A stretch of DNA of 64,000 nt, taken from the IMG/VR virus record IMGVR_UViG_3300005336_000019, positions 1 through 64,000 of that record. The stretch is one strand, 5' to 3'. The position numbers were made by a program, and so were the translations under genes. Shown here one piece after another: positions 1 to 64,000 of the stretch (its first letter is position 1; every line of letters begins with the position of its first letter). The notes beneath the pieces were generated by a model that saw only the letters and a list, made by a program, of their open reading frames with translations, did not search any database and was not told where the DNA came from. Source of the stretch: a virus.

Positions 1-164
1 GGTGCGAGGTCGACACGGACGCGGCCGGGAACATCGTCCTGGTCAGGCGGTGCGCCGATCACAACCCGTGCGAGGGTCACGCCGGGGAGGACGCCGATCT
101 GATGAACCCGAACGTCGGGATGGGCGAGACGACCTACTGCGACGGGTCGTGCGTGCGCCGCTGA
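1..164 (+). CDS. Partial hypothetical protein, Cys-rich C-terminus
   Basis: The gene enters from the left edge; 53 codons are visible, from position 3 to the TGA at 162-164. The visible part has five Cys and two His, including RRCADHNPCEGH and YCDGSC, which could bind a metal. The N-terminus lies outside the window. Function not recognised. Confidence 0.7.
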   Translation, partial: CEVDTDAAGNIVLVRRCADHNPCEGHAGEDADLMNPNVGMGETTYCDGSCVRR

Positions 165-237
165 CCATCCGCGTGCTTCGGGCGGGCATCCGGGAGACCG
201 GGTGCCCCACCGTGGACCACGGAAGGGAGATCGGCAA

Positions 238-771
238 GTGACCGACATTCAGATCAAGGACGAGAACACGTACCCGCTGAGCCTGTGGCGTGAGGCCCTG
301 GAGGTGGCAGAGGTGGCGGAGTTCTGCCCCACTGACACCCGGGAGTGGAACGGCGGAGAGCTGGGTGCCCTCGGAGCGTGGCTGTGTGACGAGCTGTACG
401 GCAAGCCCGTCAACCCGGACAACGTCCGGGAGGACACGGGTGAGATCGTCACGGAGAACGTCATCGACGGGGCGCTGGCCGTGCTCGACCAGGAGGACCG
501 GGAAACCCTCACTCCGGCCGACCTGCGCAAGGTGATCGAGTCCTACCGGGGCGAGACCTTCGACGACTTCGAAGAGCTGGCCCGGGACTACGCCGAGAAC
601 GACTACATCGGCCCGGACGACGAGAACCCGGCGCTCACGGAGTGGGAGGGGTTCAACTCCCCCGAGGACTTCGAACGCTGGTACACGAAGTACGGCACGG
701 GCGAGGGCGAGGTCTGCGGGGAGATCCGCGCGGGCGGGACCCTGATCTGGTTCGACAAGTTCAAGTGGTGA
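238..771 (+). CDS. Hypothetical acidic protein
   Basis: 177 aa from GTG 238, chosen because GGAAGGGAGA lies just upstream. The in-frame ATG at 202 would place that ribosome binding site inside the coding region. The protein is strongly acidic, with many DD/EE pairs and a Trp-rich C-terminus (WEGF, RWYTKYG, WFDKFKW). Small acidic early phage proteins are often DNA mimics or inhibitors, and an ArdA-like antirestriction role was considered, but no family signature is convincing. Confidence 0.85.
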   Translation: MTDIQIKDENTYPLSLWREALEVAEVAEFCPTDTREWNGGELGALGAWLCDELYGKPVNPDNVREDTGEIVTENVIDGALAVLDQEDRETLTPADLRKVIESYRGETFDDFEELARDYAENDYIGPDDENPALTEWEGFNSPEDFERWYTKYGTGEGEVCGEIRAGGTLIWFDKFKW

Positions 772-780
772 GGTGACGAG

Positions 781-1023
781 ATGCACGGATCGTATGACGA
801 CATGCGGGACATGCAGTACCGGGAGGAGAACCCGGGGTACGAGCGGGAGGTCGGCCTGACGGCCGGTGACCTGGAGGACTGCGACCCCGAGGTGGCCGTG
901 CTGGTGGCCGAGTCGTACGCCCGGGACAACGCCGCCCGCCGGGAGCAGAACCACCGGACCGAGGTCGCCGGTCTGCGGGCGCTGCTCGAAGAGCACGGGA
1001 TCGAGATCCCGGACCACCTGTGA
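781..1023 (+). CDS. Hypothetical protein, 80 aa
   Basis: Starts 9 bases after the preceding stop behind a weak GGTGACGAG. It is highly charged: a Tyr/Asp/Met-rich N-terminus is followed by a predicted helix (VAVLVAESYARDNAARREQN). No known family. Confidence 0.78.
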   Translation: MHGSYDDMRDMQYREENPGYEREVGLTAGDLEDCDPEVAVLVAESYARDNAARREQNHRTEVAGLRALLEEHGIEIPDHL

Positions 1024-1110
1024 TCACCGCGTGATTCAGGGGCGCACGGGAGGGGGCTCGTGCGCGCCTGTGTCCCACGGTGGGACGTGACGGACGGAAG
1101 GGACGAAGAC

Positions 1111-1668
1111 GTGATCAAGAAGCTGAAGAGGATCCTGGGGCTGGCCCTGGGGCCGTCGGAGTACGCGCCGAACCCGAGCGTGATCGGTTCGGTGGAGCAG
1201 TCGCCGAGCGGGAACGCCGTACTGCGCATCGGCAAGGCGACCGTGCCCGACGAGGGCCACCCGTCGTGGACGCAGACCGAGCACGTGGTGCTGAACGACG
1301 AAGAGCGGGACGAACTGATCGCCGTGCTCGACTCGCAGCGCGGATACCGCACGGTCAAGTGCGGTGACATCGTCGGCGTCGGCTCCATCGTGCTGGCCGT
1401 GCAGTACGCCCACGGCGGGGGCGGCGGAGAGCACCGCATCGGCACGGCCCTGGCGTGGACCGACCACAAGCGGGAGTACGTGGTCTACACCGTCGACCCG
1501 TACGGCGAGGTGAGCAACGGGACGTACACCTTCGACGAGCAGCGGGCGCTGAACGCGTACATCGCCCGGTCGAACGACCACCTGTTCCGTCACTTCAACG
1601 CCAAGCCCCCGGCCATCACGTACGGCCACGTCGCCGAGCGCGACGTGCTGAAGGGAGACAAGGCGTGA
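1111..1668 (+). CDS. Hypothetical protein, 185 aa
   Basis: GTG start at 1111 preceded by GGAAGGGACGAAG; an upstream in-frame ATG at 1060 is less likely. The N-terminus is a basic helix (VIKKLKRILGLALG), followed by a beta-rich body with a GGGGG run near residue 105. The stop overlaps the next gene's GTG (GTGA), so the two are probably translationally coupled. Function unknown. Confidence 0.85.
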   Translation: MIKKLKRILGLALGPSEYAPNPSVIGSVEQSPSGNAVLRIGKATVPDEGHPSWTQTEHVVLNDEERDELIAVLDSQRGYRTVKCGDIVGVGSIVLAVQYAHGGGGGEHRIGTALAWTDHKREYVVYTVDPYGEVSNGTYTFDEQRALNAYIARSNDHLFRHFNAKPPAITYGHVAERDVLKGDKA

Positions 1669-1994
1669 ACCTGCCCGAGGACGTCGCCGAGGACTGGAAC
1701 GTGGTCATCACCGACCACATGCACTCTTCGGAGAGCCGGGACATCGTCAAGATCGAGAAGATCGACGCCGACGGTCTGATCCTGCGGCCGAAGCGCCCGT
1801 GGTCCAGTCAGGGGCGCAGCTTCCCGACCATGCGCCTGGACTGGGACGGCATGGAGATCGACGGGCTCACCGCCCGGCGGTACACCGTGCCGACCGGGAC
1901 GACGAGCCGCACCACGGCGGGCGTGCGATACGTCAGCCGCACGTACACCTTCCAGCCGCCCGCCGCATGGCTGAACGAGAAGAGGGGCCGATGA
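1665..1994 (+). CDS. Hypothetical protein, 109 aa
   Basis: GTG start inside a GTGA overlap with the upstream gene; the stop overlaps the next ATG (ATGA). Central segment is basic and aromatic (LRPKRPWSSQ). The middle gene of a three-gene coupled run, 1111-2263. Not recognised. Confidence 0.83.
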   Translation: MNLPEDVAEDWNVVITDHMHSSESRDIVKIEKIDADGLILRPKRPWSSQGRSFPTMRLDWDGMEIDGLTARRYTVPTGTTSRTTAGVRYVSRTYTFQPPAAWLNEKRGR

Positions 1995-2263
1995 CCACGG
2001 GACGATACCCGGCGACGTCGTACGACAAGCTGAACGAGGACTGGGACGTGCGGGCGGAGCCGATCACACAGATCCGCCTCGCCTCGGAGCTGGCCCCGTG
2101 CGTGAGCGCCGGGATGGCCGTGCGCGGCGGCCCGCTGCGGGCGCAGCTTCCCGACGGTTCGAGCGGCCGGGAGATCGGCGCGGTGTCGATCGTGTGGAGT
2201 CAGACCGAGCAGGACGACGGCAGTCGTACGGTGCTCGGGTGGTACGAGTCCGGACGGAACTGA
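1991..2263 (+). CDS. Hypothetical protein, 90 aa
   Basis: ATG start in an ATGA overlap. Last gene of the 1111-2263 cluster; the operator-type promoter at 2295 follows it. Contains SIVWSQTEQDDG near the C-terminus. No family recognised. Confidence 0.83.
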   Translation: MTTGRYPATSYDKLNEDWDVRAEPITQIRLASELAPCVSAGMAVRGGPLRAQLPDGSSGREIGAVSIVWSQTEQDDGSRTVLGWYESGRN

Positions 2264-2270
2264 CGTCCGG

Positions 2271-2311
2271 GTGGCGGCCCGTGCACGGTGCCGCTAGTCT
2301 GGCCTAGGCCG
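2271..2311 (+). promoter_or_regulatory. Promoter with TGGCCTAGGCC operator
   Basis: -10-like TAGTCT at 2295-2300 is fused to the 12-bp operator TGGCCTAGGCCG at 2300-2311; a weak -35 (GTGGCG) lies at about 2271. The downstream leader holds an inverted repeat (GCGGCCG...CGGCCGC) before the gene at 2397. Confidence 0.65.
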
Positions 2312-2396
2312 ACGGGTTCGGGAGCGGCCGGTCCTCCGGGATCGGCCGCTGACGTGCCGTGTCGGACGGTGAGTTGAATCGGAGAGGGAGAAGAAC

Positions 2397-2747
2397 ATGG
2401 GGACGTACGTCACCGACGGTGAGAACGAGATCGGCGTTGCCCTGACGGAGTCGTGGGCGGCCGTGTGGACCGTCGACACGGAGTACATCGAGGTCATCCG
2501 GCGCGACTTCTGGGACGAGCACGCCGACGAGATCAAGGCGGCGGCCGAGAAGGGCCGGGACTTCACCGACGAGAGCGGCAACAACGGCACCGTCGCGGTG
2601 ATCAGCACGAACGGCGACCTGGACGGCGAGGGGTTCCCGAAGAACTTCAACGACGCCTCGGAGTACGTCGCCGACGAGCTGTCCTCGTGGACCAGGTCGG
2701 ACGGCGGCGCGTACGAGCGGGCCACCATCGAGGGCTACAGCTACTGA
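2397..2747 (+). CDS. Hypothetical protein, 116 aa
   Basis: First gene after the operator-bearing promoter at 2295, with a strong GGAGAGGGAGAAG site. Acidic alpha/beta protein (EYIEVIRRDFWDEHADEIK; C-terminal SEYVADELSSWTRSDGG). Probably headed by its own promoter and so controlled by the common operator. Function unknown. Confidence 0.86.
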   Translation: MGTYVTDGENEIGVALTESWAAVWTVDTEYIEVIRRDFWDEHADEIKAAAEKGRDFTDESGNNGTVAVISTNGDLDGEGFPKNFNDASEYVADELSSWTRSDGGAYERATIEGYSY

Positions 2748-2760
2748 CGGGAGCGGCGGG

Positions 2761-3213
2761 ATGCAAGGGGAACTGATCCGGTACACGTGGGCTCCGAACC
2801 CCGGGATGGCCTGGGGCCTGGTCCACCTGTCGCAGGGGCGGGACGGCGACATGGTCGGCCCGTTCGTGTACGAGAGCTGGGAGGCGGCCGTGGCGGGCGA
2901 CAAGCGCGCCGGGGACACGCTGTACCGGGTCACCCGGCAGATTCGACCCGCCGACGAGAGCACCGGGACCCCGGATGCCGGGGCCTACGCCTTCGTGTGC
3001 AGTTCGGCCACGGAGTACACCATCTGGACCAAGCCCACGGTCAACGACGTGGGCGGGAGCGAGTACGACGGGGTGTGGTCCTTCCGGGACGCACCGGCCG
3101 CCGTGGAGCGCACCGGATGGGCGAACAAGGAGAACGCTCGGTACGAGGGACCGGATAACCCCCGGTTCGCAACGTTCCTGCTCACGTGGGACGTGACGGA
3201 AGAGGAGAAGTGA
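2761..3213 (+). CDS. Hypothetical protein, 150 aa
   Basis: ATG 2761 follows GGGAGCGGCGGG. Trp- and Tyr-rich globular protein (YTWAPNPGMAWGLVHLSQG; VYESWEAAVAGDKRAGD) resembling a small compact beta fold. One base separates its stop from the next ATG. No family recognised. Confidence 0.85.
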   Translation: MQGELIRYTWAPNPGMAWGLVHLSQGRDGDMVGPFVYESWEAAVAGDKRAGDTLYRVTRQIRPADESTGTPDAGAYAFVCSSATEYTIWTKPTVNDVGGSEYDGVWSFRDAPAAVERTGWANKENARYEGPDNPRFATFLLTWDVTEEEK

Positions 3214-3214
3214 C

Positions 3215-3772
3215 ATGGCTCAGGTGCTGCGCGGAATCCAGATGTTCGACCGGGGCGACCGGGTCGAGATCGGGGACGGTGAACTGGCCACGGTCGAGCA
3301 CGACATGGGCGGCGAGGTCGTTCACGTGCACCCGGACGGGAGCCGGGGACGATACCCGCATGACGCCGTGCCGGTTGATCGGAACGGCGTGAAGCTGACC
3401 CGGCAGACCGAGAACGGCGAAGAGGTGCAGATCGAGATCTACTCGAACGGCTCCACGCACACCCTGTACGAGTGCTGCGGGTTCGACGAGTGCCGGGAGC
3501 GCATCCTGAACCTCGGTCTCGGCATCGTCCGGGACGAGGTGTTCGCCGGGGACCGGTTCGTGGTCGAGGTCGAGGGTGAGCCGGTCCGGATCACGGTCAA
3601 GCCGCTGGACGACCCGTCGTCCTGCATCTGGTGCTACGGGTGCGGCGACTTCCTCGCGCACGGCGAGGGCTGCGAGTGCGAGGACCGGGGGCACAACCCC
3701 GAGGCCGACCGGGAGCCGATGCGCCCCCTGGTCGTGGAGAACGGGCGACTGGAGCTGACGCCCTTCAACTGA
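3215..3772 (+). CDS. Hypothetical zinc-ribbon-like protein
   Basis: 185 aa. The first 60 residues look like a small beta barrel (DRGDRVEIGDGELATVEHD). A central helix carries YECCGFDECRER, and residues near 140-162 hold clustered Cys (CIWCYGCGDF, GCECED) that could bind one or two zinc ions. The leader element at 3778 follows directly. Function unknown; a nucleic-acid-binding role is inference. Confidence 0.85.
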   Translation: MAQVLRGIQMFDRGDRVEIGDGELATVEHDMGGEVVHVHPDGSRGRYPHDAVPVDRNGVKLTRQTENGEEVQIEIYSNGSTHTLYECCGFDECRERILNLGLGIVRDEVFAGDRFVVEVEGEPVRITVKPLDDPSSCIWCYGCGDFLAHGEGCECEDRGHNPEADREPMRPLVVENGRLELTPFN

Positions 3773-3777
3773 GCGGA

Positions 3778-3824
3778 GACGCCCTAGGGTTCCCGGCCGA
3801 TGCCGGGGGCCCGGGAGTGTCGCT
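3778..3824 (+). repeat. Structured leader element family 1, copy A
   Basis: GCCCTAGGG enters an 11-bp stem (3787-3797 with 3802-3812, including G-T pairs) capped by CGAT, followed by GGGAGTGTCGCT. Same flanks and stem length occur at 5085 and 5511. Lies in the 5' leader of the gene at 3860. Confidence 0.7.
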
Positions 3825-3859
3825 GATCGGGCGATGCCGGAACGGAGAAGGAGAACGGG

Positions 3860-4450
3860 ATGACCGAGATGGACGTGCTGGAGACGGCGGGCCGGTACCG
3901 GGTGCGTGTGGTTGTTCAGCAGGACTCGCAGGACTGCAACCCCCGCACCGAGCAGGACTGCAACCTGACGAACGTGATCACGCCGAAGGGTCAGCGGTAC
4001 ATCGACGTCGACAAGGACGGCGGCCCGCTGGCCGAGGGGTGGGAGCGGATCGAGGACCGGTACGTGGACGCCGTCCCGGTCTTCACCCGGTGGGCCCGGA
4101 TCTTCCACGGCGCCACCGTCGTCGAGCACCGGCCGCACGACGGCGCCTGGTCGCTGTGGTACGTGATGCCGGGGAAGCTGGCCGAGACGACGTGGCCCGC
4201 CGAGAAGGTCATCGAGTCGGAGCAGACCGAGTACCAGCGGTGGGCCGAGGGTGAGGTGTACGGGCACATCGTCGAGAAGGACGTGACCCGCATTCCCCGG
4301 GACGCCGAGGACCGCGACGACCCGGAGCTGGACGACGAGACCCGCGAGTGGGAGCACGTCGACTCATGCTGGGGTTACATCGGCCGGGAGTACGCCGAGG
4401 AGGCGGCCCGTGAGGCGTTCGCCCCGTACGCCGAGGAGGCCAAGGCGTGA
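3860..4450 (+). CDS. Hypothetical protein, 196 aa
   Basis: ATG behind GGAGAAGGAGAACGGG, downstream of leader element A. N-terminal beta segment (YRVRVVVQQD), two close Cys (QDCN, QDCN), a Trp-rich centre (WSLWYVMPGK), and a strongly acidic C-terminal third. Its stop overlaps the next GTG. Function unknown. Confidence 0.86.
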   Translation: MTEMDVLETAGRYRVRVVVQQDSQDCNPRTEQDCNLTNVITPKGQRYIDVDKDGGPLAEGWERIEDRYVDAVPVFTRWARIFHGATVVEHRPHDGAWSLWYVMPGKLAETTWPAEKVIESEQTEYQRWAEGEVYGHIVEKDVTRIPRDAEDRDDPELDDETREWEHVDSCWGYIGREYAEEAAREAFAPYAEEAKA

Positions 4451-4755
4451 AGCGGGAGACGCGGGAGATCGCCCCGCTCACGGTGACCCGGGTCATCCGG
4501 GGCAGGCCGCCGGGCCACGTCGGGCCGTACTGGTTCGGCTTCGACATCAAGGTGAGCGGCCCGGCGGACGGGGCGTACGTGAGTGCCCGCGCTCGGGCCC
4601 TGGCGATGGCTGATGCGCAGGCCCTGTGTGCCGAGGTGAACGCTCCGGATCTGGTGCTCCAGTTCGAGCGGTCCGGTAACTGGGACGACCCCCGCACGTA
4701 CGAATGCACGATCAGCTTCGGTACCAGCCTTTCGGTGGAGGAGGACCCCCTGTGA
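4447..4755 (+). CDS. Hypothetical protein, 102 aa
   Basis: GTG start in a GTGA overlap. Basic N-terminus, then a predicted amphipathic helix (ARARALAMADAQALCAEVN). Coupled to genes on both sides by 4-base overlaps. Not recognised. Confidence 0.83.
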   Translation: MKRETREIAPLTVTRVIRGRPPGHVGPYWFGFDIKVSGPADGAYVSARARALAMADAQALCAEVNAPDLVLQFERSGNWDDPRTYECTISFGTSLSVEEDPL

Positions 4756-5075
4756 GCGGCGAGAACTGGACCCTGCCTGACGGTACGGAACTGGTCTACC
4801 AGGACGGCGACCACGTCACGATCGACATCGACCCCGGATCCCCGTCGGCCCTGCGCCTGCCGTTCCTGAGCGGCTACGTGCGGGGGTACGACGCCGTGAT
4901 CGAGGACGGCGGTCCGGCCCTGGTGGCGTACACGCTGTACAGCGTCGGGAACAACCCGCTGGTCGGCGTGAAGGAGGAACGGCTGAAGAAGACAGTCAGC
5001 CGGTTCGGGATCGGCCACGGCCGGGGTGCCCACGGTGACGGCAAGGCGTGCCACCTGTGCGGTGCGAACCTCTGA
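4752..5075 (+). CDS. Hypothetical protein, 107 aa, CxxC C-terminus
   Basis: GTG start in a GTGA overlap with GGAGGAGG upstream. Beta-rich N-terminus (LPDGTELVYQDGDHVTID) and a C-terminal HGDGKACHLCGANL that looks like half of a zinc site. Leader element B follows. Unknown function. Confidence 0.83.
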   Translation: MSGENWTLPDGTELVYQDGDHVTIDIDPGSPSALRLPFLSGYVRGYDAVIEDGGPALVAYTLYSVGNNPLVGVKEERLKKTVSRFGIGHGRGAHGDGKACHLCGANL

Positions 5076-5082
5076 ACGGGAG

Positions 5083-5128
5083 GCGCCCTAGGGTGACCGG
5101 CTTCGGCCGGTCACCCGGGAGTGTCGCT
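5083..5128 (+). repeat. Structured leader element family 1, copy B
   Basis: GCCCTAGGG, an 11-bp stem (5091-5101 with 5106-5116) capped by a TTCG tetraloop, then GGGAGTGTCGCT. A further small hairpin (CGCTC/GAGCG) follows. Sits in the leader of the gene at 5155. Confidence 0.75.
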
Positions 5129-5154
5129 CGAACGAGCGGACGGAGAGGGAGAAG

Positions 5155-5502
5155 ATGCTGACGAGTGAGGGCCTGAACAAGGGCCGTGCATGGGTGGCCA
5201 CGCCGGAGGAATACCTGGAGCGCGCGAAGCCGCACGTCCGGCAGCGCAACGAGCGGAGCATGCAGGGACACCGATTCGACATCATCATCGGTGACCTGTG
5301 CGGGAGCGGCGACTTCGCGTTCCCGTACCCCGGCCACTACGGGACCACGGCCCCGGTGACCGCCTTGCGCCGGGACCAGGCCGAGCACCTGACGGTCGAG
5401 CTGCTGAAGAAGCTGGCCCCGGGTGGTGAGCTGCCGACCGACGCGGCCGAGCTGCTGGACTTCGTGTCCAGCCTGATCCGCAGCGGTTCCGCTCCGGCCT
5501 GA
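5155..5502 (+). CDS. Hypothetical protein, 115 aa
   Basis: ATG behind GGAGAGGGAGAAG, downstream of leader element B. Basic N-terminal half (EEYLERAKPHVRQRNERS), a central hydrophobic stretch (FDIIIGDLCGSGDF), and a C-terminal helix. Function unknown. Confidence 0.85.
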   Translation: MLTSEGLNKGRAWVATPEEYLERAKPHVRQRNERSMQGHRFDIIIGDLCGSGDFAFPYPGHYGTTAPVTALRRDQAEHLTVELLKKLAPGGELPTDAAELLDFVSSLIRSGSAPA

Positions 5503-5508
5503 CGGGAT

Positions 5509-5554
5509 GCGCCCCAGGGCAATCGGCTTCGGCCGGGGGCCCGAGAGCGCCGCT
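5509..5554 (+). repeat. Structured leader element family 1, copy C
   Basis: GCCCCAGGG, stem 5517-5527 with 5532-5542 (two A-G mismatches) and a TTCG loop, then GAGAGCGCCGCT. A second hairpin (CCGCT/AGCGG) lies just downstream. Divergent member of the family, before the mini-gene at 5589. Confidence 0.65.
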
Positions 5555-5588
5555 CGTGAGCGGTGTGAGCGGAAGGGAGGTGATCGTG

Positions 5589-5657
5589 ATGAGCGAGGAC
5601 GAGTGGGAGAAGGCGGGCCGGGAGGCCGACGAGATCCTACGGAGGCTGAACGGCTGA
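5589..5657 (+). CDS. Mini-protein, 22 aa
   Basis: Very short ORF (MSEDEWEKAGREADEILRRL, then NG) with an excellent GGAAGGGAGG site 8 bases upstream; GTG at 5586 is an alternative start. One amphipathic helix. Expression is suggested by the strong site and by the structured leader C, but size makes this tentative. Confidence 0.5.
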   Translation: MSEDEWEKAGREADEILRRLNG

Positions 5658-5718
5658 CCCGCCGGGCGACAGCACGATCCCGATGACAGAGAACTGACCC
5701 CGGAAGAGGGAGAAGAGC

Positions 5719-5844
5719 ATGACGCAGGAGAAGCCCGAGATGCCGGACATGATCAACGTTCCGGTTCCGGCCGACCAGCCGCCGCCGGAGGCCATCGCGG
5801 TCACCCCGGAGAACGCGGCGGCGATGGACGCCGACAAGAAGTAG
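5719..5844 (+). CDS. Small hypothetical protein, 41 aa
   Basis: ATG behind GGAAGAGGGAGAAGAGC. Pro- and Glu-rich, low-complexity peptide (VPADQPPPEAIAVTPENAAA) ending DADKK, probably disordered. Starts and stops are clean and spacing fits its neighbours. Function unknown. Confidence 0.65.
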   Translation: MTQEKPEMPDMINVPVPADQPPPEAIAVTPENAAAMDADKK

Positions 5845-5905
5845 CGGGCCGACGGCGCCGCTCGGGGTGGCCGGGAGACCGGCCGCCCCCTCGGAAGGGA
5901 GAGGC

Positions 5906-6274
5906 ATGCACGAACAGGACGTCTGGCGGGTGCGGTTCACCCGGCAGCACGGGGAAGCGTGGTCGCAGACCCTGGAAGGGCTGATCACCTTCCGGTACGG
6001 GGCCAGCGGTACATGGGCCGCACATGCGGCGCTGCTGCACTGGACCTGGATGTGCGGGGTTCCGGGTGCTGCCGAGAACTACCCCATGCGGTACCTCGTT
6101 GAGGCCATCCGCATGAAGGACGGCGAGGAGATCGTCGCCGGGAAGGCGACCGCCGTACGGGACTCCCTGGACGGGAAGTTCCTCAACGAGAACCAGGTGG
6201 ACATTCTTCAGTTCGACCGGGAGGGGACGCTGATCCGCACCCGGGAGAGCTGGACCGAGGCCGTCAGGCACTGA
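5906..6274 (+). CDS. Hypothetical protein, 122 aa
   Basis: ATG 5906 with GGAAGGGAGAGGC directly upstream; the in-frame ATG at 5867 lacks a site. Mixed alpha/beta (WRVRFTRQHGEAW; GKATAVRDSLDGKF) with a hydrophobic Trp-rich stretch HAALLHWTWMCGV. Not recognised. Confidence 0.85.
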   Translation: MHEQDVWRVRFTRQHGEAWSQTLEGLITFRYGASGTWAAHAALLHWTWMCGVPGAAENYPMRYLVEAIRMKDGEEIVAGKATAVRDSLDGKFLNENQVDILQFDREGTLIRTRESWTEAVRH

Positions 6275-6290
6275 GAGAAGGGAGTGGGAC

Positions 6291-6512
6291 GTGACCCTCA
6301 CGCTCACGAAGGAACGGGCGCCGGAGCTGAACGGAACGATCGAGATCCGCGCCGAATGGAACCACTCGTGCACGTCGCAGTGCTCGAACCCGTGCACCGT
6401 GAACCGGCTGGCCACGCCCGTCGTCACGGGCCGCATCCCGCAGCAGCCGGGGCCCCAGACGCCCCCGCCGCAGACGCCGAAGGTCCCGCAGCAGCCGGGC
6501 CCCCGGGACTGA
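6291..6512 (+). CDS. Hypothetical protein with Cys motif and Pro-rich tail
   Basis: 73 aa from GTG 6291 with GAAGGGAGTGGGAC upstream. Residues 24-36 carry WNHSCTSQCSNPC, a likely metal or disulfide motif. The last 25 residues are Pro/Gln-rich with a repeated PQQPGP and are probably disordered. Confidence 0.78.
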   Translation: MTLTLTKERAPELNGTIEIRAEWNHSCTSQCSNPCTVNRLATPVVTGRIPQQPGPQTPPPQTPKVPQQPGPRD

Positions 6513-6540
6513 GACCAGGACGACGGAGAGGCAGAAGATC

Positions 6541-6984
6541 ATGGGTGAGTGGACGCAGCACGGTCAGGTCTGGTCGGACGACGGCGACGTGGGCGGTGAC
6601 ACGCAGATCGGGAAGGCGGCCAGCGTCCGGTTCGTGAACCCGGACTACCCCGGCGCCCGGGTCACGGTGTACGCCTACGCCCACGCCCCCGAGCGGCCGA
6701 TCGAGGCGAAGGTCGGATCGATCGAGGTCCACATGGGCTACGGCCCGGACCTGGGCAACCTCGGGATCGAGTCGCAGGTCTGGTTCGAGATCGACGACGA
6801 CGCCGCCGGGGACGCCGACGAGTGGGACCCGACCTGGTCGGAGATCAAGCACGAGTCGCTGGACTCGTTCATCGGGCCCGGAACGGACGAGCAGCGCGTG
6901 GCCGTGGCCGAGGCGGCGGCACTCGCCTGGATCCGGTCGTACGACCCGAAGAAGTTCATCGACTGGGACGGCAAGCGGTTCTGA
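6541..6984 (+). CDS. Hypothetical acidic protein, 147 aa
   Basis: ATG with CGGAGAGGCAGAAG upstream. Beta-rich first half (VTVYAYAHAPERPIEAKVGS), an Asp-rich centre (IDDDAAGDADEWDP), then a helix with AVAEAAALAWIRSYDPKKF. An inverted repeat at 6999 follows. Unknown function. Confidence 0.86.
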   Translation: MGEWTQHGQVWSDDGDVGGDTQIGKAASVRFVNPDYPGARVTVYAYAHAPERPIEAKVGSIEVHMGYGPDLGNLGIESQVWFEIDDDAAGDADEWDPTWSEIKHESLDSFIGPGTDEQRVAVAEAAALAWIRSYDPKKFIDWDGKRF

Positions 6985-6998
6985 GCCGGTGCGTTCGA

Positions 6999-7028
6999 GG
7001 CGCCGGGGGTCCACGGGTTCCCGGCGCC
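6999..7028. terminator. GC-rich intergenic hairpin
   Basis: Perfect 9-bp arms GGCGCCGGG (6999-7007) and CCCGGCGCC (7020-7028), no T tract. Could be a weak terminator or mRNA-processing/stabilising stem before the gene at 7060. Confidence 0.5.
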
Positions 7029-7059
7029 CAGTGCACACCGGACGGAAGGAGAGAGAAGC

Positions 7060-8031
7060 GTGAAGACGATCAGGGACGCCGAACAGACCACCCCGCAGCA
7101 GCTCAAGGGCATGACCCCGCCGGAGGTGGACGAGCTGTTCGCCGCCGTCTGGGACCGGCGGTACGAGCTGCTGGAGGACGTGTACGCCGCCTGGAACGAG
7201 GTGCACTACGCCGTCGGCGACCGCCGGGTCAGCACGCAGACGTGGCGCATGGGCCATGCCGAGGTGCAGGAGAAGGCGGCCGGGACCGAGCGGGGACGCA
7301 AGACGCTCGACCGGGTGAACCGGGCGAAGGGTGCAGTTGCCGAGCTGGACGGCACCGTACTGGTCAAGCTGGAGAACGAGTTCGGCCGCCGGGGCGGATG
7401 GTCCCGGGCCTACCTGGTCACCGACGGGCACGTGCACAGTTCGATGCACTGCTCTTCGTGCAACCGGGGAGAGTTCCCGACCCGGTTCTCCTGGATGATC
7501 GACTACTCCGGGAAGAGCATGGCCGAGATCGTCGAGGCCGCCGGGGAACGGGCCTGCACCATCTGCTACCCGGACGCACCGGTTGCCCGGCGGGACAAGG
7601 GCGAGAACGTGGCCGTGCCCAAGTCGGTGATGCTGACCTCCGAGGAGATCGAGCGGGCCGAGGCCAGGGAGGCGGAGGCCAAGCGCCGGGCGGAGAAGAA
7701 GGTCAAGGCCGCGCTGAACGCGATCACGCAGCCCGACGGCACGCCCCTGCGGGACGAGATGGGCCGCGACGGCAAGCAGAAGGGCTCGGTCGTGAAGACC
7801 TTGCGCACCGCCCGCTCCGAGCTGAAGCGGGAGTGCTGGTACGCATACGCCTGGGGCGACGACGACGGCGCCCACGAGCGGAACATCCAGCATCTGGGCC
7901 GGGCCGTGGCCTGGAAGGAGAACGGTTTGGAGGTCGGTACCGAACCGACCGCCGAGCAGATCGAAGCGGTGATCGTCCCGCTGCGGGACAAGGCCGTCAA
8001 GGAAGTCGACAAGGCCCGAGCCGAGGGCTGA
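7060..8031 (+). CDS. Large hypothetical protein with zinc motif
   Basis: 323 aa, the largest product in the first 19 kb; GTG behind GGAAGGAGAGAGAAGC. The central part carries SSMHCSSCNRGEF and, about 40 residues on, RACTICYPDA, two CxxC pairs consistent with a zinc ribbon. Residues near 205-230 form a charged coiled coil (EIERAEAREAEAKRRAEKK). A nucleic-acid role is inference; family not recognised. Confidence 0.88.
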   Translation: MKTIRDAEQTTPQQLKGMTPPEVDELFAAVWDRRYELLEDVYAAWNEVHYAVGDRRVSTQTWRMGHAEVQEKAAGTERGRKTLDRVNRAKGAVAELDGTVLVKLENEFGRRGGWSRAYLVTDGHVHSSMHCSSCNRGEFPTRFSWMIDYSGKSMAEIVEAAGERACTICYPDAPVARRDKGENVAVPKSVMLTSEEIERAEAREAEAKRRAEKKVKAALNAITQPDGTPLRDEMGRDGKQKGSVVKTLRTARSELKRECWYAYAWGDDDGAHERNIQHLGRAVAWKENGLEVGTEPTAEQIEAVIVPLRDKAVKEVDKARAEG

Positions 8032-8045
8032 AGGAGAGGGAGAAG

Positions 8046-8582
8046 ATGAACGAGACGACGGTACGGATCATCCACTGGATCTGGGGCGAGCCCCGGCTGG
8101 CCGACTTCCTGCGCGGCATCGCCGAGGGGGAGAAGATCCCGCCGCACGACGAGGCGTTCGAGTACGGCGACGACCAGCTCGCCTGCTGGATCTCCGACTT
8201 CGTCTTCCCGGAGGACCGCAGCCGGGGGATCAAGGCGTGGATCGACATCGACGGCGACGAGGCCCGGGTGACCGAGCTGTACGAGGCGCTGACCGAGGGC
8301 CGCAAGTCGCCCGCCGATCGGCTGAAGTGGCTCGACGAGATGGACATCGGCCTGATCCGGGACGCCCTGCTGGGACACAAGGGAGGGTCGGACGTCTACG
8401 TCCACTCCCTGGTCAAGCCGTACCACCCGAACAACATGTACCGGGTGCACGACTCCGGGACCGTGTACGAGCGGGGCTGGACGGCGGCCTCCGGCGCGTG
8501 GGGCCTGGCCGAGAAGGACCGTCAGGTCTGCACGAACCCGGCGGCCTCGCCGTGCGGGTGCAAGGTGGTCCAGCGTGGCTGA
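8046..8582 (+). CDS. Hypothetical protein, 178 aa
   Basis: ATG behind GGAGAGGGAGAAG. Acidic N-terminal half (IWGEPRLADFLRGIAEGEKI), a predicted helical centre, then beta segments and a C-terminal CTNPAASPCGCK. The reading frame is open far upstream, but only the 8046 start has a site. Overlaps the next gene by 8 bases. Unknown. Confidence 0.85.
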   Translation: MNETTVRIIHWIWGEPRLADFLRGIAEGEKIPPHDEAFEYGDDQLACWISDFVFPEDRSRGIKAWIDIDGDEARVTELYEALTEGRKSPADRLKWLDEMDIGLIRDALLGHKGGSDVYVHSLVKPYHPNNMYRVHDSGTVYERGWTAASGAWGLAEKDRQVCTNPAASPCGCKVVQRG

Positions 8583-8919
8583 GCTGAGCTGCACCTGTGA
8601 TCCCGGCGAATCGGTCGCCGGGACCCGGCAGGAGATCATCGAGCAGCGGCTGGCCCCGCTCTTCAGCCTCACAGTTCCCGAGGTTCACGCCCTGCTGGAT
8701 CTGCTGGACCGGGCGCTCGACCTCGCGCTCGACATCCCCGACGACGAGCGGAACCCGGAGGGCGGGGAGGCCGAGCGGCTGATGGCGCAGGAGTCCGGCC
8801 GCACCGAGGGCTGGATCAAGAACTTCCTGAGCGCATGGGAGTCAGTGTCCGACGCGCTGGACCGTGAACTGCACGAGAAGCACGGCCCGTGGGGCGGACT
8901 CTTCGGCAAACAGTCCTGA
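8575..8919 (+). CDS. Hypothetical protein, 114 aa
   Basis: GTG start 8 bases inside the upstream gene. Mainly alpha-helical (VHALLDLLDRALDLALDIPD; IKNFLSAWESVSDALDREL) with two N-terminal Cys (SCTCDPG). Last gene before the operator promoter at 8935. Confidence 0.83.
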   Translation: MAELSCTCDPGESVAGTRQEIIEQRLAPLFSLTVPEVHALLDLLDRALDLALDIPDDERNPEGGEAERLMAQESGRTEGWIKNFLSAWESVSDALDRELHEKHGPWGGLFGKQS

Positions 8920-8927
8920 AGAACTGG

Positions 8928-8953
8928 AACTTCACGGCCTAGGTCAGTAGGAT
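8928..8953 (+). promoter_or_regulatory. Promoter with CGGCCTAGGTCA operator
   Basis: Operator at 8935-8946, one base before the -10-like TAGGAT at 8948-8953; a weak -35 (TGGAAC) lies 17 bases upstream. A leader hairpin (CCCCGG/CCGGGG) follows before the gene at 8996. Confidence 0.62.
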
Positions 8954-8995
8954 TCGAGGGCCCCGGGAGAACCCCGGGGCCGGAGGAGGAACGGC

Positions 8996-9343
8996 ATGCA
9001 GCAGATGGACGAGTACCGGCGCACGGCCGAGTTTGTGGACGTGGTGGCCGGTGAGCCGGGCCAGGTGCACACGGTGTACCGCTTCCCGAACACGGAGGAG
9101 GGGCACGGCCGGGCGATGGAGTACCGCAACGCTTACAACGAGTCCCTGCGCGAAGCGATGAAGATTCCGAAGGCCGATCTGGAGCTGGAGCGGCCCGACT
9201 GGAACCAGCGCCGGGAGGAGTACGACCGGGCCGAGAAGGTCGAGCTGTACCGGTACAACCAGGCGGGCCTGTCCTACGTGCACCCGCCCAAGCTGATCGG
9301 CCCCGGTGACCCGATGCCGACCGACTACCCGCACGACTTCTGA
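8996..9343 (+). CDS. Hypothetical protein, 115 aa
   Basis: First gene after the promoter at 8948, with GGAGGAGGAACGGC upstream. Charged, Tyr-rich protein: helical EYRNAYNESLREAMKIPKAD then EEYDRAEKVELYRYNQAGL. Likely operator-controlled. Function unknown. Confidence 0.85.
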   Translation: MQQMDEYRRTAEFVDVVAGEPGQVHTVYRFPNTEEGHGRAMEYRNAYNESLREAMKIPKADLELERPDWNQRREEYDRAEKVELYRYNQAGLSYVHPPKLIGPGDPMPTDYPHDF

Positions 9344-9354
9344 GGAGATCCGGG

Positions 9355-9663
9355 ATGGCCGAGCTGACCCGCGACACCACGCACTACATCGTCCACTCCA
9401 CGGTCGTCGACCCGGGACCGAACTCCACCTTCGGTACATCGGCACCGATCTCCGGCCCGCACGCCCTGGAGCGGGCGGTCAAGGCCGCGCACGAGGAACT
9501 GAAGGGGCGGCGCCGGGCCTTCGTCACGGCCCGGGATGACGCTTCCCGGATCCTCGCCGTGATCCCGGTCGTGGACTACCCGGTGTTCGGTGACACCCAC
9601 GTCCCCGAGCACGCACAGGACGTCCTCCGGGGCCTGTTCGACGACCTGGACTGGACGGTCTGA
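9355..9663 (+). CDS. Hypothetical protein, 102 aa
   Basis: ATG behind GAGGAGATCCGGG. Small alpha/beta protein (HYIVHSTVVDPGPNSTFG; ALERAVKAAHEELKGRRR). Its stop codon is 3 bases from the start of hammerhead-like RNA 1, so cleavage would leave this message with a short 3' end. Unknown function. Confidence 0.85.
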   Translation: MAELTRDTTHYIVHSTVVDPGPNSTFGTSAPISGPHALERAVKAAHEELKGRRRAFVTARDDASRILAVIPVVDYPVFGDTHVPEHAQDVLRGLFDDLDWTV

Positions 9664-9666
9664 CAC

Positions 9667-9735
9667 GGACGAAACCGGGCCCCTGGGAAGGGCTCCCGGT
9701 AGGCGGAACAGGACCGCCCTGACGAGTCCCGTCAG
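9667..9735 (+). ncRNA. Type II hammerhead ribozyme-like RNA 1
   Basis: Permuted hammerhead order: stem II strand GGAC (9667-9670), GAAA (9671-9674), stem III CCGGG/CCCGG (9675-9679, 9695-9699), U9700 and A9701 (GUA cleavage triplet), stem I GGCGG/CCGCC (9702-9706, 9714-9718), core CUGACGA (9719-9725), stem II strand GUCC (9726-9729). Every conserved core position and all three stems are satisfied. A trailing GTCAG (9731-9735) could instead pair with CTGAC of the core. Predicted cut is after 9701, between the genes ending 9663 and starting 9755. Confidence 0.82.
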
Positions 9736-9754
9736 CACGGAAAGGGAGAAGAAC

Positions 9755-10108
9755 ATGCCGGTGAGCTACGCCTTCAAGAAGCCCGACGGGACCGATCAGG
9801 ACCCGGCCGCCGACCTGAGCCCGGTGCAGCAGGCGTTCCTGGTGCTGAACGAGATGGGAATCGGGATCCCCCGGCTCGACCGCTCCACGCTGGACGAGTT
9901 CGTGCGGCGTGCGGACCTGTTGCAGGCGTACGTCGGCATCGTGTGGCGCAACGGTGACGGAACGCCCCGGATCTTCACCCGGGCGGACTTCACCGAGCTG
10001 CTGCCCGGCGCCCGGACGAACTGGACGGCCCGCAGCAAGCGGGACTTCGACCAGGCCATGAAGAAGGAGATCGACGCGTACTGGAACAGCGTCGACAGTC
10101 GGAAGTGA
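9755..10108 (+). CDS. Hypothetical protein, paralogue of the 18129 gene
   Basis: 117 aa, ATG behind AAAGGGAGAAGAAC. Residues near 33-60 (GIPRLDRSTLDEFVRRADL then LQAYVG) closely match the protein at 18129 (GIRRIDDETIDEFVRRADLY). The region after it is also similar in pattern (TPRIFTRADFTELLPG). Sits directly downstream of hammerhead-like RNA 1. Function unknown. Confidence 0.87.
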   Translation: MPVSYAFKKPDGTDQDPAADLSPVQQAFLVLNEMGIGIPRLDRSTLDEFVRRADLLQAYVGIVWRNGDGTPRIFTRADFTELLPGARTNWTARSKRDFDQAMKKEIDAYWNSVDSRK

Positions 10109-10117
10109 GGGACGCCT

Positions 10118-10420
10118 GTGGTGGCGGACGAGAAGGGTGACGAGTACGAGGAGACGGCGATCGGCTACGCCATCGGCGTCCTCACGTACATGCAGAACGG
10201 CGGGAAGCTGTCGAGCATCGAGGCGACCGCCTCGGAGATCGTCCGGCTGGCCGGTCGGGAGCTGGCGCAGAAGATGCCGGGCCCGGAGAAGGCCCGAGTG
10301 CTGATGGAGTCCGTCGAGGAGATGCGGCTCCGGCACAACAACCTGAACGCCGACGAGGTGTTCGAGGACATGATGGCGCAGGCGCGGAACGCCGGGCGCC
10401 TTCGGAGCGAGGGGAAGTAG
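10118..10420 (+). CDS. Hypothetical helical protein, 100 aa
   Basis: Two adjacent GTG codons at 10118 and 10121 may start it. Almost wholly alpha-helical (AIGYAIGVLTYMQNGGKLSS; ASEIVRLAGRELAQKM). Not recognised. Confidence 0.82.
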   Translation: MVADEKGDEYEETAIGYAIGVLTYMQNGGKLSSIEATASEIVRLAGRELAQKMPGPEKARVLMESVEEMRLRHNNLNADEVFEDMMAQARNAGRLRSEGK

Positions 10421-10423
10421 AAC

Positions 10424-10870
10424 GTGGACAGCTTCAGGAACGTGGCCGCCGACGTGGTGACGGCGCACGAGAGCGGGACCTACCGGGCGGGCGCCAACCC
10501 GGCGGCCGATCACGTGGTCGAGGTGATCGGGAAGTACGGCAAGTGGGCGGTGCTCGCCGCCGCCGAGCTGATCAAGGATGACCCGGACACCTTCGAGGAC
10601 ATCCCGGCCGACAAGGTCATGGAGTTCATGGAGGAGAACTACCTGCACTCCGGGGCCACCGTCGGCCACGCGCTGGAGACCTACGCCAAGGACGCCGGGG
10701 ACCACACCGAGCTGGGCCGCCTGTACAACGCGCTCGACAAGGCGGGCGGCGTGGACCGCTTCGACTGGGGCTCGTACGCCGACGACGGCATGACCCCGAC
10801 GATCGGCCTGCACTTCGTCGTGATGCCGGTCCCGGCGGGCGAGTCCGGCACGTTCATCTTCGGGAGCTGA
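10424..10870 (+). CDS. Hypothetical helical protein, 148 aa
   Basis: GTG start 3 bases after the upstream stop, with GAGGGGAAG before it. Mostly helical (VVEVIGKYGKWAVLAAAELI; LETYAKDAGDHTELGRLYNA) with a beta C-terminus. Unknown function. Confidence 0.84.
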   Translation: MDSFRNVAADVVTAHESGTYRAGANPAADHVVEVIGKYGKWAVLAAAELIKDDPDTFEDIPADKVMEFMEENYLHSGATVGHALETYAKDAGDHTELGRLYNALDKAGGVDRFDWGSYADDGMTPTIGLHFVVMPVPAGESGTFIFGS

Positions 10871-10874
10871 TCAA

Positions 10875-11282
10875 GTGAACGACCTGCTGGACTGGTGGAC
10901 GGTTCCGGGTGCCCGGTGGGGCGTCCGGAACATGGACTTCAAGGTCGAGCTGAAGCGGGACGGGGTGGCCAGCCCGGTCCTGCTGGAGGGATACAGCGAG
11001 GAAGACCTGGCCGCGTTCGACGGCGGGGACTGGCAGTTCGTCATCGTCCGGGTGGTGCCCGTCGACCGGGACCTCACGGACCTGGTGAGCGCCGAACGCT
11101 TCATCCGGGGTGTGGACTGGGGCGACCTGCCGCAGGGCCGCATCGACCGGGAGGACGTGACCGACGCGCAGGTGAAGGAACTGGCCATCGAGTCGGTCCG
11201 GGCTCTGCGCGGCTTCGGGGTCACCGTCGACACGGAGCGGGACAGCGACCTCGCCATCCCGCGCATCACGGCGCCGTTCTGA
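10875..11282 (+). CDS. Hypothetical protein, 135 aa
   Basis: GTG start 4 bases after the upstream stop. Alternating beta/alpha with a repeated VIVRVVPVDRDLTDL type segment; helical C-terminus VKELAIESVRALRGFGV. A 9-bp hairpin follows at 11294. Not recognised. Confidence 0.84.
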   Translation: MNDLLDWWTVPGARWGVRNMDFKVELKRDGVASPVLLEGYSEEDLAAFDGGDWQFVIVRVVPVDRDLTDLVSAERFIRGVDWGDLPQGRIDREDVTDAQVKELAIESVRALRGFGVTVDTERDSDLAIPRITAPF

Positions 11283-11293
11283 ACGAGCCCTGC

Positions 11294-11314
11294 GGGGCCC
11301 TCGCTGAGGGCCCC
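11294..11314. terminator. GC-rich hairpin, terminator-like
   Basis: Perfect 9-bp stem GGGGCCCTC (11294-11302) and GAGGGCCCC (11306-11314) with a 3-base loop; no T tract. A second small stem CCGGG/CCCGG follows at about 11321-11335. Confidence 0.55.
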
Positions 11315-11357
11315 GTGGAGTCCGGGTCAGCCCGGTGGAAACGGAAGGGAGAAGAGG

Positions 11358-11567
11358 ATGTTCACGCTGGTGCTGTGCTTCCCGAGGCAGGGGAATCGGC
11401 CTCGGTCGCAGAACTCGGTAACCGCCGGTCACGTGCCGCAGATCGGGTCCACGATCAACACGACGGGCCTGCACTCCGGTACATGGACGGTGCACCACGT
11501 CGGTCAGGACGCCGACGAGGCCACCCTGAGCAACACGGTCTACGTGTACCTGGAGGAGACGGACTGA
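11358..11567 (+). CDS. Hypothetical protein, 69 aa
   Basis: ATG behind GGAAGGGAGAAGAGG. Short beta-rich protein (STINTTGLHSGTWTVHHVG) ending VYVYLEETD. Its TGA overlaps the next ATG by one base. Unknown. Confidence 0.8.
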   Translation: MFTLVLCFPRQGNRPRSQNSVTAGHVPQIGSTINTTGLHSGTWTVHHVGQDADEATLSNTVYVYLEETD

Positions 11568-11911
11568 TGGGTCACCGGATCAAGGTCGAGCGGTACGGCG
11601 TCGATCACAGACTGGAGAGCAGCGAGGAGTTCAACGCACCCTCCTGGGAGGGCATCTGGCAGGCCGTCGAGGGCGAGATGGACCGCACCGGGAAAGAGCC
11701 GAGCGGGATGGAGGGCTGGGAGGAGGGCGGCTGCGTCCTGGACCCGGACCACGACTGCGAGGCGGACCCGGCCAAGTGCCAGGAGAACCTGAAGGAAGCG
11801 ATCCGGGACTGGATCAAGTCGGCCTGGGAGCACGACGAGCTGAAGACCGGCAGCTTCCACTTCGGCGGCGTGGACTGGTCGTCGATCACCTTCGGATGGG
11901 ACGGGGAGTAG
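11567..11911 (+). CDS. Hypothetical protein, 114 aa
   Basis: ATG in a TGATG overlap. Acidic; contains GGCVLDPDHDCEADPAKCQE, a three-Cys/His cluster near residues 52-66 that could bind metal, then a helix and a Trp-rich end (GGVDWSSITFGWDG). Unknown function. Confidence 0.83.
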   Translation: MGHRIKVERYGVDHRLESSEEFNAPSWEGIWQAVEGEMDRTGKEPSGMEGWEEGGCVLDPDHDCEADPAKCQENLKEAIRDWIKSAWEHDELKTGSFHFGGVDWSSITFGWDGE

Positions 11912-11914
11912 GGC

Positions 11915-12235
11915 ATGGGCAACGAGGACAAGCTGCGCGTCAAGGAGGCGCCGACCCGGGTGGAAGGGATGCCCGTGATCAAGGGCAGCTTCCTGGGGTG
12001 GCAGCCGAACCTGGTTCTGGCGAAGACGCCGGGCTACTTCGCCTTCGTCATCACATACGACACCAGCCCCGAGCGCAACGGCGACCCGGACGCCTACAAC
12101 GTCCACCTGATGCGGGCCACGTCGCTCGACGGCCGGTGGCTGCGCATCGACAGCCGCCGGGGCCTGTTCCGGAGCGAGGCCGAGGCCGCGTTCAACGAGC
12201 ACGACAAGCTGGCCATCCGGCCGGGGAGGATCTGA
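11915..12235 (+). CDS. Hypothetical protein, 106 aa
   Basis: ATG 3 bases after the upstream stop. Beta-rich: KTPGYFAFVITYDTSPERNG then LDGRWLRIDSRRGLFRSEAE. Part of a run of five closely spaced genes, 11358-12878. Not recognised. Confidence 0.82.
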   Translation: MGNEDKLRVKEAPTRVEGMPVIKGSFLGWQPNLVLAKTPGYFAFVITYDTSPERNGDPDAYNVHLMRATSLDGRWLRIDSRRGLFRSEAEAAFNEHDKLAIRPGRI

Positions 12236-12237
12236 GC

Positions 12238-12567
12238 ATGGCAGGCATCCGCATCACCGACCGCGACGGCACGAACGTCCTGCACCCGACGGTGTGGGTC
12301 GACCCGGACGAAGTGCCGGTGATCTTCGTGATCGTGAAGTCCGGGGCGATGGCACTCGCGCACCCGGACTACATCGGCTCGACGCTGTACGACATCGAGC
12401 AGGGTGACCTCCGGATCGAGGAGGCGTGGGACTTCATCCAGGTGAAGACCGAGAAGATGCCGTTCCCCCAGCACTGCCACGTGCGCAGGCTGACCGGCAC
12501 GGGCGGCGGCGCCGAGATCGTCGTCAAGGGTCAGGTCGTGTACCGGATCAGGGGCGTGGACGAGTGA
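12238..12567 (+). CDS. Hypothetical protein, 109 aa
   Basis: ATG with GGGGAGGATCTGAGC upstream. Beta-rich with TVWVDPDEVPVIFVIVKSG and a C-terminal AEIVVKGQVVYRIRGV. Its stop overlaps the next GTG. Unknown. Confidence 0.83.
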   Translation: MAGIRITDRDGTNVLHPTVWVDPDEVPVIFVIVKSGAMALAHPDYIGSTLYDIEQGDLRIEEAWDFIQVKTEKMPFPQHCHVRRLTGTGGGAEIVVKGQVVYRIRGVDE

Positions 12568-12878
12568 GCGCCTTCGGCAGGAAGCCCGAGGAGGTCGGCA
12601 AGCGGCCCGAGCCGGGCGCGCTCGACCTGAAGTGGACGTACCTGGGGCCCTACGGCCACAGCGAGTACACCTTCGACATGTACCAGGCGGACGGGTCCGA
12701 CAACCTGTACTTCGTCGACCCGCGCCAGGACCCGCAGCCGTGGGAACTGAGGGACGGCTGCGACGACCTGGCCCTGGACAAGCAGCGCATGACCGAGCTG
12801 CGGGACACACTCACGTACCTGCTGGACAACTGGGGCAGGCCGTGGGCCCGAGAGTCCCACCCGGAAGAGGAGAAGTAA
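12564..12878 (+). CDS. Hypothetical protein, 104 aa
   Basis: GTG in a GTGA overlap. Charged N-terminus, a central aromatic segment (KWTYLGPYGHSEYTFDMYQ) and a C-terminal helix (MTELRDTLTYLLDNWG). Immediately followed by the next GTG. Unknown. Confidence 0.83.
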   Translation: MSAFGRKPEEVGKRPEPGALDLKWTYLGPYGHSEYTFDMYQADGSDNLYFVDPRQDPQPWELRDGCDDLALDKQRMTELRDTLTYLLDNWGRPWARESHPEEEK

Positions 12879-13214
12879 GTGGCCGAGCTGATCGACATCC
12901 CCAACGTCACCTGCGGGAACGGCCTGCACATGCAGGCGCCAACCCGGGAGCCGGTGTTCCACTTCACGCAGAACGACGGCTTCCACGGGATCATCTACCT
13001 GGACGCCGTGAAGGCGTGGGCACGGGCCATGCGGGAGGACGGGGTCCCCCTGCGGGAGATGGCTCACGACCTCTACGTCCTGCTGCCGGGCAGCCGGGAG
13101 CTGATCCGCTGCACGCTGGTCGTGGCGGACGGGGAGGACGGCCCGGAGATGGAGGTCGAGGCCCTGCGGCCGACGGCCCTGGAGTCGAACACCCTGTACA
13201 CCTGCAAGATCTGA
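12879..13214 (+). CDS. Hypothetical protein, 111 aa
   Basis: GTG directly abuts the upstream TAA, with GGAAGAGGAGAAG before it. Alpha/beta (FHGIIYLDAVKAWARAMRED; LREMAHDLYVLLPGSRELI). Leader hairpin family 2 lies after it. Unknown function. Confidence 0.84.
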   Translation: MAELIDIPNVTCGNGLHMQAPTREPVFHFTQNDGFHGIIYLDAVKAWARAMREDGVPLREMAHDLYVLLPGSRELIRCTLVVADGEDGPEMEVEALRPTALESNTLYTCKI

Positions 13215-13222
13215 GCCGGTCG

Positions 13223-13258
13223 GCTTCCGGGGAGCACGGGCTTCGGTCCGTGCCCCTC
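13223..13258 (+). repeat. Leader hairpin family 2, copy 1
   Basis: CGGCTTCCGGGGA then GCACGG (13234-13239), an 8-base GCTTCGGT loop, and CCGTGC (13248-13253). The same GCACGGGCTYYGGTCCGTGC core occurs at 18066. In the leader of the gene at 13288. Confidence 0.5.
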
Positions 13259-13287
13259 GGTGGATCATCGGAACGGAGGAGAAACAG

Positions 13288-13527
13288 ATGCGGTATCGCG
13301 TGTGGACCTACCAGGACGGCGTCGCTCCGCCGGTCGTCCGGGATGCTTCCGGGCGACCGGCTTTCCCGGGCGGCCCCAACCCTGCGAAGGGGGCGCCGGG
13401 CCGGGCTTCCGCGAGGGAGGAGGCTGAAGGACTGTCGGCAGCCGTCGACAGAATCATGCAGCTCATGGAGGGCAACGGCCTGAGCGACGAGGCCGAGAAG
13501 GTCATCGTCCGGGGCAGGGCCACCTAG
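13288..13527 (+). CDS. Hypothetical protein, 79 aa
   Basis: ATG behind GGAACGGAGGAGAAAC. First half is Pro/Gly-rich and probably flexible; second half is a helix (LSAAVDRIMQLMEGNGLSDE). Unknown function. Confidence 0.8.
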   Translation: MRYRVWTYQDGVAPPVVRDASGRPAFPGGPNPAKGAPGRASAREEAEGLSAAVDRIMQLMEGNGLSDEAEKVIVRGRAT

Positions 13528-13604
13528 GCGCTTCGGGATCACGGCGCCTACCGCACGGCACTTCCGGCACGGGGCCGCTGGGTCCTGGCCGAGGTGGTGA
13601 AGTA

Positions 13605-13877
13605 GTGGCCGGATGGGTTATGCAGATCGGCGAAGACCCTCTCAACATGGTCGTCGCGATGGACTGCTTCACGGTCATGGTCGGTGTTCAGAGCGCCCTG
13701 ATGACGGCCGGTATGCCGCAGTCGCAGGCTCTCGACGCCGCCGAAGAGGCATGGACGACCGTCGAAGAGGGTCGCAACACCTGGACCACCCAGATGGACA
13801 ACGGGGTGGCTCTGAAGGTGTATCGCATGCCGGTATACCGCACGACGGAAACCGGGAACGGAAAGGGGAAGTCATGA
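13605..13877 (+). CDS. Hypothetical protein, 90 aa
   Basis: GTG with GAGGTGGTGAAG upstream. Met- and Val-rich helical N-terminus (LNMVVAMDCFTVMVGVQSAL) then DAAEEAWTTVEEG. The stop overlaps the next ATG. Not recognised. Confidence 0.8.
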   Translation: MAGWVMQIGEDPLNMVVAMDCFTVMVGVQSALMTAGMPQSQALDAAEEAWTTVEEGRNTWTTQMDNGVALKVYRMPVYRTTETGNGKGKS

Positions 13878-14359
13878 GGTACGGAATCACGGTGAACAAC
13901 GGCCGGGTGCTGAGCGGGAACACGGAGGAGGTGAAGGGTCTCATCATCGGCGTCCTGCTGGCCGCCGGGTTCAACGAGCCGGTCTCCGTGCAGGAGAAGG
14001 CGGACGAAGTGCTGCGCCGGGCCGACGCCCTGCCCTCCGACGAGGTGCAGTCGGTGAAGCTGGCCAGCATCGGCGAGATGCTGGTCTGGCGGGAGCGCGG
14101 GCGCCAGGTCCCGAACCGGGCGTACTTCGTGAAGGCCGGGGACCTCGGTCCCGCCTTCCGGGCGACAAGCGAGGCGCCGCTGGTGGCCTACCTGATGGGC
14201 ATCCTGGTCGGCAGCGAGGGCATCGGCCTGGAGCGGTCGGCCGCGCTCGCCGAGGGCGTGGCGCACTGCCTCTCGGAGGGCGGCAGCTACCCCGACCGGG
14301 TCATCACGGAACTGAAGGACGGCAGCAGCCTGCTGGCCTGGTGGGAGGACGAGAAGTGA
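13874..14359 (+). CDS. Hypothetical protein, 161 aa
   Basis: ATG in an ATGA overlap, GGAAAGGGGAAG upstream. Mostly helical; the hydrophobic segments GLIIGVLLAAGF and LVAYLMGILVGSEGI could be buried helices or weak membrane segments. Coupled to neighbours on both sides. Unknown function. Confidence 0.84.
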   Translation: MRYGITVNNGRVLSGNTEEVKGLIIGVLLAAGFNEPVSVQEKADEVLRRADALPSDEVQSVKLASIGEMLVWRERGRQVPNRAYFVKAGDLGPAFRATSEAPLVAYLMGILVGSEGIGLERSAALAEGVAHCLSEGGSYPDRVITELKDGSSLLAWWEDEK

Positions 14360-14715
14360 CGCACCACTGGAGCTGGACGGTCCGGGTCAAGCAGGGCGAT
14401 CCGGGATACCGGGTGCACAGCACTGAGGCCCTGATGGCGGCCGTCGCGGGCGCCCTCATGGCAGAGGGCACTGATTCCCGGATGGCCGACACGTTCGCCC
14501 GGTCGGTCCGGGAACGGGCGAACGAACAGTCCCAGCAGCGCCGCATGAACCACGCCACGCCGCCGCTGGAGTACCAGCAGATCCTCGGTGCCACGAAGGT
14601 GCTGCACATCACCTCGGACGACCTCCCGGAGGACCCGGACCGGTACTGCGAGGGCCGCACCGAGTCCGGGAGCCGCTGCCCGAGGCACCTCAACCACCTC
14701 GGGGAGTGCAAGTGA
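14356..14715 (+). CDS. Hypothetical protein, 119 aa, C-terminal Cys/His motif
   Basis: GTG in a GTGA overlap. Helical N-terminal half; the last 22 residues carry CEGRTESGSRCPRHLNHLG followed by EC, resembling a small zinc knuckle. Unknown. Confidence 0.83.
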   Translation: MTHHWSWTVRVKQGDPGYRVHSTEALMAAVAGALMAEGTDSRMADTFARSVRERANEQSQQRRMNHATPPLEYQQILGATKVLHITSDDLPEDPDRYCEGRTESGSRCPRHLNHLGECK

Positions 14716-14939
14716 GGTGGGGTGACGACGCCGACGAGGTCGGCGGCAAGGACCGGAGCTGGATCAACCTGGCTCCGGGGCTGGCGGTCGAGATCGAGTA
14801 CAGCTCGACCAGTTACGAGATGGCGCAGAGCGAGGAAGAGATCGAGGCGAAGCTGACCGGCCAGGTCCGCATCACCCGGGAGAAGATCTTCGCCGCCGAC
14901 TTCCTGATCGACTCGCTGACCGGGGAAGAGAAGGACTGA
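14712..14939 (+). CDS. Hypothetical acidic protein, 75 aa
   Basis: GTG in a GTGA overlap. Acidic (DDADEVGGKDRS; SEEEIEAKLTGQV). Last gene of the operon that ends in the terminator at 14966. Confidence 0.82.
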   Translation: MRWGDDADEVGGKDRSWINLAPGLAVEIEYSSTSYEMAQSEEEIEAKLTGQVRITREKIFAADFLIDSLTGEEKD

Positions 14940-14965
14940 TCCGGCCGAGGCTGGCCGGATACCGA

Positions 14966-14989
14966 GGGGCCCGCTTGACGGCGGGCCCC
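14966..14989 (+). terminator. Terminator whose loop is the next -35 element
   Basis: 9-bp stem GGGGCCCGC (14966-14974) and GCGGGCCCC (14981-14989) with a 6-base loop TTGACG, followed by TTC. The loop is exactly the -35 hexamer of the downstream promoter. Confidence 0.75.
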
Positions 14990-15013
14990 TTCGCTGTACG
15001 ATGGCCTAGGTCA
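14975..15013 (+). promoter_or_regulatory. Promoter with TGGCCTAGGTCA operator
   Basis: -35 TTGACG (14975-14980), 16-base spacer, -10 TACGAT (14997-15002), operator TGGCCTAGGTCA (15002-15013) sharing the last base of the -10. Best-looking sigma70-type promoter in the window. Drives the operon from 15029. Confidence 0.82.
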
Positions 15014-15028
15014 AGGAAAGGGAGAAGC

Positions 15029-15487
15029 GTGAAGGCCATCGAATTCCCGGATGCGCTCCGGGAGTTGAAGATCGAAGGCGCCTCGGTGAAACCGGCCGAG
15101 GGCAAGCCAGGTTCCGGTGTGGAGCACGGCTTCATCGTCACGGGCCAGCATGGCGCCCGCATCGCCTGGCAGGTGGCCACGCAGGAGGACGGCCTGATGG
15201 CCGGTACCGGAAACCCTGCCGCCTACCCATCGGCCGTGGCCGCCGCTCCCGACAGGCTCGTCTGCGCCGACGTCGAGGCGTCCATCGCCTGCTGGATCGG
15301 CCAGAACCTCGGTGAGCACATCAGCGAGATCGTCCGGTACAGCGAGACCCGGGACCGGGGCATCCGCTACGGCCTGCGGCTCGACCTGTACAGCGGGGGC
15401 CGGGTGTTCATCCAGGCCCTGTGGATTCTGGAGCCCGGAGAGGAACCGAACCGGGACAACAAGTACCGCATGCGCAACGCGGTCTGA
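15029..15487 (+). CDS. Hypothetical protein, 152 aa
   Basis: GTG behind AAGGAAAGGGAGAAGC, first gene after the promoter at 14975 and so likely repressed through its operator. Beta-rich N-terminus, a central helix with ADVEASIACWIGQNLGEHIS, and a beta C-terminus. Function unknown. Confidence 0.86.
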   Translation: MKAIEFPDALRELKIEGASVKPAEGKPGSGVEHGFIVTGQHGARIAWQVATQEDGLMAGTGNPAAYPSAVAAAPDRLVCADVEASIACWIGQNLGEHISEIVRYSETRDRGIRYGLRLDLYSGGRVFIQALWILEPGEEPNRDNKYRMRNAV

Positions 15488-15502
15488 AGAAGGAGAAGAC
15501 GG

Positions 15503-15868
15503 GTGGGCAGGGACATCAGGGTGCACAAGGGGATCTACGCCAAGGGGACCCCCAGGGAGCGGCCGTCGGCATGGATCGAGGTGTCGGTTCCGCTCCAGCT
15601 TGAAGCTCACGAGCTGGTCGACGGACTCGGCGAGAACTTCCTGCGCAACGAGACCGACGTCGACTGGAACGAGCGACCGGCCAACCTCCCGGACTCCCTG
15701 ACTCAGCAGGAGATCGTCCGCATCTACAAGGACGAGCTGATGTACTGGGGCACCAACCTGGGCACCTGGTCCGAGAGTCTGAGCACCGACGAGGCGAAGA
15801 CGGCCCGGGGCTGGCTCATGGACATCGTCCTGGCCGCCTTTCCGGAAATGCGGGGGTACCAGATATGA
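15503..15868 (+). CDS. Hypothetical protein, 121 aa
   Basis: GTG with GAAGGAGAAGACGG upstream. Contains WIEVSVPLQLEAHELVDGLG and a C-terminal helix KTARGWLMDIVLAAFPEM. Stop overlaps the next ATG. Unknown. Confidence 0.84.
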   Translation: MGRDIRVHKGIYAKGTPRERPSAWIEVSVPLQLEAHELVDGLGENFLRNETDVDWNERPANLPDSLTQQEIVRIYKDELMYWGTNLGTWSESLSTDEAKTARGWLMDIVLAAFPEMRGYQI

Positions 15869-16215
15869 GCGCCCCGTCCGCAGCGGCCGTCAGCCGCTTC
15901 CTGGGGGAGCGCTTCAACCGGTCCCAGCGTGTCGGTCCCGGGCCGACTGGCGTGACAGCGGGGTTCACGGTACGCCGGGCCCTGGGTGAGGGACTGCGGC
16001 CGACGGACTGGGTGGTCGTCGAGTTCGAGCCCGGCTACCACACGATGGCCCGGTTCAGGTTCGGCGGGAATGCCGAGGGCCTGCTGAAGTACACGCAGAA
16101 GGTGCTCACGGACTACGAGCGGAACCTGAAGGCCCGGTACGACGTGAGCCGCAACGACGAGGACGGCCCGGACCAGTGGAACTGCCTGATCGTCCGGCAC
16201 AAGAAGGCATCGTGA
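15865..16215 (+). CDS. Hypothetical protein, 116 aa
   Basis: ATG in an ATGA overlap. Alpha/beta protein (WVVVEFEPGYHTMARFRFGG) with a helix EGLLKYTQKVLTDYERNLK. Stop overlaps the next GTG. Not recognised. Confidence 0.83.
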   Translation: MSAPSAAAVSRFLGERFNRSQRVGPGPTGVTAGFTVRRALGEGLRPTDWVVVEFEPGYHTMARFRFGGNAEGLLKYTQKVLTDYERNLKARYDVSRNDEDGPDQWNCLIVRHKKAS

Positions 16216-16337
16216 CGGAGCAACGCCGCTGGTGGGAAGAGGGCTGCTACTGCCCGCCCGGGGCCTGCATCTGCGGCACTCCGGCCGATCCGTTCCGGAT
16301 CGAGCCGGAAGAGACGACGGAAAGCGAGAAGGACTGA
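16212..16337 (+). CDS. Cys-rich mini-protein, 41 aa
   Basis: GTG in a GTGA overlap. Residues 12-22 carry CYCPPGACICG, four Cys in eleven residues, then an acidic tail. A metal or disulfide motif is likely. Its TGA overlaps the next ATG, which supports it as a real coupled gene. Confidence 0.72.
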   Translation: MTEQRRWWEEGCYCPPGACICGTPADPFRIEPEETTESEKD

Positions 16338-16642
16338 TGGCACAGACCCACATCGGCCGCCTGGCCACCGAGTTGAAGCAGGCCGCCGCCGCACTGGAGC
16401 AGTTCGAGGAGTTCCGCTCCCCCGTCAACCAGGAGGTCGTCTCGGCCGTCTGGTTCGCCGCTGGGCAGCACGACCAGCACGTGAGGGTCGCGGTCCGCGA
16501 GGAGCACGGCACCTTCTACCGGGGCCGGATCACCGAGGTCGGCACCAAGGGCGGCTGGGAGGTGCTGGCCGACGACGGCGAGCTGGTTCCCAACGTGACG
16601 GCCAGCATGTTCGTCTCGCTCATGCTGGTGCAGCGCCCGTGA
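16337..16642 (+). CDS. Hypothetical protein, 101 aa
   Basis: ATG in a TGATG overlap. Helix (IGRLATELKQAAAALEQFEE) then a small beta barrel (FYRGRITEVGTKGGWEVLAD; VPNVTASMFVSLML). The barrel pattern resembles SH3-like folds, but this is inference. Confidence 0.83.
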   Translation: MAQTHIGRLATELKQAAAALEQFEEFRSPVNQEVVSAVWFAAGQHDQHVRVAVREEHGTFYRGRITEVGTKGGWEVLADDGELVPNVTASMFVSLMLVQRP

Positions 16643-16785
16643 ACGAGGAGAGGATGCCCGAGAGAGATCCCACCGACCGCAGCAAGCCGCCGAGGAGGCA
16701 CGAGATGAGCAGCAGCGACGACGCCAAGCACACCCGCCCACTGGAGAAGCGCAAGGACGGCTCCAAGCCGCACCCGCAGTCGTGA
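16639..16785 (+). CDS. Basic disordered mini-protein, 48 aa
   Basis: GTG in a GTGA overlap. Very hydrophilic, with clusters of Arg/Lys/Pro (RSKPPRRHEMSSSDD; LEKRKDGSKPHPQ). Probably disordered; could bind nucleic acid. Stop overlaps the next GTG. Confidence 0.65.
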   Translation: MNEERMPERDPTDRSKPPRRHEMSSSDDAKHTRPLEKRKDGSKPHPQS

Positions 16786-17009
16786 ACTCCGCCGACAGGG
16801 CGAAGGAGTTCGATGCGCTGTGGCGGGAATCCATCGCCCGAGCTGGGCGAAGACCGGACTGGAACGACCTGAGCCTGATCGAGCAGCAGGCGATGTCGTC
16901 GGAGTTCCGGACCGAGATGGACCGGTACGGGGACGAGGATCCCACCGCCGAGAACCGGACGAGGACCGGGCTGTACGCCTCGCCGACGAGTTCGAGGCAT
17001 CCTGGCTGA
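16782..17009 (+). CDS. Hypothetical protein, possibly frameshifted
   Basis: 75 aa from GTG 16782. Residues 1-57 look coding (AKEFDALWRESIARAGRRPD). After about position 16955 this frame loses coding character, while the +2 frame continues with RAVRLADEFEASWLTSWLNA and WGDDYRNARDREQ up to about 17115. A one-base indel or programmed frameshift near 16955-16965 would join them into a protein of about 110 aa. Confidence 0.55.
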   Translation: MNSADRAKEFDALWRESIARAGRRPDWNDLSLIEQQAMSSEFRTEMDRYGDEDPTAENRTRTGLYASPTSSRHPG

Positions 17010-17120
17010 CCTCCTGGCTGAACGCCGGGAGCCGCACGACCACCCTCTCGGGCCGCCTGGCGGGCCGCTGGGGTGACGACTACCGCAACGCACGGGACCG
17101 GGAACAAGGAGAAGATCACG

Positions 17121-17663
17121 ATGGGTGCACGCATCACGACCCCACTCAAGGGAGTCCGGAAGACGTCGGCGTGGCCGTACGCGGAGATGCCGCAGAGCAA
17201 GAAGCCCCGTGCCCGTAAGGGCGGCTGGATCCTGGCGATGTCCATCGAGCCGGAGCTGAGCGGGCTGGTCACGTTCTACCCGGAGGGGACCGACTTCCCG
17301 GTCCCGATGGAGGACCACACCAGCAAGCGCCAGATCCTGCACATCGACAACGGCTCGATCTGGGGCAAGAAGATCACGACCCGCCCCTTCTACCAGGTCG
17401 ACGACAGCAACCAGTGCGAGCGGTTCGCCACCACGTTCTGCTCCCTCGGCTACACCACGAACGAGAAGCTGCTGCCGCACCAGGGCGGCGCCTTCTGGGC
17501 CTTCAACTGGTCCTCGCTCACGGTCGCCACGGTGCACATCGCCTCGCAGGTCGCCGACCACTACTTCAACGACCGGTACGACGAGGCGTGGGCCGTCGGC
17601 AAGGCGTTCGGCGACCAGATCCACGCCGCCGAGAACGCCCACTGGGAAGCCCAGGGGAAGTGA
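17121..17663 (+). CDS. Hypothetical protein, 180 aa
   Basis: ATG behind GGAACAAGGAGAAG. Basic N-terminus, then beta segments (GWILAMSIEPELSGLVTFYP), two Cys (QCERFATTFC) and a helical C-terminus (ADHYFNDRYDEAWAVGKAFG). Unknown function. Confidence 0.86.
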   Translation: MGARITTPLKGVRKTSAWPYAEMPQSKKPRARKGGWILAMSIEPELSGLVTFYPEGTDFPVPMEDHTSKRQILHIDNGSIWGKKITTRPFYQVDDSNQCERFATTFCSLGYTTNEKLLPHQGGAFWAFNWSSLTVATVHIASQVADHYFNDRYDEAWAVGKAFGDQIHAAENAHWEAQGK

Positions 17664-17667
17664 CCCG

Positions 17668-18045
17668 ATGGTGATGGTCAGCGATCCGGGCACGGTGCAG
17701 ATCCCGCGCTCGGGGACGAACGTCGGCCGGGTCGAGGAGTGGTCCGGCCACCCCGGTACCTGGGACGGCTGGGCCGACATCCCGGGGGCTCCGACCGAGG
17801 AGCTGGTCTGCAACGGCGGCAGCCGGGACTGGTGCCGGTACATGGTCACGAGGCGGTACCTGGACCACCTGCTCGACGAGCTGGGCGGCGCCACCCACTG
17901 GGGGCATGACCGGGACGCGGAGTTCACCGAGAAGTCCCGGATGGTCTCGCACTGCCTGGTCTTCATGAGCGAACTCCTGGCGGCGCACTACCAGGAGATC
18001 CGGCGGGACCGCATGCGGGTTCGCCGGGAGGTACAGCAGGGCTGA
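17668..18045 (+). CDS. Hypothetical protein, 125 aa
   Basis: ATG 4 bases after the upstream stop. Trp-rich N-terminal half (EEWSGHPGTWDGWADIPG), then helices (YLDHLLDELGG; SHCLVFMSELLAAHYQEIRR) ending in an Arg-rich tail. Leader hairpin family 2 follows. Unknown. Confidence 0.84.
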   Translation: MVMVSDPGTVQIPRSGTNVGRVEEWSGHPGTWDGWADIPGAPTEELVCNGGSRDWCRYMVTRRYLDHLLDELGGATHWGHDRDAEFTEKSRMVSHCLVFMSELLAAHYQEIRRDRMRVRREVQQG

Positions 18046-18048
18046 TCC

Positions 18049-18090
18049 GGCTTCGGCTCGGCGGCGCACGGGCTCTGGTCCGTGCGTCTG
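18049..18090 (+). repeat. Leader hairpin family 2, copy 2
   Basis: GGCTTCGGC, then GCACGG (18066-18071) with GCTCTGGT loop and CCGTGC (18080-18085). Shares its core with the element at 13234. Lies in the leader of the gene at 18129. Confidence 0.5.
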
Positions 18091-18128
18091 CCGTACTGCC
18101 GCCGGGCAGGGAATCGGAAGGGGAAGAG

Positions 18129-18464
18129 ATGCGAGCGTACTTCGAGACCAGCAACGGCGAGACGATCCCGCTGCCGGATCCAATGAGCCCCGAGCAGTCG
18201 GCCATCGTGTACCTCACGGGTGGAACCGGCATCCGCCGGATCGACGACGAGACGATCGACGAGTTCGTACGTCGGGCCGATCTGTACGACACGTACATCG
18301 GCGGGATCAACCTGCTGGAGATCGGGACCGGCAAGCGTGTTCCGATCACTCGCCAGGTCATCACCGAGGCGATGGCCGGTCACCCGGTGCTCTGGACGAA
18401 CGCTGGGCTCATGACCCCGGAATCGTTCGACCGCATGATCCGCGTCGCCAAGTCGGCGCTGTAG
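18129..18464 (+). CDS. Hypothetical protein, paralogue of the 9755 gene
   Basis: 111 aa, ATG behind GGAAGGGGAAGAG. Residues 37-56 (GIRRIDDETIDEFVRRADLY) match the 9755 product almost residue for residue, and the overall layout is the same: acidic start, shared helix, TRQVITEAMAG-type region. The pair probably arose by duplication and moved apart. Function unknown. Confidence 0.87.
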   Translation: MRAYFETSNGETIPLPDPMSPEQSAIVYLTGGTGIRRIDDETIDEFVRRADLYDTYIGGINLLEIGTGKRVPITRQVITEAMAGHPVLWTNAGLMTPESFDRMIRVAKSAL

Positions 18465-18484
18465 ACCAGGAGAGGGGAAGAGCG

Positions 18485-18910
18485 ATGAGTGAGCCGCTGA
18501 ACACCGACGGCTGGGGAGAGGTGAAGGTCCGGACTCCGGGCTCGTTCGCCGACCCCCGGGAGGTGAACGCGGTGATCCGGGAGCTGTTCTGTCACGACAG
18601 CATCCTGGAGTACCAGCGCAGGATCGCCGAGGCGGCCATGAGGGAAGCCGTGGCGGCCTGGCGCAGGGCGATGGCCAAGAAGGGCCTGAGCGCCGACAGT
18701 GACGCCGGTAAGGCGATCCTGGCGGCCGTGAACGGCGTCCTGGACGGCTTCGACCCGGAGAGCGACGAGTGGGACGGCTTCTTCCCGCCGGTCATGCTCT
18801 GCTCCGAGCACGACAGCCCCGTGAAGCCGAGGTTCGGCAAGGGGATCGTCTTCTCGGCCTGCCCCGGCGTCCCGTGGTGCCGGGCTCACGAACCGGCGCG
18901 TGTCCAGTGA
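18485..18910 (+). CDS. Hypothetical protein, 141 aa
   Basis: ATG behind GGAGAGGGGAAGAGC. Helical core (RRIAEAAMREAVAAWRRAM) and a C-terminal part with three spaced Cys (VMLCSEHD; FSACPGVPWCRAH) that could bind zinc. Coupled to the next gene by GTGA. Unknown. Confidence 0.85.
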   Translation: MSEPLNTDGWGEVKVRTPGSFADPREVNAVIRELFCHDSILEYQRRIAEAAMREAVAAWRRAMAKKGLSADSDAGKAILAAVNGVLDGFDPESDEWDGFFPPVMLCSEHDSPVKPRFGKGIVFSACPGVPWCRAHEPARVQ

Positions 18911-19233
18911 GCTACGAATGCCGGGGCTGCGGCGGCACCTGCTGCACGGGGATCGGGAGCGACCCCTGCACCTGCCCGCCGCCGCCCGAGCCGGAAGAGC
19001 AGGAGCTGTACCCCCGGCGGTCGCCGGGGGCGCACGGCAGGCACTGCACCTGGCCGGAGTGTGACGGCTCATGCCTGATCACGGTGACCGTCGAGTGGCG
19101 GGCGCTGGAGGCGTTCTACGAGGCGGCCCGGTGGGGCCGGGCGATGACGCCCAGCACGGCGGGTGAGCGCACCGGGATGGAGCTGGTGGCGCGGATCATC
19201 GAACAGGGCAAGAGGGGTGCGGAACGTGGCTGA
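18907..19233 (+). CDS. Cys-rich hypothetical protein, 108 aa
   Basis: GTG in a GTGA overlap. N-terminus is dense in Cys (YECRGCGGTCCTGIGSDPCT), a second cluster is HCTWPECDGSC, and the rest is helical (ALEAFYEAARWGRAM). Likely zinc-binding. Overlaps the next mini-gene by 8 bases. Confidence 0.82.
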   Translation: MSYECRGCGGTCCTGIGSDPCTCPPPPEPEEQELYPRRSPGAHGRHCTWPECDGSCLITVTVEWRALEAFYEAARWGRAMTPSTAGERTGMELVARIIEQGKRGAERG

Positions 19234-19330
19234 AGTGATCCGGGCGTTCGCCGGGGTCGTGGCGCTGATCGCCATGAAGAAGACCGAGATCGACCGCCGG
19301 AGGGCGGCCGGAAAGGGGAAGACGGCATGA
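19226..19330 (+). CDS. Mini-protein with short hydrophobic helix, 34 aa
   Basis: GTG 8 bases inside the upstream gene; the stop overlaps the next ATG (ATGA). The first half, VAEVIRAFAGVVALIAMKK, is hydrophobic with a basic end, so it may sit on or in the membrane. The tail is Arg/Lys/Gly-rich. Confidence 0.65.
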   Translation: MAEVIRAFAGVVALIAMKKTEIDRRRAAGKGKTA

Positions 19331-19623
19331 CCACCCAGGACGAGAAGCTGGACATGCGCACGATCCACCTGCTGGCAGCGGCCAAAGAGCTGGCCGACCT
19401 GCTCTACAAGTGGAACGTGATCGACGAGTACGACCTGGTCATCCAGGACGGCCGCAATGGCGGCACCCCGTACCACCACGTGAACGAGGCGCTGGTGGCC
19501 GTGCTGAAGAAGCTCGGCACCGAGAACAAGGACGGCTTCTACGAGGGCGTCACCTCGGGCATGGACCCGCAGGAGGCACTGGACAACGCCATCGCCTACG
19601 AACGCCGCTACGACGAGATCTGA
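19327..19623 (+). CDS. Hypothetical protein, 98 aa
   Basis: ATG in an ATGA overlap, with GGAAAGGGGAAG upstream. Helical (TIHLLAAAKELADLLYKWN; DPQEALDNAIAYERRYDEI). Not recognised. Confidence 0.83.
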   Translation: MTTQDEKLDMRTIHLLAAAKELADLLYKWNVIDEYDLVIQDGRNGGTPYHHVNEALVAVLKKLGTENKDGFYEGVTSGMDPQEALDNAIAYERRYDEI

Positions 19624-19655
19624 GACCGGAAGACACGGAGAGGGAGAGGAAGAAC

Positions 19656-20486
19656 ATGGGCGAGATCAGCAAGTACGAGGGCGGCGGCTCCGGAGCGGAG
19701 CTGAGCAAGCAGGACGGCCTGCCGGACCAGTCGTTCTCCGGGAAGGGTCAGCACTCCGGCCCGGTCCTGCTGGACATCTCGGGTGACTCGATCCACGGCA
19801 CCGTGACGGTGGACGCCGTCGACTTCGCCTCGGTCCGGGTCTACACCCGGTCCACGGTGCAGTCGGTGATCGACGCCGTCCGCAAGACGAAGATCTACCT
19901 GTCCGGCAGCACGCTGACCGTGAAGGTGCCGGACTTCCAGGTCCCACCGACCGTGATCCAAGGAGGTGGCAGCCGGATGGTCTTCTCGGGCAACGTCTCC
20001 TTCGTGTCGGTCGGCCGGGGGGCCACGGTGATCGGCGGCTCCGGCTCCGGGGAGGACATGGTCCGGGTCGAGGTCACGCTGCCCCGACAGTCCGGCATCC
20101 GGGCCGACCTCGGCTCCGGCATGCTCGACGTGCACGGCGACCTCGTCGGCATCGACGGCGACCTGTCCTCGGGCTCGATCGCGGTCCACGGTTCGGTCGG
20201 CAAGGCCCGTGCCGAGCTGTCCTCCGGCTCGTTCCAGATCGGCCGGGTGACGGAGGGGATCGAAGCCACGGCGTCGTCCGGCAGCCTGAACGTGGGCGAG
20301 TACACCGGCTCCCACGCCAAGCTGCGGATCTCCTCCGGCAGCATGAACCTGAACGTCGGTCCGGCCGCCAGCGGCAGCATCGACGTCCGGGTCTCCTCCG
20401 GTTCGGCCAACATCAGCGGAACCCGGGGGCGCACCGACCTGGACATCAGGACGAAGAAGTCCTCCGGCAGCATCAACCTCTACTGA
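19656..20486 (+). CDS. SSGS-repeat beta-helix protein (DUF4097-like)
   Basis: 276 aa, ATG behind GGAGAGGGAGAGGAAG. From about residue 145 it has repeats of roughly 18-25 residues each ending in S-S/G-G-S (LGSGMLDVHGDL, LSSGSIAVHGSV, LSSGSFQIGRV, ASSGSLNVGEY, ISSGSMNLNVG, VSSGSANISG, KSSGSINLY). This is the pattern of DUF4097/adhesin-type right-handed beta helices. No signal peptide is visible, so it may act inside the cell or be packaged. Role unknown. Confidence 0.85.
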   Translation: MGEISKYEGGGSGAELSKQDGLPDQSFSGKGQHSGPVLLDISGDSIHGTVTVDAVDFASVRVYTRSTVQSVIDAVRKTKIYLSGSTLTVKVPDFQVPPTVIQGGGSRMVFSGNVSFVSVGRGATVIGGSGSGEDMVRVEVTLPRQSGIRADLGSGMLDVHGDLVGIDGDLSSGSIAVHGSVGKARAELSSGSFQIGRVTEGIEATASSGSLNVGEYTGSHAKLRISSGSMNLNVGPAASGSIDVRVSSGSANISGTRGRTDLDIRTKKSSGSINLY

Positions 20487-20487
20487 C

Positions 20488-20970
20488 ATGCTGGACGCCG
20501 ACCTCGTCCACGAGACGGGACACTTCAGCTACGCCGACGCCGAGCACCTGGCTGACCTGTGGAACCGGGCCTACCCGGCGATGCGGCAGATCATCACCCG
20601 GTACATCGAGAGCCAGCGGGAGTACATCGAGCGGAGGGGCTGGGTCATCGACCCGAATCACCCCCACGCCGAAGTGCTCCAGGAGCGCGCCACCCCGGAA
20701 CGGAAGGCCCGGTACCGGCTGAAGCTGTCGGAAGAGCTGCGCCGGGACCTCGGCCAGCTCGACCGGGGCACGCACAAGCCGTGCACCCGCAGCCCGGGAT
20801 GCTTCTCGGTGACGGCCGCCTACATGGCGGTGCGGAGCCTGATCAGTCACAGCTCCCTCAACAGTGAGGGGCTGGCCAACATCTACCGCCTGGCCGCCGA
20901 TCTGGCCGAGGCGGAGGAGCGGGTCAACGAGGCCCGCAAGAAGTGGCACCAGGAACAGGAGAAGAAGTGA
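20488..20970 (+). CDS. Hypothetical helical protein, 160 aa
   Basis: ATG one base after the upstream stop. Helix-rich (AEHLADLWNRAYPAMRQIIT; LAADLAEAEERVNEARKKW) with two Cys (KPCTRSPGCF). Ends in a charged coiled coil. Coupled to the next gene by GTGA. Confidence 0.84.
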   Translation: MLDADLVHETGHFSYADAEHLADLWNRAYPAMRQIITRYIESQREYIERRGWVIDPNHPHAEVLQERATPERKARYRLKLSEELRRDLGQLDRGTHKPCTRSPGCFSVTAAYMAVRSLISHSSLNSEGLANIYRLAADLAEAEERVNEARKKWHQEQEKK

Positions 20971-21209
20971 ACGCAGAAGTCGAGGTCCCCGTCGCCGAGA
21001 GCATCGCCGTGGGTCTGGCGATCGTCTTCTCGGATCTTCCGCAGAGCACCATCACGTGGATGTCCGAGCTGATGGTGCGCACCTGGCACGAGGGGCCGGA
21101 CCGCTCCGACGACCTGCTCTTCAACGCCCTCGACAAGGAGGTCCGGGCGGGCAACGAGGACGCCATCCGCATGGTCCTCGCCGCCGCCCGGCGCGGTCTG
21201 AAGGTCTGA
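20967..21209 (+). CDS. Hypothetical protein, paralogue of the 21308 gene
   Basis: 80 aa, GTG in a GTGA overlap with GGAACAGGAGAAG upstream. Its C-terminal half (LDKEVRAGNEDAIRMVLAAA) resembles that of the 21308 gene (MERAIRAGEEHAILVALAAL). The two are separated only by hammerhead-like RNA 2. Function unknown. Confidence 0.83.
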   Translation: MNAEVEVPVAESIAVGLAIVFSDLPQSTITWMSELMVRTWHEGPDRSDDLLFNALDKEVRAGNEDAIRMVLAAARRGLKV

Positions 21210-21215
21210 CTCCGA

Positions 21216-21278
21216 GGCCGAAACCCCTGGAAGGGGGTCGTGGGACGAATGGAAGTCCCGCCTGACGATGGCCGTCAG
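21216..21278 (+). ncRNA. Type II hammerhead ribozyme-like RNA 2
   Basis: GGCC (21216-21219), GAAA (21220-21223), stem III CCCC/GGGG (21224-21227, 21234-21237), UC giving a GUC triplet with predicted cut after 21239, stem I of 7 bp (21240-21246 with 21255-21261), CUGACGA (21262-21268), one extra U (21269), GGCC (21270-21273), GTCAG (21274-21278). Stem I differs completely in sequence from the copy at 29306 yet pairs fully. The extra U before stem II departs from the consensus. Confidence 0.72.
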
Positions 21279-21307
21279 AAGAATTCGGAACGGGAGGAGA
21301 ACGCATC

Positions 21308-21529
21308 ATGGAACTGCCCAACCGCGCCGAGGTGCGCAGCCAGATCAGCTCGAAGTTCCCGGGCCTGCCCAACGACACCCTGGACTGGGTGGCGGGCATG
21401 CTCTCCGACAAGATCGAGGCCGACTGGCAGACCGCCGACGCCGAGTTCCACCGCGAGATGGAGCGCGCGATCCGGGCCGGTGAAGAGCACGCGATCCTCG
21501 TGGCCCTCGCCGCGCTCAAGGCCGTCTGA
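21308..21529 (+). CDS. Hypothetical protein, paralogue of the 20967 gene
   Basis: 73 aa, ATG behind GGAACGGGAGGAGAAC, 29 bases after hammerhead-like RNA 2. N-terminus AEVRSQISSKFPGLPNDTLD; C-terminal helix shares RAG-E-HAI-LAAL with the upstream gene. Followed by the terminator at 21548. Confidence 0.83.
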   Translation: MELPNRAEVRSQISSKFPGLPNDTLDWVAGMLSDKIEADWQTADAEFHREMERAIRAGEEHAILVALAALKAV

Positions 21530-21547
21530 CCTACGGGTCGCATTGAA

Positions 21548-21573
21548 GGGGCTCCGGTTGCGGCCGGGGCCCC
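21548..21573 (+). terminator. Terminator whose loop is the next -35 element
   Basis: 10-bp stem GGGGCTCCGG (21548-21557) and CCGGGGCCCC (21564-21573), one G-T pair, loop TTGCGG, then TTCTGCGT. The loop is the -35 hexamer of the next promoter, as at 14966. Confidence 0.75.
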
Positions 21574-21601
21574 TTCTGCGTATCGTCTTTGACCTAGGCC
21601 A
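21558..21601 (+). promoter_or_regulatory. Promoter with TGACCTAGGCCA operator
   Basis: -35 TTGCGG (21558-21563), 17-base spacer, -10 TATCGT (21581-21586), operator TGACCTAGGCCA (21590-21601) over the likely start site. Drives the operon from 21618. Confidence 0.8.
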
Positions 21602-21617
21602 TTCGGATGGGAGAGAC

Positions 21618-21902
21618 GTGAGCGAGGACGAATTCGAAGCCCTGGCCGATGAGTTACGGGCTTCATGGAGCGGCGACCGCGAACGCTGGGACGGTCTTCG
21701 CGAGGAGCTGACGGACAAGTCCCTGTGCCTGCGCTGGGACGGCGACCACCGCCTTCTCCTGGAGCAGCACACCAGCAGGCAGACGGCGTTGATCGCCACC
21801 ACGTACGGCCGCAGGCAGGACGACCGGATCCGGTACGCCGTGATCCTGGAGCGCAGCCTGAGATCGGGCCGCATGGAGACCAAGGGGATGGAGCCCTCAT
21901 GA
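21618..21902 (+). CDS. Hypothetical acidic protein, 94 aa
   Basis: GTG 21618, with GGGAGAGAC upstream; the much longer open frame upstream is read-through. Acidic, Trp-containing N-terminal half (EFEALADELRASWSGDRERW), basic C-terminus. First gene under the 21558 promoter. Confidence 0.83.
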   Translation: MSEDEFEALADELRASWSGDRERWDGLREELTDKSLCLRWDGDHRLLLEQHTSRQTALIATTYGRRQDDRIRYAVILERSLRSGRMETKGMEPS

Positions 21903-22219
21903 ATCACCCGGAGACCGCAGAGATCGACATTCCGGCCGTGGACGGCACGCTGCTGCACATCGTGCTGAACAAGGAGGAGGGCACCGGGAGGTTCACCTAC
22001 TCCAGCATGGTCGAGGTGCAGCAGCACACCCCGTACGGCCTGCGCCCGCTGGTCACGTACAGCATGGGCGCGGTGCTGCGGGCGCCCCGCAACAAGCCGT
22101 TCCGGCTGCACGACGGGGACGCCGGACTCGTGATCGAGGGCCACTGGCTGATCACGGTCGGGGACTGGATGGAGATGCTGAGCGAGGCCAGCGTCGACAC
22201 GTGGAAGGTGGACATCTGA
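21899..22219 (+). CDS. Hypothetical protein, 106 aa
   Basis: ATG in an ATGA overlap. Beta-rich (DGTLLHIVLNKEEGTGRFTY; VTYSMGAVLRAPRNKPFRL). Its TGA overlaps the next ATG. Unknown function. Confidence 0.83.
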   Translation: MNHPETAEIDIPAVDGTLLHIVLNKEEGTGRFTYSSMVEVQQHTPYGLRPLVTYSMGAVLRAPRNKPFRLHDGDAGLVIEGHWLITVGDWMEMLSEASVDTWKVDI

Positions 22220-22419
22220 TGGCAAGCCTGTCGATCGAGTTCGACAACGACGAGAGCTACCACACGGGACCGCCGCAGGTTCCCCTCGGCAGCGACTTCG
22301 GGTACGCCTCCCTGAAGGGGTACCGGATCGACGAAGGCGGCTTCGTGGTCATGGAGTTCGACAACCACGCCATCCGCAAGGTGCCGGTCCGGCGCCTGCT
22401 GCGCATCACGGAGCTGTGA
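22219..22419 (+). CDS. Hypothetical protein, 66 aa
   Basis: ATG in a TGATG overlap. Small beta protein (FDNDESYHTGPPQVPLG; GGFVVMEFDNHAIRKVPVRR). One base before the macrodomain gene. Not recognised. Confidence 0.8.
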   Translation: MASLSIEFDNDESYHTGPPQVPLGSDFGYASLKGYRIDEGGFVVMEFDNHAIRKVPVRRLLRITEL

Positions 22420-22420
22420 C

Positions 22421-22882
22421 ATGCCGCTGATCTGGACTCAAGGGAACCTGCTGGAGTCGGCGGCGCAAGGACTGGTCAGCCCGGTCAACTGCGTCGGCGT
22501 GCCGGGTGCCGGGCTGGCCCGGCAATTCAAGGACCGCTGGCCCATGCAGGTCGAGGAGTACGTGACCTTCTGCCGGGAGGGCCGGATGAAGCCCGGCCTG
22601 GTGCACGATGCACTTCTGCCGGACGGGCGCCGGATCCTGAGCATCGCCACCAAGCGGCACTGGCGGGACAACTCACGGATCGAGGACGTGGATCGGGGGC
22701 TGGCCGCTCTGAAGGAGTACCTGGACGAGACGGGCCTGATCTCGGTCGCTCTCCCGGCGCTCGGCTGCGGGCTGGGCGGCCTGCCGAAGGCTCTCGTAGC
22801 CCGGCGGGTGCAGTTCTGGCTGGCCGACAATTTCTCCGTGGTCTACGTCTACGGGCTCGACGAGCCGGAGGTGTCGGCGTGA
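22421..22882 (+). CDS. Macrodomain protein, DarG/TARG1-like
   Basis: 153 aa, the length of a stand-alone macrodomain. Signature blocks are in order: TQGNLLES (6-13), SPVNCVGVPGAGLARQF (20-36) for ADP-ribose binding, ATKRHWRDNSRIEDV (76-90) with the Lys-78 position that is catalytic in DarG/TARG1, and LPALGCGLGGL (111-121). The DarG class removes ADP-ribose from thymidine in DNA. With no DarT beside it, a phage copy most likely protects phage DNA against host DarT, though an ADP-ribosylated protein target is possible. Coupled by GTGA to the next gene. Confidence 0.88.
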   Translation: MPLIWTQGNLLESAAQGLVSPVNCVGVPGAGLARQFKDRWPMQVEEYVTFCREGRMKPGLVHDALLPDGRRILSIATKRHWRDNSRIEDVDRGLAALKEYLDETGLISVALPALGCGLGGLPKALVARRVQFWLADNFSVVYVYGLDEPEVSA

Positions 22883-23076
22883 GCAAGGAGATCATCCGGG
22901 TGACCGTCGTCTTCGAGTACGAGGTCGACCCGGAGTTGTACCCCGGAGCGAAAACGCCCGGCGAGCGGGCGGAAGTCGACCGGGAGAACTTCGCCAAGAA
23001 CCCGGACCTGGTGGTGGAAACGCTCGCCGACAAGGGAGCGAAGTCCGTCACCCTCGGGTCTTTCACGATCAACTGA
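22879..23076 (+). CDS. Hypothetical protein, 65 aa
   Basis: GTG overlapping the macrodomain stop (GTGA), so probably co-translated with it. Beta strand IIRVTVVFEYEVDPELYPG then a helix and a C-terminal VTLGSFTIN. Compact fold; function unknown, but context could link it to the macrodomain. Confidence 0.82.
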   Translation: MSKEIIRVTVVFEYEVDPELYPGAKTPGERAEVDRENFAKNPDLVVETLADKGAKSVTLGSFTIN

Positions 23077-23096
23077 TCACCGGAACAGGAGAAGAC

Positions 23097-23702
23097 ATGG
23101 CGATGACCCGCGAAGAGGAGACGGCGCTGGCGAAGGAGATGGCCGAGGAGATGGGCCTGAACCTGCCGTACGCCGCCCAGGTGGGCTTCGAGTACGACGT
23201 GAAGGCGGCCCGGCAGAAGGCCGAGGAACTGCGAGACCTGGCCCGCAGGCGGGAGCAGGAGTCGCGCGACTCGTTCGATCGGTGCGACACGGACGGCGCC
23301 CTCTCGCAGTGGGCGAGCGGGATCAACGCCGAGAAGTACCGGCTCCAGGCCGACATCGTCGAGAACGGCGGCATGTGGTACTTCCCGGCCCTCTTCGACC
23401 TGGAGGGCAACCTGGTTCCGGCCCGGGAGGCGTACGGCCAGTACGGATCCTTCTGGTCTCTGCTGGACGCCGACGGGAACCGCACCGGCCAGACCTTCAA
23501 CGAGTCGAAGGCCCAGAACGACAAGGTGAAGATCCGCAACGATGCCCGGAAGGGCTACTACGTCGGCTCGGTTCTGGCCCCGGCCAGAGTCGTGACGCGC
23601 GGCCAGTCCGTCACCTCGGTCGCCTGCCACATCGACCGGAACGACGGCGGCTGGGACCCGGACGTGATGGTGCTCGACAACGGGAAGGGCGAGCAGGAGT
23701 GA
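23097..23702 (+). CDS. Hypothetical protein, 201 aa
   Basis: ATG behind GGAACAGGAGAAGAC. N-terminal coiled-coil helix (ETALAKEMAEEMGLN; RQKAEELRDLARRREQE), then a beta-rich domain (WYFPALFDLEGNLVPAREAY; GYYVGSVLAPARVV). Coupled to the next gene by GTGA. Unknown. Confidence 0.86.
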   Translation: MAMTREEETALAKEMAEEMGLNLPYAAQVGFEYDVKAARQKAEELRDLARRREQESRDSFDRCDTDGALSQWASGINAEKYRLQADIVENGGMWYFPALFDLEGNLVPAREAYGQYGSFWSLLDADGNRTGQTFNESKAQNDKVKIRNDARKGYYVGSVLAPARVVTRGQSVTSVACHIDRNDGGWDPDVMVLDNGKGEQE

Positions 23703-24019
23703 AGCTGGTCAGCAACACGCCCCGCCTGGAACTGCTGCGGATCGAGCTGACGACCGGCCAGTGCCCGCCGCAGTCATGTCTGGAGTGGGACGAGTTCCTG
23801 CACCTGTACGCCCTGCTGCGGCGACTCCCCGGGGCCGTCCCGGCAGTGCGCTCGGAGGTGCTGACGAAGCTGCTGGGCCGGGGCTTCGAGCACCGGTACG
23901 CCACGAACCTGATGAGCCTGGCAACGGCGGGAACGCAGCCGCTGACCATGCTGGTTCGGCAGGCTGCGTTCCACTCGGAGATCCGGCCCCTTCGCGAAGA
24001 GGAGAAGGTGGACAAGTGA
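23699..24019 (+). CDS. Hypothetical protein, 106 aa
   Basis: GTG in a GTGA overlap. Mostly helical (FLHLYALLRRLPGAVPAVRS; HRYATNLMSLATAG) with two Cys (QCPPQSC). Its TGA overlaps the next ATG by one base. Confidence 0.83.
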   Translation: MKLVSNTPRLELLRIELTTGQCPPQSCLEWDEFLHLYALLRRLPGAVPAVRSEVLTKLLGRGFEHRYATNLMSLATAGTQPLTMLVRQAAFHSEIRPLREEEKVDK

Positions 24020-24420
24020 TGAGCGACCCTGACGACAACAACCCGGACTTCCGGCCCGGCGGGAATGTCCAGGCCGCCGTAGCGCGCATGCTGCTCTGGC
24101 TGGAGCAGTACCCGGACGACGTGAACGTGGCAGCCCAGATCGGAAGTTCGAACGGCTTCATCACGGACGGCTGGCCGTACCGCATGTACGCCGTCGACCG
24201 CCGGGACCTGGCCGCCGTGCTGCGTCTGGTGCAGAAGCTGCCGGACTTCCAGATCTACACAGAGGACGCCTCCACGGTCTGTGAAGCGTGCGACACGAAC
24301 ATCACCTGGGGTGACCAGGACCCCCGGCTGTACTCGCTCGTCGAGGCCGCCGGTCAGCACGTGTGTGACCCGGGGAAGAAGGCGGCGGTCGAACGGGACC
24401 GGGCCGCTCGGAAGGTGTGA
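24019..24420 (+). CDS. Hypothetical protein with CxxC motif, 133 aa
   Basis: ATG in a TGATG overlap. Helical N-terminal half (VQAAVARMLLWLEQYPDD). Near residues 89-116 TVCEACDTNITWGD and, later, QHVCDPG form a probable zinc site. Unknown function. Confidence 0.84.
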   Translation: MSDPDDNNPDFRPGGNVQAAVARMLLWLEQYPDDVNVAAQIGSSNGFITDGWPYRMYAVDRRDLAAVLRLVQKLPDFQIYTEDASTVCEACDTNITWGDQDPRLYSLVEAAGQHVCDPGKKAAVERDRAARKV

Positions 24421-24486
24421 GGCGCTTCGGTGGGGTCCGGCTGCGGCCGGGCCTTCGCCGTGGGATCTCACGGAACTGGAGGAGAA

Positions 24487-24759
24487 ATGCACCACAGCGA
24501 GATCGATCACGAGGCCAAGGTCAAGGAGCCCGTGGCCGACCTGGACGACTGGTACGGCGAGCGGCCGTACCTGCTGGAGGGGTTCGTCCCCGTCGACAGC
24601 AGCGACGTCATCGTGCCGGTCGACAGCGACAGCCCGGAGAGCTTCATCCTGGCCCTCACCGAGGGGCAGGCGGTTCAGGCCCTGCTGTCGCTGGCCGAGC
24701 AGATCGGCGACGTCCGGGCCGTGGAGCTGATCCAGCAGCAGGCCGCAACGCCCAAGTAG
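24487..24759 (+). CDS. Hypothetical acidic protein, 90 aa
   Basis: ATG behind GGAACTGGAGGAGAA. The leader upstream contains a GGTCCGGC/GCCGGGCC hairpin. Acidic N-terminal half, helical C-terminus (VQALLSLAEQIGDVRAVELI). Precedes the promoter at 24780. Confidence 0.82.
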   Translation: MHHSEIDHEAKVKEPVADLDDWYGERPYLLEGFVPVDSSDVIVPVDSDSPESFILALTEGQAVQALLSLAEQIGDVRAVELIQQQAATPK

Positions 24760-24779
24760 CCAGGGCGAGTTCGATCAGA

Positions 24780-24796
24780 TACAGTGGCCTAGGTCA
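24780..24796 (+). promoter_or_regulatory. Promoter with TGGCCTAGGTCA operator
   Basis: -10-like TACAGT (24780-24785) fused to the operator (24785-24796), the same arrangement as at 2295 and 14997; no clear -35. Drives the 27-codon gene at 24813. Confidence 0.68.
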
Positions 24797-24812
24797 GGGA
24801 AGGAGGAAAGAC

Positions 24813-24896
24813 ATGGCAGAGAAGCTGCCCCAGCGCGAGCCGGGGAAGGCCCTCAAGGAGGCGCGCGAGCGCGAAGAGGGCCAGGGTCAGCGATGA
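24813..24896 (+). CDS. Mini-protein, 27 aa, own promoter and terminator
   Basis: ATG behind GGAAGGAGGAAAGAC. A very charged peptide (MAEKLPQREPGKALKEARER...) of 27 codons, framed by its own operator promoter (24780) and a strong hairpin (24903). That framing marks it as a genuine, separately regulated mini-gene. Function unknown. Confidence 0.75.
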   Translation: MAEKLPQREPGKALKEAREREEGQGQR

Positions 24897-24902
24897 CCTT
24901 CA

Positions 24903-24925
24903 GGGGGCGCCCGACGGGCGCCCCC
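24903..24925 (+). terminator. Terminator-like hairpin
   Basis: 10-bp stem GGGGGCGCCC (24903-24912) and GGGCGCCCCC (24916-24925) with a 3-base loop, followed by TCATT. Ends the mini-gene transcript. Confidence 0.75.
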
Positions 24926-24962
24926 TCATTGATGCAGTGATCGGAACAGGAGAGAGAGACCC

Positions 24963-25397
24963 ATGGAGTTCCACGAGCGCTTCGCCGAGAAGGCTGCCGA
25001 CACCGACTACTCCCGCTACCCCCAGCTCCAGGCGCTGAGCAAGTACGACATCAACGCGACGGCCGAGGCTCTGCGCCTGACCGCGATCCAGCTCGGCACC
25101 CACGTGCGCGGGTGGGGCATGCTGGACGACCTGACGCTCGACGAGCCGACGGTCATCACGGCCCTGCTGGCGCTGAAGCGGCGCTGGGACGACGAGGGGC
25201 ACCTGGTCTCGGTCGACTTCGAGGAGTACTGGGACGCCACCGACACCCACAACTTCCCCTCCTCCCTGCTGGAGGAGATGAAGCGCCACCTCGTCCGCCA
25301 GTTCCTGGAGGGCAAGAAGGCCGAGCACGTCGCGGTCAGCAACCCGTACGGGATCTGGCTGTTCGACAAGGCCGTCCTGGAGGGGATCTTCAAGTGA
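24963..25397 (+). CDS. Hypothetical protein, 144 aa
   Basis: ATG behind GGAACAGGAGAGAGAGACC. Helix-rich (FHERFAEKAADTDYSRYPQL; LLEEMKRHLVRQFLEGKKAE), acidic centre. Coupled to the next gene by GTGA. Not recognised. Confidence 0.85.
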   Translation: MEFHERFAEKAADTDYSRYPQLQALSKYDINATAEALRLTAIQLGTHVRGWGMLDDLTLDEPTVITALLALKRRWDDEGHLVSVDFEEYWDATDTHNFPSSLLEEMKRHLVRQFLEGKKAEHVAVSNPYGIWLFDKAVLEGIFK

Positions 25398-25678
25398 TCG
25401 ACTCCCTCTCGAACCTGCCGACCGGGGTCAACGAGCTGTACCCCAACTGGCAGGCCGCCTTCGCCGAGATCACCGTCCGCCCCCGGGAGGATGCGGGTCG
25501 GAAGCCGGAGATGCCCCTGCTCTCCCGTGGGCACTGCTTCGCGGACGACCGGGGTGACGTCTGGACGGTCCTTCGCGCTACCGTCGTGACGGAGACCGAC
25601 GAGTTCAGCGGTGACGAGCTTCCATACCGCTACGCCTACGTCTACGAGGTCGTGAGCGGCAGGCGTCAGCTCGACTGA
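25394..25678 (+). CDS. Hypothetical protein, 94 aa
   Basis: GTG in a GTGA overlap. Beta-rich second half (GDVWTVLRATVVTETDEFSG; YRYAYVYEVVSGRRQ), resembling a small barrel. Last gene before the terminator at 25688. Confidence 0.82.
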   Translation: MIDSLSNLPTGVNELYPNWQAAFAEITVRPREDAGRKPEMPLLSRGHCFADDRGDVWTVLRATVVTETDEFSGDELPYRYAYVYEVVSGRRQLD

Positions 25679-25687
25679 GCCACCCAA

Positions 25688-25714
25688 GGGGCGGCCCCGG
25701 ATCGGGGTCGCCCC
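25688..25714 (+). terminator. Intrinsic terminator
   Basis: 11-position stem GGGGCGGCCCC (25688-25698) and GGGGTCGCCCC (25704-25714) with one G-T pair, loop GGATC, followed by TTGTTGTGTTT. Confidence 0.8.
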
Positions 25715-25730
25715 TTGTTGTGTTTCCAGC

Positions 25731-25757
25731 GTGACCTAGGCCGGTTGATGATAGACT
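25731..25757 (+). promoter_or_regulatory. Promoter with TGACCTAGGCCG operator
   Basis: Operator 25732-25743 lies 8 bases before a -10-like TAGACT (25752-25757), so in the spacer rather than downstream. -35 is weak (GTGACC at 25731). Drives the gene at 25780. Confidence 0.65.
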
Positions 25758-25779
25758 CCCGTGCACGGAAGGAGAGGAA

Positions 25780-26274
25780 ATGGCAAACGACTTGGTGAGA
25801 TTCCCGGAGGCCGGGGATCACTGGGAGGAGATACCGGGGCCCGGCATGTACGTGCTGGCGGTTCTCCCCAGGAAGGCTGAGCCCGACCAGTGCGCCGTGG
25901 GCGCCGCCATCCTCATGCTGCGCCCACAGGGGCGCCTGCTCACCCCGGTCGACCCGCTGTGGCCGACGGAGGAGAGCCGGAACTACGACGCCAGCCTGCT
26001 GGAGGAGGCGGCACAGCTCTTCGAGGAGAGGGGCGAGCGGGTCAAGGCCGCGACGATACGGGCCCAGTTCCCCACCACGGACCTGTCGGTCGAGGTCGTC
26101 CAGGCCACACACATGGGCTCGACAGCGCGCACCCTGCGCAGCACGAAGACCGGCGAGTACTGGCAGGCCCGATGGGAAGACCTCACGCCGTCCGGAATCC
26201 TGCACCTGCACCAGATCCACACCTGCTTCGTACGGCCGCCCGTACTGATCACGTTCCTGGGGGACGAGGACTGA
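25780..26274 (+). CDS. Hypothetical protein, 164 aa
   Basis: ATG behind GGAAGGAGAGGAA, first gene under the 25752 promoter. Contains GPGMYVLAVLPRKAEPDQ, a helix (LLEEAAQLFEERGERVKAAT) and a beta C-terminus. Its TGA overlaps the next ATG by one base. Unknown. Confidence 0.85.
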   Translation: MANDLVRFPEAGDHWEEIPGPGMYVLAVLPRKAEPDQCAVGAAILMLRPQGRLLTPVDPLWPTEESRNYDASLLEEAAQLFEERGERVKAATIRAQFPTTDLSVEVVQATHMGSTARTLRSTKTGEYWQARWEDLTPSGILHLHQIHTCFVRPPVLITFLGDED

Positions 26275-26654
26275 TGAAGCTGTTCGGCAAGAAGAAGCCG
26301 GAAGACGAGAAGCCGCCGACCGGCCAGAGGCCCCGCATCCGGGGGCACGTCGAAGCGTTCTACGTCCAGCGGGCGTCGGAGGCATTCATCGAGGTCATCA
26401 TGAAGGCTTCCGACGCGCAGCGCCCCGGCAGGATCGGAGCCGACCACAGTTCCGACGTGGACCGGGCACAGGTGCTGGAGGCTGCCGTCTCGGTGGCCGC
26501 TCTGCACTGCAACGAAGATCTGCTTTCCCGGCTGTACTCCTTCCGGGACGCCGTGCTCGAACTCACCATGGGCGGCGGCTCGGAAGCCGAAGTACGCGCC
26601 ACCCGAGAGCACTTCACGAAGGGGTGCCGGGAAGCGCTCGGCACCGACCAGTAG
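26274..26654 (+). CDS. Hypothetical protein, 126 aa
   Basis: ATG in a TGATG overlap. Strongly basic N-terminus (MKLFGKKKPEDEKPPTGQRP) that may bind nucleic acid or membrane, then all-helical (VLEAAVSVAALHCNEDLLSR). Not recognised. Confidence 0.84.
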   Translation: MKLFGKKKPEDEKPPTGQRPRIRGHVEAFYVQRASEAFIEVIMKASDAQRPGRIGADHSSDVDRAQVLEAAVSVAALHCNEDLLSRLYSFRDAVLELTMGGGSEAEVRATREHFTKGCREALGTDQ

Positions 26655-26675
26655 AACCGGAGAGGGAGAAGAGCA

Positions 26676-27191
26676 GTGCGACTCATGCACCAGCACGACC
26701 TGGGCGGACCGGGCCGGGTGATCGTCATGGCAGGTGACCTCCCCGTCACCATCACGGTCGACGAACGGGCCGAGTACCGCTCGGTGGACGTCCTGGCCGA
26801 TCGCGGCCTGGCCGCCTGGGCAGGACCCATCGGCCCGGGAGGCGTCTCGTTCGGGGTCGAGGTCGGCAGGCCCACCCTGATCAACACCCTGCGCGACAAG
26901 CTGGGTCTGCGTATGGGTACCTCAGTGTCCGGCGGCGGCTCGGTCTCCTCGTCCGGGCGCGGCTCGATCGCGGCCGGGGGGAGCATCGTCAACTGTGCCA
27001 CCGGCCGGGGTGCGAAGGTCACCGTGAGCGGAGCGGAGCAGAAGCAGCCGGAGGTCGGCGTACATCTGACTGTTCCCAGGCTGTGCATCTTCGAGATCCG
27101 GTCCCACGGCGGCATCCGCGTTCTGCACGACGGTATCGAGCTGTCCTTCCAGGCGGCCGAGGAGCGCGGGCTTCTGGCGGCGGCCCGATGA
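26676..27191 (+). CDS. Hypothetical protein with Gly/Ser repeat segment
   Basis: 171 aa, GTG behind GGAGAGGGAGAAGAGC. Between two alpha/beta parts it has a Gly/Ser-rich stretch (VSGGGSVSSSGRGSIAAGGS) like the repeats of the 19656 protein. Ends with helix GIELSFQAAEERGLLAAAR. Coupled to the next gene by ATGA. Unknown. Confidence 0.84.
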   Translation: MRLMHQHDLGGPGRVIVMAGDLPVTITVDERAEYRSVDVLADRGLAAWAGPIGPGGVSFGVEVGRPTLINTLRDKLGLRMGTSVSGGGSVSSSGRGSIAAGGSIVNCATGRGAKVTVSGAEQKQPEVGVHLTVPRLCIFEIRSHGGIRVLHDGIELSFQAAEERGLLAAAR

Positions 27192-27406
27192 TCTCGGCGG
27201 TCGGCGACTTCCTCGTGGAGCGGTTCCCCGGAGCGGGCCCGAACCGCCGGGTGGCACGCATCGTCAGCAGCCAGCCGGAGGAGGGGCGCCTTCGGGTGTC
27301 CCGGACCGTCCAGGCGGGAGGCCGTCGCTACACGGTGGCCTTCCACTTCCCTCCCGGCATCCGGCAGGGCCGGGCCATCGCCTGGCCGAGGGAGGCGGAG
27401 CGCTGA
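27188..27406 (+). CDS. Hypothetical protein, 72 aa
   Basis: ATG in an ATGA overlap. Small basic beta-rich protein (RRVARIVSSQPEEGRLRVSR; GGRRYTVAFHFPPGIRQG). One-base overlap with the next ATG. Unknown. Confidence 0.81.
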   Translation: MISAVGDFLVERFPGAGPNRRVARIVSSQPEEGRLRVSRTVQAGGRRYTVAFHFPPGIRQGRAIAWPREAER

Positions 27407-27831
27407 TGAGCCTGCGCCAGGAAGCCGAAGCACTGTTCTTCGGAGTCGGAGTCCAGGAGCTGTACGGCCACTGGTCCTGGGCCGACCGGGGCTCGATGTT
27501 CATTCGGTTCGGCGAGTGGGAGCCGGGCCAGGCGCCCGACACCTGGGCCTACCGGGTTCACGCACCTCACCCGCTTGACAGTGATCGCCGGATCGACAAG
27601 GTGATCACGTACTCGGTGCTGTACACAGCAGCCGAGCTGATCGCCTACGAGAACGCCGACACCGAGAAGCCGTTCCACCCGCCGAGCGAAGAAACCGGTC
27701 GAGCCTGTTCCATGTGGGTCTTCAGCGACGAACTCGGCACGTTCGACCCTCACACTCTGGACCAGGTTCTCCAGGTTGCCGTGTTCGGCGGCGTGAAGTA
27801 CCCCCACTTCGAGCCCCGCAACCGGGGCTGA
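27406..27831 (+). CDS. Hypothetical protein, 141 aa
   Basis: ATG in a TGATG overlap. Trp-rich N-terminal part (QELYGHWSWADRGSMFIRFG), hydrophobic centre (VITYSVLYTAAELIAYE). Not recognised. Confidence 0.84.
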   Translation: MSLRQEAEALFFGVGVQELYGHWSWADRGSMFIRFGEWEPGQAPDTWAYRVHAPHPLDSDRRIDKVITYSVLYTAAELIAYENADTEKPFHPPSEETGRACSMWVFSDELGTFDPHTLDQVLQVAVFGGVKYPHFEPRNRG

Positions 27832-27849
27832 CGGAAAGCGAGAAGAGAC

Positions 27850-28179
27850 GTGAAGCACGAGTTCGCCATCGACTACGCCGGGCTCACTCCGCAGCAGAAG
27901 CTCGTGATTCTGGAGGAGATGGGATTCAAGGAGATTCCGCCCTCCGAGCACGGCACGAACTGTCTGTCCCGGCAGGGCAGCGGCATCATCTGCGACTGTC
28001 TCCAGGGCGTGACGACCTGGGGCGCTCCGCAGGACGTGAAGAAGTACCTGGGCGAGACGCACGAGGAACGCGCCGAGTTTGCGGCCCGGCGCCAGCTCTA
28101 CCTGAACGAGGGCGAGGGTGAGAGCCCCGGATCCTGGATCTATCACCTGGAGAAGAACGCCCCCCGCTACTGGCACTGA
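27850..28179 (+). CDS. Hypothetical protein, 109 aa
   Basis: GTG behind GAAAGCGAGAAGAGAC. N-terminus YAGLTPQQKLVILEEMGFKE looks like a small helical domain, followed by three Cys (NCLSRQGSGIICDC) and a charged helix. Unknown. Confidence 0.83.
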   Translation: MKHEFAIDYAGLTPQQKLVILEEMGFKEIPPSEHGTNCLSRQGSGIICDCLQGVTTWGAPQDVKKYLGETHEERAEFAARRQLYLNEGEGESPGSWIYHLEKNAPRYWH

Positions 28180-28194
28180 GGAACGGAGAAGAGC

Positions 28195-28497
28195 ATGGCG
28201 AAGATCGATGTGAACGAGGTCCAGGGCCTCTTCCGGGTCGGTCTGGCCACGGACCAGAAGGGCAACGAGGTCTACGTGCTGGAGATCCTGGGGATCCCGG
28301 TTCTGTACGCCGACGCCCACGAGTTCGAGGCGGGCCACCAGGACGCCGAGGACTGGCAGGAGACCTTCGAGACGCGACTGGCCCGGATGCTGGCCAAGGT
28401 GCTGACGGAGGGCTACGACCACGACTTCGTGAAGTGGCGCACCGAATCGCCGACCGGCCGTGACGTGTACCGCCTCGGCCCCTTCGGGGAGTCGTGA
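28195..28497 (+). CDS. Tandem paralogue 1 of 3
   Basis: 100 aa, ATG behind GGAACGGAGAAGAGC. Shares the block VYVLEILGIPVLYADAHEFE (two strands around G-I-P) followed by an acidic turn and an amphipathic helix (TRLARMLAKVLTEG) with the next two genes. The family is not recognised. Confidence 0.85.
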   Translation: MAKIDVNEVQGLFRVGLATDQKGNEVYVLEILGIPVLYADAHEFEAGHQDAEDWQETFETRLARMLAKVLTEGYDHDFVKWRTESPTGRDVYRLGPFGES

Positions 28498-28769
28498 TGG
28501 ACGCCATCCGGATCGGGAAGACCGAGGAGAACGGCCAGCCCCTGATCGTCGTCGAGCTGTTCGGTGTTCCGCTGGCCAGTTCGGTGCACAAGGTCGCCGA
28601 GTACGACGAGGACCCCGAAGGGTTCACGAAGTGGTGGCGGGAGTACTTCGCCCGTCAGATCGTCAGCATGCTGGCGGAGGAACTGCACCAGGAGCGCCGG
28701 GTCACCGGCTGGCTGATGGCCACGAGGCTGTCACCGAGGCCGCCCGGCCTGCCGGTGGAGGAGGCGTGA
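28497..28769 (+). CDS. Tandem paralogue 2 of 3
   Basis: 90 aa; GTG 28494 or ATG 28497 could start it, both overlapping the upstream stop. Contains IVVELFGVPLASSVHKVAEY and a helix (REYFARQIVSMLAEELHQE) aligned with the flanking genes. Coupled to paralogue 3 by GTGA. Confidence 0.83.
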   Translation: MDAIRIGKTEENGQPLIVVELFGVPLASSVHKVAEYDEDPEGFTKWWREYFARQIVSMLAEELHQERRVTGWLMATRLSPRPPGLPVEEA

Positions 28770-29050
28770 ACCCCGAACTGTTCAAGGCGGGAAGCGTCGA
28801 GCTGCCGAACGGCGGGTGCATCACCGTCGTGGAATTCATGGGGCATCCGATCGCCGAGGGCCCGGCCGAGGCCCTGGATGGCGAGGGTGCGGCCGAGAGG
28901 GTTCAGGAGGCTTTCTGTGCTGCTCTCGTCGCCGCCCTGTCCATGGTGATGGGGAGCGAGCAGTTCGGCCGGTACGCGCCCAGGGAGTGGACGTACTGGC
29001 ACCCGATGGCCCCGCCCCTGGCGAGGCTTCCGAAGGGAGAAGAGGGATGA
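28766..29050 (+). CDS. Tandem paralogue 3 of 3
   Basis: 94 aa, GTG in a GTGA overlap. ITVVEFMGHPIAEGPAEALD and the helix FCAALVAALSMVMG match the strand-GxP-strand-helix plan of the two preceding genes, though sequence identity is low. C-terminus is Trp/Pro-rich. Coupled to the next gene by ATGA. Confidence 0.82.
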   Translation: MNPELFKAGSVELPNGGCITVVEFMGHPIAEGPAEALDGEGAAERVQEAFCAALVAALSMVMGSEQFGRYAPREWTYWHPMAPPLARLPKGEEG

Positions 29051-29295
29051 AGGGAATGGACGGGCAGCTCATGCGAGCCGTGGCCCGGCTCCACGACGAC
29101 GAGCTGGAAACCCGGCGCCGCTGGGCCCAGCACATCCGGGAGGAGTTCGGGAAGTACCACGACCACTCCGGCGGCGGCGAGTGCGGCGCCTGCGGGGCGA
29201 TCCAGGCGGCGAACTGGATGGACCCGGACTATGTCAAGGATGGCCCGCTGGCGGAGCCGTTCGGGACCTGGCGGGACCGTCACCCCAGCATGTGA
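29047..29295 (+). CDS. Hypothetical protein with CGACG motif, 82 aa
   Basis: ATG in an ATGA overlap, GAAGGGAGAAGAGGG upstream. Helix with many Arg/Glu (ARLHDDELETRRRWAQHIRE), then HDHSGGGECGACGAIQ, a His/Cys cluster likely to bind zinc. Ends 10 bases before hammerhead-like RNA 3. Confidence 0.82.
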   Translation: MKGMDGQLMRAVARLHDDELETRRRWAQHIREEFGKYHDHSGGGECGACGAIQAANWMDPDYVKDGPLAEPFGTWRDRHPSM

Positions 29296-29305
29296 TCTGA
29301 CCAGA

Positions 29306-29366
29306 GGCCGAAACCGGGCAGCCAGCCCGGTCGTGCAGTGAGACTGCACCTGACGATGGCCGTCAG
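29306..29366 (+). ncRNA. Type II hammerhead ribozyme-like RNA 3
   Basis: GGCC (29306-29309), GAAA (29310-29313), stem III CCGGGC/GCCCGG (29314-29319, 29325-29330), UC giving a GUC triplet with predicted cut after 29332, stem I GUGCAG/CUGCAC (29333-29338, 29344-29349), CUGACGA (29350-29356), extra U (29357), GGCC (29358-29361), GTCAG (29362-29366). Stems I and III differ in sequence from copy 2, but pair fully. Confidence 0.74.
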
Positions 29367-29382
29367 TGAGAGAGGAAGGGTG

Positions 29383-29577
29383 ATGGCGAAGCGACAGAAG
29401 ACGGTGGACTCGGTCTACGACTGGGCCGCCCGTCATGATGTACCGGCACCCGACGCCTTCGCGGTGAGCCACGTCGGGCTCGACGGTCACGACAGGCTTC
29501 TCAGGCTGGCCGCTGCGCGCTGGCGCCGCCTGGTGGCGACGAAGAAGACGGGCTTCCCGCTCATCGACGGGGACTGA
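29383..29577 (+). CDS. Basic hypothetical protein, 64 aa
   Basis: ATG 29383 with AGAGGAAGGGTG upstream (GTG 29380 is possible). Basic and helical (MAKRQKTVDSVYDWAARHDV; RLLRLAAARWRRLVATKK). Lies directly downstream of hammerhead-like RNA 3. May bind nucleic acid; unknown. Confidence 0.8.
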   Translation: MAKRQKTVDSVYDWAARHDVPAPDAFAVSHVGLDGHDRLLRLAAARWRRLVATKKTGFPLIDGD

Positions 29578-29637
29578 AGCAGCTCGGAAGGTGTCCGGAA
29601 GCCGGGCGAACTGATTCGGAAGGGACGAGGAAGAGGC

Positions 29638-30114
29638 ATGGAACTCACGGAACCGAAGCGTGGCGACAAGGTCGTCTACCAGGGACAGCTCCGCACGATC
29701 GAGGGGTTCGACGAGGATCACGGCACCCACCTGGGGATGGGCGCCTGGATCTCGATCAACGAGTACGAGAAGAACGGTGATGGTGTGTGGGTTCGCGCCG
29801 ATTCGCCCCGTACCTACCTGATCGGCGAGCCCTACGAGAACTACCGCTCCTCGCGCACGGGTGTCGCCGTGATCCGGCCCGCCGTCTACCAGAGGGGCAG
29901 CACGGAGAAGGTCATCACCACCTCCCCCTGCTGCACCCTGAACGTCCGGCACCTCAACTACGCGGACGTCAACTCCGACCTGGCCAAGAGGACCGGCGGC
30001 TGGAGCGAGACGTGCACGCAGTGCGGCTGGCACTACGCGGTCTCCCTCGTCTCCCAGACCAACGACCCCCGCCTCGGCCTGTACGGCGTGCGCTGGGAGT
30101 CCAAGGGGTTCTGA
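29638..30114 (+). CDS. Hypothetical zinc-ribbon-like protein, 158 aa
   Basis: ATG behind GGAAGGGACGAGGAAGAGGC. N-terminal small barrel (PKRGDKVVYQGQLRTIEGFD), then TSPCCTLNVRH and, 30 residues on, ETCTQCGWHYAV, together a four-Cys zinc ribbon. Likely nucleic-acid related; not assigned. Confidence 0.85.
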   Translation: MELTEPKRGDKVVYQGQLRTIEGFDEDHGTHLGMGAWISINEYEKNGDGVWVRADSPRTYLIGEPYENYRSSRTGVAVIRPAVYQRGSTEKVITTSPCCTLNVRHLNYADVNSDLAKRTGGWSETCTQCGWHYAVSLVSQTNDPRLGLYGVRWESKGF

Positions 30115-30129
30115 AAGGGTCGAATCAAC

Positions 30130-30663
30130 ATGAATCAGGCACAACAGCAGGAAGCGGAGATCTTCGACGTTGACGGCACCCTGTGCGACGTCAGCAGCGT
30201 GCGCCACTACGTCACTCCTCCGAACCGCGACTTCCACTCCTTCCACATGGCTTCCGCCTTCTGCCCGCCACACCCCGAGGTAGTCGAGCGGGTGCACGAG
30301 GCCAAGGCGAAAGGCCGGGCCGTCCTCGTAGTGACCGCCCGCATGGCCCGGTACCGGACCCTCACCCGGAAGTGGCTGGAGAGCTGCCAGATCCCGTTCG
30401 ACAGCATCTGGACGCGGGCGAACGACGACTTCCGCAAGGACGCGATCGTGAAGCGGGAGATCCTGGCGAAGATCCGGGCCAACGGGTTCGTCGTGATGAA
30501 GGCGCACGACGACAACCCGGCCGTGGTCGAGGTCTGGGAGGACGAGGGGATCGAGACCAAGATCGTGCCCGGCTGGGACGATCAGTTCACTGGCCTCCTG
30601 CTGCCGCAGGACGGCTTGACCGTGGTCAGGGAGTCTGACCGCATCGGAAAGGGAGAGAAGTGA
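30130..30663 (+). CDS. HAD-family phosphatase, polynucleotide 3'-phosphatase-like
   Basis: 177 aa. HAD motifs are in order: IFDVDGTLCD with nucleophile D13 and D15, VVTARM with T69 (motif II), DAIVKRE with K108 (motif III), and KAHDDNP with D127/D128 (motif IV). This matches the phosphatase domain of phage T4-type polynucleotide kinase, which removes 3' phosphates during RNA/DNA repair. No kinase or ligase domain is present here. A nucleotide phosphatase role is the alternative. Coupled to the next gene by GTGA. Confidence 0.83.
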   Translation: MNQAQQQEAEIFDVDGTLCDVSSVRHYVTPPNRDFHSFHMASAFCPPHPEVVERVHEAKAKGRAVLVVTARMARYRTLTRKWLESCQIPFDSIWTRANDDFRKDAIVKREILAKIRANGFVVMKAHDDNPAVVEVWEDEGIETKIVPGWDDQFTGLLLPQDGLTVVRESDRIGKGEK

Positions 30664-30926
30664 CCATCAAGATCAAGCCGCTGGGCAAGCGGCCCGACTA
30701 CTTCGACGGCGAGTTCGAGGCGACCGAGATCCGCCACGAGCCCTACGACTGGGACGTCTGGCCGACCGGCCCCGTCTTCCCAGAGGGGCACATCTTCCAG
30801 GACAAGGACGGCAACGCCTACGAGATCGTCGTCCCCCGTACCGTCCAGGAGTCCAGGCCCGCCCACTCCGTCCGGTACGTCCACGTCTACCTGTGCCGCC
30901 CGGCCGACCCGAAGGACGCCGTCTGA
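30660..30926 (+). CDS. Hypothetical protein, 88 aa
   Basis: GTG in a GTGA overlap with the HAD gene. Aromatic and acidic (HEPYDWDVWPTGPVFPEGH), C-terminal beta (SVRYVHVYLCRPADPKD). Its TGA overlaps the next ATG. Unknown. Confidence 0.82.
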   Translation: MTIKIKPLGKRPDYFDGEFEATEIRHEPYDWDVWPTGPVFPEGHIFQDKDGNAYEIVVPRTVQESRPAHSVRYVHVYLCRPADPKDAV

Positions 30927-31417
30927 TGCTCTCCGTCACCGACGTGCTGACCCTCATGGCCGAGGGCAAGCCGCTCCCGCAGCAGGAGTTCCCCGACATC
31001 ACCCAGGAGCAGATCGACGACCTCCAGGAGTTCGAACCCGCCCTGCTGAACCGGCTGATCGAGTCGGAGCAGGGCGGCGAGGAGTCCGTCGATACCGTCC
31101 TGGCCGAACTCCAGCAGAAGGTGGACCAGCACGGCTGGTACCCGGTGGTCGCCACTCTCTGCTGGCAGTTCGCGCACCGGTACCACGAGGACATGGTGCC
31201 GGTGAACCTCCAGCTCTCCGACGGCACGGTGGGACTGCTGAAGATGCTCCCCATCGCCAGCCGGGCAGAGGAGAAGGACGAGGGTGCCTGGACGATTCCG
31301 TTCGCCATGCTGGCCAGCCTGGGCGAGGAGGAGGCTCTGGCGTTCACCGTCGGCGCCGCCATGTGCGCGGCCGTCGGATTCATCCAGTCCACCCTGGAAG
31401 AGGAGGCCCGAGGGTGA
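30926..31417 (+). CDS. Hypothetical protein, 163 aa
   Basis: ATG in a TGATG overlap. Helical, acidic N-terminal half (DITQEQIDDLQEFEPALLNR; VDTVLAELQQKVDQHGWY), hydrophobic C-terminal helix (LAFTVGAAMCAAVGFIQS) that might contact membrane. Coupled by GTGA to the next gene. Confidence 0.84.
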   Translation: MLSVTDVLTLMAEGKPLPQQEFPDITQEQIDDLQEFEPALLNRLIESEQGGEESVDTVLAELQQKVDQHGWYPVVATLCWQFAHRYHEDMVPVNLQLSDGTVGLLKMLPIASRAEEKDEGAWTIPFAMLASLGEEEALAFTVGAAMCAAVGFIQSTLEEEARG

Positions 31418-31839
31418 GCACCGACGACATCTACCTCTGCCCGACCTGCGGAAAGCCGTTCGACAAGAGCGACCGGCTCTTCGATTTCGCCATCGCGGCG
31501 CACGAGAAGGACCACACGCCGCAGCGGAACAACCCGGCGAACATGATCCGCTGGAACGAGGACGGCCTGATGTGGTGCTGCGTCCTGTGCGGTGCACCGA
31601 TGCACATCGGCGAGTACACAGCCCGCCAGATGATCATCGGTCACTGCCGGGTGGTGCACGACTCCGTGACCGCAGGCTCTTCTTCCGCCCCCGTTACGGC
31701 CGGGGGCGGCCGGAGTTCCAGCGGCTCGCGCGGGTTCGGCGAGGCGGTCGGCGACATCGTCGAGGACTGCGCCGAGGGAATCGGCAAGGTCTTCAAGGCC
31801 ATCGGGGAAGCTGTCGGCGACGCCTTCTCCGGCAACTAG
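31414..31839 (+). CDS. Double C2H2 zinc-finger-like protein
   Basis: 141 aa, GTG in a GTGA overlap. Two Cys2His2-type units: CPTCGKPF...H...H (residues about 9-34) and CVLCGAPM...H...H (about 56-82). A Ser/Gly-rich linker and an amphipathic C-terminal helix (VGDIVEDCAEGIGKVFKAIG) follow. Probably binds nucleic acid or protein. Followed by the hairpin at 31857. Confidence 0.83.
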   Translation: MSTDDIYLCPTCGKPFDKSDRLFDFAIAAHEKDHTPQRNNPANMIRWNEDGLMWCCVLCGAPMHIGEYTARQMIIGHCRVVHDSVTAGSSSAPVTAGGGRSSSGSRGFGEAVGDIVEDCAEGIGKVFKAIGEAVGDAFSGN

Positions 31840-31856
31840 CCGGAGAACATCCGGAT

Positions 31857-31890
31857 GGCGGCCGTCTCGACCATCGTCTTGACGGCCGCC
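31857..31890. terminator. Terminator-like hairpin
   Basis: Perfect 10-bp arms GGCGGCCGTC (31857-31866) and GACGGCCGCC (31881-31890). A TTGACG (31879-31884) overlaps the 3' arm and may belong to a promoter for the gene at 31940 (-10-like TATGTA at 31906). Confidence 0.6.
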
Positions 31891-31939
31891 ACCTCGATCG
31901 TGTTCTATGTAGTCACACACCCGGAAAGGTGAGAGAAAA

Positions 31940-33052
31940 GTGGCGCGAGAAGAGAACCTTTCGACCATCGAGAGGATGCTGGGATTCGAGTTCGTCTCGG
32001 ACCCCCGCAAGGCGCGGTTCCCGATCCCGGAGACGCCGCAGGAGTACCTGAAGAAGAACCCCGAGCGGCCCTACCCGCACCCGTCCATGAAGATCACCCC
32101 CGAGATGGCGCGCGACGTCCTCAAGTACCGGGTGATCCGCGTCGAGCGGATGCCGCGCGAGCTGCGTCACCCCGAGGTCACGGCCAACCGCCGCTTCCTC
32201 ATCACGACGCTCAACGGCACCAAGAAGAACAAGGGCCTCGTCTCCATCGTTGCCGACGGCGGCTGGGACGACCGGATCTCCACCTCCGTGGTCTTCACGG
32301 AGGACGGCTTCCTGCTCGACGGCCAGCACCGGTTCGCCGCCTGCGCCCTGTCGGGCAAGACGATCGAGGTCCCGGTCACCACGAACGGCCAGTGGGGCAC
32401 CTTCTCCGTGCTCGACACGGGCCGTGGCCGCAACGCCGGTCAGCTCCTCGGTGACATCCCCTACCCGGACCAGTCGGCCGCCGCCGCCAAGCTCATCCTC
32501 CCGGTCATCCGGGGCACCGAGCGCACCGAGTGGACCGTCGCCGACGCCAGCAACCAGGAGATCTACGAGCTGGTCCACGGCTGGCCCTTCTTCCACGAGA
32601 CGTGGGAGGGCTCCGGCTCCTGGATGAAGCACGTGCTCCAGGCGGCGGCCAGCCGGATCCCGCCGAGCGCCCTGGCGGCCTCCGTCATGATGGCGCTGGC
32701 GGCCGGTGCGAACGCCTCGCACGTCCAGGAGTTCCTGAACGGCCTGAAGCCGGGCTACCGCGACGGCTTCCCCCGGATCGGGCCCAAGGGCGAGGACCCG
32801 CGTCACCTGCTGCGCCGCCAGTACATGAACAAGGGCAACCGGAAGCCCACCGACAAGGACCGCCGCGACCAGGTCAGTCACGTCCGCAAGGCGATGGACG
32901 TCTGGCTGGAGTGGAGGGCCCACGAGGAGGGTGACCCGAAGGCGAAGGTCGTCGAGCTGCTGAAGCTCCAGGCCGCCGCCGAGAACGCCGACCTGCCCGA
33001 GGTCTGGCACGCCGACGCCGTTCGTCAGTTCCACAGCGAGAGGGTTTCCTGA
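31940..33052 (+). CDS. ParB/Srx-like nuclease-fold protein
   Basis: 370 aa, GTG behind GGA AAGGTGAGAG. The key motif is FLLDGQHRFAAC (residues 124-135): GQHR is the nucleotide-binding or nuclease box of ParB/Srx-fold proteins. Domain core spans about 60-200, and the C-terminal 150 residues are helical and basic. Phage members of this group are annotated as ParB-like nuclease-domain proteins, with roles in DNA binding, segregation or host takeover. Two bases from the next gene, which may be its partner. Confidence 0.8.
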   Translation: MAREENLSTIERMLGFEFVSDPRKARFPIPETPQEYLKKNPERPYPHPSMKITPEMARDVLKYRVIRVERMPRELRHPEVTANRRFLITTLNGTKKNKGLVSIVADGGWDDRISTSVVFTEDGFLLDGQHRFAACALSGKTIEVPVTTNGQWGTFSVLDTGRGRNAGQLLGDIPYPDQSAAAAKLILPVIRGTERTEWTVADASNQEIYELVHGWPFFHETWEGSGSWMKHVLQAAASRIPPSALAASVMMALAAGANASHVQEFLNGLKPGYRDGFPRIGPKGEDPRHLLRRQYMNKGNRKPTDKDRRDQVSHVRKAMDVWLEWRAHEEGDPKAKVVELLKLQAAAENADLPEVWHADAVRQFHSERVS

Positions 33053-33054
33053 AC

Positions 33055-33465
33055 ATGGCCGAGATCTGGCTGCGTCCCGAGTTCCAGGGGCGCGAGAAGG
33101 AGCTGGAGACCCGGGTCGACTTCGAGCGGCGTACGGGCATCTCCGCCCAGTCCCTGTCCTCCAAGTTCTCCAACTACGCCGACCGGCTGCCGAAGCTGGT
33201 CAAGCGCAACGGCAAGCTGAAGTACTTCGTCGCCGTCGAACTCGACGAGTTCGTGGGCTGGATCGAGGCTCACGCGGGCACCCGCTCCGAGGCTGACGTC
33301 CGCCGTGCCGAACTGGCCCGGGTCCAGAACGCGATCGAGGACACGATGGAGCGGGTCGCCGACCGGCAGCGCGACCTCGACAAGGCGAAGCGCGACCTGG
33401 CCAAGTACCAGCGCCAGGCGAAGACCCTGAAGTCCGACATCGAGTTCCTGGACCAGGTCGAGTAA
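33055..33465 (+). CDS. HTH plus coiled-coil protein, 136 aa
   Basis: ATG 2 bases after the ParB-like stop. Residues 20-45 (RRTGISAQSLSSKFSNYADR) look like a helix-turn-helix, and residues 80-136 are a coiled coil (NAIEDTMERVADRQRDLDKA). Operon position suggests it works with the ParB-like protein, for example as a DNA-binding adaptor. Followed by the terminator at 33510. Confidence 0.82.
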   Translation: MAEIWLRPEFQGREKELETRVDFERRTGISAQSLSSKFSNYADRLPKLVKRNGKLKYFVAVELDEFVGWIEAHAGTRSEADVRRAELARVQNAIEDTMERVADRQRDLDKAKRDLAKYQRQAKTLKSDIEFLDQVE

Positions 33466-33509
33466 CACCGCAGAATCCGGCCGCTTTTCGGTGGCTGGCG
33501 AGCAGCGAG

Positions 33510-33534
33510 AGAGGGCCCTCCGGGGCCCTCTTTT
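33510..33534 (+). terminator. Intrinsic terminator
   Basis: 9-bp stem AGAGGGCCC (33510-33518) and GGGCCCTCT (33523-33531), loop TCCG, T tract to 33534. Classic rho-independent terminator. Confidence 0.88.
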
Positions 33535-33569
33535 CGTGGTACCGTATTGCTCAAGGGAAGGAGAATACC

Positions 33570-33770
33570 GTGGAGTTCACGGTCGAGGTATTCGACTACG
33601 GACGGTATGGCTGCACGGTGAAGGAGCCCCGCACGGGGCTCTCTGGTGAGGGTGACACCAAGGAAGAAGCGATGGACGATCTCCGGAGGAAACTCTGGAG
33701 CCACATCGAGTACGACTTCGTCCCGCCCGAAGAGGGTCCGACCCGCAGCATCGAGAAGATCACCATCTGA
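33570..33770 (+). CDS. HicB-like protein, 66 aa
   Basis: GTG behind AAGGGAAGGAGAAT. The strand plus YGCTVKEPRTGLSGEGDTKE and helix EAMDDLRRKLWSHI fit the HicB/DUF1902 fold of antitoxins (GxGxTxEEA pattern). No HicA partner is adjacent, so it may be a solitary antitoxin mimic or an unrelated small fold. Confidence 0.6.
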   Translation: MEFTVEVFDYGRYGCTVKEPRTGLSGEGDTKEEAMDDLRRKLWSHIEYDFVPPEEGPTRSIEKITI

Positions 33771-33781
33771 AGGAGACCGTC

Positions 33782-34069
33782 GTGTACACCCTGGTCAGGC
33801 ACAACCTCTGGACGATCGAGTGCTTCCCCCGCTTCCGGCGGGGGCTGGAGCCGCTGCTCATCAGTCCGATGACAGCACGGCGTGTGCGCGAGGAGGGCGG
33901 GGTCCTCTTCTCCACTCCGGAGGAGGCATGGGACGCGGCTGAGGGGTTCATGTACCCGGCCGGGGACACGACGGTTCCGGCCAATCCGGTCGGATCTTTC
34001 AAGGACATCTTCTTCCTGCGCCAGCCGCTTTTCGTTCCGGAATTTTCCGGCGATCTCATCGCGGCATAG
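33782..34069 (+). CDS. Hypothetical protein, 95 aa
   Basis: GTG with GAAGGAGACC upstream. Contains VRHNLWTIECFPRFRRGLEP and a hydrophobic C-terminus (FKDIFFLRQPLFVPEF). Not recognised. Confidence 0.8.
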   Translation: MYTLVRHNLWTIECFPRFRRGLEPLLISPMTARRVREEGGVLFSTPEEAWDAAEGFMYPAGDTTVPANPVGSFKDIFFLRQPLFVPEFSGDLIAA

Positions 34070-34080
34070 GCTGGGTGCAG

Positions 34081-34103
34081 GTGCAGGTCAACGCGGGTAA
34101 CAT
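34081..34103 (+). promoter_or_regulatory. Promoter, GTGCAGGTCAACG class, copy 1
   Basis: GTGCAGGTCAACG (34081-34093), four bases, then -10-like TAACAT (34098-34103). Identical 13-mer and spacing occur at 39282. Drives the gene at 34138. Confidence 0.62.
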
Positions 34104-34137
34104 CCTGCACTGTTTCCGGCAGTGAGGGAGTTGAGCA

Positions 34138-34608
34138 ATGGCACGCGTTCACGGTGTGTATCTGAGGAAGCCTCCGAAGGGTCCATCGTCCTACACCTCG
34201 AAGGAAGCGGCACTGGCCGCTTCGCCCACCCTGGTCGTGCCGGATGCGGCCTTCCCGAAGAACAAGGTCGAGTCGGTCAGGAACGCGGCCTTCCGGGTGA
34301 ACTCGGGAGGCCGTGGCGACTGGTCGCCGGGGCAGTTCTTCGCGATCTGGGACTACGCACAGGATGTCGTCCTGCGCGTACGCCGGGACGAGGACGGTGA
34401 CGGCCCGGTCGAGGTCATCGGCTTCGTCAAGGAGGGCGAGGTCATCGGGAGCACCGGGGAATCCGTCGGCTCCCTGGAGGCGGTCCTGAAGGAAGAGGAC
34501 GTCGAGACCGGCGGGTGGGTGCTGCTGATCGGCATCCACCCGAACGTGCCCGAGGGCTGGGAAGAAGTGGTGAGCGCTCCGGGCAGCCGGAAGCGCAAGA
34601 AGAGCTGA
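34138..34608 (+). CDS. Hypothetical protein, 156 aa
   Basis: ATG with GTGAGGGAGTTGAGCA upstream. Basic N-terminus (GVYLRKPPKGPSSYTSKEAA), beta-rich middle (FFAIWDYAQDVVLRVRRDED), basic tail RKRKKS. A GGGCGGGGCC/GGCCCCGCC hairpin follows at about 34611-34634. Unknown. Confidence 0.84.
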   Translation: MARVHGVYLRKPPKGPSSYTSKEAALAASPTLVVPDAAFPKNKVESVRNAAFRVNSGGRGDWSPGQFFAIWDYAQDVVLRVRRDEDGDGPVEVIGFVKEGEVIGSTGESVGSLEAVLKEEDVETGGWVLLIGIHPNVPEGWEEVVSAPGSRKRKKS

Positions 34609-34650
34609 AGGGCGGGGCCTCGCACGGCCCCGCCACGGAAGGGAGACAGG

Positions 34651-34815
34651 GTGGAAACGCGCGTCGTGATCAGGGACAACCTGACCGAGAAGACGATCGA
34701 GCTGATCGCGGATCTCAGCCCCGAGGATGTCGGGCTGATCAACGGAATCGGCGAGCGGGTGGCGCAGGGAACCGGCTGGGATGTGACGGTCCTGGCGGTT
34801 GAGGCGGAGAAGTGA
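34651..34815 (+). CDS. Small hypothetical protein, 54 aa
   Basis: GTG behind GGAAGGGAGACAGG. Compact beta-alpha protein (VVIRDNLTEKTIELIADLSP; GERVAQGTGWDVTVLAVEAE). The stop overlaps the next GTG, supporting reality. Confidence 0.75.
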   Translation: METRVVIRDNLTEKTIELIADLSPEDVGLINGIGERVAQGTGWDVTVLAVEAEK

Positions 34816-35321
34816 GCCTCGATCCTCACGAGCTGGGATGGCACGAGTTCTGGCTGAGGATCGGGGTGATCTTCTTCATTCTGCTGCTCCTGCTGCTGGC
34901 CGTTCTGGTCGTGGGCCGGATCCTGCTGACCGCCTATGACCTGGCCCACTGGGTGAAGAGGAAGATCCACGGGGAGGAAGAAGAGATGTCGCCTGTGCGC
35001 ATGCACCGAGCCCTGCTGAGCCTGATCCCGGTCTCGCGCCGGAACCAGGCGGAGAAGCTGCTGAGGGGGCTCCTGGCGGCCGACGAGAGCGGTCGTGAGG
35101 TGTTCGTTGCGGAGTACGACGGCCAGCCCGCCAGCGTCCACGTGAGCGCCGAGGCGGCGATGTCCGCCTGCGCCCGGCACCTGTCGGCCGAGCCCGGTCC
35201 GGATGTCCCGTGGGACTGGTTCGAGGACGAGTACGGCTGGGTGATGCGGCGGATCGATCTCGACACCGACAAGCCGCTCAGCCTGCTGGGCGGCAAGGTG
35301 ACCCGGACTGAGGTCGAGTGA
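34812..35321 (+). CDS. Membrane-anchored hypothetical protein
   Basis: 169 aa, GTG in a GTGA overlap. A single strong membrane helix at about residues 14-40 (LRIGVIFFILLLLLLAVLVV), then a basic stop (WVKRKIHGEEEE) and a soluble acidic domain, expected in the cytoplasm if positive-inside holds. Precedes the lipoprotein gene, so this may be an envelope-directed pair. Confidence 0.85.
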   Translation: MSLDPHELGWHEFWLRIGVIFFILLLLLLAVLVVGRILLTAYDLAHWVKRKIHGEEEEMSPVRMHRALLSLIPVSRRNQAEKLLRGLLAADESGREVFVAEYDGQPASVHVSAEAAMSACARHLSAEPGPDVPWDWFEDEYGWVMRRIDLDTDKPLSLLGGKVTRTEVE

Positions 35322-35347
35322 GGGAAGTTCTGAGCTAGGCATGAGGT

Positions 35348-35377
35348 TCAACTTCGCCTCATCGCAGTAGAGTTGAA
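35348..35377 (+). promoter_or_regulatory. Promoter, TCAACT-N13-GTANAGTTGAA class, copy 1
   Basis: TCAACT (35348-35353), 13 bases, GTAGAGTTGAA (35367-35377) with -10-like TAGAGT inside. The halves form an inverted repeat (TTCAACT/AGTTGAA). The same layout occurs on the minus strand at 48759-48788. Confidence 0.6.
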
Positions 35378-35403
35378 GAACGCCAACGGGAAGAGAGAAG
35401 AAC

Positions 35404-35738
35404 GTGAACGGCATGAAGAAGATCGCCACGGTCACCGGCTCGGCAGCCCTTGCCCTGGCCCTGCTGACGGGCTGCGGCTCCAACGACAAGCGCGACGTCG
35501 AGGGCGTGAAGTCGATGGACCCCGACTACATCGAGGTCTACAACAACACCGACGGCCGCCCGAACGTGGTCCTGCTCTGCATCCGGGGCGTCGGCTTCGC
35601 GTCGGCTTCGCCTCGACCACGCGCGACTACACGTCCCTCATGCCCATCGAGAAGTGGGACGACTTCTGCAAGACGAAGATGAAGGAGCGTTCGGTCCAGG
35701 ACGACCAGCGCGGCGAGAACGGCAACGGCCCGAGCTGA
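35404..35738 (+). pseudogene. Secreted lipoprotein broken by an 11-bp duplication
   Basis: Starts at GTG 35404 (or ATG 35413). The signal peptide KKIATVTGSAALALALLTGC has a clear lipobox ending at Cys. At 35590-35600 and 35601-35611 the 11-mer GTCGGCTTCGC occurs twice in tandem. The second copy shifts the frame, giving a wrong C-terminus ending at 35682. Removing one copy restores a protein ending STTRDYTSLMPIEKWDDFC... at TGA 35738, about 107 aa. Small phage lipoproteins can act in superinfection exclusion; here that is inference. Confidence 0.8.
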
Positions 35739-35754
35739 CCGGCCAGCAGGCACT

Positions 35755-35788
35755 GAGAAGGGGCGTCCCGCAAGGGGCGCCCCTTCTC
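35755..35788. terminator. Bidirectional terminator between convergent genes
   Basis: 11-bp arms GAGAAGGGGCG (35755-35765) and CGCCCCTTCTC (35778-35788), between the plus-strand lipoprotein and the minus-strand gene at 35805. Confidence 0.78.
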
Positions 35789-35804
35789 TGCGTTCCGGCT
35801 CCGC

Positions 35805-36095
35805 TCAGACGCCGTGCACCGACAGGCCGGGAACCCAGAACCGGGTGTCCCCCGTCTCGGTGTGCTGGAGCTGCACACGATCGGCCAGCATCAGCAGGTC
35901 GTCCGCGTGCCGGTACTGCACGGCCAGCGCCACCAGGAAGGCGCTGTACTCCCGGACGTCGGCCTCCAGGTAGAGGCAGTCCGCCCCGTTGTCGGGGTGC
36001 GGCCCCCGCTTCAGCCCGCGCCACGTCAGGTTGGCGAAGGTCAGGGCGCGGCCGACTGCATCCCGGCTGAGGCTTATCCGCGTATCCGAGTCCAC
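35805..36095 (-). CDS. Hypothetical protein, 96 aa
   Basis: Lone minus-strand gene in this block, ATG with GAGGAGAAACGAGGGGG upstream on its strand. Helix-rich (YSAFLVALAVQYRHADDLLM). Divergent from the gene at 36176, so the 36096-36175 spacer should hold two promoters. Unknown function. Confidence 0.8.
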   Translation of the reverse strand: MDSDTRISLSRDAVGRALTFANLTWRGLKRGPHPDNGADCLYLEADVREYSAFLVALAVQYRHADDLLMLADRVQLQHTETGDTRFWVPGLSVHGV

Positions 36096-36175
36096 TTTTT
36101 ACCCCCTCGTTTCTCCTCTTTTCCTGCCTGTATTCTACCCCTATCCCCTGGTCAGAGCGATAGAAGAGGTTCAAG

Positions 36176-36421
36176 TTGCAACCGCTGAACGTGGTGGAGC
36201 AGGAGTTCGAAGGGGCTGCGATGATGGTGGCAGTCCCCCAGACCGGCACCTTTCTTCAGGATCCCCACGTGCCCATGCCGTCGCCCCTGCGCGCCCTCCT
36301 GTATGCCACCATCGCCACCCTCCTCGCCGTCTCCCTGTACGTATGCGTCGAGGCGGCCGTCATGATCTACGACTTCTACCAGATCATCCAGTGGTTGGGG
36401 GCGCTTGCGGAGCATCCCTGA
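36176..36421 (+). CDS. Membrane protein, 81 aa
   Basis: TTG 36176 is the best-placed start (AGAAGAGG just upstream); GTG 36191 and ATG 36221 are alternatives. One long hydrophobic segment (LLYATIATLLAVSLYVCVEA and following AVMIYDFYQII) is a likely membrane helix. Unknown role, possibly envelope or lysis related. Confidence 0.68.
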   Translation: MQPLNVVEQEFEGAAMMVAVPQTGTFLQDPHVPMPSPLRALLYATIATLLAVSLYVCVEAAVMIYDFYQIIQWLGALAEHP

Positions 36422-36455
36422 GACACTGCCCGTACGAATCGAAGGGGAGGTCGAG

Positions 36456-36632
36456 ATGACCACGCAAGCCAGCTCCAGCGGGTGCAGCAGCACCACGACC
36501 GGGATCCGTGGATCCCTCACCGGCCGCGTCGCCCGCGAACCGGTGCGGAACTACTGGCCGGATCACGACATGACCCCGAGGACCGACTTCATCAGCGAGC
36601 GGAACCGCACCGCTTTGATGTGGCGACTCTGA
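36456..36632 (+). CDS. Small hypothetical protein, 58 aa
   Basis: ATG behind GAAGGGGAGGTCGAG. Ser/Thr-rich start (TTQASSSGCSSTTTGIRGS) and a basic middle (RVAREPVRNYWPDHD). Followed by a possible promoter (TAGGAT at about 36647). Unknown. Confidence 0.7.
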   Translation: MTTQASSSGCSSTTTGIRGSLTGRVAREPVRNYWPDHDMTPRTDFISERNRTALMWRL

Positions 36633-36686
36633 CACCCTTTTCCCGGTAGGATTTCCCCAGGAAAACGGAGAAGAGGGGACCGGGAA

Positions 36687-37205
36687 ATGTCGAAGTGGCC
36701 TCAGCCTCACGAGGGCGTCACCGGAATCAAGCGGACCCGGGACGATCTGCTCGCCCTCGACGAGGCCGCCATGCAGCGGCGGGTGGTGATCCTTCAGATC
36801 GCCACCGAGCTGTGGAGAGCGGCGCTGAACGGCGCCCACACCGAGAGCGGCCGGGAGCTGTACGAGCGGATGGCAAATCCCCGGATGGGTGATCTCGTGG
36901 TCGAGACCGTCGGCATGCGAACGCCGCTCGGCCGGGACTCCGACGGCGATGCACGGGCAGTCACCTGCTTCGGCATTCTGCTGGGCCAGCGCACCGAGTG
37001 GTCATGCACCGATGAAAAGTGGCGCGAGTACCAGGCGGAGGCGGAGGCGGAGGGCTACACCCTGGCCGACGCCGACCGGATCACTGACGAGGGCGCCTAC
37101 GTGCAGTACGGCCCGGAACCGCAGGACATCTGCCGCTGGGCGAACTGCTCCCTCATCGCGCTACCGACCGGCATGCTCTACCACACGGCCGACCAGAACC
37201 CCTGA
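36687..37205 (+). CDS. Hypothetical protein, 172 aa
   Basis: ATG behind GAGAAGAGGGGACCGGG. Helical N-terminal half (DLLALDEAAMQRRVVILQIA), acidic centre (REYQAEAEAEGYTLADADR) and three Cys in the C-terminus. Ends in the convergent terminator at 37314. Confidence 0.84.
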   Translation: MSKWPQPHEGVTGIKRTRDDLLALDEAAMQRRVVILQIATELWRAALNGAHTESGRELYERMANPRMGDLVVETVGMRTPLGRDSDGDARAVTCFGILLGQRTEWSCTDEKWREYQAEAEAEGYTLADADRITDEGAYVQYGPEPQDICRWANCSLIALPTGMLYHTADQNP

Positions 37206-37313
37206 GTTCTTCCCGGCTGTTCGGACTCTTCCGGATCTCTTGCCCGGCGGACCGGGCGGGCGCAATGATGGATCTGCTCACGAGGCGCCTGCGGTGACCC
37301 GGACGGCCCTCCA

Positions 37314-37363
37314 GAACCCCGCTGCCCGGCCTTGCCCGGCCGACTTCACCGGCAGCGGGGTTC
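37314..37363. terminator. Bidirectional terminator between convergent genes
   Basis: Perfect 13-bp arms GAACCCCGCTGCC (37314-37326) and GGCAGCGGGGTTC (37351-37363) between the 36687 (+) and 37371 (-) genes. The rest of the 37206-37370 spacer shows nothing else. Confidence 0.78.
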
Positions 37364-37370
37364 GCCCATC

Positions 37371-38135
37371 TCAGCTCACGTCCATGTTCGGGTACTTCTT
37401 CTTCACGGCCGCCTTCACTTTGGCCTCTTCGCCTTCCTTGCCGAACTGCTTCACGCGGGCGAGCGCGGCACGGGCCCGAGCGGGCGTGTCGATGGGGTAC
37501 CGGCGGCCCGGCAGGGCGAAGTCGGAGGAGTCCAGGGCGTTGCGCTTCTTGGCGTCGAGAGGGGCTTCCTGAAGGTCGCTCTCCCCCATGTAGCTGTACT
37601 CGTCCTCGTCGGGGTCGCCGTATTCGTAGTCGTCGACCGGCTGCACCTCCATCGGGTCGCCGTACTGGTCCTCGATCGCCTGCTGAAGATCGTCGAGGGT
37701 GTCGCCGTCCACGAACTGGCTCAGCACGGCGAGCGCCATGCGCGCGTCCTCCTCGCAGGGGAAGGCGCTCATGTTCTCGCGCACGAACTCGGCGGCTGCC
37801 TCCTTCTGCTCCTCCTCGTCGCCCTCGCCCTTCTTCTGGAGCCACGGGGGCAGCGCTTCGAGCAGGCCGGACTTCTCCAGGGTGGCGCGCGGCCGGATCT
37901 GCGGGCTCGTCGCCTCCTGTGCCGTCTCCCAGGGCCGCTGCGACTCGTCCATGCCGCGCTTGCGGTTGGCCGTGCCGCCGGGGTAGTCGGCCTCCTGCTG
38001 GGTCCGGAAGCCGATGCCGTTCCGGGTGAACCTCTTGTCCTTCACCGCCGTGCGCAGACCCATCGGCATGTCCGAACTGGCCGCCTCGCTCAGGCCGGTC
38101 GTCTTCAGGCTGTGACTGTCGTATCCGTTGGCCAC
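37371..38135 (-). CDS. DUF6582-like protein, 254 aa
   Basis: ATG 38135, GGAAATGAGGTGGAGC upstream. N-terminal half is hydrophilic and acidic (QKKGEGDEEEQKEAAAEFV). The C-terminus ALPGRRYPIDTPARARAALA followed by RVKQFGKEGEEAKVKAAV matches the short DUF6582 module often found at the end of actinophage structural or protease proteins. A structural or assembly link is therefore possible; no catalytic motif is visible. Confidence 0.8.
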   Translation of the reverse strand: MANGYDSHSLKTTGLSEAASSDMPMGLRTAVKDKRFTRNGIGFRTQQEADYPGGTANRKRGMDESQRPWETAQEATSPQIRPRATLEKSGLLEALPPWLQKKGEGDEEEQKEAAAEFVRENMSAFPCEEDARMALAVLSQFVDGDTLDDLQQAIEDQYGDPMEVQPVDDYEYGDPDEDEYSYMGESDLQEAPLDAKKRNALDSSDFALPGRRYPIDTPARARAALARVKQFGKEGEEAKVKAAVKKKYPNMDVS

Positions 38136-38193
38136 TGCTCCACCTCATTTCCGGGCGTGCCCGTATCAGCAAGAGCGTATCCGTGGGAACGGC

Positions 38194-38232
38194 GAACGGC
38201 CCGCCTCCAGGGTCTGGGGAGACGGGCCGTTC
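38194..38232 (-). terminator. Terminator-like hairpin after terD-like gene
   Basis: 10-bp arms GAACGGCCCG (38194-38203) and CGGGCCGTTC (38223-38232). Ends the minus-strand transcript of the 38251 gene. Confidence 0.7.
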
Positions 38233-38250
38233 TGTCCTGCGCGGTGTAGG

Positions 38251-38967
38251 TCAGGCGTTCTGCGCGGCGTTCCCGGCAGCGACGGCGGCGTTGATGAACG
38301 CCTCCACGTTGCCGTGCTCGACGTTCACGCGGGCCTTGCGCTTGCGCAGCTCCCACGTGGTGGTCGGGCGGCCGGAGCCGTCGAGGACCCGGTCGAGGAC
38401 GCAGACGATCACGCAGTTCTCGCGGCCGACCAGCGAGGGACGGATGCAGAACTGCTTGTTGTTGGCCGTGGGCTCGCCGTCGTAGACGGTGAACAGGACG
38501 TTGCTCGCGCCCTGGAAGCCCTGGTCCTTCATCGCCTTGTTCTTCTTCTTGAACGCGGCGACCTGGACCACGATGCGGTGGAACTCGGCGGGGATCTGGT
38601 CGAGGTGCAGGATCACGGCCTCGTCGTCGCCGTCCTGGGCCTCGGCCCCGGTGATGGCGTCACCCGTGTGCCGCACCGAGCCGTCGCCGGGCTGGCCGTG
38701 CAGGGGGTTCTTGTAGTTCTCGTCCCAGCCGACGCAGAGGGTGACCGGGTCGTTGTCCTGGAAGAGGACGGCGGCGGCGTCGAGGTCCGCGCCCGCCTTC
38801 TTCGAGGCTCGGCCGAAGATGCCTCCACGGCCCTTGGTGCTGGCGTCCCACGCGGCGCCGACCGAGATGGTTCCGGTGACCTGGGCGACGTCGTCCATGC
38901 CCAGTACGGGCAGTCCCGCCGGGGCGAGCTGCGCGTCCGACAGGGTTTCCTTGGTCATGTCCGCCAT
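38251..38967 (-). CDS. TerD-family protein
   Basis: 238 aa. The TerD core is visible: SVGAAWDAST, DLDAAAVLFQDNDPV, CVGWDENYKN, then HTGDAITGAEAQDGDDEAVI, which carries the acidic Ca2+-binding residues, and HLDQIPAEFHRIVVQVAAFK. TerD proteins bind calcium and belong to stress/tellurite and phage-defence related ter clusters. No other ter genes are present. Role in the phage unknown; envelope stress or countering host Ter functions are possibilities. ATG overlaps the upstream stop. Confidence 0.87.
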   Translation of the reverse strand: MADMTKETLSDAQLAPAGLPVLGMDDVAQVTGTISVGAAWDASTKGRGGIFGRASKKAGADLDAAAVLFQDNDPVTLCVGWDENYKNPLHGQPGDGSVRHTGDAITGAEAQDGDDEAVILHLDQIPAEFHRIVVQVAAFKKKNKAMKDQGFQGASNVLFTVYDGEPTANNKQFCIRPSLVGRENCVIVCVLDRVLDGSGRPTTTWELRKRKARVNVEHGNVEAFINAAVAAGNAAQNA

Positions 38968-39122
38968 TACTTGGTCCTCCCGACCCGGAAACCGTTCAGG
39001 GTGCCGTCGTTGTCGGGCCCCTTGCCCCGGTCACCCGCCGGGATACCGCTGCTGCCGTTGCCGGACCCGCTGGATCCGGAACCGCCGGAGCTGCCACTTC
39101 CGTTCTGGAATTCGAGCGTCAC
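38967..39122 (-). CDS. Gly/Ser-rich small protein, 51 aa
   Basis: GTG 39122 behind GAGGAAAGGGAAGAGC on the minus strand; its TAA overlaps the TerD ATG by one base. The first half is low complexity (NGSGSSGGSGSSGSGNGSSG), the second ends GTLNGFRVGRTK. First gene of the operator-controlled TerD operon. Function unknown. Confidence 0.75.
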   Translation of the reverse strand: MTLEFQNGSGSSGGSGSSGSGNGSSGIPAGDRGKGPDNDGTLNGFRVGRTK

Positions 39123-39163
39123 GCTCTTCCCTTTCCTCGGCTTATTCTGCCGTTTTTCCGTTG

Positions 39164-39204
39164 CTGCCTAGGCCAGTCTATCCACATCAACATGTTTGCC
39201 GCAA
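39164..39204 (-). promoter_or_regulatory. Minus-strand promoter with TGGCCTAGGCAG operator
   Basis: Read on the minus strand: -35 TTGCGG (39204-39199), 18-base spacer, -10 TAGACT (39180-39175), operator TGGCCTAGGCAG (39175-39164) sharing the last T. Drives the Gly/Ser-rich and TerD genes. Confidence 0.72.
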
Positions 39205-39281
39205 GCTCGTCTTGGCGATCTGCATCACAGAGAGTTCTATGGTTTCACGTCATTCGGTGAACGATGAACCGAGAGTGACAC

Positions 39282-39304
39282 GTGCAGGTCAACGGCGATA
39301 TGAT
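39282..39304 (+). promoter_or_regulatory. Promoter, GTGCAGGTCAACG class, copy 2
   Basis: GTGCAGGTCAACG (39282-39294), four bases, -10 TATGAT (39299-39304). Same 13-mer and spacing as 34081. A CCCCGTGCTCCGGGG hairpin follows in the leader of the 39350 gene. Confidence 0.66.
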
Positions 39305-39349
39305 GCCTATCATGATCCCCGTGCTCCGGGGACAAGGAAGGGAGAGAAC

Positions 39350-40108
39350 GTGAACGAGAAGCAGCCCTGGACGGGTATCGCCCCGTCGCCGACGGTTCTC
39401 GGTCAGCTCGACTACGAAGAGATGGCGGTCCTGGCCCTGCTCTCCTGGTCGACCGCCGCCAACAGGCCCGTGACGTCGCTCGACGTAGCCAACCTCGAAG
39501 ACCGCGACGGCAAGAAGCTGGGCCAGGCCGAGGCGAGGGACATCGTGCGCCAGCTCGGTGACCTGAAGATCGTGTCGGTGTACGGCATGGGCAACGAGCG
39601 CCCCATGTCGGTGCGGCTCGGCGGCTTCGTGCCCCGGGTGCCCCGCAAGTTCGACGACCGGCGTCCGGCACCTCAGCGCTCCATCCCGGCGCCGCGCAGT
39701 GCGCCCGCCGCATCCCGGCGTCCCGAGACCCGCAGCAAGCCACCGCAGGGCAAGCGGGGCGGCACTCCTCCGTGGGTACTGAAGGAACGCCGGGTGGAGA
39801 CCGGCCTGGCCGTCAGCCCCCGCACTCCGGACTACGTCCTGCCGGAGGCGACGCGGCTGCGTGAGGAGCAGATCCGGATCGAGAGCGGCGACTTCTCCGG
39901 CACGCTCGTCGAGCAGGCTCAGGCCCGGCTCGCCGTGCTGGAGGGCAGGATCCGCCTGTACGAGAAGTGGCTGCGTGACGAGCCCCGCCACCCGGGGCTG
40001 CCCGAGGCGCTGGCCAAGAAGCGCAAGGCGGTGCCGGAGATGAAGTTCCAGATCGAGCGGGCCGCCGTGAAGCAGGCCGAGCTGGCGGCGGAGGCGAGTG
40101 GTGACTGA
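39350..40108 (+). CDS. wHTH-like plus coiled-coil protein
   Basis: 252 aa, GTG behind GGAAGGGAGAGAAC; the open frame further upstream is not coding. Residues 15-90 look like a winged helix (LDYEEMAVLALLSWSTAANR; REDIVRQLGDLKIVSVYGMG pattern). A Pro/Arg-rich linker follows, then a long C-terminal coiled coil (EQAQARLAVLEGRIRLYEKW). Probably a DNA-binding protein. The next gene overlaps it. Confidence 0.83.
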   Translation: MNEKQPWTGIAPSPTVLGQLDYEEMAVLALLSWSTAANRPVTSLDVANLEDRDGKKLGQAEARDIVRQLGDLKIVSVYGMGNERPMSVRLGGFVPRVPRKFDDRRPAPQRSIPAPRSAPAASRRPETRSKPPQGKRGGTPPWVLKERRVETGLAVSPRTPDYVLPEATRLREEQIRIESGDFSGTLVEQAQARLAVLEGRIRLYEKWLRDEPRHPGLPEALAKKRKAVPEMKFQIERAAVKQAELAAEASGD

Positions 40109-40550
40109 CTATCAGGAGCAGGCCCGGCGTGAGCGGGAGGCGAGCCGGGCCCGGCGACGGCACTTCCAGCAGATGGACGAGCGGATGCGTCTCGACGGTG
40201 AGCGCGCCACCCGCCTGCTGCTGGACGAGTTCTTCCCGGCGGGGGCGCCCGAGGGCCTGCTGGAACGCATCTGCACCAGCCGGAACCGCCTGGTCAAGGA
40301 GATCGTCTCGCTGGAGAAGGTCGTCAGGGAGATGCACGACGGCATCAACCGGATCAAGAACGAGGCTGATCAGCGCTGGGTGGACGGGTTCAACGAGTGC
40401 GCCCAGCAGGTGCGTGCACATGCCGAGGAGCTGGGCGTGAGCGAGCCCGTCGTCAACAGCCTGCTCCGCAACCAGGTCAGGATGCAGGAAGCCGAGCAGG
40501 CCGAGAAGAACCAGGCCGCCACCCAGCAGGTGGAGTGGTCGCGGACCTGA
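40101..40550 (+). CDS. Coiled-coil protein, 149 aa
   Basis: GTG 40101 (or 40098) overlapping the upstream gene's end. Almost entirely helical and charged (EQARREREASRARRRHFQQM; LVKEIVSLEKVVREMHDGIN). Likely acts with the 39350 protein. Function unknown. Confidence 0.82.
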   Translation: MTDYQEQARREREASRARRRHFQQMDERMRLDGERATRLLLDEFFPAGAPEGLLERICTSRNRLVKEIVSLEKVVREMHDGINRIKNEADQRWVDGFNECAQQVRAHAEELGVSEPVVNSLLRNQVRMQEAEQAEKNQAATQQVEWSRT

Positions 40551-40562
40551 CACCCTTGCCGG

Positions 40563-40760
40563 GTGGCGAAGTTCCGGCCCCCGTCCTGGGCCGAGCCCGA
40601 ACCGGGTGAGGACACGATCGAGATCGAGTACACCGATGGCTCAACGACGAAGGAGCTGCACCTTCCGCTTGCGTGGCGGATCAGGTGCAGCTCCTTCCGG
40701 CGTCTGCGTCAGGCCGTGGCCTCGGCGGTGTCCTCCTGCTTCTTGCCGACGAAGAAGTAG
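40563..40760 (+). CDS. Small hypothetical protein running into a terminator
   Basis: 65 aa from GTG 40563. The first 40 residues look coding (EPEPGEDTIEIEYTDGSTTK). The rest is read from the terminator hairpin at 40650 and the antisense end of the minus-strand gene, a 52-base convergent overlap. Possibly a gene whose end was displaced; moderate confidence. Confidence 0.5.
   Translation: MAKFRPPSWAEPEPGEDTIEIEYTDGSTTKELHLPLAWRIRCSSFRRLRQAVASAVSSCFLPTKK
40650..40696. terminator. Bidirectional terminator between convergent operons
   Basis: Perfect 14-bp arms AAGGAGCTGCACCT (40650-40663) and AGGTGCAGCTCCTT (40683-40696), lying where the plus and minus operons meet. Confidence 0.78.
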
Positions 40761-40975
40761 CCGTTCTTGCGCGGCGTCCCCTTGCCGGTGTTGCGGTCCT
40801 TGTGCAGGTACTTCACGCCGACGTTGCGGTGGTTCTTCCCGCTCGGGTGGCTGACGATGTTGGCCTTCAGGTAGCCCGGCACGTACGAGGTGACCAGGAT
40901 CTGACGCCCGCCGTCACGCGGATCGGCCGACTCGTAGATGTTGCCCTTCTCGACCCGGTAATTCTCGTCGCTCAC
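40709..40975 (-). CDS. Hypothetical basic protein, 88 aa
   Basis: GTG 40975 in a GTGA overlap with the upstream gene. Beta-rich and basic (QILVTSYVPGYLKANIVSHP; NVGVKYLHKDRNTGKGTPRK). Last gene of the 40.7-46.9 kb minus operon. Unknown. Confidence 0.82.
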   Translation of the reverse strand: MSDENYRVEKGNIYESADPRDGGRQILVTSYVPGYLKANIVSHPSGKNHRNVGVKYLHKDRNTGKGTPRKNGYFFVGKKQEDTAEATA

Positions 40976-41760
40976 GAACTCTCCCCTTCCGAAGGGATGG
41001 CGGAGACCGCTCTGATCTCCAGCCGCTGACCGCAGAGGGCCAGGATCTTCTCCGCCCACCCGATGGTGAGCGTCGCCTGCCCCGTGAGCATCTGGCTCAC
41101 GTGCTTGGTGCTCAGTCCGAGGTGCCGGGCCACGTCGGCGTCGTTCAGGTGGGACGCCTCGACGGCCGCCTTCACCTGGGCCCGCATGCTGTCCCGGGCG
41201 CCGGGCTGACCGCGCCCGGCGAGGACGTCCGACAGTTCCGCCCGGCGCTCTTCCCACCACCACGACTGCGGCGGCCCGAAGGGTGCCGTGAGGGTGTTCC
41301 AGTACTCCAGCAGGGCGTAGATCTGCTCGATGAACTCTTCGGCCCTCTGGGCGTTCTCGAAGCGCTGCATGTACCGGACGTGGGGAAGGATCTCGACCCC
41401 GGCCAGGGCGCCGATCTCCTTCAGACTCTCGTAGGGCACATACGTGCCCTTCTCGCTGATCCGCCAGTCGCGGATCGCCCGAGCGTACCGTTCGGCCACG
41501 GACTCCGCCGCCTGGGCTCGCCGGTTCAGCTTCTGGATCGTCTGCCGGGCCTCGGCCAGCTCTGCCGCCGCCCGCACCGGGTCCCCGGTGTGCAGCAGGG
41601 CGCCGATCTTCTCGTACAGCGCGCTGCGCACCGAGCTGTCCGTGGTGGCCTCGTGCACCAGCCGGTTGACCTCGCTCATGAGGGCGGCGAGTGCCGGGTC
41701 GCAGCGGTGGCACCAGCCGTGGTCCGCGCAGTGCCGGGTCGTCTGGCAGGGGTCAGTCAT
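40972..41760 (-). CDS. HTH (XRE-type) regulator with Cys-rich N-terminus
   Basis: 262 aa. N-terminus CQTTRHCADHGWCHRCDP is a probable zinc knuckle, and residues 30-110 form a coiled coil. The C-terminal 65 residues are an XRE/Cro helix-turn-helix (HLNDADVARHLGLSTKHVSQ then MLTGQATLTIGWAEKILAL). Overlaps the upstream gene by 8 bases. A candidate for recognising the phage operator palindrome, by inference only. Confidence 0.83.
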   Translation of the reverse strand: MTDPCQTTRHCADHGWCHRCDPALAALMSEVNRLVHEATTDSSVRSALYEKIGALLHTGDPVRAAAELAEARQTIQKLNRRAQAAESVAERYARAIRDWRISEKGTYVPYESLKEIGALAGVEILPHVRYMQRFENAQRAEEFIEQIYALLEYWNTLTAPFGPPQSWWWEERRAELSDVLAGRGQPGARDSMRAQVKAAVEASHLNDADVARHLGLSTKHVSQMLTGQATLTIGWAEKILALCGQRLEIRAVSAIPSEGESS

Positions 41761-42073
41761 CGCCCTCCCCTTCCGCGACCATCTCGTACAGGTGCCAGAC
41801 CAGACCGGCCGGGTCCCGGTCTGTGGTACCGCGCCACTTCGCCTTCTCCGGGAGCGGCTGACCGGTCCCGAACACTTGGAAGGTGCGCTGAAGCAGCGTG
41901 CCGTTCGGCGCTGGGGTGATGTCCTCGGCCCAGAACTCCACGACCGGCATCTTGCCGGGCACCCACTCCTGGGTGGCCACCTTCTTCACGACGCCGTGGA
42001 CCACGTGCCGGTGCTCCTGGTCGTCGACCGGAACCTCGTACCGGAACATCCGCCGCACGCTCTTCTCCTTCAT
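41753..42073 (-). CDS. Hypothetical protein, 106 aa
   Basis: ATG 42073 in an ATGA overlap. Beta-rich (HRHVVHGVVKKVATQEWVPG; LLQRTFQVFGTGQPLPEKAK), acidic tail. Not recognised. Confidence 0.83.
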   Translation of the reverse strand: MKEKSVRRMFRYEVPVDDQEHRHVVHGVVKKVATQEWVPGKMPVVEFWAEDITPAPNGTLLQRTFQVFGTGQPLPEKAKWRGTTDRDPAGLVWHLYEMVAEGEGDD

Positions 42074-42891
42074 CGCTTGATCCCCATCTCTTTGCGCAGC
42101 CTGTCGGCCGTCTCCTGCGCCGTCCTGGCGGCCCGGTCCAACTCCCTGACGGCAGACTCTGCCCGATCCTTCGCCCTGTCCAGGCGGAGGCGCCCCTGGA
42201 CGAGGGCCTGAAGGGCTTCAGCAGCCCCCTCCGGCTCCAGCTTGTCCTCCCAGGAGTACTCGGCCAGGCCGACCCCCAGAGCGGCCTCCAGGCGGTCCAT
42301 GAGTTCGAGGCGCCGCCGGTCCTTCTCGTTGAAGGTGCCCCGCTGGCGCTGCGCCTGCCGCTCCTGGTCGTGGAACTTCTGCCGCAGCTCCCGCTCCTGC
42401 CTCTGGAGCGCGTTCGTCCGGGTGGTCTCGGTGTTCTTCAGCAGGGTGATGAGCAGGCCCGGCGTGATCTGCGCCTCCCGCTCCTCCGGCTTCACGAGCA
42501 CTTTGAACCGGCGCCCCCGCGTGCCGGGCATCATCAGGCCCCAGCCCTTGGGCAGCTCGTCGTCCTGCACGATCCCCTCGTGCGGCACGACCAGCCAGAA
42601 GATGTTGCAGTATGGCCACCACGCCTCGGCCTTCTTCGGCTCTTTCAGCTCCCGGAGCCAGTCGGCGCGGCTCACCTTCAGCTCGCAGACCTCGACGATC
42701 CCGGCGCCGCGCGAAGCCCACAGTCCGATGTGCACGGCGTCGGCCCGGCGCCCGGAGTGGCCGGGCGCGGTGACCTCGGTCAGGTACACGGCTCCGGCCC
42801 CGGCAAGGTCGAGCTGATCTTTGTCGCTGATGAAGTGCTGGCGGAGCTTGTCGTCCAGCTCGGCCGTGGTCATGCCGTTCGGCGTGGCCAT
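42070..42891 (-). CDS. MmcB-like PD-(D/E)XK protein with coiled-coil tail
   Basis: 273 aa; ATG 42891 (GTG 42894 also possible) with GGAGAGGGGAAG upstream. Residues about 36-110 fit the MmcB/DUF1052 pattern of PD-(D/E)XK folds: Glu39, RRADAVHIGLW with Asp51, VCELKVSRADWLRE with E70-x-K72, then a Lys-Trp segment and WLVVPHE. The last 130 residues are coiled coil. Likely DNA-binding or nuclease, in DNA processing; exact substrate unknown. Confidence 0.78.
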   Translation of the reverse strand: MATPNGMTTAELDDKLRQHFISDKDQLDLAGAGAVYLTEVTAPGHSGRRADAVHIGLWASRGAGIVEVCELKVSRADWLRELKEPKKAEAWWPYCNIFWLVVPHEGIVQDDELPKGWGLMMPGTRGRRFKVLVKPEEREAQITPGLLITLLKNTETTRTNALQRQERELRQKFHDQERQAQRQRGTFNEKDRRRLELMDRLEAALGVGLAEYSWEDKLEPEGAAEALQALVQGRLRLDRAKDRAESAVRELDRAARTAQETADRLRKEMGIKR

Positions 42892-42912
42892 CACGCTTCC
42901 CCTCTCCCGGCG

Positions 42913-43623
42913 CTAGGCGCCTATCTCGTCCCTGTCCTTGGGCAGCATGCCCTTCGGCTTCGCCTTCGGGTCGCCGATCGTGTCGTCGTCCCAGGCGGCC
43001 GGGGGCGGCCACTCCTGCTCGATCGCCCAGTTCCTGGCCTGCGTCACCCCACCTGGCGTCACCCCGAGGCTCAGCGGATCCACGTTCCACAGCCGGTTGT
43101 AAGCGGCGTGGATCGCCTGATCCATGGAGGCGCGGATGCGCACCCTGTTGCCGTTGCGGATGCTGTCGATGGTGAAGACGCTGGCGTTCATCTCGCGCGC
43201 CATGACCTTCAGCGAGAAGCCTCGCCTGCTCAGAGCCCTGATTCTGCGCTGCGCCGTCAGGGCCGGAACGATGCCGTCACACCCGACGAACTCCTTGCGG
43301 GGAACGGGCACTCCGAGGATGGCGGCGGCCGTGTCGCGGTGAATCCGGGCCACCCGGCCGGAGATCACCTGACCGACGATCGAGCGGGAGACTCCGGCCA
43401 GCCGGGCGATGTCCGTCACGAACATGCCCGCTTCGGTCAGCAGCTTCCCGTGGGCTCGCGCCTCGTCGGCCGGAACCCGTGCACTCTCGCCTCGCTCCTG
43501 CCCGATCCGGCTGAGCTTCTGGGACCGGTAGTACGCCTCCTTGCACTCGGTCCTCTCGCAGCCGTACCGGCCGCAGGAAGCCATGCCGTGTCTGACGTTC
43601 GACTTCTTGGGCCGTTCCACGTC
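42913..43623 (-). CDS. Double-HTH DNA-binding protein
   Basis: 236 aa from GTG 43623; GTG 43629 is the alternative. N-terminal HGMASCGRYGCERTECKEAY matches the His/Cys motif common before HTH or HNH modules in actinophages. Two helix-turn-helix units follow: DIARLAGVSRSIVGQVISG and LKVMAREMNASVFTIDSIRN. Probably a transcription regulator. Confidence 0.78.
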   Translation of the reverse strand, partial: DVERPKKSNVRHGMASCGRYGCERTECKEAYYRSQKLSRIGQERGESARVPADEARAHGKLLTEAGMFVTDIARLAGVSRSIVGQVISGRVARIHRDTAAAILGVPVPRKEFVGCDGIVPALTAQRRIRALSRRGFSLKVMAREMNASVFTIDSIRNGNRVRIRASMDQAIHAAYNRLWNVDPLSLGVTPGGVTQARNWAIEQEWPPPAAWDDDTIGDPKAKPKGMLPKDRDEIGA

Positions 43624-43639
43624 CTTCACCCTTTCCGGT

Positions 43640-44164
43640 TCAGCGGTAGTACGACTGCCGCAACTCCTCGTAGTGCGCCTCCTCCGCCTCCTGCTGCTCG
43701 CGGTCGAAGTCGGCCTCCGTGCAGCCCTCTTCCCCGCAGGGCCACGGATGGATCTTCTGCCCGTCGGGATAGCACCCCCGGCACCACGGCTGGTGATCGA
43801 TGCAGAGATGCCCGAGGTCACCGCTGCGCTCGCAGAATTCCTTCGGCAGGTGACAGGTGTGCTCGGCGTTCTCCGACTCGATCAGCTTCGTTCCGTGAGG
43901 GCAGTAGACGCCCCACTCGACCTTCCGCACCGTGACCATGGGGGCAGGATGAATCTTGCCGTCGGGCGTCTTCACCTGAACGCGGTCGTCGCCCTTGTTC
44001 AGCAGCGAGCCGGTCACCTGACGCCCCTTGGAGGTCACGGTGACCATGCCTCCGATCCTCGGCCACGCGCACCCCGGATCGCCGCACTTCTCGACGGGCC
44101 CCTCGTGCCGGTCGAGCTGATCGCCGGACCCGCGCACGTAGTGCGCGGTGCCCATGCCGTCCAT
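43640..44164 (-). CDS. Cys/His-rich hypothetical protein, 174 aa
   Basis: ATG 44164 in a TGATG overlap; the upstream in-frame ATG lies deep in the previous gene. At least eight Cys with several His (EKCGDPGCAW; YCPHGTK; HTCHLPKEFCERSGD; WCRGCYPDG; CGEEGC) suggest two or more zinc sites. C-terminal acidic helix. Function unknown. Confidence 0.82.
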   Translation of the reverse strand: MDGMGTAHYVRGSGDQLDRHEGPVEKCGDPGCAWPRIGGMVTVTSKGRQVTGSLLNKGDDRVQVKTPDGKIHPAPMVTVRKVEWGVYCPHGTKLIESENAEHTCHLPKEFCERSGDLGHLCIDHQPWCRGCYPDGQKIHPWPCGEEGCTEADFDREQQEAEEAHYEELRQSYYR

Positions 44165-44577
44165 CAGACGAGTCCCTTCCTGCGCCGGATGTCGTAGATC
44201 CACGCCGCCACGACGGCGGCCGTCTGGATCAGCTCGGTCTCCAGCTTCTCCAGGTCTCCGGCAGCGGCTTCGGCCAGCGCCTCGTAGACCTCCTCCAGGA
44301 GTATGAAGTCCCAGGCCACGTGCTTGTGATCACCCTCGGGCGGGCACTTGCTGCACCGGCCTACGGTCCGGCTGGGGGTCTCACGTTCGTCGTTGACCCC
44401 CTTCATGATCTGGGCCTTGTACTCGTAGTGGTGGTGCGTCACGAACGCGATGTCGCGAGGGTCGATGTCCGGGTGGATCTGGTCGCCCCACTTCTTGAGC
44501 TGGCGGGCGCGCTCGTCGTCCACCTTCTCGGCGAAGTCCTTCATGCCGGGCACCGAGAACAGCGTCGGGTAGCTCAT
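44164..44577 (-). CDS. MazG-like nucleotide pyrophosphohydrolase
   Basis: 137 aa. N-terminal VDDERARQLKKWGDQIHPD and C-terminal LLEEVYEALAEA (E95, E96, E99) plus ELIQTAAVVAAWIYDI form the all-alpha NTP-PPase pattern common in phages. It would hydrolyse NTPs or dNTPs, or alter ppGpp. An insert at 48-84 carries HHH and CSKCP, unusual for the family. Coupled to its neighbours. Confidence 0.8.
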   Translation of the reverse strand: MSYPTLFSVPGMKDFAEKVDDERARQLKKWGDQIHPDIDPRDIAFVTHHHYEYKAQIMKGVNDERETPSRTVGRCSKCPPEGDHKHVAWDFILLEEVYEALAEAAAGDLEKLETELIQTAAVVAAWIYDIRRRKGLV

Positions 44578-45044
44578 GTCCGATCCTCCTCACTCACGGA
44601 GCCGCCGGGCAGCAGCTCCCCCAGTCGGTCGGCGGGGCCCGGCTTGCCCTTGCCCCACTCGGCCATCCCCTTCATCGACATGGCCAGGAAGTCGGCGTCG
44701 TTGGCCGACAGGCGGATCTCCACCTTCCGGCCGACCGCATCCTTCGTTCCGTCCGTGATGCGCACCTCGAAGCAGAGCGCCGTGTCGGGTTCCCGCTCCC
44801 GGTACCAGGCGAGTTCGCGAGGGAAGACGGCGCTGATCACCTGACCCAGCCACGTGGCCGACCGGCGCTCGCGGCGCATGGACTCCATGCGGAGCTTCGC
44901 GTACGCGAGGTGCACGATGTGATCGATCTCCTGAGCCGGGTTCGTGTGGCTCCAGTCCGTCCCGGTCCACTCGTCGAGCACCTTGCGCACGTCAGCCAGT
45001 GCACCCAGCGCCAGGTCAGCGCGTGTCGGTTCACCCTTCCTCAT
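44574..45044 (-). CDS. Hypothetical protein, 156 aa
   Basis: ATG 45044, GAGCCCGGCG upstream, inside the 3' end of the 45031 gene. Helical N-terminal half (LALGALADVRKVLDEWTGTD), beta C-terminal half (LCFEVRITDGTKDAVGRKVE). Unknown. Confidence 0.83.
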   Translation of the reverse strand: MRKGEPTRADLALGALADVRKVLDEWTGTDWSHTNPAQEIDHIVHLAYAKLRMESMRRERRSATWLGQVISAVFPRELAWYREREPDTALCFEVRITDGTKDAVGRKVEIRLSANDADFLAMSMKGMAEWGKGKPGPADRLGELLPGGSVSEEDRT

Positions 45045-45201
45045 CGCCGGGCTCCTTCGACAGGCTCGTCTTCACCGGCCCCTGCTCCGGCTTCATGCCG
45101 AGCTGGGTCAGTCTTCTGTACAGCTCGGCCGAGCCGACGAGCAGGCCCGACAGGATCGCCGCGCCCGCCATACCGACACCGAGGATCCGCCCCGCGTCCA
45201 T
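45031..45201 (-). CDS. Small membrane protein, 56 aa
   Basis: ATG 45201, its A shared with the upstream stop. N-terminal hydrophobic helix (ILGVGMAGAAILSGLLVGSA) followed by ELYRRL and a hydrophilic tail, consistent with a single membrane span. Overlaps the next gene by 14 bases. Confidence 0.72.
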   Translation of the reverse strand: MDAGRILGVGMAGAAILSGLLVGSAELYRRLTQLGMKPEQGPVKTSLSKEPGDEEG

Positions 45202-45491
45202 CACTCCTCCCGCCGGGTGACGACCATGACGCCCCGGGCATCGAAACGCACGACGTTCCGGCCGCCCGCCCGCATGGCCTCCATCAGGTCGTCCCGCTGC
45301 CTCTTCTCGTCGAGGCGCGAGCGCAGCGCGTGCATGGCGTCGTCGGCCACGGCGAACTCCATGACCGCCCCGGTCTCCAGCCGGACCCCGGGCAGCGTGC
45401 GCCCGAGGAAGCAGCTCTTGTTCTGGCAGCGGGCGATCGTCGGGTACATCAGCCCGTGCAGCAGGCGGACCATGCTGACACGTTCGCTCAC
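45201..45491 (-). CDS. Hypothetical protein, 96 aa
   Basis: GTG 45491 in a GTGA overlap. Contains ARCQNKSCFLGRTLPG and a charged helix (AMHALRSRLDEKRQRDDLME). Not recognised. Confidence 0.81.
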   Translation of the reverse strand: MSERVSMVRLLHGLMYPTIARCQNKSCFLGRTLPGVRLETGAVMEFAVADDAMHALRSRLDEKRQRDDLMEAMRAGGRNVVRFDARGVMVVTRREE

Positions 45492-45688
45492 GGTGTCACC
45501 TCGATCTCGTTCAGCAGCCGGTGGTCGTGGATCTGGTCGTACAGCTCACGCAGGCGCTCGGCCGCCAGGTCGTCGGTCTTCTTCAGGGCGTTCTTCACCC
45601 AGACCCGGAGCTGGTCCCAGCAGGAGGTGCACAGGTACTGCCTGCGCCTGCGTTCCGCCCCGCAGCAGGGGCACGGCGTGGGGTTCAC
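45488..45688 (-). CDS. Zinc-ribbon small protein, 66 aa
   Basis: GTG 45688 in a GTGA overlap. N-terminal TPCPCCGAERRRRQYLCTSC is a four-Cys zinc ribbon, then a helical tail (VKNALKKTDDLAAERLREL). May be an adaptor for a larger complex. Confidence 0.82.
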   Translation of the reverse strand: MNPTPCPCCGAERRRRQYLCTSCWDQLRVWVKNALKKTDDLAAERLRELYDQIHDHRLLNEIEVTP

Positions 45689-46212
45689 TGCTTCTCCCCC
45701 ATGGCCACGGCCCTGTAGGCGCGCTCGGCCAGGATCTGGAGGTGGTCCAGGATGTCCTGCGGGGCACCTTCCTCCTCGGCCTGGCGGATCACATACGCCA
45801 CGGCGGCCGGGTCCTCCCGGTTCTCCCGCACCCGGCGCACGAAGCGGTGCTGCCAGTAGGCGCTCTCCTGCTTCATGCGCCACTCGCGCAGCGCGCGGAG
45901 CTGAATGCGAGCCCGCGTCCGGCAGTTCATGTCCGGGCAGCCGCCGTCGTGCGCGAAGTTGTGCAGGATGTCGATCCCGCTGATGATCTGCGGGGCCTTC
46001 TGGCCGTCGGGTGCCGGGAGGATGTTCACCTCGGTCGACTCGCCGATGCGCCAGCCCTGGCCCCAGTCGAGCAGCACGGTGCGCACCGGGTACGGGATGT
46101 AGTCGATCTCGTCGTGGATCTTCACGAGGAAACCGGCCGCGCTCTCACCATCCGGGTCGATCAGCTCCACGTACTTGCCGAGGTACTGGTCGAGATCGTT
46201 GATGTCGGTCAC
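45685..46212 (-). CDS. Hypothetical protein, 175 aa
   Basis: GTG 46212 in a GTGA overlap. N-terminal small barrel (YVELIDPDGESAAGFLVKIH), helical C-terminal half (RIQLRALREWRMKQESAYWQ; LDHLQILAERAYRAVAM). Two Cys (GGCPDMNC). Unknown. Confidence 0.83.
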   Translation of the reverse strand: MTDINDLDQYLGKYVELIDPDGESAAGFLVKIHDEIDYIPYPVRTVLLDWGQGWRIGESTEVNILPAPDGQKAPQIISGIDILHNFAHDGGCPDMNCRTRARIQLRALREWRMKQESAYWQHRFVRRVRENREDPAAVAYVIRQAEEEGAPQDILDHLQILAERAYRAVAMGEKQ

Positions 46213-46472
46213 GTGTCCCTCCGGTTCATGATCGCGAGACGCGCCTGGGAGGCCCAGTTCCTGCGGCCCGGCACGATCTCCCGGTGCATCCGATCGGAGA
46301 AGGCTTCGCCGAGACTCGCGCCTTCCGGCCGGTTGTCCAGCAGCTCGATCGCCACGGTGACCAGCTCCAGCGCTTCCTCGTCGCTGAGCCCGGGGTAGAT
46401 CTTCCGGACCTCGTCCGTGATCGTCCCGAGCAGCTTAATCACGGGCCACCCGTCGTCGGGTCCGGTGTTCAC
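46209..46472 (-). CDS. Hypothetical protein, 87 aa
   Basis: GTG 46472 in a GTGA overlap. Mostly helical (DEEALELVTVAIELLDNRPE). Basic C-terminus. Not recognised. Confidence 0.81.
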   Translation of the reverse strand: MNTGPDDGWPVIKLLGTITDEVRKIYPGLSDEEALELVTVAIELLDNRPEGASLGEAFSDRMHREIVPGRRNWASQARLAIMNRRDT

Positions 46473-46912
46473 AGCCGGTCCGCCGTCAGGCCGACGACCG
46501 TCTCACCGGCCGCCACGACGTCCAGCTTCTGGATCACCGTCAGGTGGCCGTTGCGGATCTCCTGGCGGGTACCGGGCGAGCACGGGTGGACGAGGGCGGC
46601 ACCGGTCGTGCCGACGTAGACGATCCGGTCGGCGGCGTACGCGAGATCGGTGAGGCGGCCGTCGAAGGCGCTGCGGTCCAGCCGCCCCTCGACCTCGGCC
46701 ATGGAGGCGAAGACGACGATGGGGCGCCCTTCGCGGGCGACCTCCGCCTTCAGTGCGTCCACATCCACGTCGCCGCTGAAGTGCCGCATGTCGAAGGCGA
46801 TGCCCGCCTTCGAGACGATCTCGCGGATCCGGCTGTAGTCCGGCCCGGCCATCAGGACCAGAGCCGGTTGGCTGGCATCGCCGAGCAGGTGGTACGGGGC
46901 AACCTGTCCCAT
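46469..46912 (-). CDS. Hypothetical alpha/beta protein, 147 aa
   Basis: ATG 46912 behind GGAGAGGGAAGAAC. Rossmann-like alternation (ALVLMAGPDYSRIREIVSKA; RPIVVFASMAEVEGRLD; DRIVYVGTTGAALVHP). First gene under the promoter at 46962 and the head of the long minus operon to 40709. Function not recognised. Confidence 0.83.
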   Translation of the reverse strand: MGQVAPYHLLGDASQPALVLMAGPDYSRIREIVSKAGIAFDMRHFSGDVDVDALKAEVAREGRPIVVFASMAEVEGRLDRSAFDGRLTDLAYAADRIVYVGTTGAALVHPCSPGTRQEIRNGHLTVIQKLDVVAAGETVVGLTADRL

Positions 46913-46932
46913 GTTCTTCCCTCTCCGAAGTT

Positions 46933-46982
46933 CCTTGCCAGTAAGGCAAGTTGGTCCTTCGATTCTAACATGGCCCAGGCCA
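46933..46982 (-). promoter_or_regulatory. Minus-strand promoter with operator and leader hairpin
   Basis: Operator TGGCCTGGGCCA (46982-46971 read on minus), three bases, -10-like TAGAAT (46967-46962), then a leader hairpin CTTGCC/GGCAAG at about 46933-46951 ahead of the gene starting 46912. No convincing -35. Confidence 0.65.
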
Positions 46983-46996
46983 TTGAGGATACGAGA

Positions 46997-47024
46997 ACGG
47001 GCCCCTCCGTCAGGAGAGGCCCGT
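46997..47024 (-). terminator. Terminator-like hairpin after dCMP deaminase gene
   Basis: 7-bp arms ACGGGCC (46997-47003) and GGCCCGT (47018-47024), immediately after the 47028 stop on the minus strand. Confidence 0.6.
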
Positions 47025-47027
47025 CAC

Positions 47028-47540
47028 TCAGCCGATCCGGCCGCCCGGCCAGACGAACGTTTTGATCTCGGTGTTCTTCAAGATCTTCAAGCACCCTGCG
47101 CAGGGCTGCTCGGTGATGTACATCGTGGCACCGACCAGGCGGCTGCGATCCGAGACATCCAGCAGGGCGTTCATCTCGGCGTGCACCGCGATGCACGTGC
47201 CGGGCCCGGTGTCGTACGAACTCCCGGGGGCCACCGACCAGGTGCAGGGCCACATCTCGCCGCAGGCGCACTGGCCGGTGAAAACCCGGCACTTGCAGTC
47301 CGGCGGGTGTGGCGGCCCAGGGCACCGCGAGATCTCGTAGTGCCTGCCGCGCGGGCACTCACCGGCCAGGCAGCTCTCGCCACCGCGCGGGCCGCCGTTG
47401 TAGCCGCAGCCGATGACCCGATGAGCCTCATCCAGCAGAACGGCCCCGACCTGTCGCCTGGTGCAGTCACCCCGGAGGGAGACGGCCTCGGCGATGCCGA
47501 GGGCCCAGGCGTCCCAGTCGGGGCGCTCCGCCGTTCTCAC
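47028..47540 (-). CDS. dCMP deaminase
   Basis: 170 aa from GTG 47540, overlapping the cold-shock stop (GTGA). The zinc-binding deaminase signature is complete: CIAVHAEMN (H120, catalytic E122) and EQPCAGCLK (C147, C150). dCMP deaminase makes dUMP for dTTP synthesis. Residues about 57-102 form an extra Cys-rich insertion ([33 protein letters not shown]) beyond the second zinc seen in T4-type enzymes. Confidence 0.9.
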
Positions 47541-47743
47541 GAAGTGACCGTGACGCCCTGCGCCTCGATCCCCTTCTTGCCCTGCTGGGTCTCGAAGACC
47601 ACCCGCTGACCCTCCTCCAGGCTGCGGTAGCCCTGGGCGTTGATCTGCGAGTAGTGCACGAAGACGTCGGGGCCACCGCCGTCCTGGGCGATGAAGCCGA
47701 AGCCCTTTTCGGCGTTGAACCACTTCACGGTGCCAGCAGGCAT
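47537..47743 (-). CDS. Cold-shock domain protein
   Basis: 68 aa, full-length CspA family. [19 protein letters not shown] contains RNP1 (KGFGFI), and DVFVHYSQI is RNP2. Binds single-stranded RNA/DNA and is a common actinobacterial gene that phages acquire as an RNA chaperone. ATG 47743 behind GAGAGACCGGAGAGAAAC. It precedes and couples to the dCMP deaminase gene. Confidence 0.95.
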
Positions 47744-47811
47744 GTTTCTCTCCGGTCTCTCTGCTGTCTTGCCGGAGGAAATCTACCCTGTTTTCTCGGC
47801 CCGTGGTGGGG

Positions 47812-48054
47812 TCACTTCTCGTCGGGAAGCTGGTCCACGTAGGCGGCCTTCGAGCGCCAGCGCGTCGGGCATGCCGTGCACCGGATCTCGGAGTAGTCGC
47901 TGGGGGTGCGGTGGTAGCCGTTGAAGGCGGAGTAGTTCGCCTTCCTGACCGTCACCACCCAGTGGCCGAAGTGCTGCTTTCGGTTCCGGCATGCCGTTCC
48001 GGACCGGCCACGGTCGCTGACATGGCCGTGGCTGTCCCAGCCGGATCCGGTCAC
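47812..48054 (-). CDS. Hypothetical protein with Cys motif, 80 aa
   Basis: GTG 48054 in a GTGA overlap. Basic and His-rich, with TACRNRKQHFGHWVVTVRK and EIRCTACPTRWRSKAA, together a probable zinc ribbon. Unknown function. Confidence 0.8.
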   Translation of the reverse strand: MTGSGWDSHGHVSDRGRSGTACRNRKQHFGHWVVTVRKANYSAFNGYHRTPSDYSEIRCTACPTRWRSKAAYVDQLPDEK

Positions 48055-48482
48055 TTCATCTCCCCCGTCTCGTCGGTGGGCTTCATCTCCTGGGCGGCGC
48101 GCAGCGCACGGGCGGCGTCCTTCAGGAACTGCTCGACGTCACCGTTGCCCTCCAGGAACTCGATGTCGCCGAGGTCGCACAGCTCCTGGATGTTGCGCTG
48201 GGCCGACTTGATCCGGCGCAGCGCCTCGTCCAGGTTGCCGTGCAGGCTGCGCGCGGCCTGACGCATGAGCCGGTTCGTCCCGGCGATCTCGGTGGCCTCG
48301 TTGAAGATGTACTCGGCCTCGCTGTCGCCGCCTTCGGGCGCCTCGCCGAAGTCCAGGTCGGGCCCGAACGCGTAGCCGGTACCGCCCTTGCGGATGGCTT
48401 CACGCACCTCGCCCCAACGGGCGGTGTCGAGCGATCCGAGGATGGTGGCGACGTCGTACTCGCTCTCGATCTTCGTCGTCAC
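48051..48482 (-). CDS. Hypothetical protein, 143 aa
   Basis: GTG 48482 in a GTGA overlap. Acidic, helical (ATEIAGTNRLMRQAARSLHG; LDEALRRIKSAQRNIQEL). Not recognised. Confidence 0.83.
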   Translation of the reverse strand: MTTKIESEYDVATILGSLDTARWGEVREAIRKGGTGYAFGPDLDFGEAPEGGDSEAEYIFNEATEIAGTNRLMRQAARSLHGNLDEALRRIKSAQRNIQELCDLGDIEFLEGNGDVEQFLKDAARALRAAQEMKPTDETGEMK

Positions 48483-48691
48483 TGGCCACCGCCGTGGCCG
48501 AAGTTGCGCAGGGTGTGGCCGTTGCCGCCGTTCGCGTACGGGTCCGGGGTGACAGCCCGCTTCATGGTGCCGGTGGTCTCGTCGCGCACCATCGGCGCCG
48601 GGGCCGGGTGCGTCTCGCCGCCCTTGCCGCTGGTCGGCTGCTTCCAGGTCGAGCTGTCCACGGGCGCCTGCCCGCCGTCGTACGTGCCCAT
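48479..48691 (-). CDS. Small Gly/Pro-rich protein, 70 aa
   Basis: ATG 48691 behind GAGGAGAGAAGC. Hydrophilic and probably disordered (GGQAPVDSSTWKQPTSGKGG; PYANGGNGHTLRNFGHGGG). First gene under the 48759 promoter. Confidence 0.72.
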   Translation of the reverse strand: MGTYDGGQAPVDSSTWKQPTSGKGGETHPAPAPMVRDETTGTMKRAVTPDPYANGGNGHTLRNFGHGGGQ

Positions 48692-48713
48692 CGCTTCTCT
48701 CCTCGTCCGATGA

Positions 48714-48745
48714 CGGAACCCCCGATCGCCAGACCGGGGGTTCCG
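48714..48745. terminator. GC-rich hairpin in a minus-strand leader
   Basis: 11-bp arms CGGAACCCCCG (48714-48724) and CGGGGGTTCCG (48735-48745). It lies downstream of the minus promoter at 48759 and upstream of ATG 48691, so it is a leader stem or an attenuator, or a terminator for the gene ending 48792. Confidence 0.65.
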
Positions 48746-48758
48746 TGGGTTGCGATTC

Positions 48759-48788
48759 TTCAACTGTACCGAACTGTAGCTGAGTTGA
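48759..48788 (-). promoter_or_regulatory. Minus-strand promoter, TCAACT-N13-GTANAGTTGAA class, copy 2
   Basis: On the minus strand: TCAACT (48788-48783), 13 bases, GTACAGTTGAA (48769-48759) with -10-like TACAGT. Same spacing and near-identical sequence as 35348-35377. Confidence 0.6.
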
Positions 48789-48791
48789 CTA

Positions 48792-49016
48792 CTACCCGAA
48801 GTGCATGACCGCGCGAATCGCCTTCACGTCGAACTCGGGGCCGCGATCCAGTTCCTTCACGAAGATCCGCACTTCTTCGGCCGTCGCCTTCGGGTACCGG
48901 CCGATCGCCTCTCGGATCAGTGCGGCCGTCGCCTCGTCCGGCATGTCCTCGGGACCCGGCGGCTGCCGCTTGATCGGCCGGTGCTTGCGCCTTCCGTCGT
49001 AGTACTCGCCGTACAT
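48792..49016 (-). CDS. Hypothetical protein, 74 aa
   Basis: ATG 49016 with GGTAGGGAGGGGTC upstream. Basic N-terminus (GEYYDGRRKHRPIKRQPPGP), helical rest (ATAALIREAIGRYPKATAEE). Unknown. Confidence 0.8.
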   Translation of the reverse strand: MYGEYYDGRRKHRPIKRQPPGPEDMPDEATAALIREAIGRYPKATAEEVRIFVKELDRGPEFDVKAIRAVMHFG

Positions 49017-49025
49017 GACCCCTCC

Positions 49026-49313
49026 CTACCGGGTGAAGACCTCAAGGAGGAAGCTGCGGTCCTTGTCGTCGATCATGGCCTGAGCGAAGTCCTCCATGTA
49101 GATCGGCGGATGGTTGGACAGGAAAAGCTCGCTGAAGGTGATCTTCTGGAACGGGTCGGTATGGCGGGGGATGATCCGGTAGACCTGATCGGTGCCGACC
49201 CGGCGCACGTAGATGCGGCCGTTGCCGTACCCCTCCCGGTCCAACGTCATGACGATGTCGCGGAACTCGGTCGCGCCCTCGACCCGCGTCAGGTTCTTCT
49301 CCTGCCAGGTCAT
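49026..49313 (-). CDS. Hypothetical protein, 95 aa
   Basis: ATG 49313 sharing a base with the upstream stop. Alpha/beta (EFRDIVMTLDREGYGNGRIY; YMEDFAQAMIDDKDRSFLLE). Not recognised. Confidence 0.81.
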   Translation of the reverse strand: MTWQEKNLTRVEGATEFRDIVMTLDREGYGNGRIYVRRVGTDQVYRIIPRHTDPFQKITFSELFLSNHPPIYMEDFAQAMIDDKDRSFLLEVFTR

Positions 49314-49840
49314 CACTTCTCACCCTTCTCCAGCTCGGCCTGAACCTGGTCGGCGAGACCCTTGGTGCCCTTGTAGACATGCAGGCGGTTGACGTAGTTC
49401 CGCATGTACTCGCCCGCGTCGTACGCCTCCTTGACCGCTCGGGCCAGCTCCTGCTCCTCGCTGGGCGTCAGGCGGCGCAGCACCTCGTCGCTGCTGTAGC
49501 CCGTGGTGCTGACGGTGAGCTGACCGTTGCCGCCACCCGACACGCTGTCCCAGGCGATCATCAGGTTTCCGGTCCCGCTGTGGATGCCGGTGACGACGCC
49601 GTGCTTCACCTTGAGGTAGCCGTTGTTCTTGCTCTCGACCACCGTGATGGGGATGTTGACGGCCTTCTTCTTCACGCGCATCACGCGGTCGATATCGGCG
49701 ACCAGCTTGGCCCTGGTGGGCTGCTTCAGGTCGCGGCCGTCCACCTCGGTCAGCCAGTCACCGTCGTCGTTCACGCGCAGCTTGAACCAGGCCCCAGCGT
49801 GCTTGATGACCCCTGCCTTGTACTCCGCCACGCCGCTCAC
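49313..49840 (-). CDS. Hypothetical protein, 175 aa
   Basis: GTG 49840 in a GTGA overlap. Beta-rich first half (AWFKLRVNDDGDWLTEVDGR), Ser/Gly-rich middle (AWDSVSGGGNGQLTVSTTGY), helical C-terminus (EEQELARAVKEAYDAGEYMR). Unknown. Confidence 0.83.
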   Translation of the reverse strand: MSGVAEYKAGVIKHAGAWFKLRVNDDGDWLTEVDGRDLKQPTRAKLVADIDRVMRVKKKAVNIPITVVESKNNGYLKVKHGVVTGIHSGTGNLMIAWDSVSGGGNGQLTVSTTGYSSDEVLRRLTPSEEQELARAVKEAYDAGEYMRNYVNRLHVYKGTKGLADQVQAELEKGEK

Positions 49841-50154
49841 CGACCGAACTGCGAGTCGAAAGGCGTGTCGTCCCACGGCTCCGGGTCGTCCGACGTGTCG
49901 CGCGTAGCCGTGTAGACCCACGTCCAGTAGACGTACCCCTTCTGCACGGGCACCTGCTTGGCGCTCTCGACCCAGTACGTCTGCCCCTCCAGCGTGGTGA
50001 ATCCGTCACCCTTGTGCAGGAAGGGGAGGCTGGGCACCGTCTGGCCGGGCGCCGAAGGGGTGATCATGATCCGGTATTGCTGGGGCCAGCCGGATGACAT
50101 GCCGGTCCGCTTCGGCAGCTCAATCACTGTGATCTCGTCGATCTCGTGGTCCAC
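49837..50154 (-). CDS. Hypothetical protein, 105 aa
   Basis: GTG 50154 with GAGAGGAAAAGGAAAA upstream. Beta-rich (PQQYRIMITPSAPGQTVPSL; QGYVYWTWVYTATR-type end) and acidic tail. First protein gene downstream of the tRNA region on this strand. Confidence 0.82.
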   Translation of the reverse strand: MDHEIDEITVIELPKRTGMSSGWPQQYRIMITPSAPGQTVPSLPFLHKGDGFTTLEGQTYWVESAKQVPVQKGYVYWTWVYTATRDTSDDPEPWDDTPFDSQFGR

Positions 50155-50298
50155 TTTTCCTTTTCCTCTCCGATACGAGAATGCGGGGGTCGCCTACTAC
50201 GACCGCAGGGGATCTTTCACCAGGAGAGCTGCCACGCAGATCACTGGAGTTGGCCTCACCCTGCCCAAGCGGAGTAAGGATTTCCGCAGGCACCGCCG

Positions 50299-50371
50299 TG
50301 CTCCTGGCAGGAATTGAACCTGCGACATCCGGATCCGGAATCCGGCGCTCTATCCCCTGAGCTACAGGAGC
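50299..50371 (-). tRNA. tRNA-Arg (CCG)
   Basis: Complete cloverleaf on the minus strand: acceptor GCTCCTG/CAGGAGC, D stem GCTC/GAGC, anticodon stem CCGGA/TCCGG with loop TTCCGGA, T arm GCAGG-TTCAATT-CCTGC. Reads CGG. No encoded CCA. Confidence 0.93.
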
Positions 50372-50380
50372 TTTCCTCTC

Positions 50381-50776
50381 TCACCAGATGTCGTACAGCA
50401 TCCGGCGAGGAACCTTCTCGGCCTTCTCGTACAGCCGACGTTCGAGTTCGCCCTTCGTGCGGCGCCCGGCTTCCAGCTTGCTCTTCACGTAGCGCCGGTT
50501 GGCGCGCTCGTGCTTACCAGCCCAGTAGGTCCGGCTGGAACTGGGGGTCCAGGCCCCGGTGTAGGTCCACCAGCGAGCGGTACGCCTCACCTTCCGGGGC
50601 TGCGGCCTGCGGCCCTGCCTCTCGGCGTCACGGAGTTCCGCAGCGCTGTAGCGCAGGTCGTAGACCTCGTGCTCGCGCACCGGAGTGATCGGCCGCTTGC
50701 GCCAGTACATCCTGTAGCCGTCAGGCCAGTCGCGCTGGTCGAACTTTCCGGGCGTGTGATGCGTCGTCTTGCCCAT
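50381..50776 (-). CDS. Basic hypothetical protein in the tRNA array, 131 aa
   Basis: ATG 50776, CTAGGAGGATG upstream; that site lies beside or in the hairpin at 50789. Very Arg-, Tyr- and Trp-rich (YRMYWRKRPITPVREHEVYD; GKHERANRRYVKSKLEAGRR), likely RNA- or DNA-binding. Position between tRNAs suggests an RNA link by inference. Confidence 0.8.
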   Translation of the reverse strand: MGKTTHHTPGKFDQRDWPDGYRMYWRKRPITPVREHEVYDLRYSAAELRDAERQGRRPQPRKVRRTARWWTYTGAWTPSSSRTYWAGKHERANRRYVKSKLEAGRRTKGELERRLYEKAEKVPRRMLYDIW

Positions 50777-50788
50777 CGGAATTCATCC

Positions 50789-50817
50789 TCCTAGGGCCGC
50801 GAATTTCGCGGACCTAG
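50789..50817. promoter_or_regulatory. CCTAGG-flanked hairpin next to ribosome binding site
   Basis: CCTAGG, one base, CCGCGAA, T, TTCGCGG, one base, CCTAGG: a nearly perfect 13-bp palindrome (50789-50817). Read on the minus strand, its 3' arm merges into the AGGAGG of the 50776 gene, so folding would hide that site. Confidence 0.6.
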
Positions 50818-50877
50818 GTGAATCCGGTGACGATGTCCATCACCCCTCCAAGCTGTTCAGGCACGGTTGTTCCCAAG

Positions 50878-50975
50878 TGCGCGAGGCAGGGATCGAACCT
50901 GCACTGGACGTCTCCACAGGGCCTTTCCGAGTGCCCTGTTCGCCGGGCTCTGACTCGGAGTTCCCTTACACGCGC
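50878..50975 (-). tRNA. Unusual type II tRNA-like element (Ser-like?)
   Basis: On the minus strand: acceptor GCGCGTG/CTCGCGC (one T-T mismatch), good T arm GCAGG-TTCGATC-CCTGC, long variable arm TGGA-GACG-TCCA, and an anticodon-like arm CAGGGC/GCCCTG with a 10-base loop ACTCGGAAAG. The D region is about 8 bases too long. Could be a degenerate tRNA or one with an expanded anticodon loop. Confidence 0.45.
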
Positions 50976-51066
50976 GACCGCACTGCGCAATGCGGTCCTT
51001 TACCACCGACTGTAATTCCGACCGGGTTTTTCAGACCACGGAAGGATATGGTGTCGTCGGCACACG

Positions 51067-51139
51067 CTCTCCTGACTGGACTTGAACCAGTAACATCCGG
51101 ATTAACAATCCGGCGCTCTGCCGGTTGAGCTACAGGAGA
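51067..51139 (-). tRNA. tRNA-Asn (GTT)
   Basis: Acceptor TCTCCTG/CAGGAGA, D stem GCTC/GAGC, anticodon arm CCGGA-TTGTTAA-TCCGG, T arm ACTGG-TTCAAGT-CCAGT. Reads AAC/AAT. No encoded CCA. Confidence 0.93.
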
Positions 51140-51274
51140 TCGAATCTGAAATTGTAGTGGGCCTCATCCCTAGCACCACGCGGCGCACCGACCTTGTTCT
51201 GCTGCGCTTCTCAACTGTTCCGGTTGTCGGGCGGATGGCAACCGGACCGCACTCCTATCTCCGCCACGTGCACG

Positions 51275-51346
51275 CTCCCCCGTCTGGACTTGAACCAAAA
51301 CTTCCGATTCCAGAGACCGGCGGTCTGCCAATTAACCTACGGGGGA
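51275..51346 (-). tRNA. tRNA-Gln (CTG)
   Basis: Acceptor TCCCCCG/CGGGGGA, D stem GGTT/GACC, anticodon arm CCGGT-CTCTGGA-ATCGG, T arm TTTGG-TTCAAGT-CCAGA. Reads CAG. Confidence 0.9.
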
Positions 51347-51459
51347 TCGCTCTTGAATTGTTGGCAACCGGACGGCAATGCTTCCACGCATGGACTATCT
51401 TCGCATGTATGTCCCACCCGCCACAGTGGGGCTGCGTTGATAGCTTACCGTCCGGCCAG

Positions 51460-51535
51460 TGGCCCCGGCCCGATTTGAACGGGCGACCTCTCGCTTTTCA
51501 GGCGAGCGCTCTTTCGCGAACTGAGCTACAGGGCC
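51460..51535 (-). tRNA. tRNA-Phe (GAA)
   Basis: Acceptor GGCCCTG/CGGGGCC, anticodon arm CTCGC-CTGAAAA-GCGAG, T arm GCCCG-TTCAAAT-CGGGC. Reads TTC/TTT. D loop is slightly long. Confidence 0.93.
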
Positions 51536-51686
51536 TTGCACCCCTTGATGTATAGCTGGGCAGGGGCCGCCCTCCACTCGCCTCCCGGAGAAGGTTGGCT
51601 CATGGACTCGCTTTGCCTCACTCTCTGCCCGGTGGATAGTGGCCTTGTGAGCCACGAACTCCACCGGAATCTGCCTCCGAAGCCAG

Positions 51687-51760
51687 CGGTCCCGACGGGA
51701 TTTGAACCCGCGACCTCTCGGATGACAACCGAGTGCTCTGCCGAACTGAGCCACGAGACC
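51687..51760 (-). tRNA. tRNA-Asp (GTC)
   Basis: Acceptor GGTCTCG/CGGGACC, anticodon arm CTCGG-TTGTCAT-CCGAG, T arm GCGGG-TTCAAAT-CCCGT. Reads GAC/GAT. Confidence 0.94.
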
Positions 51761-51789
51761 ATTGCTTCTTACCGCTGTTGAGTTGAAAA

Positions 51790-51832
51790 GGGAGCCCCGC
51801 TTTCCCGGCCTCCGCCTTACGGCGGGGCTCCC
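51790..51832. terminator. GC-rich hairpin within the tRNA array
   Basis: 11-bp arms GGGAGCCCCGC (51790-51800) and GCGGGGCTCCC (51822-51832) between the Asp and Arg tRNAs. Processing signal or terminator dividing the array. Confidence 0.6.
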
Positions 51833-51855
51833 GATAGACCCGTCAGGGGGTCTCG

Positions 51856-51929
51856 TGGAGATGGAGGGATTCGAACCCCCGTCCTTCCGATCCGTAGTCG
51901 GCTGCCCCATCCAACTGGGCCACACCTCC
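51856..51929 (-). tRNA. tRNA-Arg (ACG)
   Basis: Acceptor GGAGGTG/CATCTCC, D stem GCCC/GGGC, anticodon arm GCCGA-CTACGGA-TCGGA (outer pair mismatched), T arm GGGGG-TTCGAAT-CCCTC. Reads CGT/CGC if A34 is deaminated. Confidence 0.87.
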
Positions 51930-52019
51930 ATCAGCCTTTCACCCTTCGCGCCAAGCGTGACCAAGGCAGGATCCAGGCCGACCGCATCCAAGCCCCAGGA
52001 AGCCGTGAGGATGCGGCAG

Positions 52020-52092
52020 TACGCCCTACTGGACTTGAACCAGTGACACGAGGATTAAGAATCCCCTGCTCTGCCAACTGAGCTAAGGGCGC
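52020..52092 (-). tRNA. tRNA-Lys (CTT)
   Basis: Acceptor GCGCCCT/AGGGCGT, anticodon arm GGGGA-TTCTTAA-TCCTC, T arm ACTGG-TTCAAGT-CCAGT. Reads AAG, the dominant Lys codon of this phage. Confidence 0.93.
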
Positions 52093-52099
52093 GCGTTCT

Positions 52100-52222
52100 T
52101 CAGTTCTGTCTGTCGTCCTTGGGGCCCCAGTAGTGGCCCGTGTAGACGTGGACGGGGTATCCGTCCTTCTGCACCTTCTTCAGGTGCCCTTCGTACGTCC
52201 GAGCCTTGCACTTACAGCTCAC
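52100..52222 (-). CDS. Basic mini-protein in the tRNA array, 40 aa
   Basis: GTG 52222 with AAGAAGG 8 bases upstream on the minus strand. Starts VSCKCKARTYEGHLKKVQKD and ends with a Tyr/His/Trp-rich GHYWGPKDD. The two Cys and basic character suggest a small RNA- or metal-binding peptide. Confidence 0.7.
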   Translation of the reverse strand: MSCKCKARTYEGHLKKVQKDGYPVHVYTGHYWGPKDDRQN

Positions 52223-52257
52223 GATCGCACCTTCTTTCTTGTCCCGATTCCAACAGG

Positions 52258-52293
52258 AACCCCTGGTTTCCCGGGACAGCGTTCCACCAGGGG
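52258..52293. terminator. Hairpin within the tRNA array
   Basis: 9-bp arms ACCCCTGGT (52258-52266) and ACCAGGGGT (52285-52293), between the mini-gene and the Met tRNA region. Confidence 0.55.
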
Positions 52294-52321
52294 TCTGCCT
52301 AGCGTCCGGCCGGTTCTGTCC

Positions 52322-52378
52322 TCCCGATCCTTCTGCTGGCATACGGCTTACGGATTATGAGTCCGCGCCGCACCTTCG
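52322..52378 (-). other. Partial tRNA-like hairpin with CAT anticodon loop
   Basis: GCGGA-CTCATAA-TCCGT on the minus strand is a perfect anticodon arm whose loop equals that of the neighbouring tRNA-Met. No T arm or matching acceptor could be found around it, so it looks like a decayed tRNA. Confidence 0.4.
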
Positions 52379-52452
52379 TATCCCTGACTGGACTTGAACC
52401 AGTGGCCTTTCCCTTATGAGGGGAGTGCTCTGACCGACTGAGCTACAGGGAT
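52379..52452 (-). tRNA. tRNA-Met (CAT)
   Basis: Acceptor ATCCCTG/CAGGGAT, D stem GCTC/GAGC, anticodon arm CTCCC-CTCATAA-GGGAA, T arm ACTGG-TTCAAGT-CCAGT. Elongator type; a lysidine-modified Ile tRNA with the same anticodon cannot be excluded. Confidence 0.9.
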
Positions 52453-52457
52453 CTGCG

Positions 52458-52530
52458 AGCCCCCGACCGGAATTGAACCGATGGCATCCGACTTACGAAG
52501 ACGGCGCTCTACCGACTGAGCTACGGAGGC
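52458..52530 (-). tRNA. tRNA-Thr (CGT)
   Basis: Acceptor GCCTCCG/CGGGGGC, anticodon arm CCGTC-TTCGTAA-GTCGG with one T-T mismatch, T arm ATCGG-TTCAATT-CCGGT. Reads ACG. Confidence 0.9.
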
Positions 52531-52798
52531 ATGAACTCCGGGTCCTAGGAGGGACGCAGACTTGCATGGGATAGCGAGCTGAGAAACAACGCTAGGCCCC
52601 GGAGTTCTGTCGGGAGAATCCTGCCCGATCTTTAATCGACCACCCGCTGGATCGATGGACAGGTTCCTCCCTTTGCGAGACACCAACCTCGCGATTCCCA
52701 GGCTGTAGACCTGGCGGCAGCGGGAACTGCGGACTCCGGGCGGAGTGGACGACGTCGTAAGGGAAAGAGGTACTTCCGATACGCCGCCCGGAGTCCAG
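52531..52798. other. Structured intergenic region in the tRNA array, no gene
   Basis: No convincing gene in 268 bases, but dense pairing: AACTCCGGG-CCTAG with CTAGG-CCCGGAGTT (about 52535-52605), TCGGG/CCCGA, CCAGG-CTGTAGA-CCTGG, and a 13-bp pair GGACTCCGGGCGG (52731-52743) with CCGCCCGGAGTCC (52784-52796). May encode a structured RNA or be recombination-prone tRNA debris. Confidence 0.5.
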
Positions 52799-52873
52799 TC
52801 GGAATGGCGGGATTTGAACCCGCGACCTCTCGCTCCCGAAGCGAGTGCTCTACGCAAGCTGAGCCACATTCCG
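52799..52873 (-). tRNA. tRNA-Pro (CGG)
   Basis: Acceptor CGGAATG/CATTCCG, anticodon arm CTCGC-TTCGGGA-GCGAG, T arm GCGGG-TTCAAAT-CCCGC. Reads CCG. Confidence 0.93.
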
Positions 52874-52879
52874 ATTGAA

Positions 52880-52920
52880 GGTTCCCCAGGGTGACGGGGG
52901 GGTTGTAACCCCGGGGAACC
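52880..52920. repeat. Nested inverted repeat between tRNAs
   Basis: Outer arms GGTTCCCC (52880-52887) and GGGGAACC (52913-52920), with an inner GGGGTT/AACCCC pair. Probably a processing or termination hairpin. Confidence 0.55.
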
Positions 52921-52922
52921 AG

Positions 52923-52997
52923 CAGGGATAGCAGGATTTGAACCTACGACACGCCGCTTTGGAGACGGCTGCTCTGGCCGAACTGAGCTATATCCCT
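52923..52997 (-). tRNA. tRNA-Trp (CCA)
   Basis: Acceptor AGGGATA/TATCCCT, D stem GCTC/GAGC, anticodon arm GCCGT-CTCCAAA-GCGGC, T arm GTAGG-TTCAAAT-CCTGC. Reads TGG. Confidence 0.93.
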
Positions 52998-53086
52998 TTG
53001 CCCGCCGGGAAGGTTTCCCCTCCCGGCTACAAGTACTACTCTACCGCAGAACTTCGCTATCTCATAGCGGTTTTCGGTGACGAGCC

Positions 53087-53713
53087 TCACGCACGACGGA
53101 GGAAAGAGAAGCCCGTTCCACTGCTCGTGCACGTCTGAAGCGCCACCGAAGCGCCGAGACCGGCCGACGGGAAGGTGCCACCCTGGCTGCCCCGCTTCGC
53201 CCAGCCGTGGCCGTACACCCGGTACGTGCCCGCCAGGGCGCCCGAGCCGATGACCACCTTCCGGCCCACGGGCAGGTCATCCATCCAGGACCAGCCCATG
53301 TAGTTGTGCCCCGCCAGCGTCCTCACCCCTGCCGGGTAGTACAGCGTCAGCTTGCCCTGGTCGATGCAGCGCTGGGCCGACGCAACGGCCGACCCGCAGA
53401 AGACGTACCCGCCGATCCGGGTGACCGGCTCGGCGGGCTTCCTCTTCACCGTCTTGGTCGGCTTCGACTTGGGCTTCACCACGGGCTTCGGCTTGACCGT
53501 GGGAGCCTTCGTGCGGACCGGCGGAGTGAGGGTCGGCCGGGGCTCGGGTTTCGGTCCCTCGATCCGGCCGAGCGGTGGCAGCTCGATGCGCACGGAGGCG
53601 ACCGCTCGCGCCGTGGCCGGTCGCTCCTCCGTTCCGGCCGCCGTGGCGGCCGTGCAGGTCGAGGCCACCAGGACCCCGGCAGCACTGAGCGCCAGCAGTC
53701 GTCTCCGTCTCAC
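53087..53713 (-). CDS. Secreted sortase-like protein
   Basis: 208 aa. Signal peptide at 1-26 (basic RRRR, hydrophobic core, A-rich cleavage region). A Pro/Lys-rich linker runs from about 50 to 95. The C-terminal domain reads LAGHNYMGWSWMDDLPVGRK with H136, then LQTC with C195, and R206/R207 close to the end. His-Cys spacing of 59 and Arg 11-12 after Cys match sortase (C60) transpeptidases, as does the pattern GHN-x(6)-DDLPVGRKV. It would act outside the membrane. Alternative: an inactive sortase-fold protein. Confidence 0.72.
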   Translation of the reverse strand: MRRRRLLALSAAGVLVASTCTAATAAGTEERPATARAVASVRIELPPLGRIEGPKPEPRPTLTPPVRTKAPTVKPKPVVKPKSKPTKTVKRKPAEPVTRIGGYVFCGSAVASAQRCIDQGKLTLYYPAGVRTLAGHNYMGWSWMDDLPVGRKVVIGSGALAGTYRVYGHGWAKRGSQGGTFPSAGLGASVALQTCTSSGTGFSFLRRA

Positions 53714-53732
53714 GTCGTTCCGCCTTTCCGGA

Positions 53733-54197
53733 TCACCGCACGTCGGTGATCTCGATGTCGTAGGGCAGCGCCTTCACTGCCTCTTCGATGTCCCATTCGA
53801 CCGGATTCGCGTCAGCGTCGTGACCGATCTTGACCTTGAGCACCACCAGCAGCTCCCGGTGCCGGGGCTTCGGCTTCGGTTCGGGGTTGCCCCAGCCGCG
53901 CTCCTGGAGGGCCACCAGCAAGGGCAGCTCCTTGATCCAGCCGATGGGGTTGCTGCGCGCCGCCTCCAGCCGGGCCAGCTCGCCCTCGTAGGCGTCGGTC
54001 GCGGCGTCCCCGCTCGGGCCCGGCCCCAGCAGGTACGAGGAGATCAGAAGGTCGAGGTGGGCCAGCGCCCGGTCGGCCATGGTCAGGTACCGGTAGGTGT
54101 TCTGGGCGTGCTTGATGTCCATGTCGGCAACCCGGTGGATCCGGCCCGGACCGTCCACCCAGTACTCGTCCTGGAACAGCAGCTCTCTGCGGTCCAT
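53733..54197 (-). CDS. Hypothetical protein, 154 aa
   Basis: ATG 54197 sharing a base with the upstream stop, GGGAGGGGAGAC-like site. Helical centre (RALAHLDLLISSYLLGPGPS; YEGELARLEAARSNPIGWIK), beta C-terminus. Not recognised. Confidence 0.83.
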   Translation of the reverse strand: MDRRELLFQDEYWVDGPGRIHRVADMDIKHAQNTYRYLTMADRALAHLDLLISSYLLGPGPSGDAATDAYEGELARLEAARSNPIGWIKELPLLVALQERGWGNPEPKPKPRHRELLVVLKVKIGHDADANPVEWDIEEAVKALPYDIEITDVR

Positions 54198-54616
54198 CAG
54201 TCTCCCCTCCTTCCCAGCAGTTTGCCCAGCAGGTTCCAGCTCCGGCCGCCGGACTCCATCTCGCCCGGCTGCGGGCCGCTTCCTGGGGTGTCGTCACTGA
54301 TCTGCCAGCCCGGCATCCCGCTGAAGCGGGGGCCCATGGCCTCGTCGTGCATCCGGGGCGGGCTCGTCACGAGAACCGTGTACAGCCGCCTCGGGGCCAG
54401 CTTGCCCAGGTGCAGCCAGTAGACGGGGAACCCCTTGACGTGCTCGATCCGCAGCAGGCGGTCGTCGGCGAGCGGCTGCATGCCGACACCTGTGAGGTAC
54501 AGGCCCATCTCGATGGTCTGGCCGGTGTGCACCAGCTTGATCGACGAGCCGCCGGTCGTGATGATGCAGGGCTCGCCGACGTTGAGGCTCTTCAGGTCGA
54601 GGCGACCGGTGTTCAC
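54197..54616 (-). CDS. Hypothetical protein, 139 aa
   Basis: GTG 54616, chosen for the GTGA overlap that is standard here; GTG 54631 is in frame upstream. Beta-rich (EPCIITTGGSSIKLVHTGQT; GFPVYWLHLGKLAPRRLYTV), Gly/Ser-rich C-terminal part. Unknown. Confidence 0.8.
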   Translation of the reverse strand: MNTGRLDLKSLNVGEPCIITTGGSSIKLVHTGQTIEMGLYLTGVGMQPLADDRLLRIEHVKGFPVYWLHLGKLAPRRLYTVLVTSPPRMHDEAMGPRFSGMPGWQISDDTPGSGPQPGEMESGGRSWNLLGKLLGRRGD

Positions 54617-55005
54617 CCGCACTGGATCCACCTCCAGGAATCAGAGGGAAGCGGCCAGTACCAGCGGAAGCTGTTGCCGTCCGAGTCGGCTCGTTCCACC
54701 CTGACACCGCCGAGCGGATCCAGCTCCAGCCAGTACTCCCGCCAGGGCGTCAGGGCGGCGACGTCCAGCCAGCCGTCCCGGTCGATGGGCGACATGTGCT
54801 CGTCGTACCCGCGCGTGATGCAGTGGATGGTCACCCACGGACCGGGCGTACCGATGCCGATCCCCGCCTGGTCCGGGTGGCCGAGTTCGCTGACGATGAC
54901 CATGTCGCCGCCGACTCCAAGGTGCCGACGGCCGCCGATCAGCGGCTTGCGGTTGATCCGGTCGGCCATGGTGCGCAGGTCCAGGCGGGTGCCGTCGATC
55001 CTCAT
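54613..55005 (-). CDS. Hypothetical protein, 130 aa
   Basis: ATG 55005 in an ATGA overlap; open frame upstream is read-through. Beta-rich (GDMVIVSELGHPDQAGIGIG), Trp-rich C-terminus (FRWYWPLPSDSWRWIQ). Resembles the 54197 product in style (IDGTRLDLRTM versus NTGRLDLKSL starts), perhaps distant paralogues. Confidence 0.82.
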   Translation of the reverse strand: MRIDGTRLDLRTMADRINRKPLIGGRRHLGVGGDMVIVSELGHPDQAGIGIGTPGPWVTIHCITRGYDEHMSPIDRDGWLDVAALTPWREYWLELDPLGGVRVERADSDGNSFRWYWPLPSDSWRWIQCG

Positions 55006-55223
55006 ACGCCCACCGGCCGGATGTCCTCGATCGCGTCGTCGATGGCCTCGATGACGCTCTTCAGCGCATCGGCCGCGCTGGCGTAGGCGCCGTCGCGCAG
55101 CTCGACGGGCAGGCGCTTGACGTCCGCCAGCAGCCTGCTGCGCAGAACCTCGAACCGCTCCTTCGGGGACTCTGCCTCCTCCAGCAGATCCTCGTAGTAC
55201 TTCTCGCGTCCCTTGCGTGCCAC
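55002..55223 (-). CDS. Helical hypothetical protein, 73 aa
   Basis: GTG 55223 behind GGAAGGAGACGAC. Basic N-terminus, then two helices (RFEVLRSRLLADVKRLPVEL; SAADALKSVIEAIDDAIEDI). First gene of the operon under the 55279 promoter. Confidence 0.82.
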   Translation of the reverse strand: MARKGREKYYEDLLEEAESPKERFEVLRSRLLADVKRLPVELRDGAYASAADALKSVIEAIDDAIEDIRPVGV

Positions 55224-55239
55224 GTCGTCTCCTTCCGAA

Positions 55240-55262
55240 AGCCCCGGTTCTCAACCGGGGCT
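55240..55262. terminator. GC-rich hairpin in a minus-strand leader
   Basis: 10-bp arms AGCCCCGGTT (55240-55249) and AACCGGGGCT (55253-55262), followed on the minus strand by TTTCGG. It ends the primase transcript, but also lies in the leader of the promoter at 55279. Confidence 0.68.
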
Positions 55263-55278
55263 CCGTTTCCTTCTGTTG

Positions 55279-55307
55279 AGATTACCAGATGGCCTGGGCC
55301 ATGTCAG
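55279..55307 (-). promoter_or_regulatory. Minus-strand promoter with TGGCCCAGGCCA operator
   Basis: Minus strand: -35 CTGACA (55307-55302, overlapping the primase TGA), 17-base spacer that begins with operator TGGCCCAGGCCA (55301-55290), -10 TAATCT (55284-55279). Drives the genes from 55223 down to the sortase-like gene. Confidence 0.78.
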
Positions 55308-56830
55308 CTTCCCTGGACCGCCCTGGGCCGGTACGTCACACCCTGCTTCTTCGGGTGCATCGGGGTGACGTTCGTCTTCTCCTGCTCGATCTCTTCCATC
55401 ATGACGATCTCTTCGAGGACGTCCCCGGTGAACACGTCGCCGACCGGTTCGCAGTACTCGCGCTCCAGCGAGACGTACTCCTCGTTCATCCGTTCCGCCG
55501 TCCGGCCGACCTCGGCAAGGATTTGATCCAGCGGCCTCTTCTCATCCTGGGCCGCCGACTCGGTGGCCCGGCTGACAAGCGCCAGCATCCGACGCATGGT
55601 GCGCTCCCGCAGGATGCGCGCTGCGACGAGCGGCTTGGTCGTGTCGTCGAAGGCGACCGCTTCCAGTTCGAGGGCGTAGGGCAGCACCTTCTCGAAGGTG
55701 CTTACCCCCATCTCCTCAACCTCGGCCGCCACCATGTCCGGCGTGATCACGTTCTCCTGCCGGGCCAGCCGGGCAGCCGCCTTGATGATCACGTTCATGC
55801 GGCTGTCGGTCTGGATGTCGACCTCGGCGATCCCGTAGGAGTGGCCGTACCGCAGAATCGATCCGACCAGGCTGCGCTCGACGGACTCCTGACTGAAGCC
55901 GCTGAACACCACTGGCTTCTCGCGGTGCTCCTCCTCGACCAGGATCACCATCTCGGGCCGCTTCTTGATCGGCGTGAAGGGCACGATCTCGAACTCGTCG
56001 AGACCGAATCCGTGATCACGGTGATCGGAGAAGTCGGCGCCGTCGGCCATGAGCGGCGAGCACACCACCTTGACCTTGGTCACCACATTGCTCAGGTGCT
56101 TGTGCACCTCCTCGGCGAACTCCAGGCCGGTGCGGTCGCAGTCGGCCACGATGATCACCTCGGAGGCGCCCTTGAAGTAGCGGCCGTACTCCAGCCGCCA
56201 CTTCGACTTGCCCGCACCCGAGACGATGGTCGTCACCGCTTCATCGGGGAAGTCCCGCCTCATCCGGTCGGCGTCCTTCTCGCCCTCCATGAGCCAGATC
56301 CGGCGCCCGGCCTTCGCCGCCTCGATCACCTTCGCCAGGTTGTAGAGCACCCGGCGCACCGAGGAGGGCAGACCCCACTTCTTACCGAACTTCTTGCTGG
56401 CGTCCGGCACCCACTGGGCGAACGGCTGCGGGCAGCCGTCACCCTTGCGCGAGCACCGCGCGACCGCGTAGAGGAAGTTCCCGTTCTCGTCCGAATACCG
56501 GTACTCGGCCGACTTGTGGCCGCCGCAGCCGTTCTTCTGGCAGGGCATCCACAGGTCGGCCGCGAGCTGACGGTCCTCGTCCCCCATCTGGCCGCCGTTG
56601 TCGAACAGGTCGGGCCAGTTGAGGTCGAGCGCGATGCGGATGTCGTCGGTGGCGCACCGGGCGTGACAGTTGAGCACCGCGCCCTTCTCGCCCTGGGTGA
56701 TGCTGAGGGAAGCGTTCCGGTCCTCGTGTGCCGGGCACTGGGCGGTGTAGTACCCACCGTGCTGCTTGACCCGACTTCCGCTCCTGTCCAGCGCCGCGAG
56801 TACGTTCCTGAGTCCTGACCCTCGTGCCAT
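55304..56830 (-). CDS. dnaG: DnaG-type DNA primase
   Basis: 508 aa, ATG 56830. N-terminal CHC2-type zinc site (C32, H35, C55, C59: CPAHEDRNASLS and CHARC). A second Cys group lies at 97-102 and 126-133. The TOPRIM domain has WLMEGEKDADRM (about 179-190) and IIVADCDRTG (about 226-235), the catalytic E and DxD. The C-terminal 190 residues (QESVERSLVGSILRYGHSYG) resemble a DnaB N-terminal/helicase-binding domain. Makes RNA primers for phage replication, presumably with the DnaB helicase at 58081. Confidence 0.92.
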   Translation of the reverse strand: MARGSGLRNVLAALDRSGSRVKQHGGYYTAQCPAHEDRNASLSITQGEKGAVLNCHARCATDDIRIALDLNWPDLFDNGGQMGDEDRQLAADLWMPCQKNGCGGHKSAEYRYSDENGNFLYAVARCSRKGDGCPQPFAQWVPDASKKFGKKWGLPSSVRRVLYNLAKVIEAAKAGRRIWLMEGEKDADRMRRDFPDEAVTTIVSGAGKSKWRLEYGRYFKGASEVIIVADCDRTGLEFAEEVHKHLSNVVTKVKVVCSPLMADGADFSDHRDHGFGLDEFEIVPFTPIKKRPEMVILVEEEHREKPVVFSGFSQESVERSLVGSILRYGHSYGIAEVDIQTDSRMNVIIKAAARLARQENVITPDMVAAEVEEMGVSTFEKVLPYALELEAVAFDDTTKPLVAARILRERTMRRMLALVSRATESAAQDEKRPLDQILAEVGRTAERMNEEYVSLEREYCEPVGDVFTGDVLEEIVMMEEIEQEKTNVTPMHPKKQGVTYRPRAVQGS

Positions 56831-56893
56831 TCGCACAACCTCTCTCACCGGGCGCCGCGTACGCCCCACCGGTAGCGGGGCGTGCGACGACCA

Positions 56894-57430
56894 TCATGCC
56901 GGGCGATAGACCGGACCGCTCGGGTCGAACACGACAGGAACCTCGAAGCCCTCGGCGTCGTAGACGATCGTGTCGCCGCCGACGCGGATCACTTCGCTGG
57001 ACAGCCGCTTCGCCGTCTCGCTTTCGAGGTCGGCGAGGGTCAGGATCGGGGCCGTCGTCTCATCGCTGAGGCGGCCGAGTTCGGAGGGGCTGAGTCCAGG
57101 AGCGTACACCAGCTCAGCCTTGTTAACGTGCTCCCGGCCGGTGCCGGAGGCGTACATGACGAGTCGCAGATGGCGCATCTCCTTGGCCGCCATGCGCCCG
57201 TCCCCGCCGCCCAGGATCTGGCCGACCGATGACCACACCTCGTCGTCGGACCGAAGCCCCGGCAGCAGCACGAGCACCTTCATTCCGCAGATCGCCGCGT
57301 TCAGCAGCATCTGCGCGCAGAGGACGTCCGGCCTGCCTCCCGAGTCGTTCGACACAAGCGACGTGACCGCGCCCTCCTTCAGTCCCCATCCGGGCCGCGC
57401 CAGAGCGATGGGCCCCACAGACACAACCAT
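56894..57430 (-). CDS. Hypothetical protein, 178 aa
   Basis: ATG 57430 behind GGAAAGGGTGAAGAG; the frame stays open upstream through the leader hairpin. Alpha/beta (QMLLNAAICGMKVLVLLPGL; ILTLADLESETAKRLSSEVI). Precedes primase, so a replication role is possible. Not recognised. Confidence 0.82.
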   Translation of the reverse strand: MVVSVGPIALARPGWGLKEGAVTSLVSNDSGGRPDVLCAQMLLNAAICGMKVLVLLPGLRSDDEVWSSVGQILGGGDGRMAAKEMRHLRLVMYASGTGREHVNKAELVYAPGLSPSELGRLSDETTAPILTLADLESETAKRLSSEVIRVGGDTIVYDAEGFEVPVVFDPSGPVYRPA

Positions 57431-57433
57431 CTC

Positions 57434-57477
57434 TTCACCCTTTCCGAGGGGTGAACCAACATCAACTTGGTTCACCC
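57434..57477 (-). promoter_or_regulatory. Leader with mutually exclusive hairpins
   Basis: On the minus strand GGGTGAACCAA (57477-57467) pairs with TTGGTTCACCC (57459-57449). The latter's TTCACCC can instead pair with GGGTGAA (57440-57434), which overlaps the ribosome binding site of the 57430 gene. An on/off leader switch is plausible. Confidence 0.55.
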
Positions 57478-57479
57478 AC

Positions 57480-57508
57480 AGCCTACTACATGGCCTGGGC
57501 CACTTCTA
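57480..57508 (-). promoter_or_regulatory. Minus-strand promoter with TGGCCCAGGCCA operator
   Basis: Operator (57502-57491) opens a 17-base spacer before -10 TAGGCT (57485-57480), exactly the layout at 55279; -35 is weak (TAGAAG, 57508-57503). Drives the 57430 gene and primase. Confidence 0.68.
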
Positions 57509-57510
57509 CT

Positions 57511-57536
57511 GGCAAGCCCCTCGAAAGGGGCTTGCC
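57511..57536 (-). terminator. Terminator-like hairpin
   Basis: 11-bp stem GGCAAGCCCCT (57511-57521) and AGGGGCTTGCC (57526-57536), loop of 4. Lies after the 57638 gene on the minus strand and just upstream of the 57480 promoter. The 57537-57637 stretch holds no gene. Confidence 0.75.
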
Positions 57537-57637
57537 ACCCGTCACCCATGGCTGCCATACTCTACATGCCGCCCCACGAGGGGCAGGAAGTGGGGCCAGG
57601 CCATCCGGTGGACACCGGACGCCTGGCCTTCGCGCTT

Positions 57638-58084
57638 CTACCGGAGCTTCGCCCGGAACCGGGCGCCCCCGATGATCTCCTCGTCGGTCGCCTCGACAAC
57701 CTTCTTCGTCAGCTCGCGGATCGGGCCGAAGCCGTTGTACGAGAAGTTCTTCGGCACGTTCATCGCCTGTTGCTTGCCCATCTCCAGCAGGCCGACGACG
57801 CTCAGCAGCCAGCCGTCGCAGACGGCGTACTTCGCAGCCTCGATGGTCCAGATGTCGAACCATTCCCGGATCGCGTCACGCCGTCCCCGCAGGTGGGCCG
57901 TCTTCAGCCACTTCCGGTACTTCTCGGCCTTCCCGTCGGCCTCCAGGTACTTTTCGTTGATCCACTTGCGTTCGGAGATCACGAGGCTGACGTCCCGGGG
58001 CTCCATCACGAAGAGGTCGCCGGGCGGAGCCAGCCGTCCGAGCGGACCGAGATCGTCGCAGACCAGGAACTCTCCCGTGATCAC
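57638..58084 (-). CDS. Hypothetical protein, 148 aa
   Basis: GTG 58084 overlapping the DnaB stop (GTGA), so translationally coupled to the helicase. Helical and basic (WINEKYLEADGKAEKYRKWL; RDAIREWFDIWTIEAAKYAV). A helicase accessory role is inference. Confidence 0.84.
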   Translation of the reverse strand: MITGEFLVCDDLGPLGRLAPPGDLFVMEPRDVSLVISERKWINEKYLEADGKAEKYRKWLKTAHLRGRRDAIREWFDIWTIEAAKYAVCDGWLLSVVGLLEMGKQQAMNVPKNFSYNGFGPIRELTKKVVEATDEEIIGGARFRAKLR

Positions 58085-59442
58085 GACGAGATCCCGGCGA
58101 GCATGTCGGACGGGTTGAGGAACCGGCTGTGGGCGCCGTCGAACAGCATCACCCGCTCGGCCGTCTTGCCCCCTCGGTTCTTCGCGAGGATCAGGTCGGC
58201 CTCCTTGCCGCGCGCCGTGTCGGGATCGATCTTGAACGGCAGGTGGACCAGGATGACCACGTTCGCGTCCTGCTCGATCTGGCCGGACTGGCGCAGGTCG
58301 GTCAGCTTCGGCTTGCCGTCGTCGCGACCGGCCGACTCACGGTTGAGCTGAGCCAGCGCGATGATGATGACCCGGAGCGTACGGGCCAGCCTGCGCAGCC
58401 CTTCCGAGACGATCGCCACGTCCACCGTCGGGTTGCCGGTCGGCTTGTCCGGCTTCACGAGCTGGAGGTAGTCGATCACGAAGACCTTCGCACCCTTCTC
58501 CCGGGCCGACTTGCGGACCTTCAGCGCGATCTCTCCGAGCGTCTGGCCCGGGTCGTCGTCGACCGTCATCGGGTAGTCGGCCTGGCTGGCGTCGTACTCG
58601 ATCAGTCGCTCGATCGCCTCGGCGTCCACCCGGCCGTCACGGATGTCCTCGAAGGGGATGCCGGTCTCGGCCGACGCGTTGCGCTGGCCCAGCTCCTCCT
58701 TCGGCATCTCCAACGAGAAGATCTCCGTGGCCATCCCCTGGTGCGCCACGTTCCGCGCGACCTGGGCGCCGACGGTGGTCTTGCCGTGGCCGGGCCGCCC
58801 GGCGATCACGATGAACTGGCCCAGCCGCATGCCGCCGGTCAGTTCGTCGATGTCGTGCAGCCCCATCGGGATGCCCTTCTCCATGGTCCGCCCGTGGAGG
58901 ATGTGCCCCAGGGCAGCCTCGGAGACCTGCGATGCGGAGAAGGTGGTCTCCACCTTCGTGGAGGTGTCGATGACCTCCGACACCACCACCGAGACCTCCC
59001 CGGCGATCTCGCCGTAGGACCCGCCGCCCGCCTGGACCCGGCCGGAGGACTCCACCAGCACCTTGTGCAGCATGCGCCGCCGGTACAGGTCGAGCAGGCT
59101 CCGCGCCCCGCCGTGCGAGGCCGCGAGGTTCCCGGCCTTCGACGGCAGGCTGTGCACGTGGTCGAACAGCTCGGCGGTCAGCTCCCCCTCCTGCCGCAGG
59201 GCGCCGACGACCGCCACCGGGTCGGTGTGGCCGCCGTCGATGAAGCAGGACAGGAACGCCTCGTACACCTTGCGGTTCAGCGGGTCGTGGAACACTTCCG
59301 GCCCGGCGTCCCGCAGGATGTCGGTGACTTCGTCACGACAGTCGAGCGGGTGGCCGTCGGAGACGAGCAGTTCCCCCAGAACGGCCGTCTCCGCGTGCGG
59401 GTCGACCATGGTTCCGCCCGCAATGGCGCGTACTTCACCCAC
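58081..59442 (-). CDS. dnaB: DnaB-type replicative helicase
   Basis: 453 aa, near the usual DnaB length. GTG 59442 with AAGGAGAAC upstream. N-terminal DnaB domain (AETAVLGELLVSDG; NRKVYEAFLSCFIDG; GALRQEGEL), RecA-like core with Walker A GRPGHGKTT (about 215-223), FSLEMPKEEL, Walker B VFVIDYLQLV, and LRQSGQIEQDANVV, AKNRGG near the end. Hexameric 5'-3' unwinding at the fork; works with the primase at 55304 and the wHTH protein at 59466. Confidence 0.96.
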   Translation of the reverse strand: MGEVRAIAGGTMVDPHAETAVLGELLVSDGHPLDCRDEVTDILRDAGPEVFHDPLNRKVYEAFLSCFIDGGHTDPVAVVGALRQEGELTAELFDHVHSLPSKAGNLAASHGGARSLLDLYRRRMLHKVLVESSGRVQAGGGSYGEIAGEVSVVVSEVIDTSTKVETTFSASQVSEAALGHILHGRTMEKGIPMGLHDIDELTGGMRLGQFIVIAGRPGHGKTTVGAQVARNVAHQGMATEIFSLEMPKEELGQRNASAETGIPFEDIRDGRVDAEAIERLIEYDASQADYPMTVDDDPGQTLGEIALKVRKSAREKGAKVFVIDYLQLVKPDKPTGNPTVDVAIVSEGLRRLARTLRVIIIALAQLNRESAGRDDGKPKLTDLRQSGQIEQDANVVILVHLPFKIDPDTARGKEADLILAKNRGGKTAERVMLFDGAHSRFLNPSDMLAGISS

Positions 59443-59465
59443 GTTTGTTCTCCTTATCCGTTTCT

Positions 59466-60410
59466 TCAGCTCTTCAGCAGGTTGGCCCGGTCACGCTGGG
59501 CCTGGTACTCACGCAGCCTCGCGTCGATCTTCTCCTGCTCCTCGGGGCTGATGTCCAGGCCGGGCCGCTGGTGGAACTGCTTCGGCGGCACGTACCGGTT
59601 GAGCTGGTCGTCTTCCTTCGGTGCCTCGGGCATCACGGTGCGCGTCTTCGGCGGCTTGCCAAGGTCCCCCGCCTTGCTGATCAGCAGTCGCTCCGGGGCA
59701 TTGACCCGGGGGTTCAGCTCGGCCGCCATCCGCAGCGCCAGTTCGCGCGGGTTCCATCCGGCCTCCAACGCCGGGCGCACCGCAGCGGCAACACGCTCGC
59801 AGGCGGCCGACATCAGGCGCAGCCGGGGCTCGGTGTTCCGTGCGGTGATCTCTTCCAGCTCGACGACGAACTCCGCCTCGGCGCCGGTCGGCCCGGAATC
59901 CTCCAGGGCCGACATGTCGAACTCGGGCTCCGGCTCCTCGGCCTCTTCGTCCATGAGGACGATCGCCTGCGCCTGCGCTTCCTGCTGGCGGGCGCCCTTA
60001 CGGGGCCTGCGGTTCAGCGGCACCGTCACGAAGACCACGCTGCGGCTCTTCTTTTTGCTGATCGCGGCGGCCTCGGCCATCACGCTCTTGGGTCCGGCGT
60101 ACTCCTCCGGCGGCACCACGACGAACTCGAAGTCGGCACCCTCGCCGGACTGCGGGTTGTTGAGCCTGCGCAGGATTCCCTTCTTAGCCAGGGCCTGCAT
60201 CGCCTTGTGCGCAGTGCTCACCGACACGAGGCCGTTGGAGATCTCGTTGACCCAGGCGGCGGTCGCGCGGAAGCCGGTCTCGGGCACACCTCCGTGGGTG
60301 TGCTTCAGGTTGCCCTTGATGATCGAGTAGATCCGGTACTCGGTGGACGTCACGTCCGGGTGCAGCAGCACCCAGTCGTCGACCACGGTGAAGTGCCTTG
60401 AATCCGACAT
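59466..60410 (-). CDS. wHTH replication protein / helicase loader-like
   Basis: 314 aa, ATG 60410. Residues 1-100 form a winged helix (DVTSTEYRIYSIIKGNLKHT; STAHKAMQALAKKGILRRLN) of the phage replisome-organiser kind. Acidic linker (EEAEEPEPEFDMSALEDSG), basic C-terminal part ending EKIDARLREYQAQRD. Immediately upstream of dnaB, so probably binds the origin or loads the helicase; this is inference from position and fold. Confidence 0.8.
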   Translation of the reverse strand: MSDSRHFTVVDDWVLLHPDVTSTEYRIYSIIKGNLKHTHGGVPETGFRATAAWVNEISNGLVSVSTAHKAMQALAKKGILRRLNNPQSGEGADFEFVVVPPEEYAGPKSVMAEAAAISKKKSRSVVFVTVPLNRRPRKGARQQEAQAQAIVLMDEEAEEPEPEFDMSALEDSGPTGAEAEFVVELEEITARNTEPRLRLMSAACERVAAAVRPALEAGWNPRELALRMAAELNPRVNAPERLLISKAGDLGKPPKTRTVMPEAPKEDDQLNRYVPPKQFHQRPGLDISPEEQEKIDARLREYQAQRDRANLLKS

Positions 60411-60448
60411 GGCTTCCGCTGTAACCTTTCAGTCAGTTTGCTTGATCG

Positions 60449-60472
60449 AGGCCCCAGTTCACGCTGGGGCCT
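60449..60472 (-). terminator. Intrinsic terminator-like hairpin
   Basis: 9-bp stem AGGCCCCAG (60449-60457) and CTGGGGCCT (60464-60472) with loop TTCACG between the 60482 and 59466 genes. Confidence 0.7.
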
Positions 60473-60481
60473 TCTCCTTTC

Positions 60482-60877
60482 TCAGGAGAAGGCTGCCACC
60501 AGCTTGCCGTTCGGGCGCCGGTAAGCGTCCAGCTCGTCGCGGATGTCGGGCGGGTACGCCTCCATCTGAAGCCGGACCTTGCCGCTGCGGTACACGGCGA
60601 CCTTCGTGATCGCCTCGATGTCCAGCAGGAACTGCATTGGCTTCTTCCACTCGCCGTCCTCGCCGAACAGGGCGTCGGCCCAGTCCTTCGAGATGGTGAC
60701 GCGCATCCTGTCGGAGTCCTCCATCGTCGCGGCGGAGGCGATCCGCGCGTACAGGCCCAGGGCCTCGAACTCCTCGCTGAGCTTCGCCACCACCCAGATG
60801 GGGAACGGCGCCGTCTGGGCGTACTGCCCGAACTCGTTCATCAGGGTCGCGTCGATGACGCTGGCCTCGTGTCCCAT
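60482..60877 (-). CDS. Hypothetical protein, 131 aa
   Basis: ATG 60877 behind GGAAAGGAGTGACC; the open frame upstream to 60955 lacks a site. Mixed alpha/beta (PFPIWVVAKLSEEFEALGLY; MQFLLDIEAITKVAVYRSGK). First gene of the replication operon. -10-like TAGAGT lies upstream on the minus strand at about 60903-60908. Confidence 0.82.
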   Translation of the reverse strand: MGHEASVIDATLMNEFGQYAQTAPFPIWVVAKLSEEFEALGLYARIASAATMEDSDRMRVTISKDWADALFGEDGEWKKPMQFLLDIEAITKVAVYRSGKVRLQMEAYPPDIRDELDAYRRPNGKLVAAFS

Positions 60878-61583
60878 GCCGGTCACTCCTTTCCGTAGTT
60901 GCGACTCTAGCAGAATGATCTCGGCAGTGCAGCTAGAAGTCGCCCCCTTGTCCACCAGAAGGTACTCCCTCTATCCGCGTATGAGAAGGGTGCGACAGGG
61001 AGAGCGGGGTCACATTGATGACATGTTCACGCTAGTAGAGATGTCCAAATTTGCCATGAAATACCCTTGACCTCTCGTTGCCAAAGTAGGCCATATGGTT
61101 GACCATATGAGGTCAACGTCCCTGGCAGAAAATGACAGAGTCGGTAGCCCACCTGACCTGGGGAAACGTCGATTTTCCACCCCCTATAGAAGTATCTAGA
61201 AGTCCTCCTCTTCAGGCTTGGCTCCAGCCATGCCAGGCACATGCCGGAGTGGGTTCCCCACCCACCGGCCCGCACCTGACCTGTCTTCCGCCAAGCCTTC
61301 ATCGTCGTCCTCAGCGCGTCGGCGCTCCGCGCCGCCGGAGGAGGGATGGACTCGCTGCGCTCGAAAGACCTCTGGGCTTCTGTTGTCTGCCGGGTGCGGG
61401 GTGCTGGCGGGGCTCGCGCTGCGGGTGAGGCAGGAAGGTGGCTGGGCGCCCGGCTGCGGGCCGGTGGCGGGTGCGGCGCCCCTCGGGTGGTCGGCGAGCG
61501 CAGTCGGCCGCCTGCGAGCCGCAGGGGCCTGAAGGCGTACGTGAGAAGTAGGGTGGCCGGGTTTCCCCGACTGGAGGTTGATC
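60878..61583. other. Divergent gene-poor region, possible origin
   Basis: About 700 bases between leftward replication genes and rightward genes. The 60.9-61.2 kb half is notably AT-richer than the rest and contains CATATGGT-TG-ACCATATG (61092-61109) overlapping GTTGACC...GGTCAAC (61099-61118). The 61.2-61.58 kb half is GC-rich, with short ORFs on both strands that lack ribosome binding sites or phage-like codon use; none is called. A TAGGGT at about 61550 may be the -10 for the 61584 gene. Confidence 0.5.
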
Positions 61584-61859
61584 ATGGCAATACCGACCGG
61601 CGCCTACGCCGTCACGTACCGGCTGTGGCTGTTCAACGACACGGACCCCGAGAACCCGGTGGACACCGGCATCGAGCAGACCTTCCCGCTCACGAACGGC
61701 TTCGGCTCGACGGTGACGGAGAACGAGGACGCGGCAGCCGAGGCGGCGATGGGCGCCTGGAAGGCGTCGATGGAGGCGGCATATCCCGGTGTGACGGTGA
61801 ACGCGAACCGGCAGTACCTGGTGCGCACCGAGACTGACGCGTGGCCCTGGTCCTCCTGA
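61584..61859 (+). CDS. Hypothetical protein, 91 aa
   Basis: ATG 61584 with CTGGAGGTTGATC upstream. Beta then helix (YAVTYRLWLFNDTDPENPVD; AAEAAMGAWKASMEAAYPGV). Followed by the operator at 61862. Unknown. Confidence 0.83.
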   Translation: MAIPTGAYAVTYRLWLFNDTDPENPVDTGIEQTFPLTNGFGSTVTENEDAAAEAAMGAWKASMEAAYPGVTVNANRQYLVRTETDAWPWSS

Positions 61860-61861
61860 TT

Positions 61862-61926
61862 CGGCCCAGGCCATCAAGATCCGCTGATATCCTCTCCGTT
61901 GGGGAATGGGCCCCGACGGAGAGGAT
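61862..61926 (+). promoter_or_regulatory. Operator promoter with leader hairpin hiding the RBS
   Basis: Operator CGGCCCAGGCCA (61862-61873), -10-like TATCCT (61888-61893), then 11-bp arms ATCCTCTCCGT (61889-61899) and ACGGAGAGGAT (61916-61926). The 3' arm contains the GGAGAGG ribosome binding site of the 61933 gene. Confidence 0.6.
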
Positions 61927-61932
61927 GAGATC

Positions 61933-62307
61933 ATGGGAGCGATGGACGCGGCGGACCGCAAGGTGAACGCGGTGAAGGATCTGCTGTACACGGAGGGGGT
62001 CCGCAGCAATGAGCATGTCCACCTGGACGTATACCCGTCGGCCGACCGCCTGACGGTGACGACCTCGGTTCACCGGCACCACTACGACTGCGAGGGATGC
62101 CGCAGCAGGACGCTCGGCGCGAAGATCATGGAGGGTCTGAAGCGCGGCCTCCCCCCGACGTGCCCGCAGTGCCGGATCCACAACGAGTCGATGGAGTTCG
62201 AGCAGCGGGCGCTCCTCAAGCGGATCGCAGCCGTGCTCAGCCGGGAGTTCACGGTCACCGACGAGTACGCGGGCTCGGTGGTCGCGTCGGTGGGCATCGC
62301 CGTCTGA
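61933..62307 (+). CDS. Zinc-binding hypothetical protein, 124 aa
   Basis: ATG 61933; its ribosome binding site lies in the leader hairpin above. Helical N-terminus, beta segment, then DCEGCRSRT and, after a helix, PTCPQCRIHNE, a four-Cys zinc site. C-terminal helices. Unknown function. Confidence 0.83.
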   Translation: MGAMDAADRKVNAVKDLLYTEGVRSNEHVHLDVYPSADRLTVTTSVHRHHYDCEGCRSRTLGAKIMEGLKRGLPPTCPQCRIHNESMEFEQRALLKRIAAVLSREFTVTDEYAGSVVASVGIAV

Positions 62308-62342
62308 ACTTCTTGAAATGGCAGCCAAGTTCAGAATAGGCT
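62305..62342 (+). promoter_or_regulatory. Promoter and inverted repeat of the toxin-antitoxin pair
   Basis: -35 TTGAAA (62313-62318), 18-base spacer, -10 TAGGCT (62337-62342). Perfect 7-bp inverted repeat TGAACTT (62305-62311)/AAGTTCA (62327-62333) flanks the -35 and could be an autoregulatory operator. A GGTGGGC/GCCCACC hairpin follows. Confidence 0.66.
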
Positions 62343-62386
62343 CCTCATAGGAGGTGGGCGCGGCCCACCAGTGGGAGGGAGAGACC

Positions 62387-62707
62387 ATGGTCATCCTGGT
62401 GTCGCCGGACTCGCGCGGCCGGATCAACCTGAACCGGGTGGTTCAGGACCGGCAGTACGCGGTGACGGTCGACGGGGACGGCGTGATCACGCTGACGCCC
62501 TCGGTCGTGATCAGTGAGCGCGAACTGCTGGACCTGACCGCTGTTCGGCCGGTGCTGTCTCCGGAGGAGGCGTTCGGCCAGCGCGGCGCGGTCGAGGCGG
62601 CGCAGGCCGTGCAGGACAACCGCGCGTCCCGCAGTGCGGGGGACTGGGGGCGCCGGATTTCCACCCCGGCTGACCTGAGTGCGCTGATCTGGGGGGACGC
62701 GGCATGA
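62387..62707 (+). CDS. Putative AbrB/MazE-like antitoxin
   Basis: 106 aa, ATG behind GGGAGGGAGAGACC. N-terminal VILVSPDSRGRINLNRVV and YAVTVDGDGVITLTP give the swapped-hairpin pattern of SpoVT/AbrB DNA-binding antitoxins. The C-terminal half (SPEEAFGQRGAVEAAQAVQ) is flexible and would embrace the toxin. Overlaps the RelE-like gene by 4 bases in the usual antitoxin-first order. Confidence 0.65.
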   Translation: MVILVSPDSRGRINLNRVVQDRQYAVTVDGDGVITLTPSVVISERELLDLTAVRPVLSPEEAFGQRGAVEAAQAVQDNRASRSAGDWGRRISTPADLSALIWGDAA

Positions 62708-63009
62708 GGTTCACGCTGGAGATCACCCCGGCCGCCGAGAAGGGGATCAAGAAGATCCGCAAGTCCGGCGACCGGGGCAAGTTGAAACAGGTCCAGTCCG
62801 CGCTGGAGAAGCTGGCCGACAATCCGGCCCATCCCGGTCTGAACACGCACCGGATGAAGCCCGAGCCCCGCTTCGGAAACCGCGACGACCTGTGGATCTC
62901 GTACATCCGCATCGGCCCCGGCGGCGAGCGCATCCTGTGGGCGTACGGCGAACAGGGTGAAGAGGTCAAGGTCATCGAGGTCGAGTACATCGGCCGCCAC
63001 ATCGACTGA
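62704..63009 (+). CDS. RelE/ParE-like toxin
   Basis: 101 aa, ATG in an ATGA overlap. The fold pattern is RelE-like: MRFTLEITPAAEKGIKKIRK, helix KQVQSALEKLADNPAHPGLN, then strands WISYIRIGPGGERILWAYGE and VKVIEVEYIGRHID. RelE toxins cut mRNA at the ribosome; ParE toxins target gyrase. Final GRH could be catalytic. The partner is the upstream AbrB-like gene. Confidence 0.72.
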   Translation: MRFTLEITPAAEKGIKKIRKSGDRGKLKQVQSALEKLADNPAHPGLNTHRMKPEPRFGNRDDLWISYIRIGPGGERILWAYGEQGEEVKVIEVEYIGRHID

Positions 63010-63063
63010 CTGCCCAGATCCTCAACTCCCTTGTGGTAGAGTAGTTTTCAGGAGAAAGGGAGG

Positions 63064-63113
63064 AGCCCCGGGGGCGCCCGCGCTCCGGCCAAGAACAACG
63101 GCACCCCGGGGCT
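63064..63113 (+). terminator. Intrinsic terminator / leader hairpin
   Basis: 10-bp arms AGCCCCGGGG (63064-63073) and CCCCGGGGCT (63104-63113), followed by TTTCGG. A TAGAGT at 63037-63042 upstream could be a promoter -10, which would place this hairpin in the leader of the 63152 gene. Confidence 0.68.
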
Positions 63114-63151
63114 TTCGGCCCATCTCACATCGGAATCGGACGGAGAAGAGC

Positions 63152-63907
63152 TTGACCACGCTCAGCATCGACAACATGCCCGAGGTCGTCCACGAGCCGT
63201 ACGCCTTCCTGCTCGACAAGACGGGCGTCGAGCCCATCGTCGAGCGCAACGGCTACGGCAAGATCCTGCTCACCCACCTGGGCGAGCGGACGAAGATGAC
63301 CATCAAGTTCCGCCTCGACGGCCGGAAGTGGCGCTGGGAGAAGTCCCACCTCTTCATCGACGGCAAGGCCAAGCCCCTGGCCAGCGGATGGGACATGTAC
63401 GTCTCCATCTACAAGGACCCGGACAACGGCCGCAAGGACTTCGTCCCGGCGGGCGCCAAGAAGGCCAAGCTGCCCGAGATGCGCACCGTGGAGAACGAGG
63501 AGCACCTGCCCTCGACGGTGGCCGAGTGCCTGCGCAGCATGCGCGGCGCCAGCACCAAGACGACCACGGTCGTCACGGCCTCGATCTCGCTCGACGGCAA
63601 GCAGTACATCCTGAGCGTCACCGACACCGACGAGGACGGCGACGAGAGCACGGTCGCCCTCACCTTCGGGTTCGTCGGCGGCGGCTCCGGGTCGATGGAC
63701 TGGACGATCACGGGTGGGCTGGCGGTCAACCGCCGGGGCTACGACGTGACCAACCACCTTCACTGCGACCTGAACACGTTCCTCATGGACCTGCTCGGCG
63801 CCCAGTCGCGGGCCGCTCAGGTGCCGTTCGTCCCGGGCGGATCCGCCCAGCAGGCGGCGACCACGAACTCGGTCAACGTCCGCAAGTCCACCGTCTTCCG
63901 GATCTGA
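63152..63907 (+). CDS. Hypothetical protein, 251 aa
   Basis: TTG 63152 is the best start, because GGAGAAGAGC directly precedes it as it precedes ATG elsewhere. ATG 63176 is the alternative. Beta-rich (GYGKILLTHLGERTKMTIKF; TVVTASISLDGKQYILSVTD; STVALTFGFVGGGSGSMDWT). No family recognised. Confidence 0.83.
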   Translation: MTTLSIDNMPEVVHEPYAFLLDKTGVEPIVERNGYGKILLTHLGERTKMTIKFRLDGRKWRWEKSHLFIDGKAKPLASGWDMYVSIYKDPDNGRKDFVPAGAKKAKLPEMRTVENEEHLPSTVAECLRSMRGASTKTTTVVTASISLDGKQYILSVTDTDEDGDESTVALTFGFVGGGSGSMDWTITGGLAVNRRGYDVTNHLHCDLNTFLMDLLGAQSRAAQVPFVPGGSAQQAATTNSVNVRKSTVFRI

Positions 63908-63915
63908 GGAGAGCC

Positions 63916-64000
63916 GTGCGACGCATCGACGAGCCGGACCGTGGCGACCTGGCCCGCGCCTACCTGGGCAGGGCCAGGGAGCACGCCGACTTCCTGAACG
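63916..64000 (+). CDS. Partial hypothetical protein at right edge
   Basis: GTG 63916 behind GAGGAGAGCC; 28 codons are visible before the window ends. Begins VRRIDEPDRGDLARAYLGRA, charged and helical. Continues beyond the window. Confidence 0.7.
   Translation, partial: MRRIDEPDRGDLARAYLGRAREHADFLN

Follow-up and report, generated by a model that had tools for sequence, protein, structure and literature searches.

The window analyzed here (the whole stretch of viral DNA, 64,000 nucleotides long) encodes a stand-alone DarG-type macrodomain protein of 153 amino acids, which probably strips ADP-ribose off DNA, as predicted from its sequence, and which may enable the phage to withstand DarTG defence. 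By family it is a putative hydrolase and not a DarG antitoxin, because only the hydrolase half is present and the DarT-binding C-terminal domain is absent. The gene and its conserved sites lie at the following window positions.

22421-22882, plus strand: stand-alone DarG-type macrodomain protein, 153 aa, residues 5-144 corresponding to the N-terminal half of DarG
22475-22513, plus strand: ADP-ribose-binding loop, residues 19-31 (VSPVNCVGVPGAG), placed by alignment
22649-22666, plus strand: TKRHWR motif, residues 77-82, with the K78 codon at 22652-22654
22751-22783, plus strand: second ADP-ribose loop, LPALGCGLGGL, residues 111-121, placed by alignment

The ORF is intact and starts with ATG, and its G+C content at codon positions 1, 2 and 3 (0.72, 0.44 and 0.90) makes it typical of genes in the same genome. 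Pairwise dN/dS values of 0.04-0.31 among the copies in related phages indicate purifying selection; the ORF is therefore a maintained gene rather than a spurious one.

The protein matched the Pfam Macro profile (PF01661) with 46.5 bits against a gathering cut-off of 22, and its macrodomain matched the DarG profile of PADLOC (5.8e-41) and the NCBIfam antitoxin_DarG profile (NF048014; 5e-40, 137.7 bits). The latter score is below the full-length cut-off of 250 bits, since the match extends over profile positions 3-146 of 338 only. The closest sequence matches in the PDB were DarG of T. aquaticus (1.7e-24) and then of M. tuberculosis (9e-22), while TARG1 was matched much more weakly (2.6e-5) and SCO6735 was not reached by this single-sequence query. 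The earlier note had proposed a structure prediction against DarG, and this comparison gave the same order: for an AlphaFold2 model with a mean pLDDT of 92.3, the top Foldseek matches were the DarG proteins of T. aquaticus and M. tuberculosis (TM 0.88-0.89), with Thermosipho DarTG and TARG1 ranking behind. Compared with DarG of DarTG2 (T. aquaticus 5m31/5m3e and M. tuberculosis 5m3i), the window protein has the same fold (TM 0.89), the ADP-ribose loops and the TK(R/K)HWR motif with its catalytic lysine at about 34-41% identity; in contrast to DarG, which has approximately 345-360 residues, it is phage-encoded, has only 153 residues and lacks both the DarT-binding C-terminal domain and a DarT gene.

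The lysine of TKRHWR, to which the removal of ADP-ribose from thymidine had been ascribed, was confirmed as K78; its counterpart in the alignment with T. aquaticus DarG is the catalytic K80, numbered 90 in the chain because a ten-residue tag precedes the protein. In DarG this lysine is important for catalysis, and SCO6735 has Gln85 at the same place (PMC9411070). K78 is present in the window protein and in all of its near phage relatives, none of which has the glutamine of SCO6735. N23, G26, G29 and G31 of the first loop are invariant in 17 aligned relatives; together with K78 and the GCGLGGL loop, they are conserved among the phage copies and, with few exceptions, in the aligned DarG-type relatives. 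The peptide patterns used to recruit the cellular and viral-contig relatives contain TKRHWRDN, so part of the motif conservation in these relatives follows from how they were selected; the annotated relatives from phages and plasmids were chosen independently of this pattern. With regard to the Lys84/Asp125 dyad of TARG1, the lysine is present and the position of the catalytic Asp125 is occupied by G119, so the protein is DarG-like and not TARG1-like. Therefore, of the DarG/TARG1 blocks initially described, the DarG part holds for the macrodomain, the TARG1 part does not, and the C-terminal half of DarG is missing.

The lysine and the glycine in place of the aspartate also bear on the substrate. 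It is unlikely that the protein removes ADP-ribose placed by other toxins or host enzymes on protein, on RNA or DNA 5'-phosphates, or on bases that are modified by toxins other than DarT. The ALC1-like macrodomains TARG1 and SCO6735 do have several substrates, and Streptomyces encodes KptA-like and pierisin-like ADP-ribosyltransferases (PMC9411070, PMC11833690). Nevertheless, the window protein keeps the lysine of DarG and lacks the TARG1 dyad, and DarG, unlike SCO6735, is reported to be inactive on protein (PMC9411070).

A tblastn search with six DarG C-terminal domains found none in the window or in Streptomyces phage Frankenweenie, with the controls being found, and a separately encoded C-terminal domain was thus rejected. 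Since this domain, which inhibits DarT, is missing from the protein, the protein could mimic at most half of the antitoxin. The small size of the protein (153 aa) and the lack of an extra DNA- or DarT-binding domain would also suit an enzyme that destroys small soluble ADP-ribose derivatives (for instance, cyclic ADP-ribose, His-ADP-ribose or ADP-ribose-1''-phosphate produced as signals by TIR/Thoeris-like defences) instead of marks on nucleic acids. Macrodomains in general have a wide range of ADP-ribose derivatives as substrates, and for most stand-alone phage macrodomains, small ADP-ribose signals were argued to be the main target in a survey covering 21,191 viral proteomes (PMC9503650). 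We consider such a role unlikely here, given that the protein falls into the DarG branch of macrodomains, in which the members tested have ADP-ribosylated DNA as their substrate, that it keeps the DarG lysine, and that no signal-processing partner was found.

The window sits in a 76.5-kb IMG/VR record and is a fragment of a Streptomyces phage of approximately 190 kb. Over a stretch of 24 kb that includes the gene, identity to Frankenweenie (200 kb) is 94%, with 98% of the stretch covered; for six other Streptomyces phages (~185 kb), the figures are 81-82% identity and 38-63% coverage. The gene is present in all seven of these near relatives from the phage collection, and as these are the only Streptomyces phage records carrying it, it is a core gene of the sampled phage group. 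It also occurs on four long viral contigs from the environment (IMG/VR). In GenBank, the gene bears the label 'ADP-ribosyltransferase' in all seven Streptomyces phage records (L002:8001-8462, L003:5001-5456, L004:5001-5456 and four others). This label states the wrong reaction direction, the sequence pointing to an ADP-ribose hydrolase.

There is one macrodomain per genome, and no partner enzyme was detected for it. The DarT profile (PF14487) and the SIR2 profile had no match in eight records (the 76.5-kb record, four long IMG/VR relatives and three complete phages), neither KptA/Tpt1 nor NADAR was found in the six records of the phage group searched, and a Pfam scan of 80 other ORFs of the window yielded no ADP-ribosyltransferase. 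The description of the gene as stand-alone, with no adjoining DarT, was therefore upheld for the 76.5-kb record and its seven relatives. A DarT gene nearby but outside the window, which according to the earlier note would make the protein an ordinary antitoxin, was ruled out by the same profile, three of the eight records being complete. Likewise, a sirtuin-macro pair as reported for phage Moab was discarded because no SIR2 was found, and KptA and NADAR were discarded as partners. A possible second macrodomain, in a gene annotated as a phosphatase, was also rejected, the phosphatase being of the PNKP type.

The genes adjoining the macrodomain gene have no Pfam match above the cut-off, and two of them are small.

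22201-22419, plus strand: 72-aa ORF 5' of the macrodomain gene, ending 1 base before its start; also upstream in Frankenweenie
22879-23076, plus strand: 65-aa ORF 3' of the macrodomain gene, with a GTG start and a 4-base overlap with its stop

The 65-aa ORF is restricted to the seven Streptomyces phages that carry the macrodomain, being 92-95% identical in five of them and 50% identical in Kela and JustBecause. Since the Kela macrodomain is among the closest, the value of 50% hints at mosaic exchange. The 65-aa gene and a downstream gene of 201 aa are conserved beside the macrodomain gene, and most neighbours are uncharacterised, which leaves some place for a very divergent DarT-like phage toxin of which the macrodomain would be the antitoxin, i.e., an ordinary toxin-antitoxin pair. 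Such a pair is hardly to be expected, as the DarT and sirtuin profiles remained empty in the eight records, the neighbours matched no Pfam family, and an ADP-ribosyltransferase would not fit into the 65- and 72-aa genes.

Two further features of the window were annotated.

30130-30663, plus strand: polynucleotide kinase-type 3'-phosphatase domain (HAD_PNKP, 4.4e-18), in the gene block of the macrodomain
38251-38967, minus strand: TerD-domain (tellurium-resistance-like) protein

The PNKP-type gene has a possible role in nucleic-acid end-repair. It lies 7 kb downstream of the macrodomain gene on the same strand, and this position would fit a role of the macrodomain in RNA repair, namely clearing the ADP-ribose-1''-phosphate released by RNA 2'-phosphate removal. 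In addition, Appr-1-p processing is the annotation of many phage relatives, and the macrodomain genes of two Microbacterium phages lie two genes before an RtcB-like RNA ligase, inside a tRNA array.

L034:2992-3444: macrodomain of Microbacterium phage Pumpernickel, with Gln at the position of the DarG lysine, as in SCO6735
L035:1992-2456: macrodomain of Microbacterium phage Zooman, with the same Gln

RNA repair is nonetheless very unlikely to be the function of the window protein: the Microbacterium macrodomains are of a different type, because their catalytic site has Gln instead of Lys, KptA/Tpt1 is missing from the six records, and the annotation of Frankenweenie contains no RNA ligase. The Microbacterium macrodomains, too, are labelled ADP-ribosyltransferase.

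A macrodomain relative was found in 166 phage records, and tblastn with three DarT queries detected DarT among phages solely in Thermus phage phiMa. Of eight cellular relatives, two lie beside DarT, three are fused to it and three have no DarT match, two of the last being situated in type I restriction loci. A further DarT fusion was found on a viral contig (L013), and plasmid relatives include DarT-adjacent DarG as well as stand-alone actinobacterial macrodomains.

L031:1315-3071: complete DarTG pair of Thermus phage phiMa, its DarT annotated as hypothetical
L019:3992-4513: stand-alone DarG-type macrodomain gene without DarT, adjoining type I restriction genes, in a bacterial MAG
L021:3992-4462: a second such gene, likewise in a bacterial MAG

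DarTG itself lies at a location of this kind, beside type I restriction genes, in Meiothermus (L029) and in a reported EPEC island (PMC12255303). The fusions in L013, L022, L023 and L025 are single DarT-DarG chains with little sequence after the macrodomain, like Thermosipho 7omu. One MAG titled Streptomyces griseus (L020) has a contig of 44% G+C and is likely mislabelled or a contaminated bin. The macrodomain of Serratia phage BUCT660 (L033:2001-2297) is annotated too short, its open frame beginning upstream.

The proteins of the Streptomyces phages group into a single clade among the DarG macrodomains, with support of 100/99 and 100/100 in the trees. The sister of this clade is unsure (Sinorhizobium DarG, 88/83). 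The clade sits on a long branch of its own (1.0-1.35 changes per site), so its specificity may have drifted. The macrodomains of phiEco32, phiKZ and Serratia/Klebsiella jumbo phages (PHROG 335, 30914) are likewise stand-alone and phage-encoded, and the lysine of the TK motif is kept in phiEco32, BUCT660, Eowyn and phiKZ, as in the window protein. In contrast to the window protein, these other phage macrodomains are placed on separate tree branches, at approximately 30-40% identity to it. One survey put the share of phages with a macrodomain at 40% for medium and 56% for jumbo phages (PMC9503650).

As to whether there is a DarTG to counter, a complete DarT-DarG operon was found on a plasmid of Streptomyces globosus in the plasmid collection, and DarTG is thus present in the host genus. 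Some Streptomyces have been reported to harbour DarTG (PMC9411070), and Actinobacteria are enriched in it (PMC10482375). Moreover, Streptomyces coelicolor has in SCO6735 a macrodomain that likewise stands alone, with no partner toxin; it reverses DarT marks and rescues both E. coli and S. coelicolor from DarT (PMC9411070); isolated hydrolases can therefore rescue cells from this toxin. SCO6735 differs from the window protein in having Gln85 for the lysine and a longer loop, the window protein being far closer to DarG. At the same time, the benefit of the phage gene is in doubt, because Streptomyces hosts already own SCO6735, which removes ADP-ribose from thymidine. This host enzyme and the absent DarT-binding domain are the main arguments against a function in countering DarT, for which the activity itself is a prediction.

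Beyond these observations, we infer a hydrolase activity, a thymidine-DNA substrate and a counter-defence role. The phage gene would give rise to a free macrodomain enzyme acting like the N-terminal half of DarG, which would bind ADP-ribose attached to a base (thymidine, by analogy with DarG) in single-stranded DNA. K78 would help to hydrolyse the bond between ADP-ribose and the base, restoring the phage template. In a host with a DarTG-like defence, the marks placed by DarT on replicating phage DNA would thereby be undone, and the macrodomain would serve as an enzymatic antidote that does not bind DarT. As the likeliest of the explanations considered, it is quite possible, though short of probable, that the protein hydrolyses ADP-ribose from DarT-modified DNA in this way, repairing phage templates as an enzymatic counter to DarT-like ADP-ribosylation.

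Phage-encoded proteins have already been proposed to neutralise DarT, namely AdfA of RB69 and AdfB of ICP1 (PMC11481870). AdfB, a protein of 77 aa for which no enzyme activity is predicted, binds DarT and is similar to the C-terminal half of DarG; for AdfA, DarT binding has been hypothesised (PMC11481870). The window protein is also phage-encoded but corresponds to the opposite, enzymatic half of DarG, and it aligns with the N-terminal half only, showing no C-terminal mimicry of the AdfA/AdfB type. Since AdfA and AdfB appear to bind DarT, an enzymatic anti-DarT protein would be a variant. The small neighbours of the macrodomain gene were considered as AdfB-like acidic mimics and rejected, their net charge being only -4 each. 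Macrodomain-only DarG matches among viral proteins have been noted as a possible counter-defence (PMC12487901), and among the open-access papers found, none demonstrated that a phage macrodomain counters DarTG. The idea is thus less new than the earlier note implied, both anti-DarT phage proteins and viral DarG counter-defence having been discussed before. Its novelty is further limited by how widespread macrodomains are in large phages, by the presence of the gene in GenBank and by SCO6735, a DarT-reversing macrodomain that Streptomyces hosts already possess.

With more reserve, we suggest that the Streptomyces phage group might use a catalytic, toxin-independent DNA de-ADP-ribosylase as a counter-defence, repairing the damage rather than blocking DarT. 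Repair of the lesion would work on any thymidine-type DarT, whatever its surface, and other phage macrodomains with the lysine could do likewise. For the seven Streptomyces phage records, the public annotation is corrected from an ADP-ribosyltransferase to what is, by sequence, a predicted ADP-ribose hydrolase. If the proposed function is true, it would represent a phage enzymatic answer to DarTG by lesion reversal, complementing the toxin-binding strategy of AdfA and AdfB, and it could partly explain why macrodomains are abundant in large phages.
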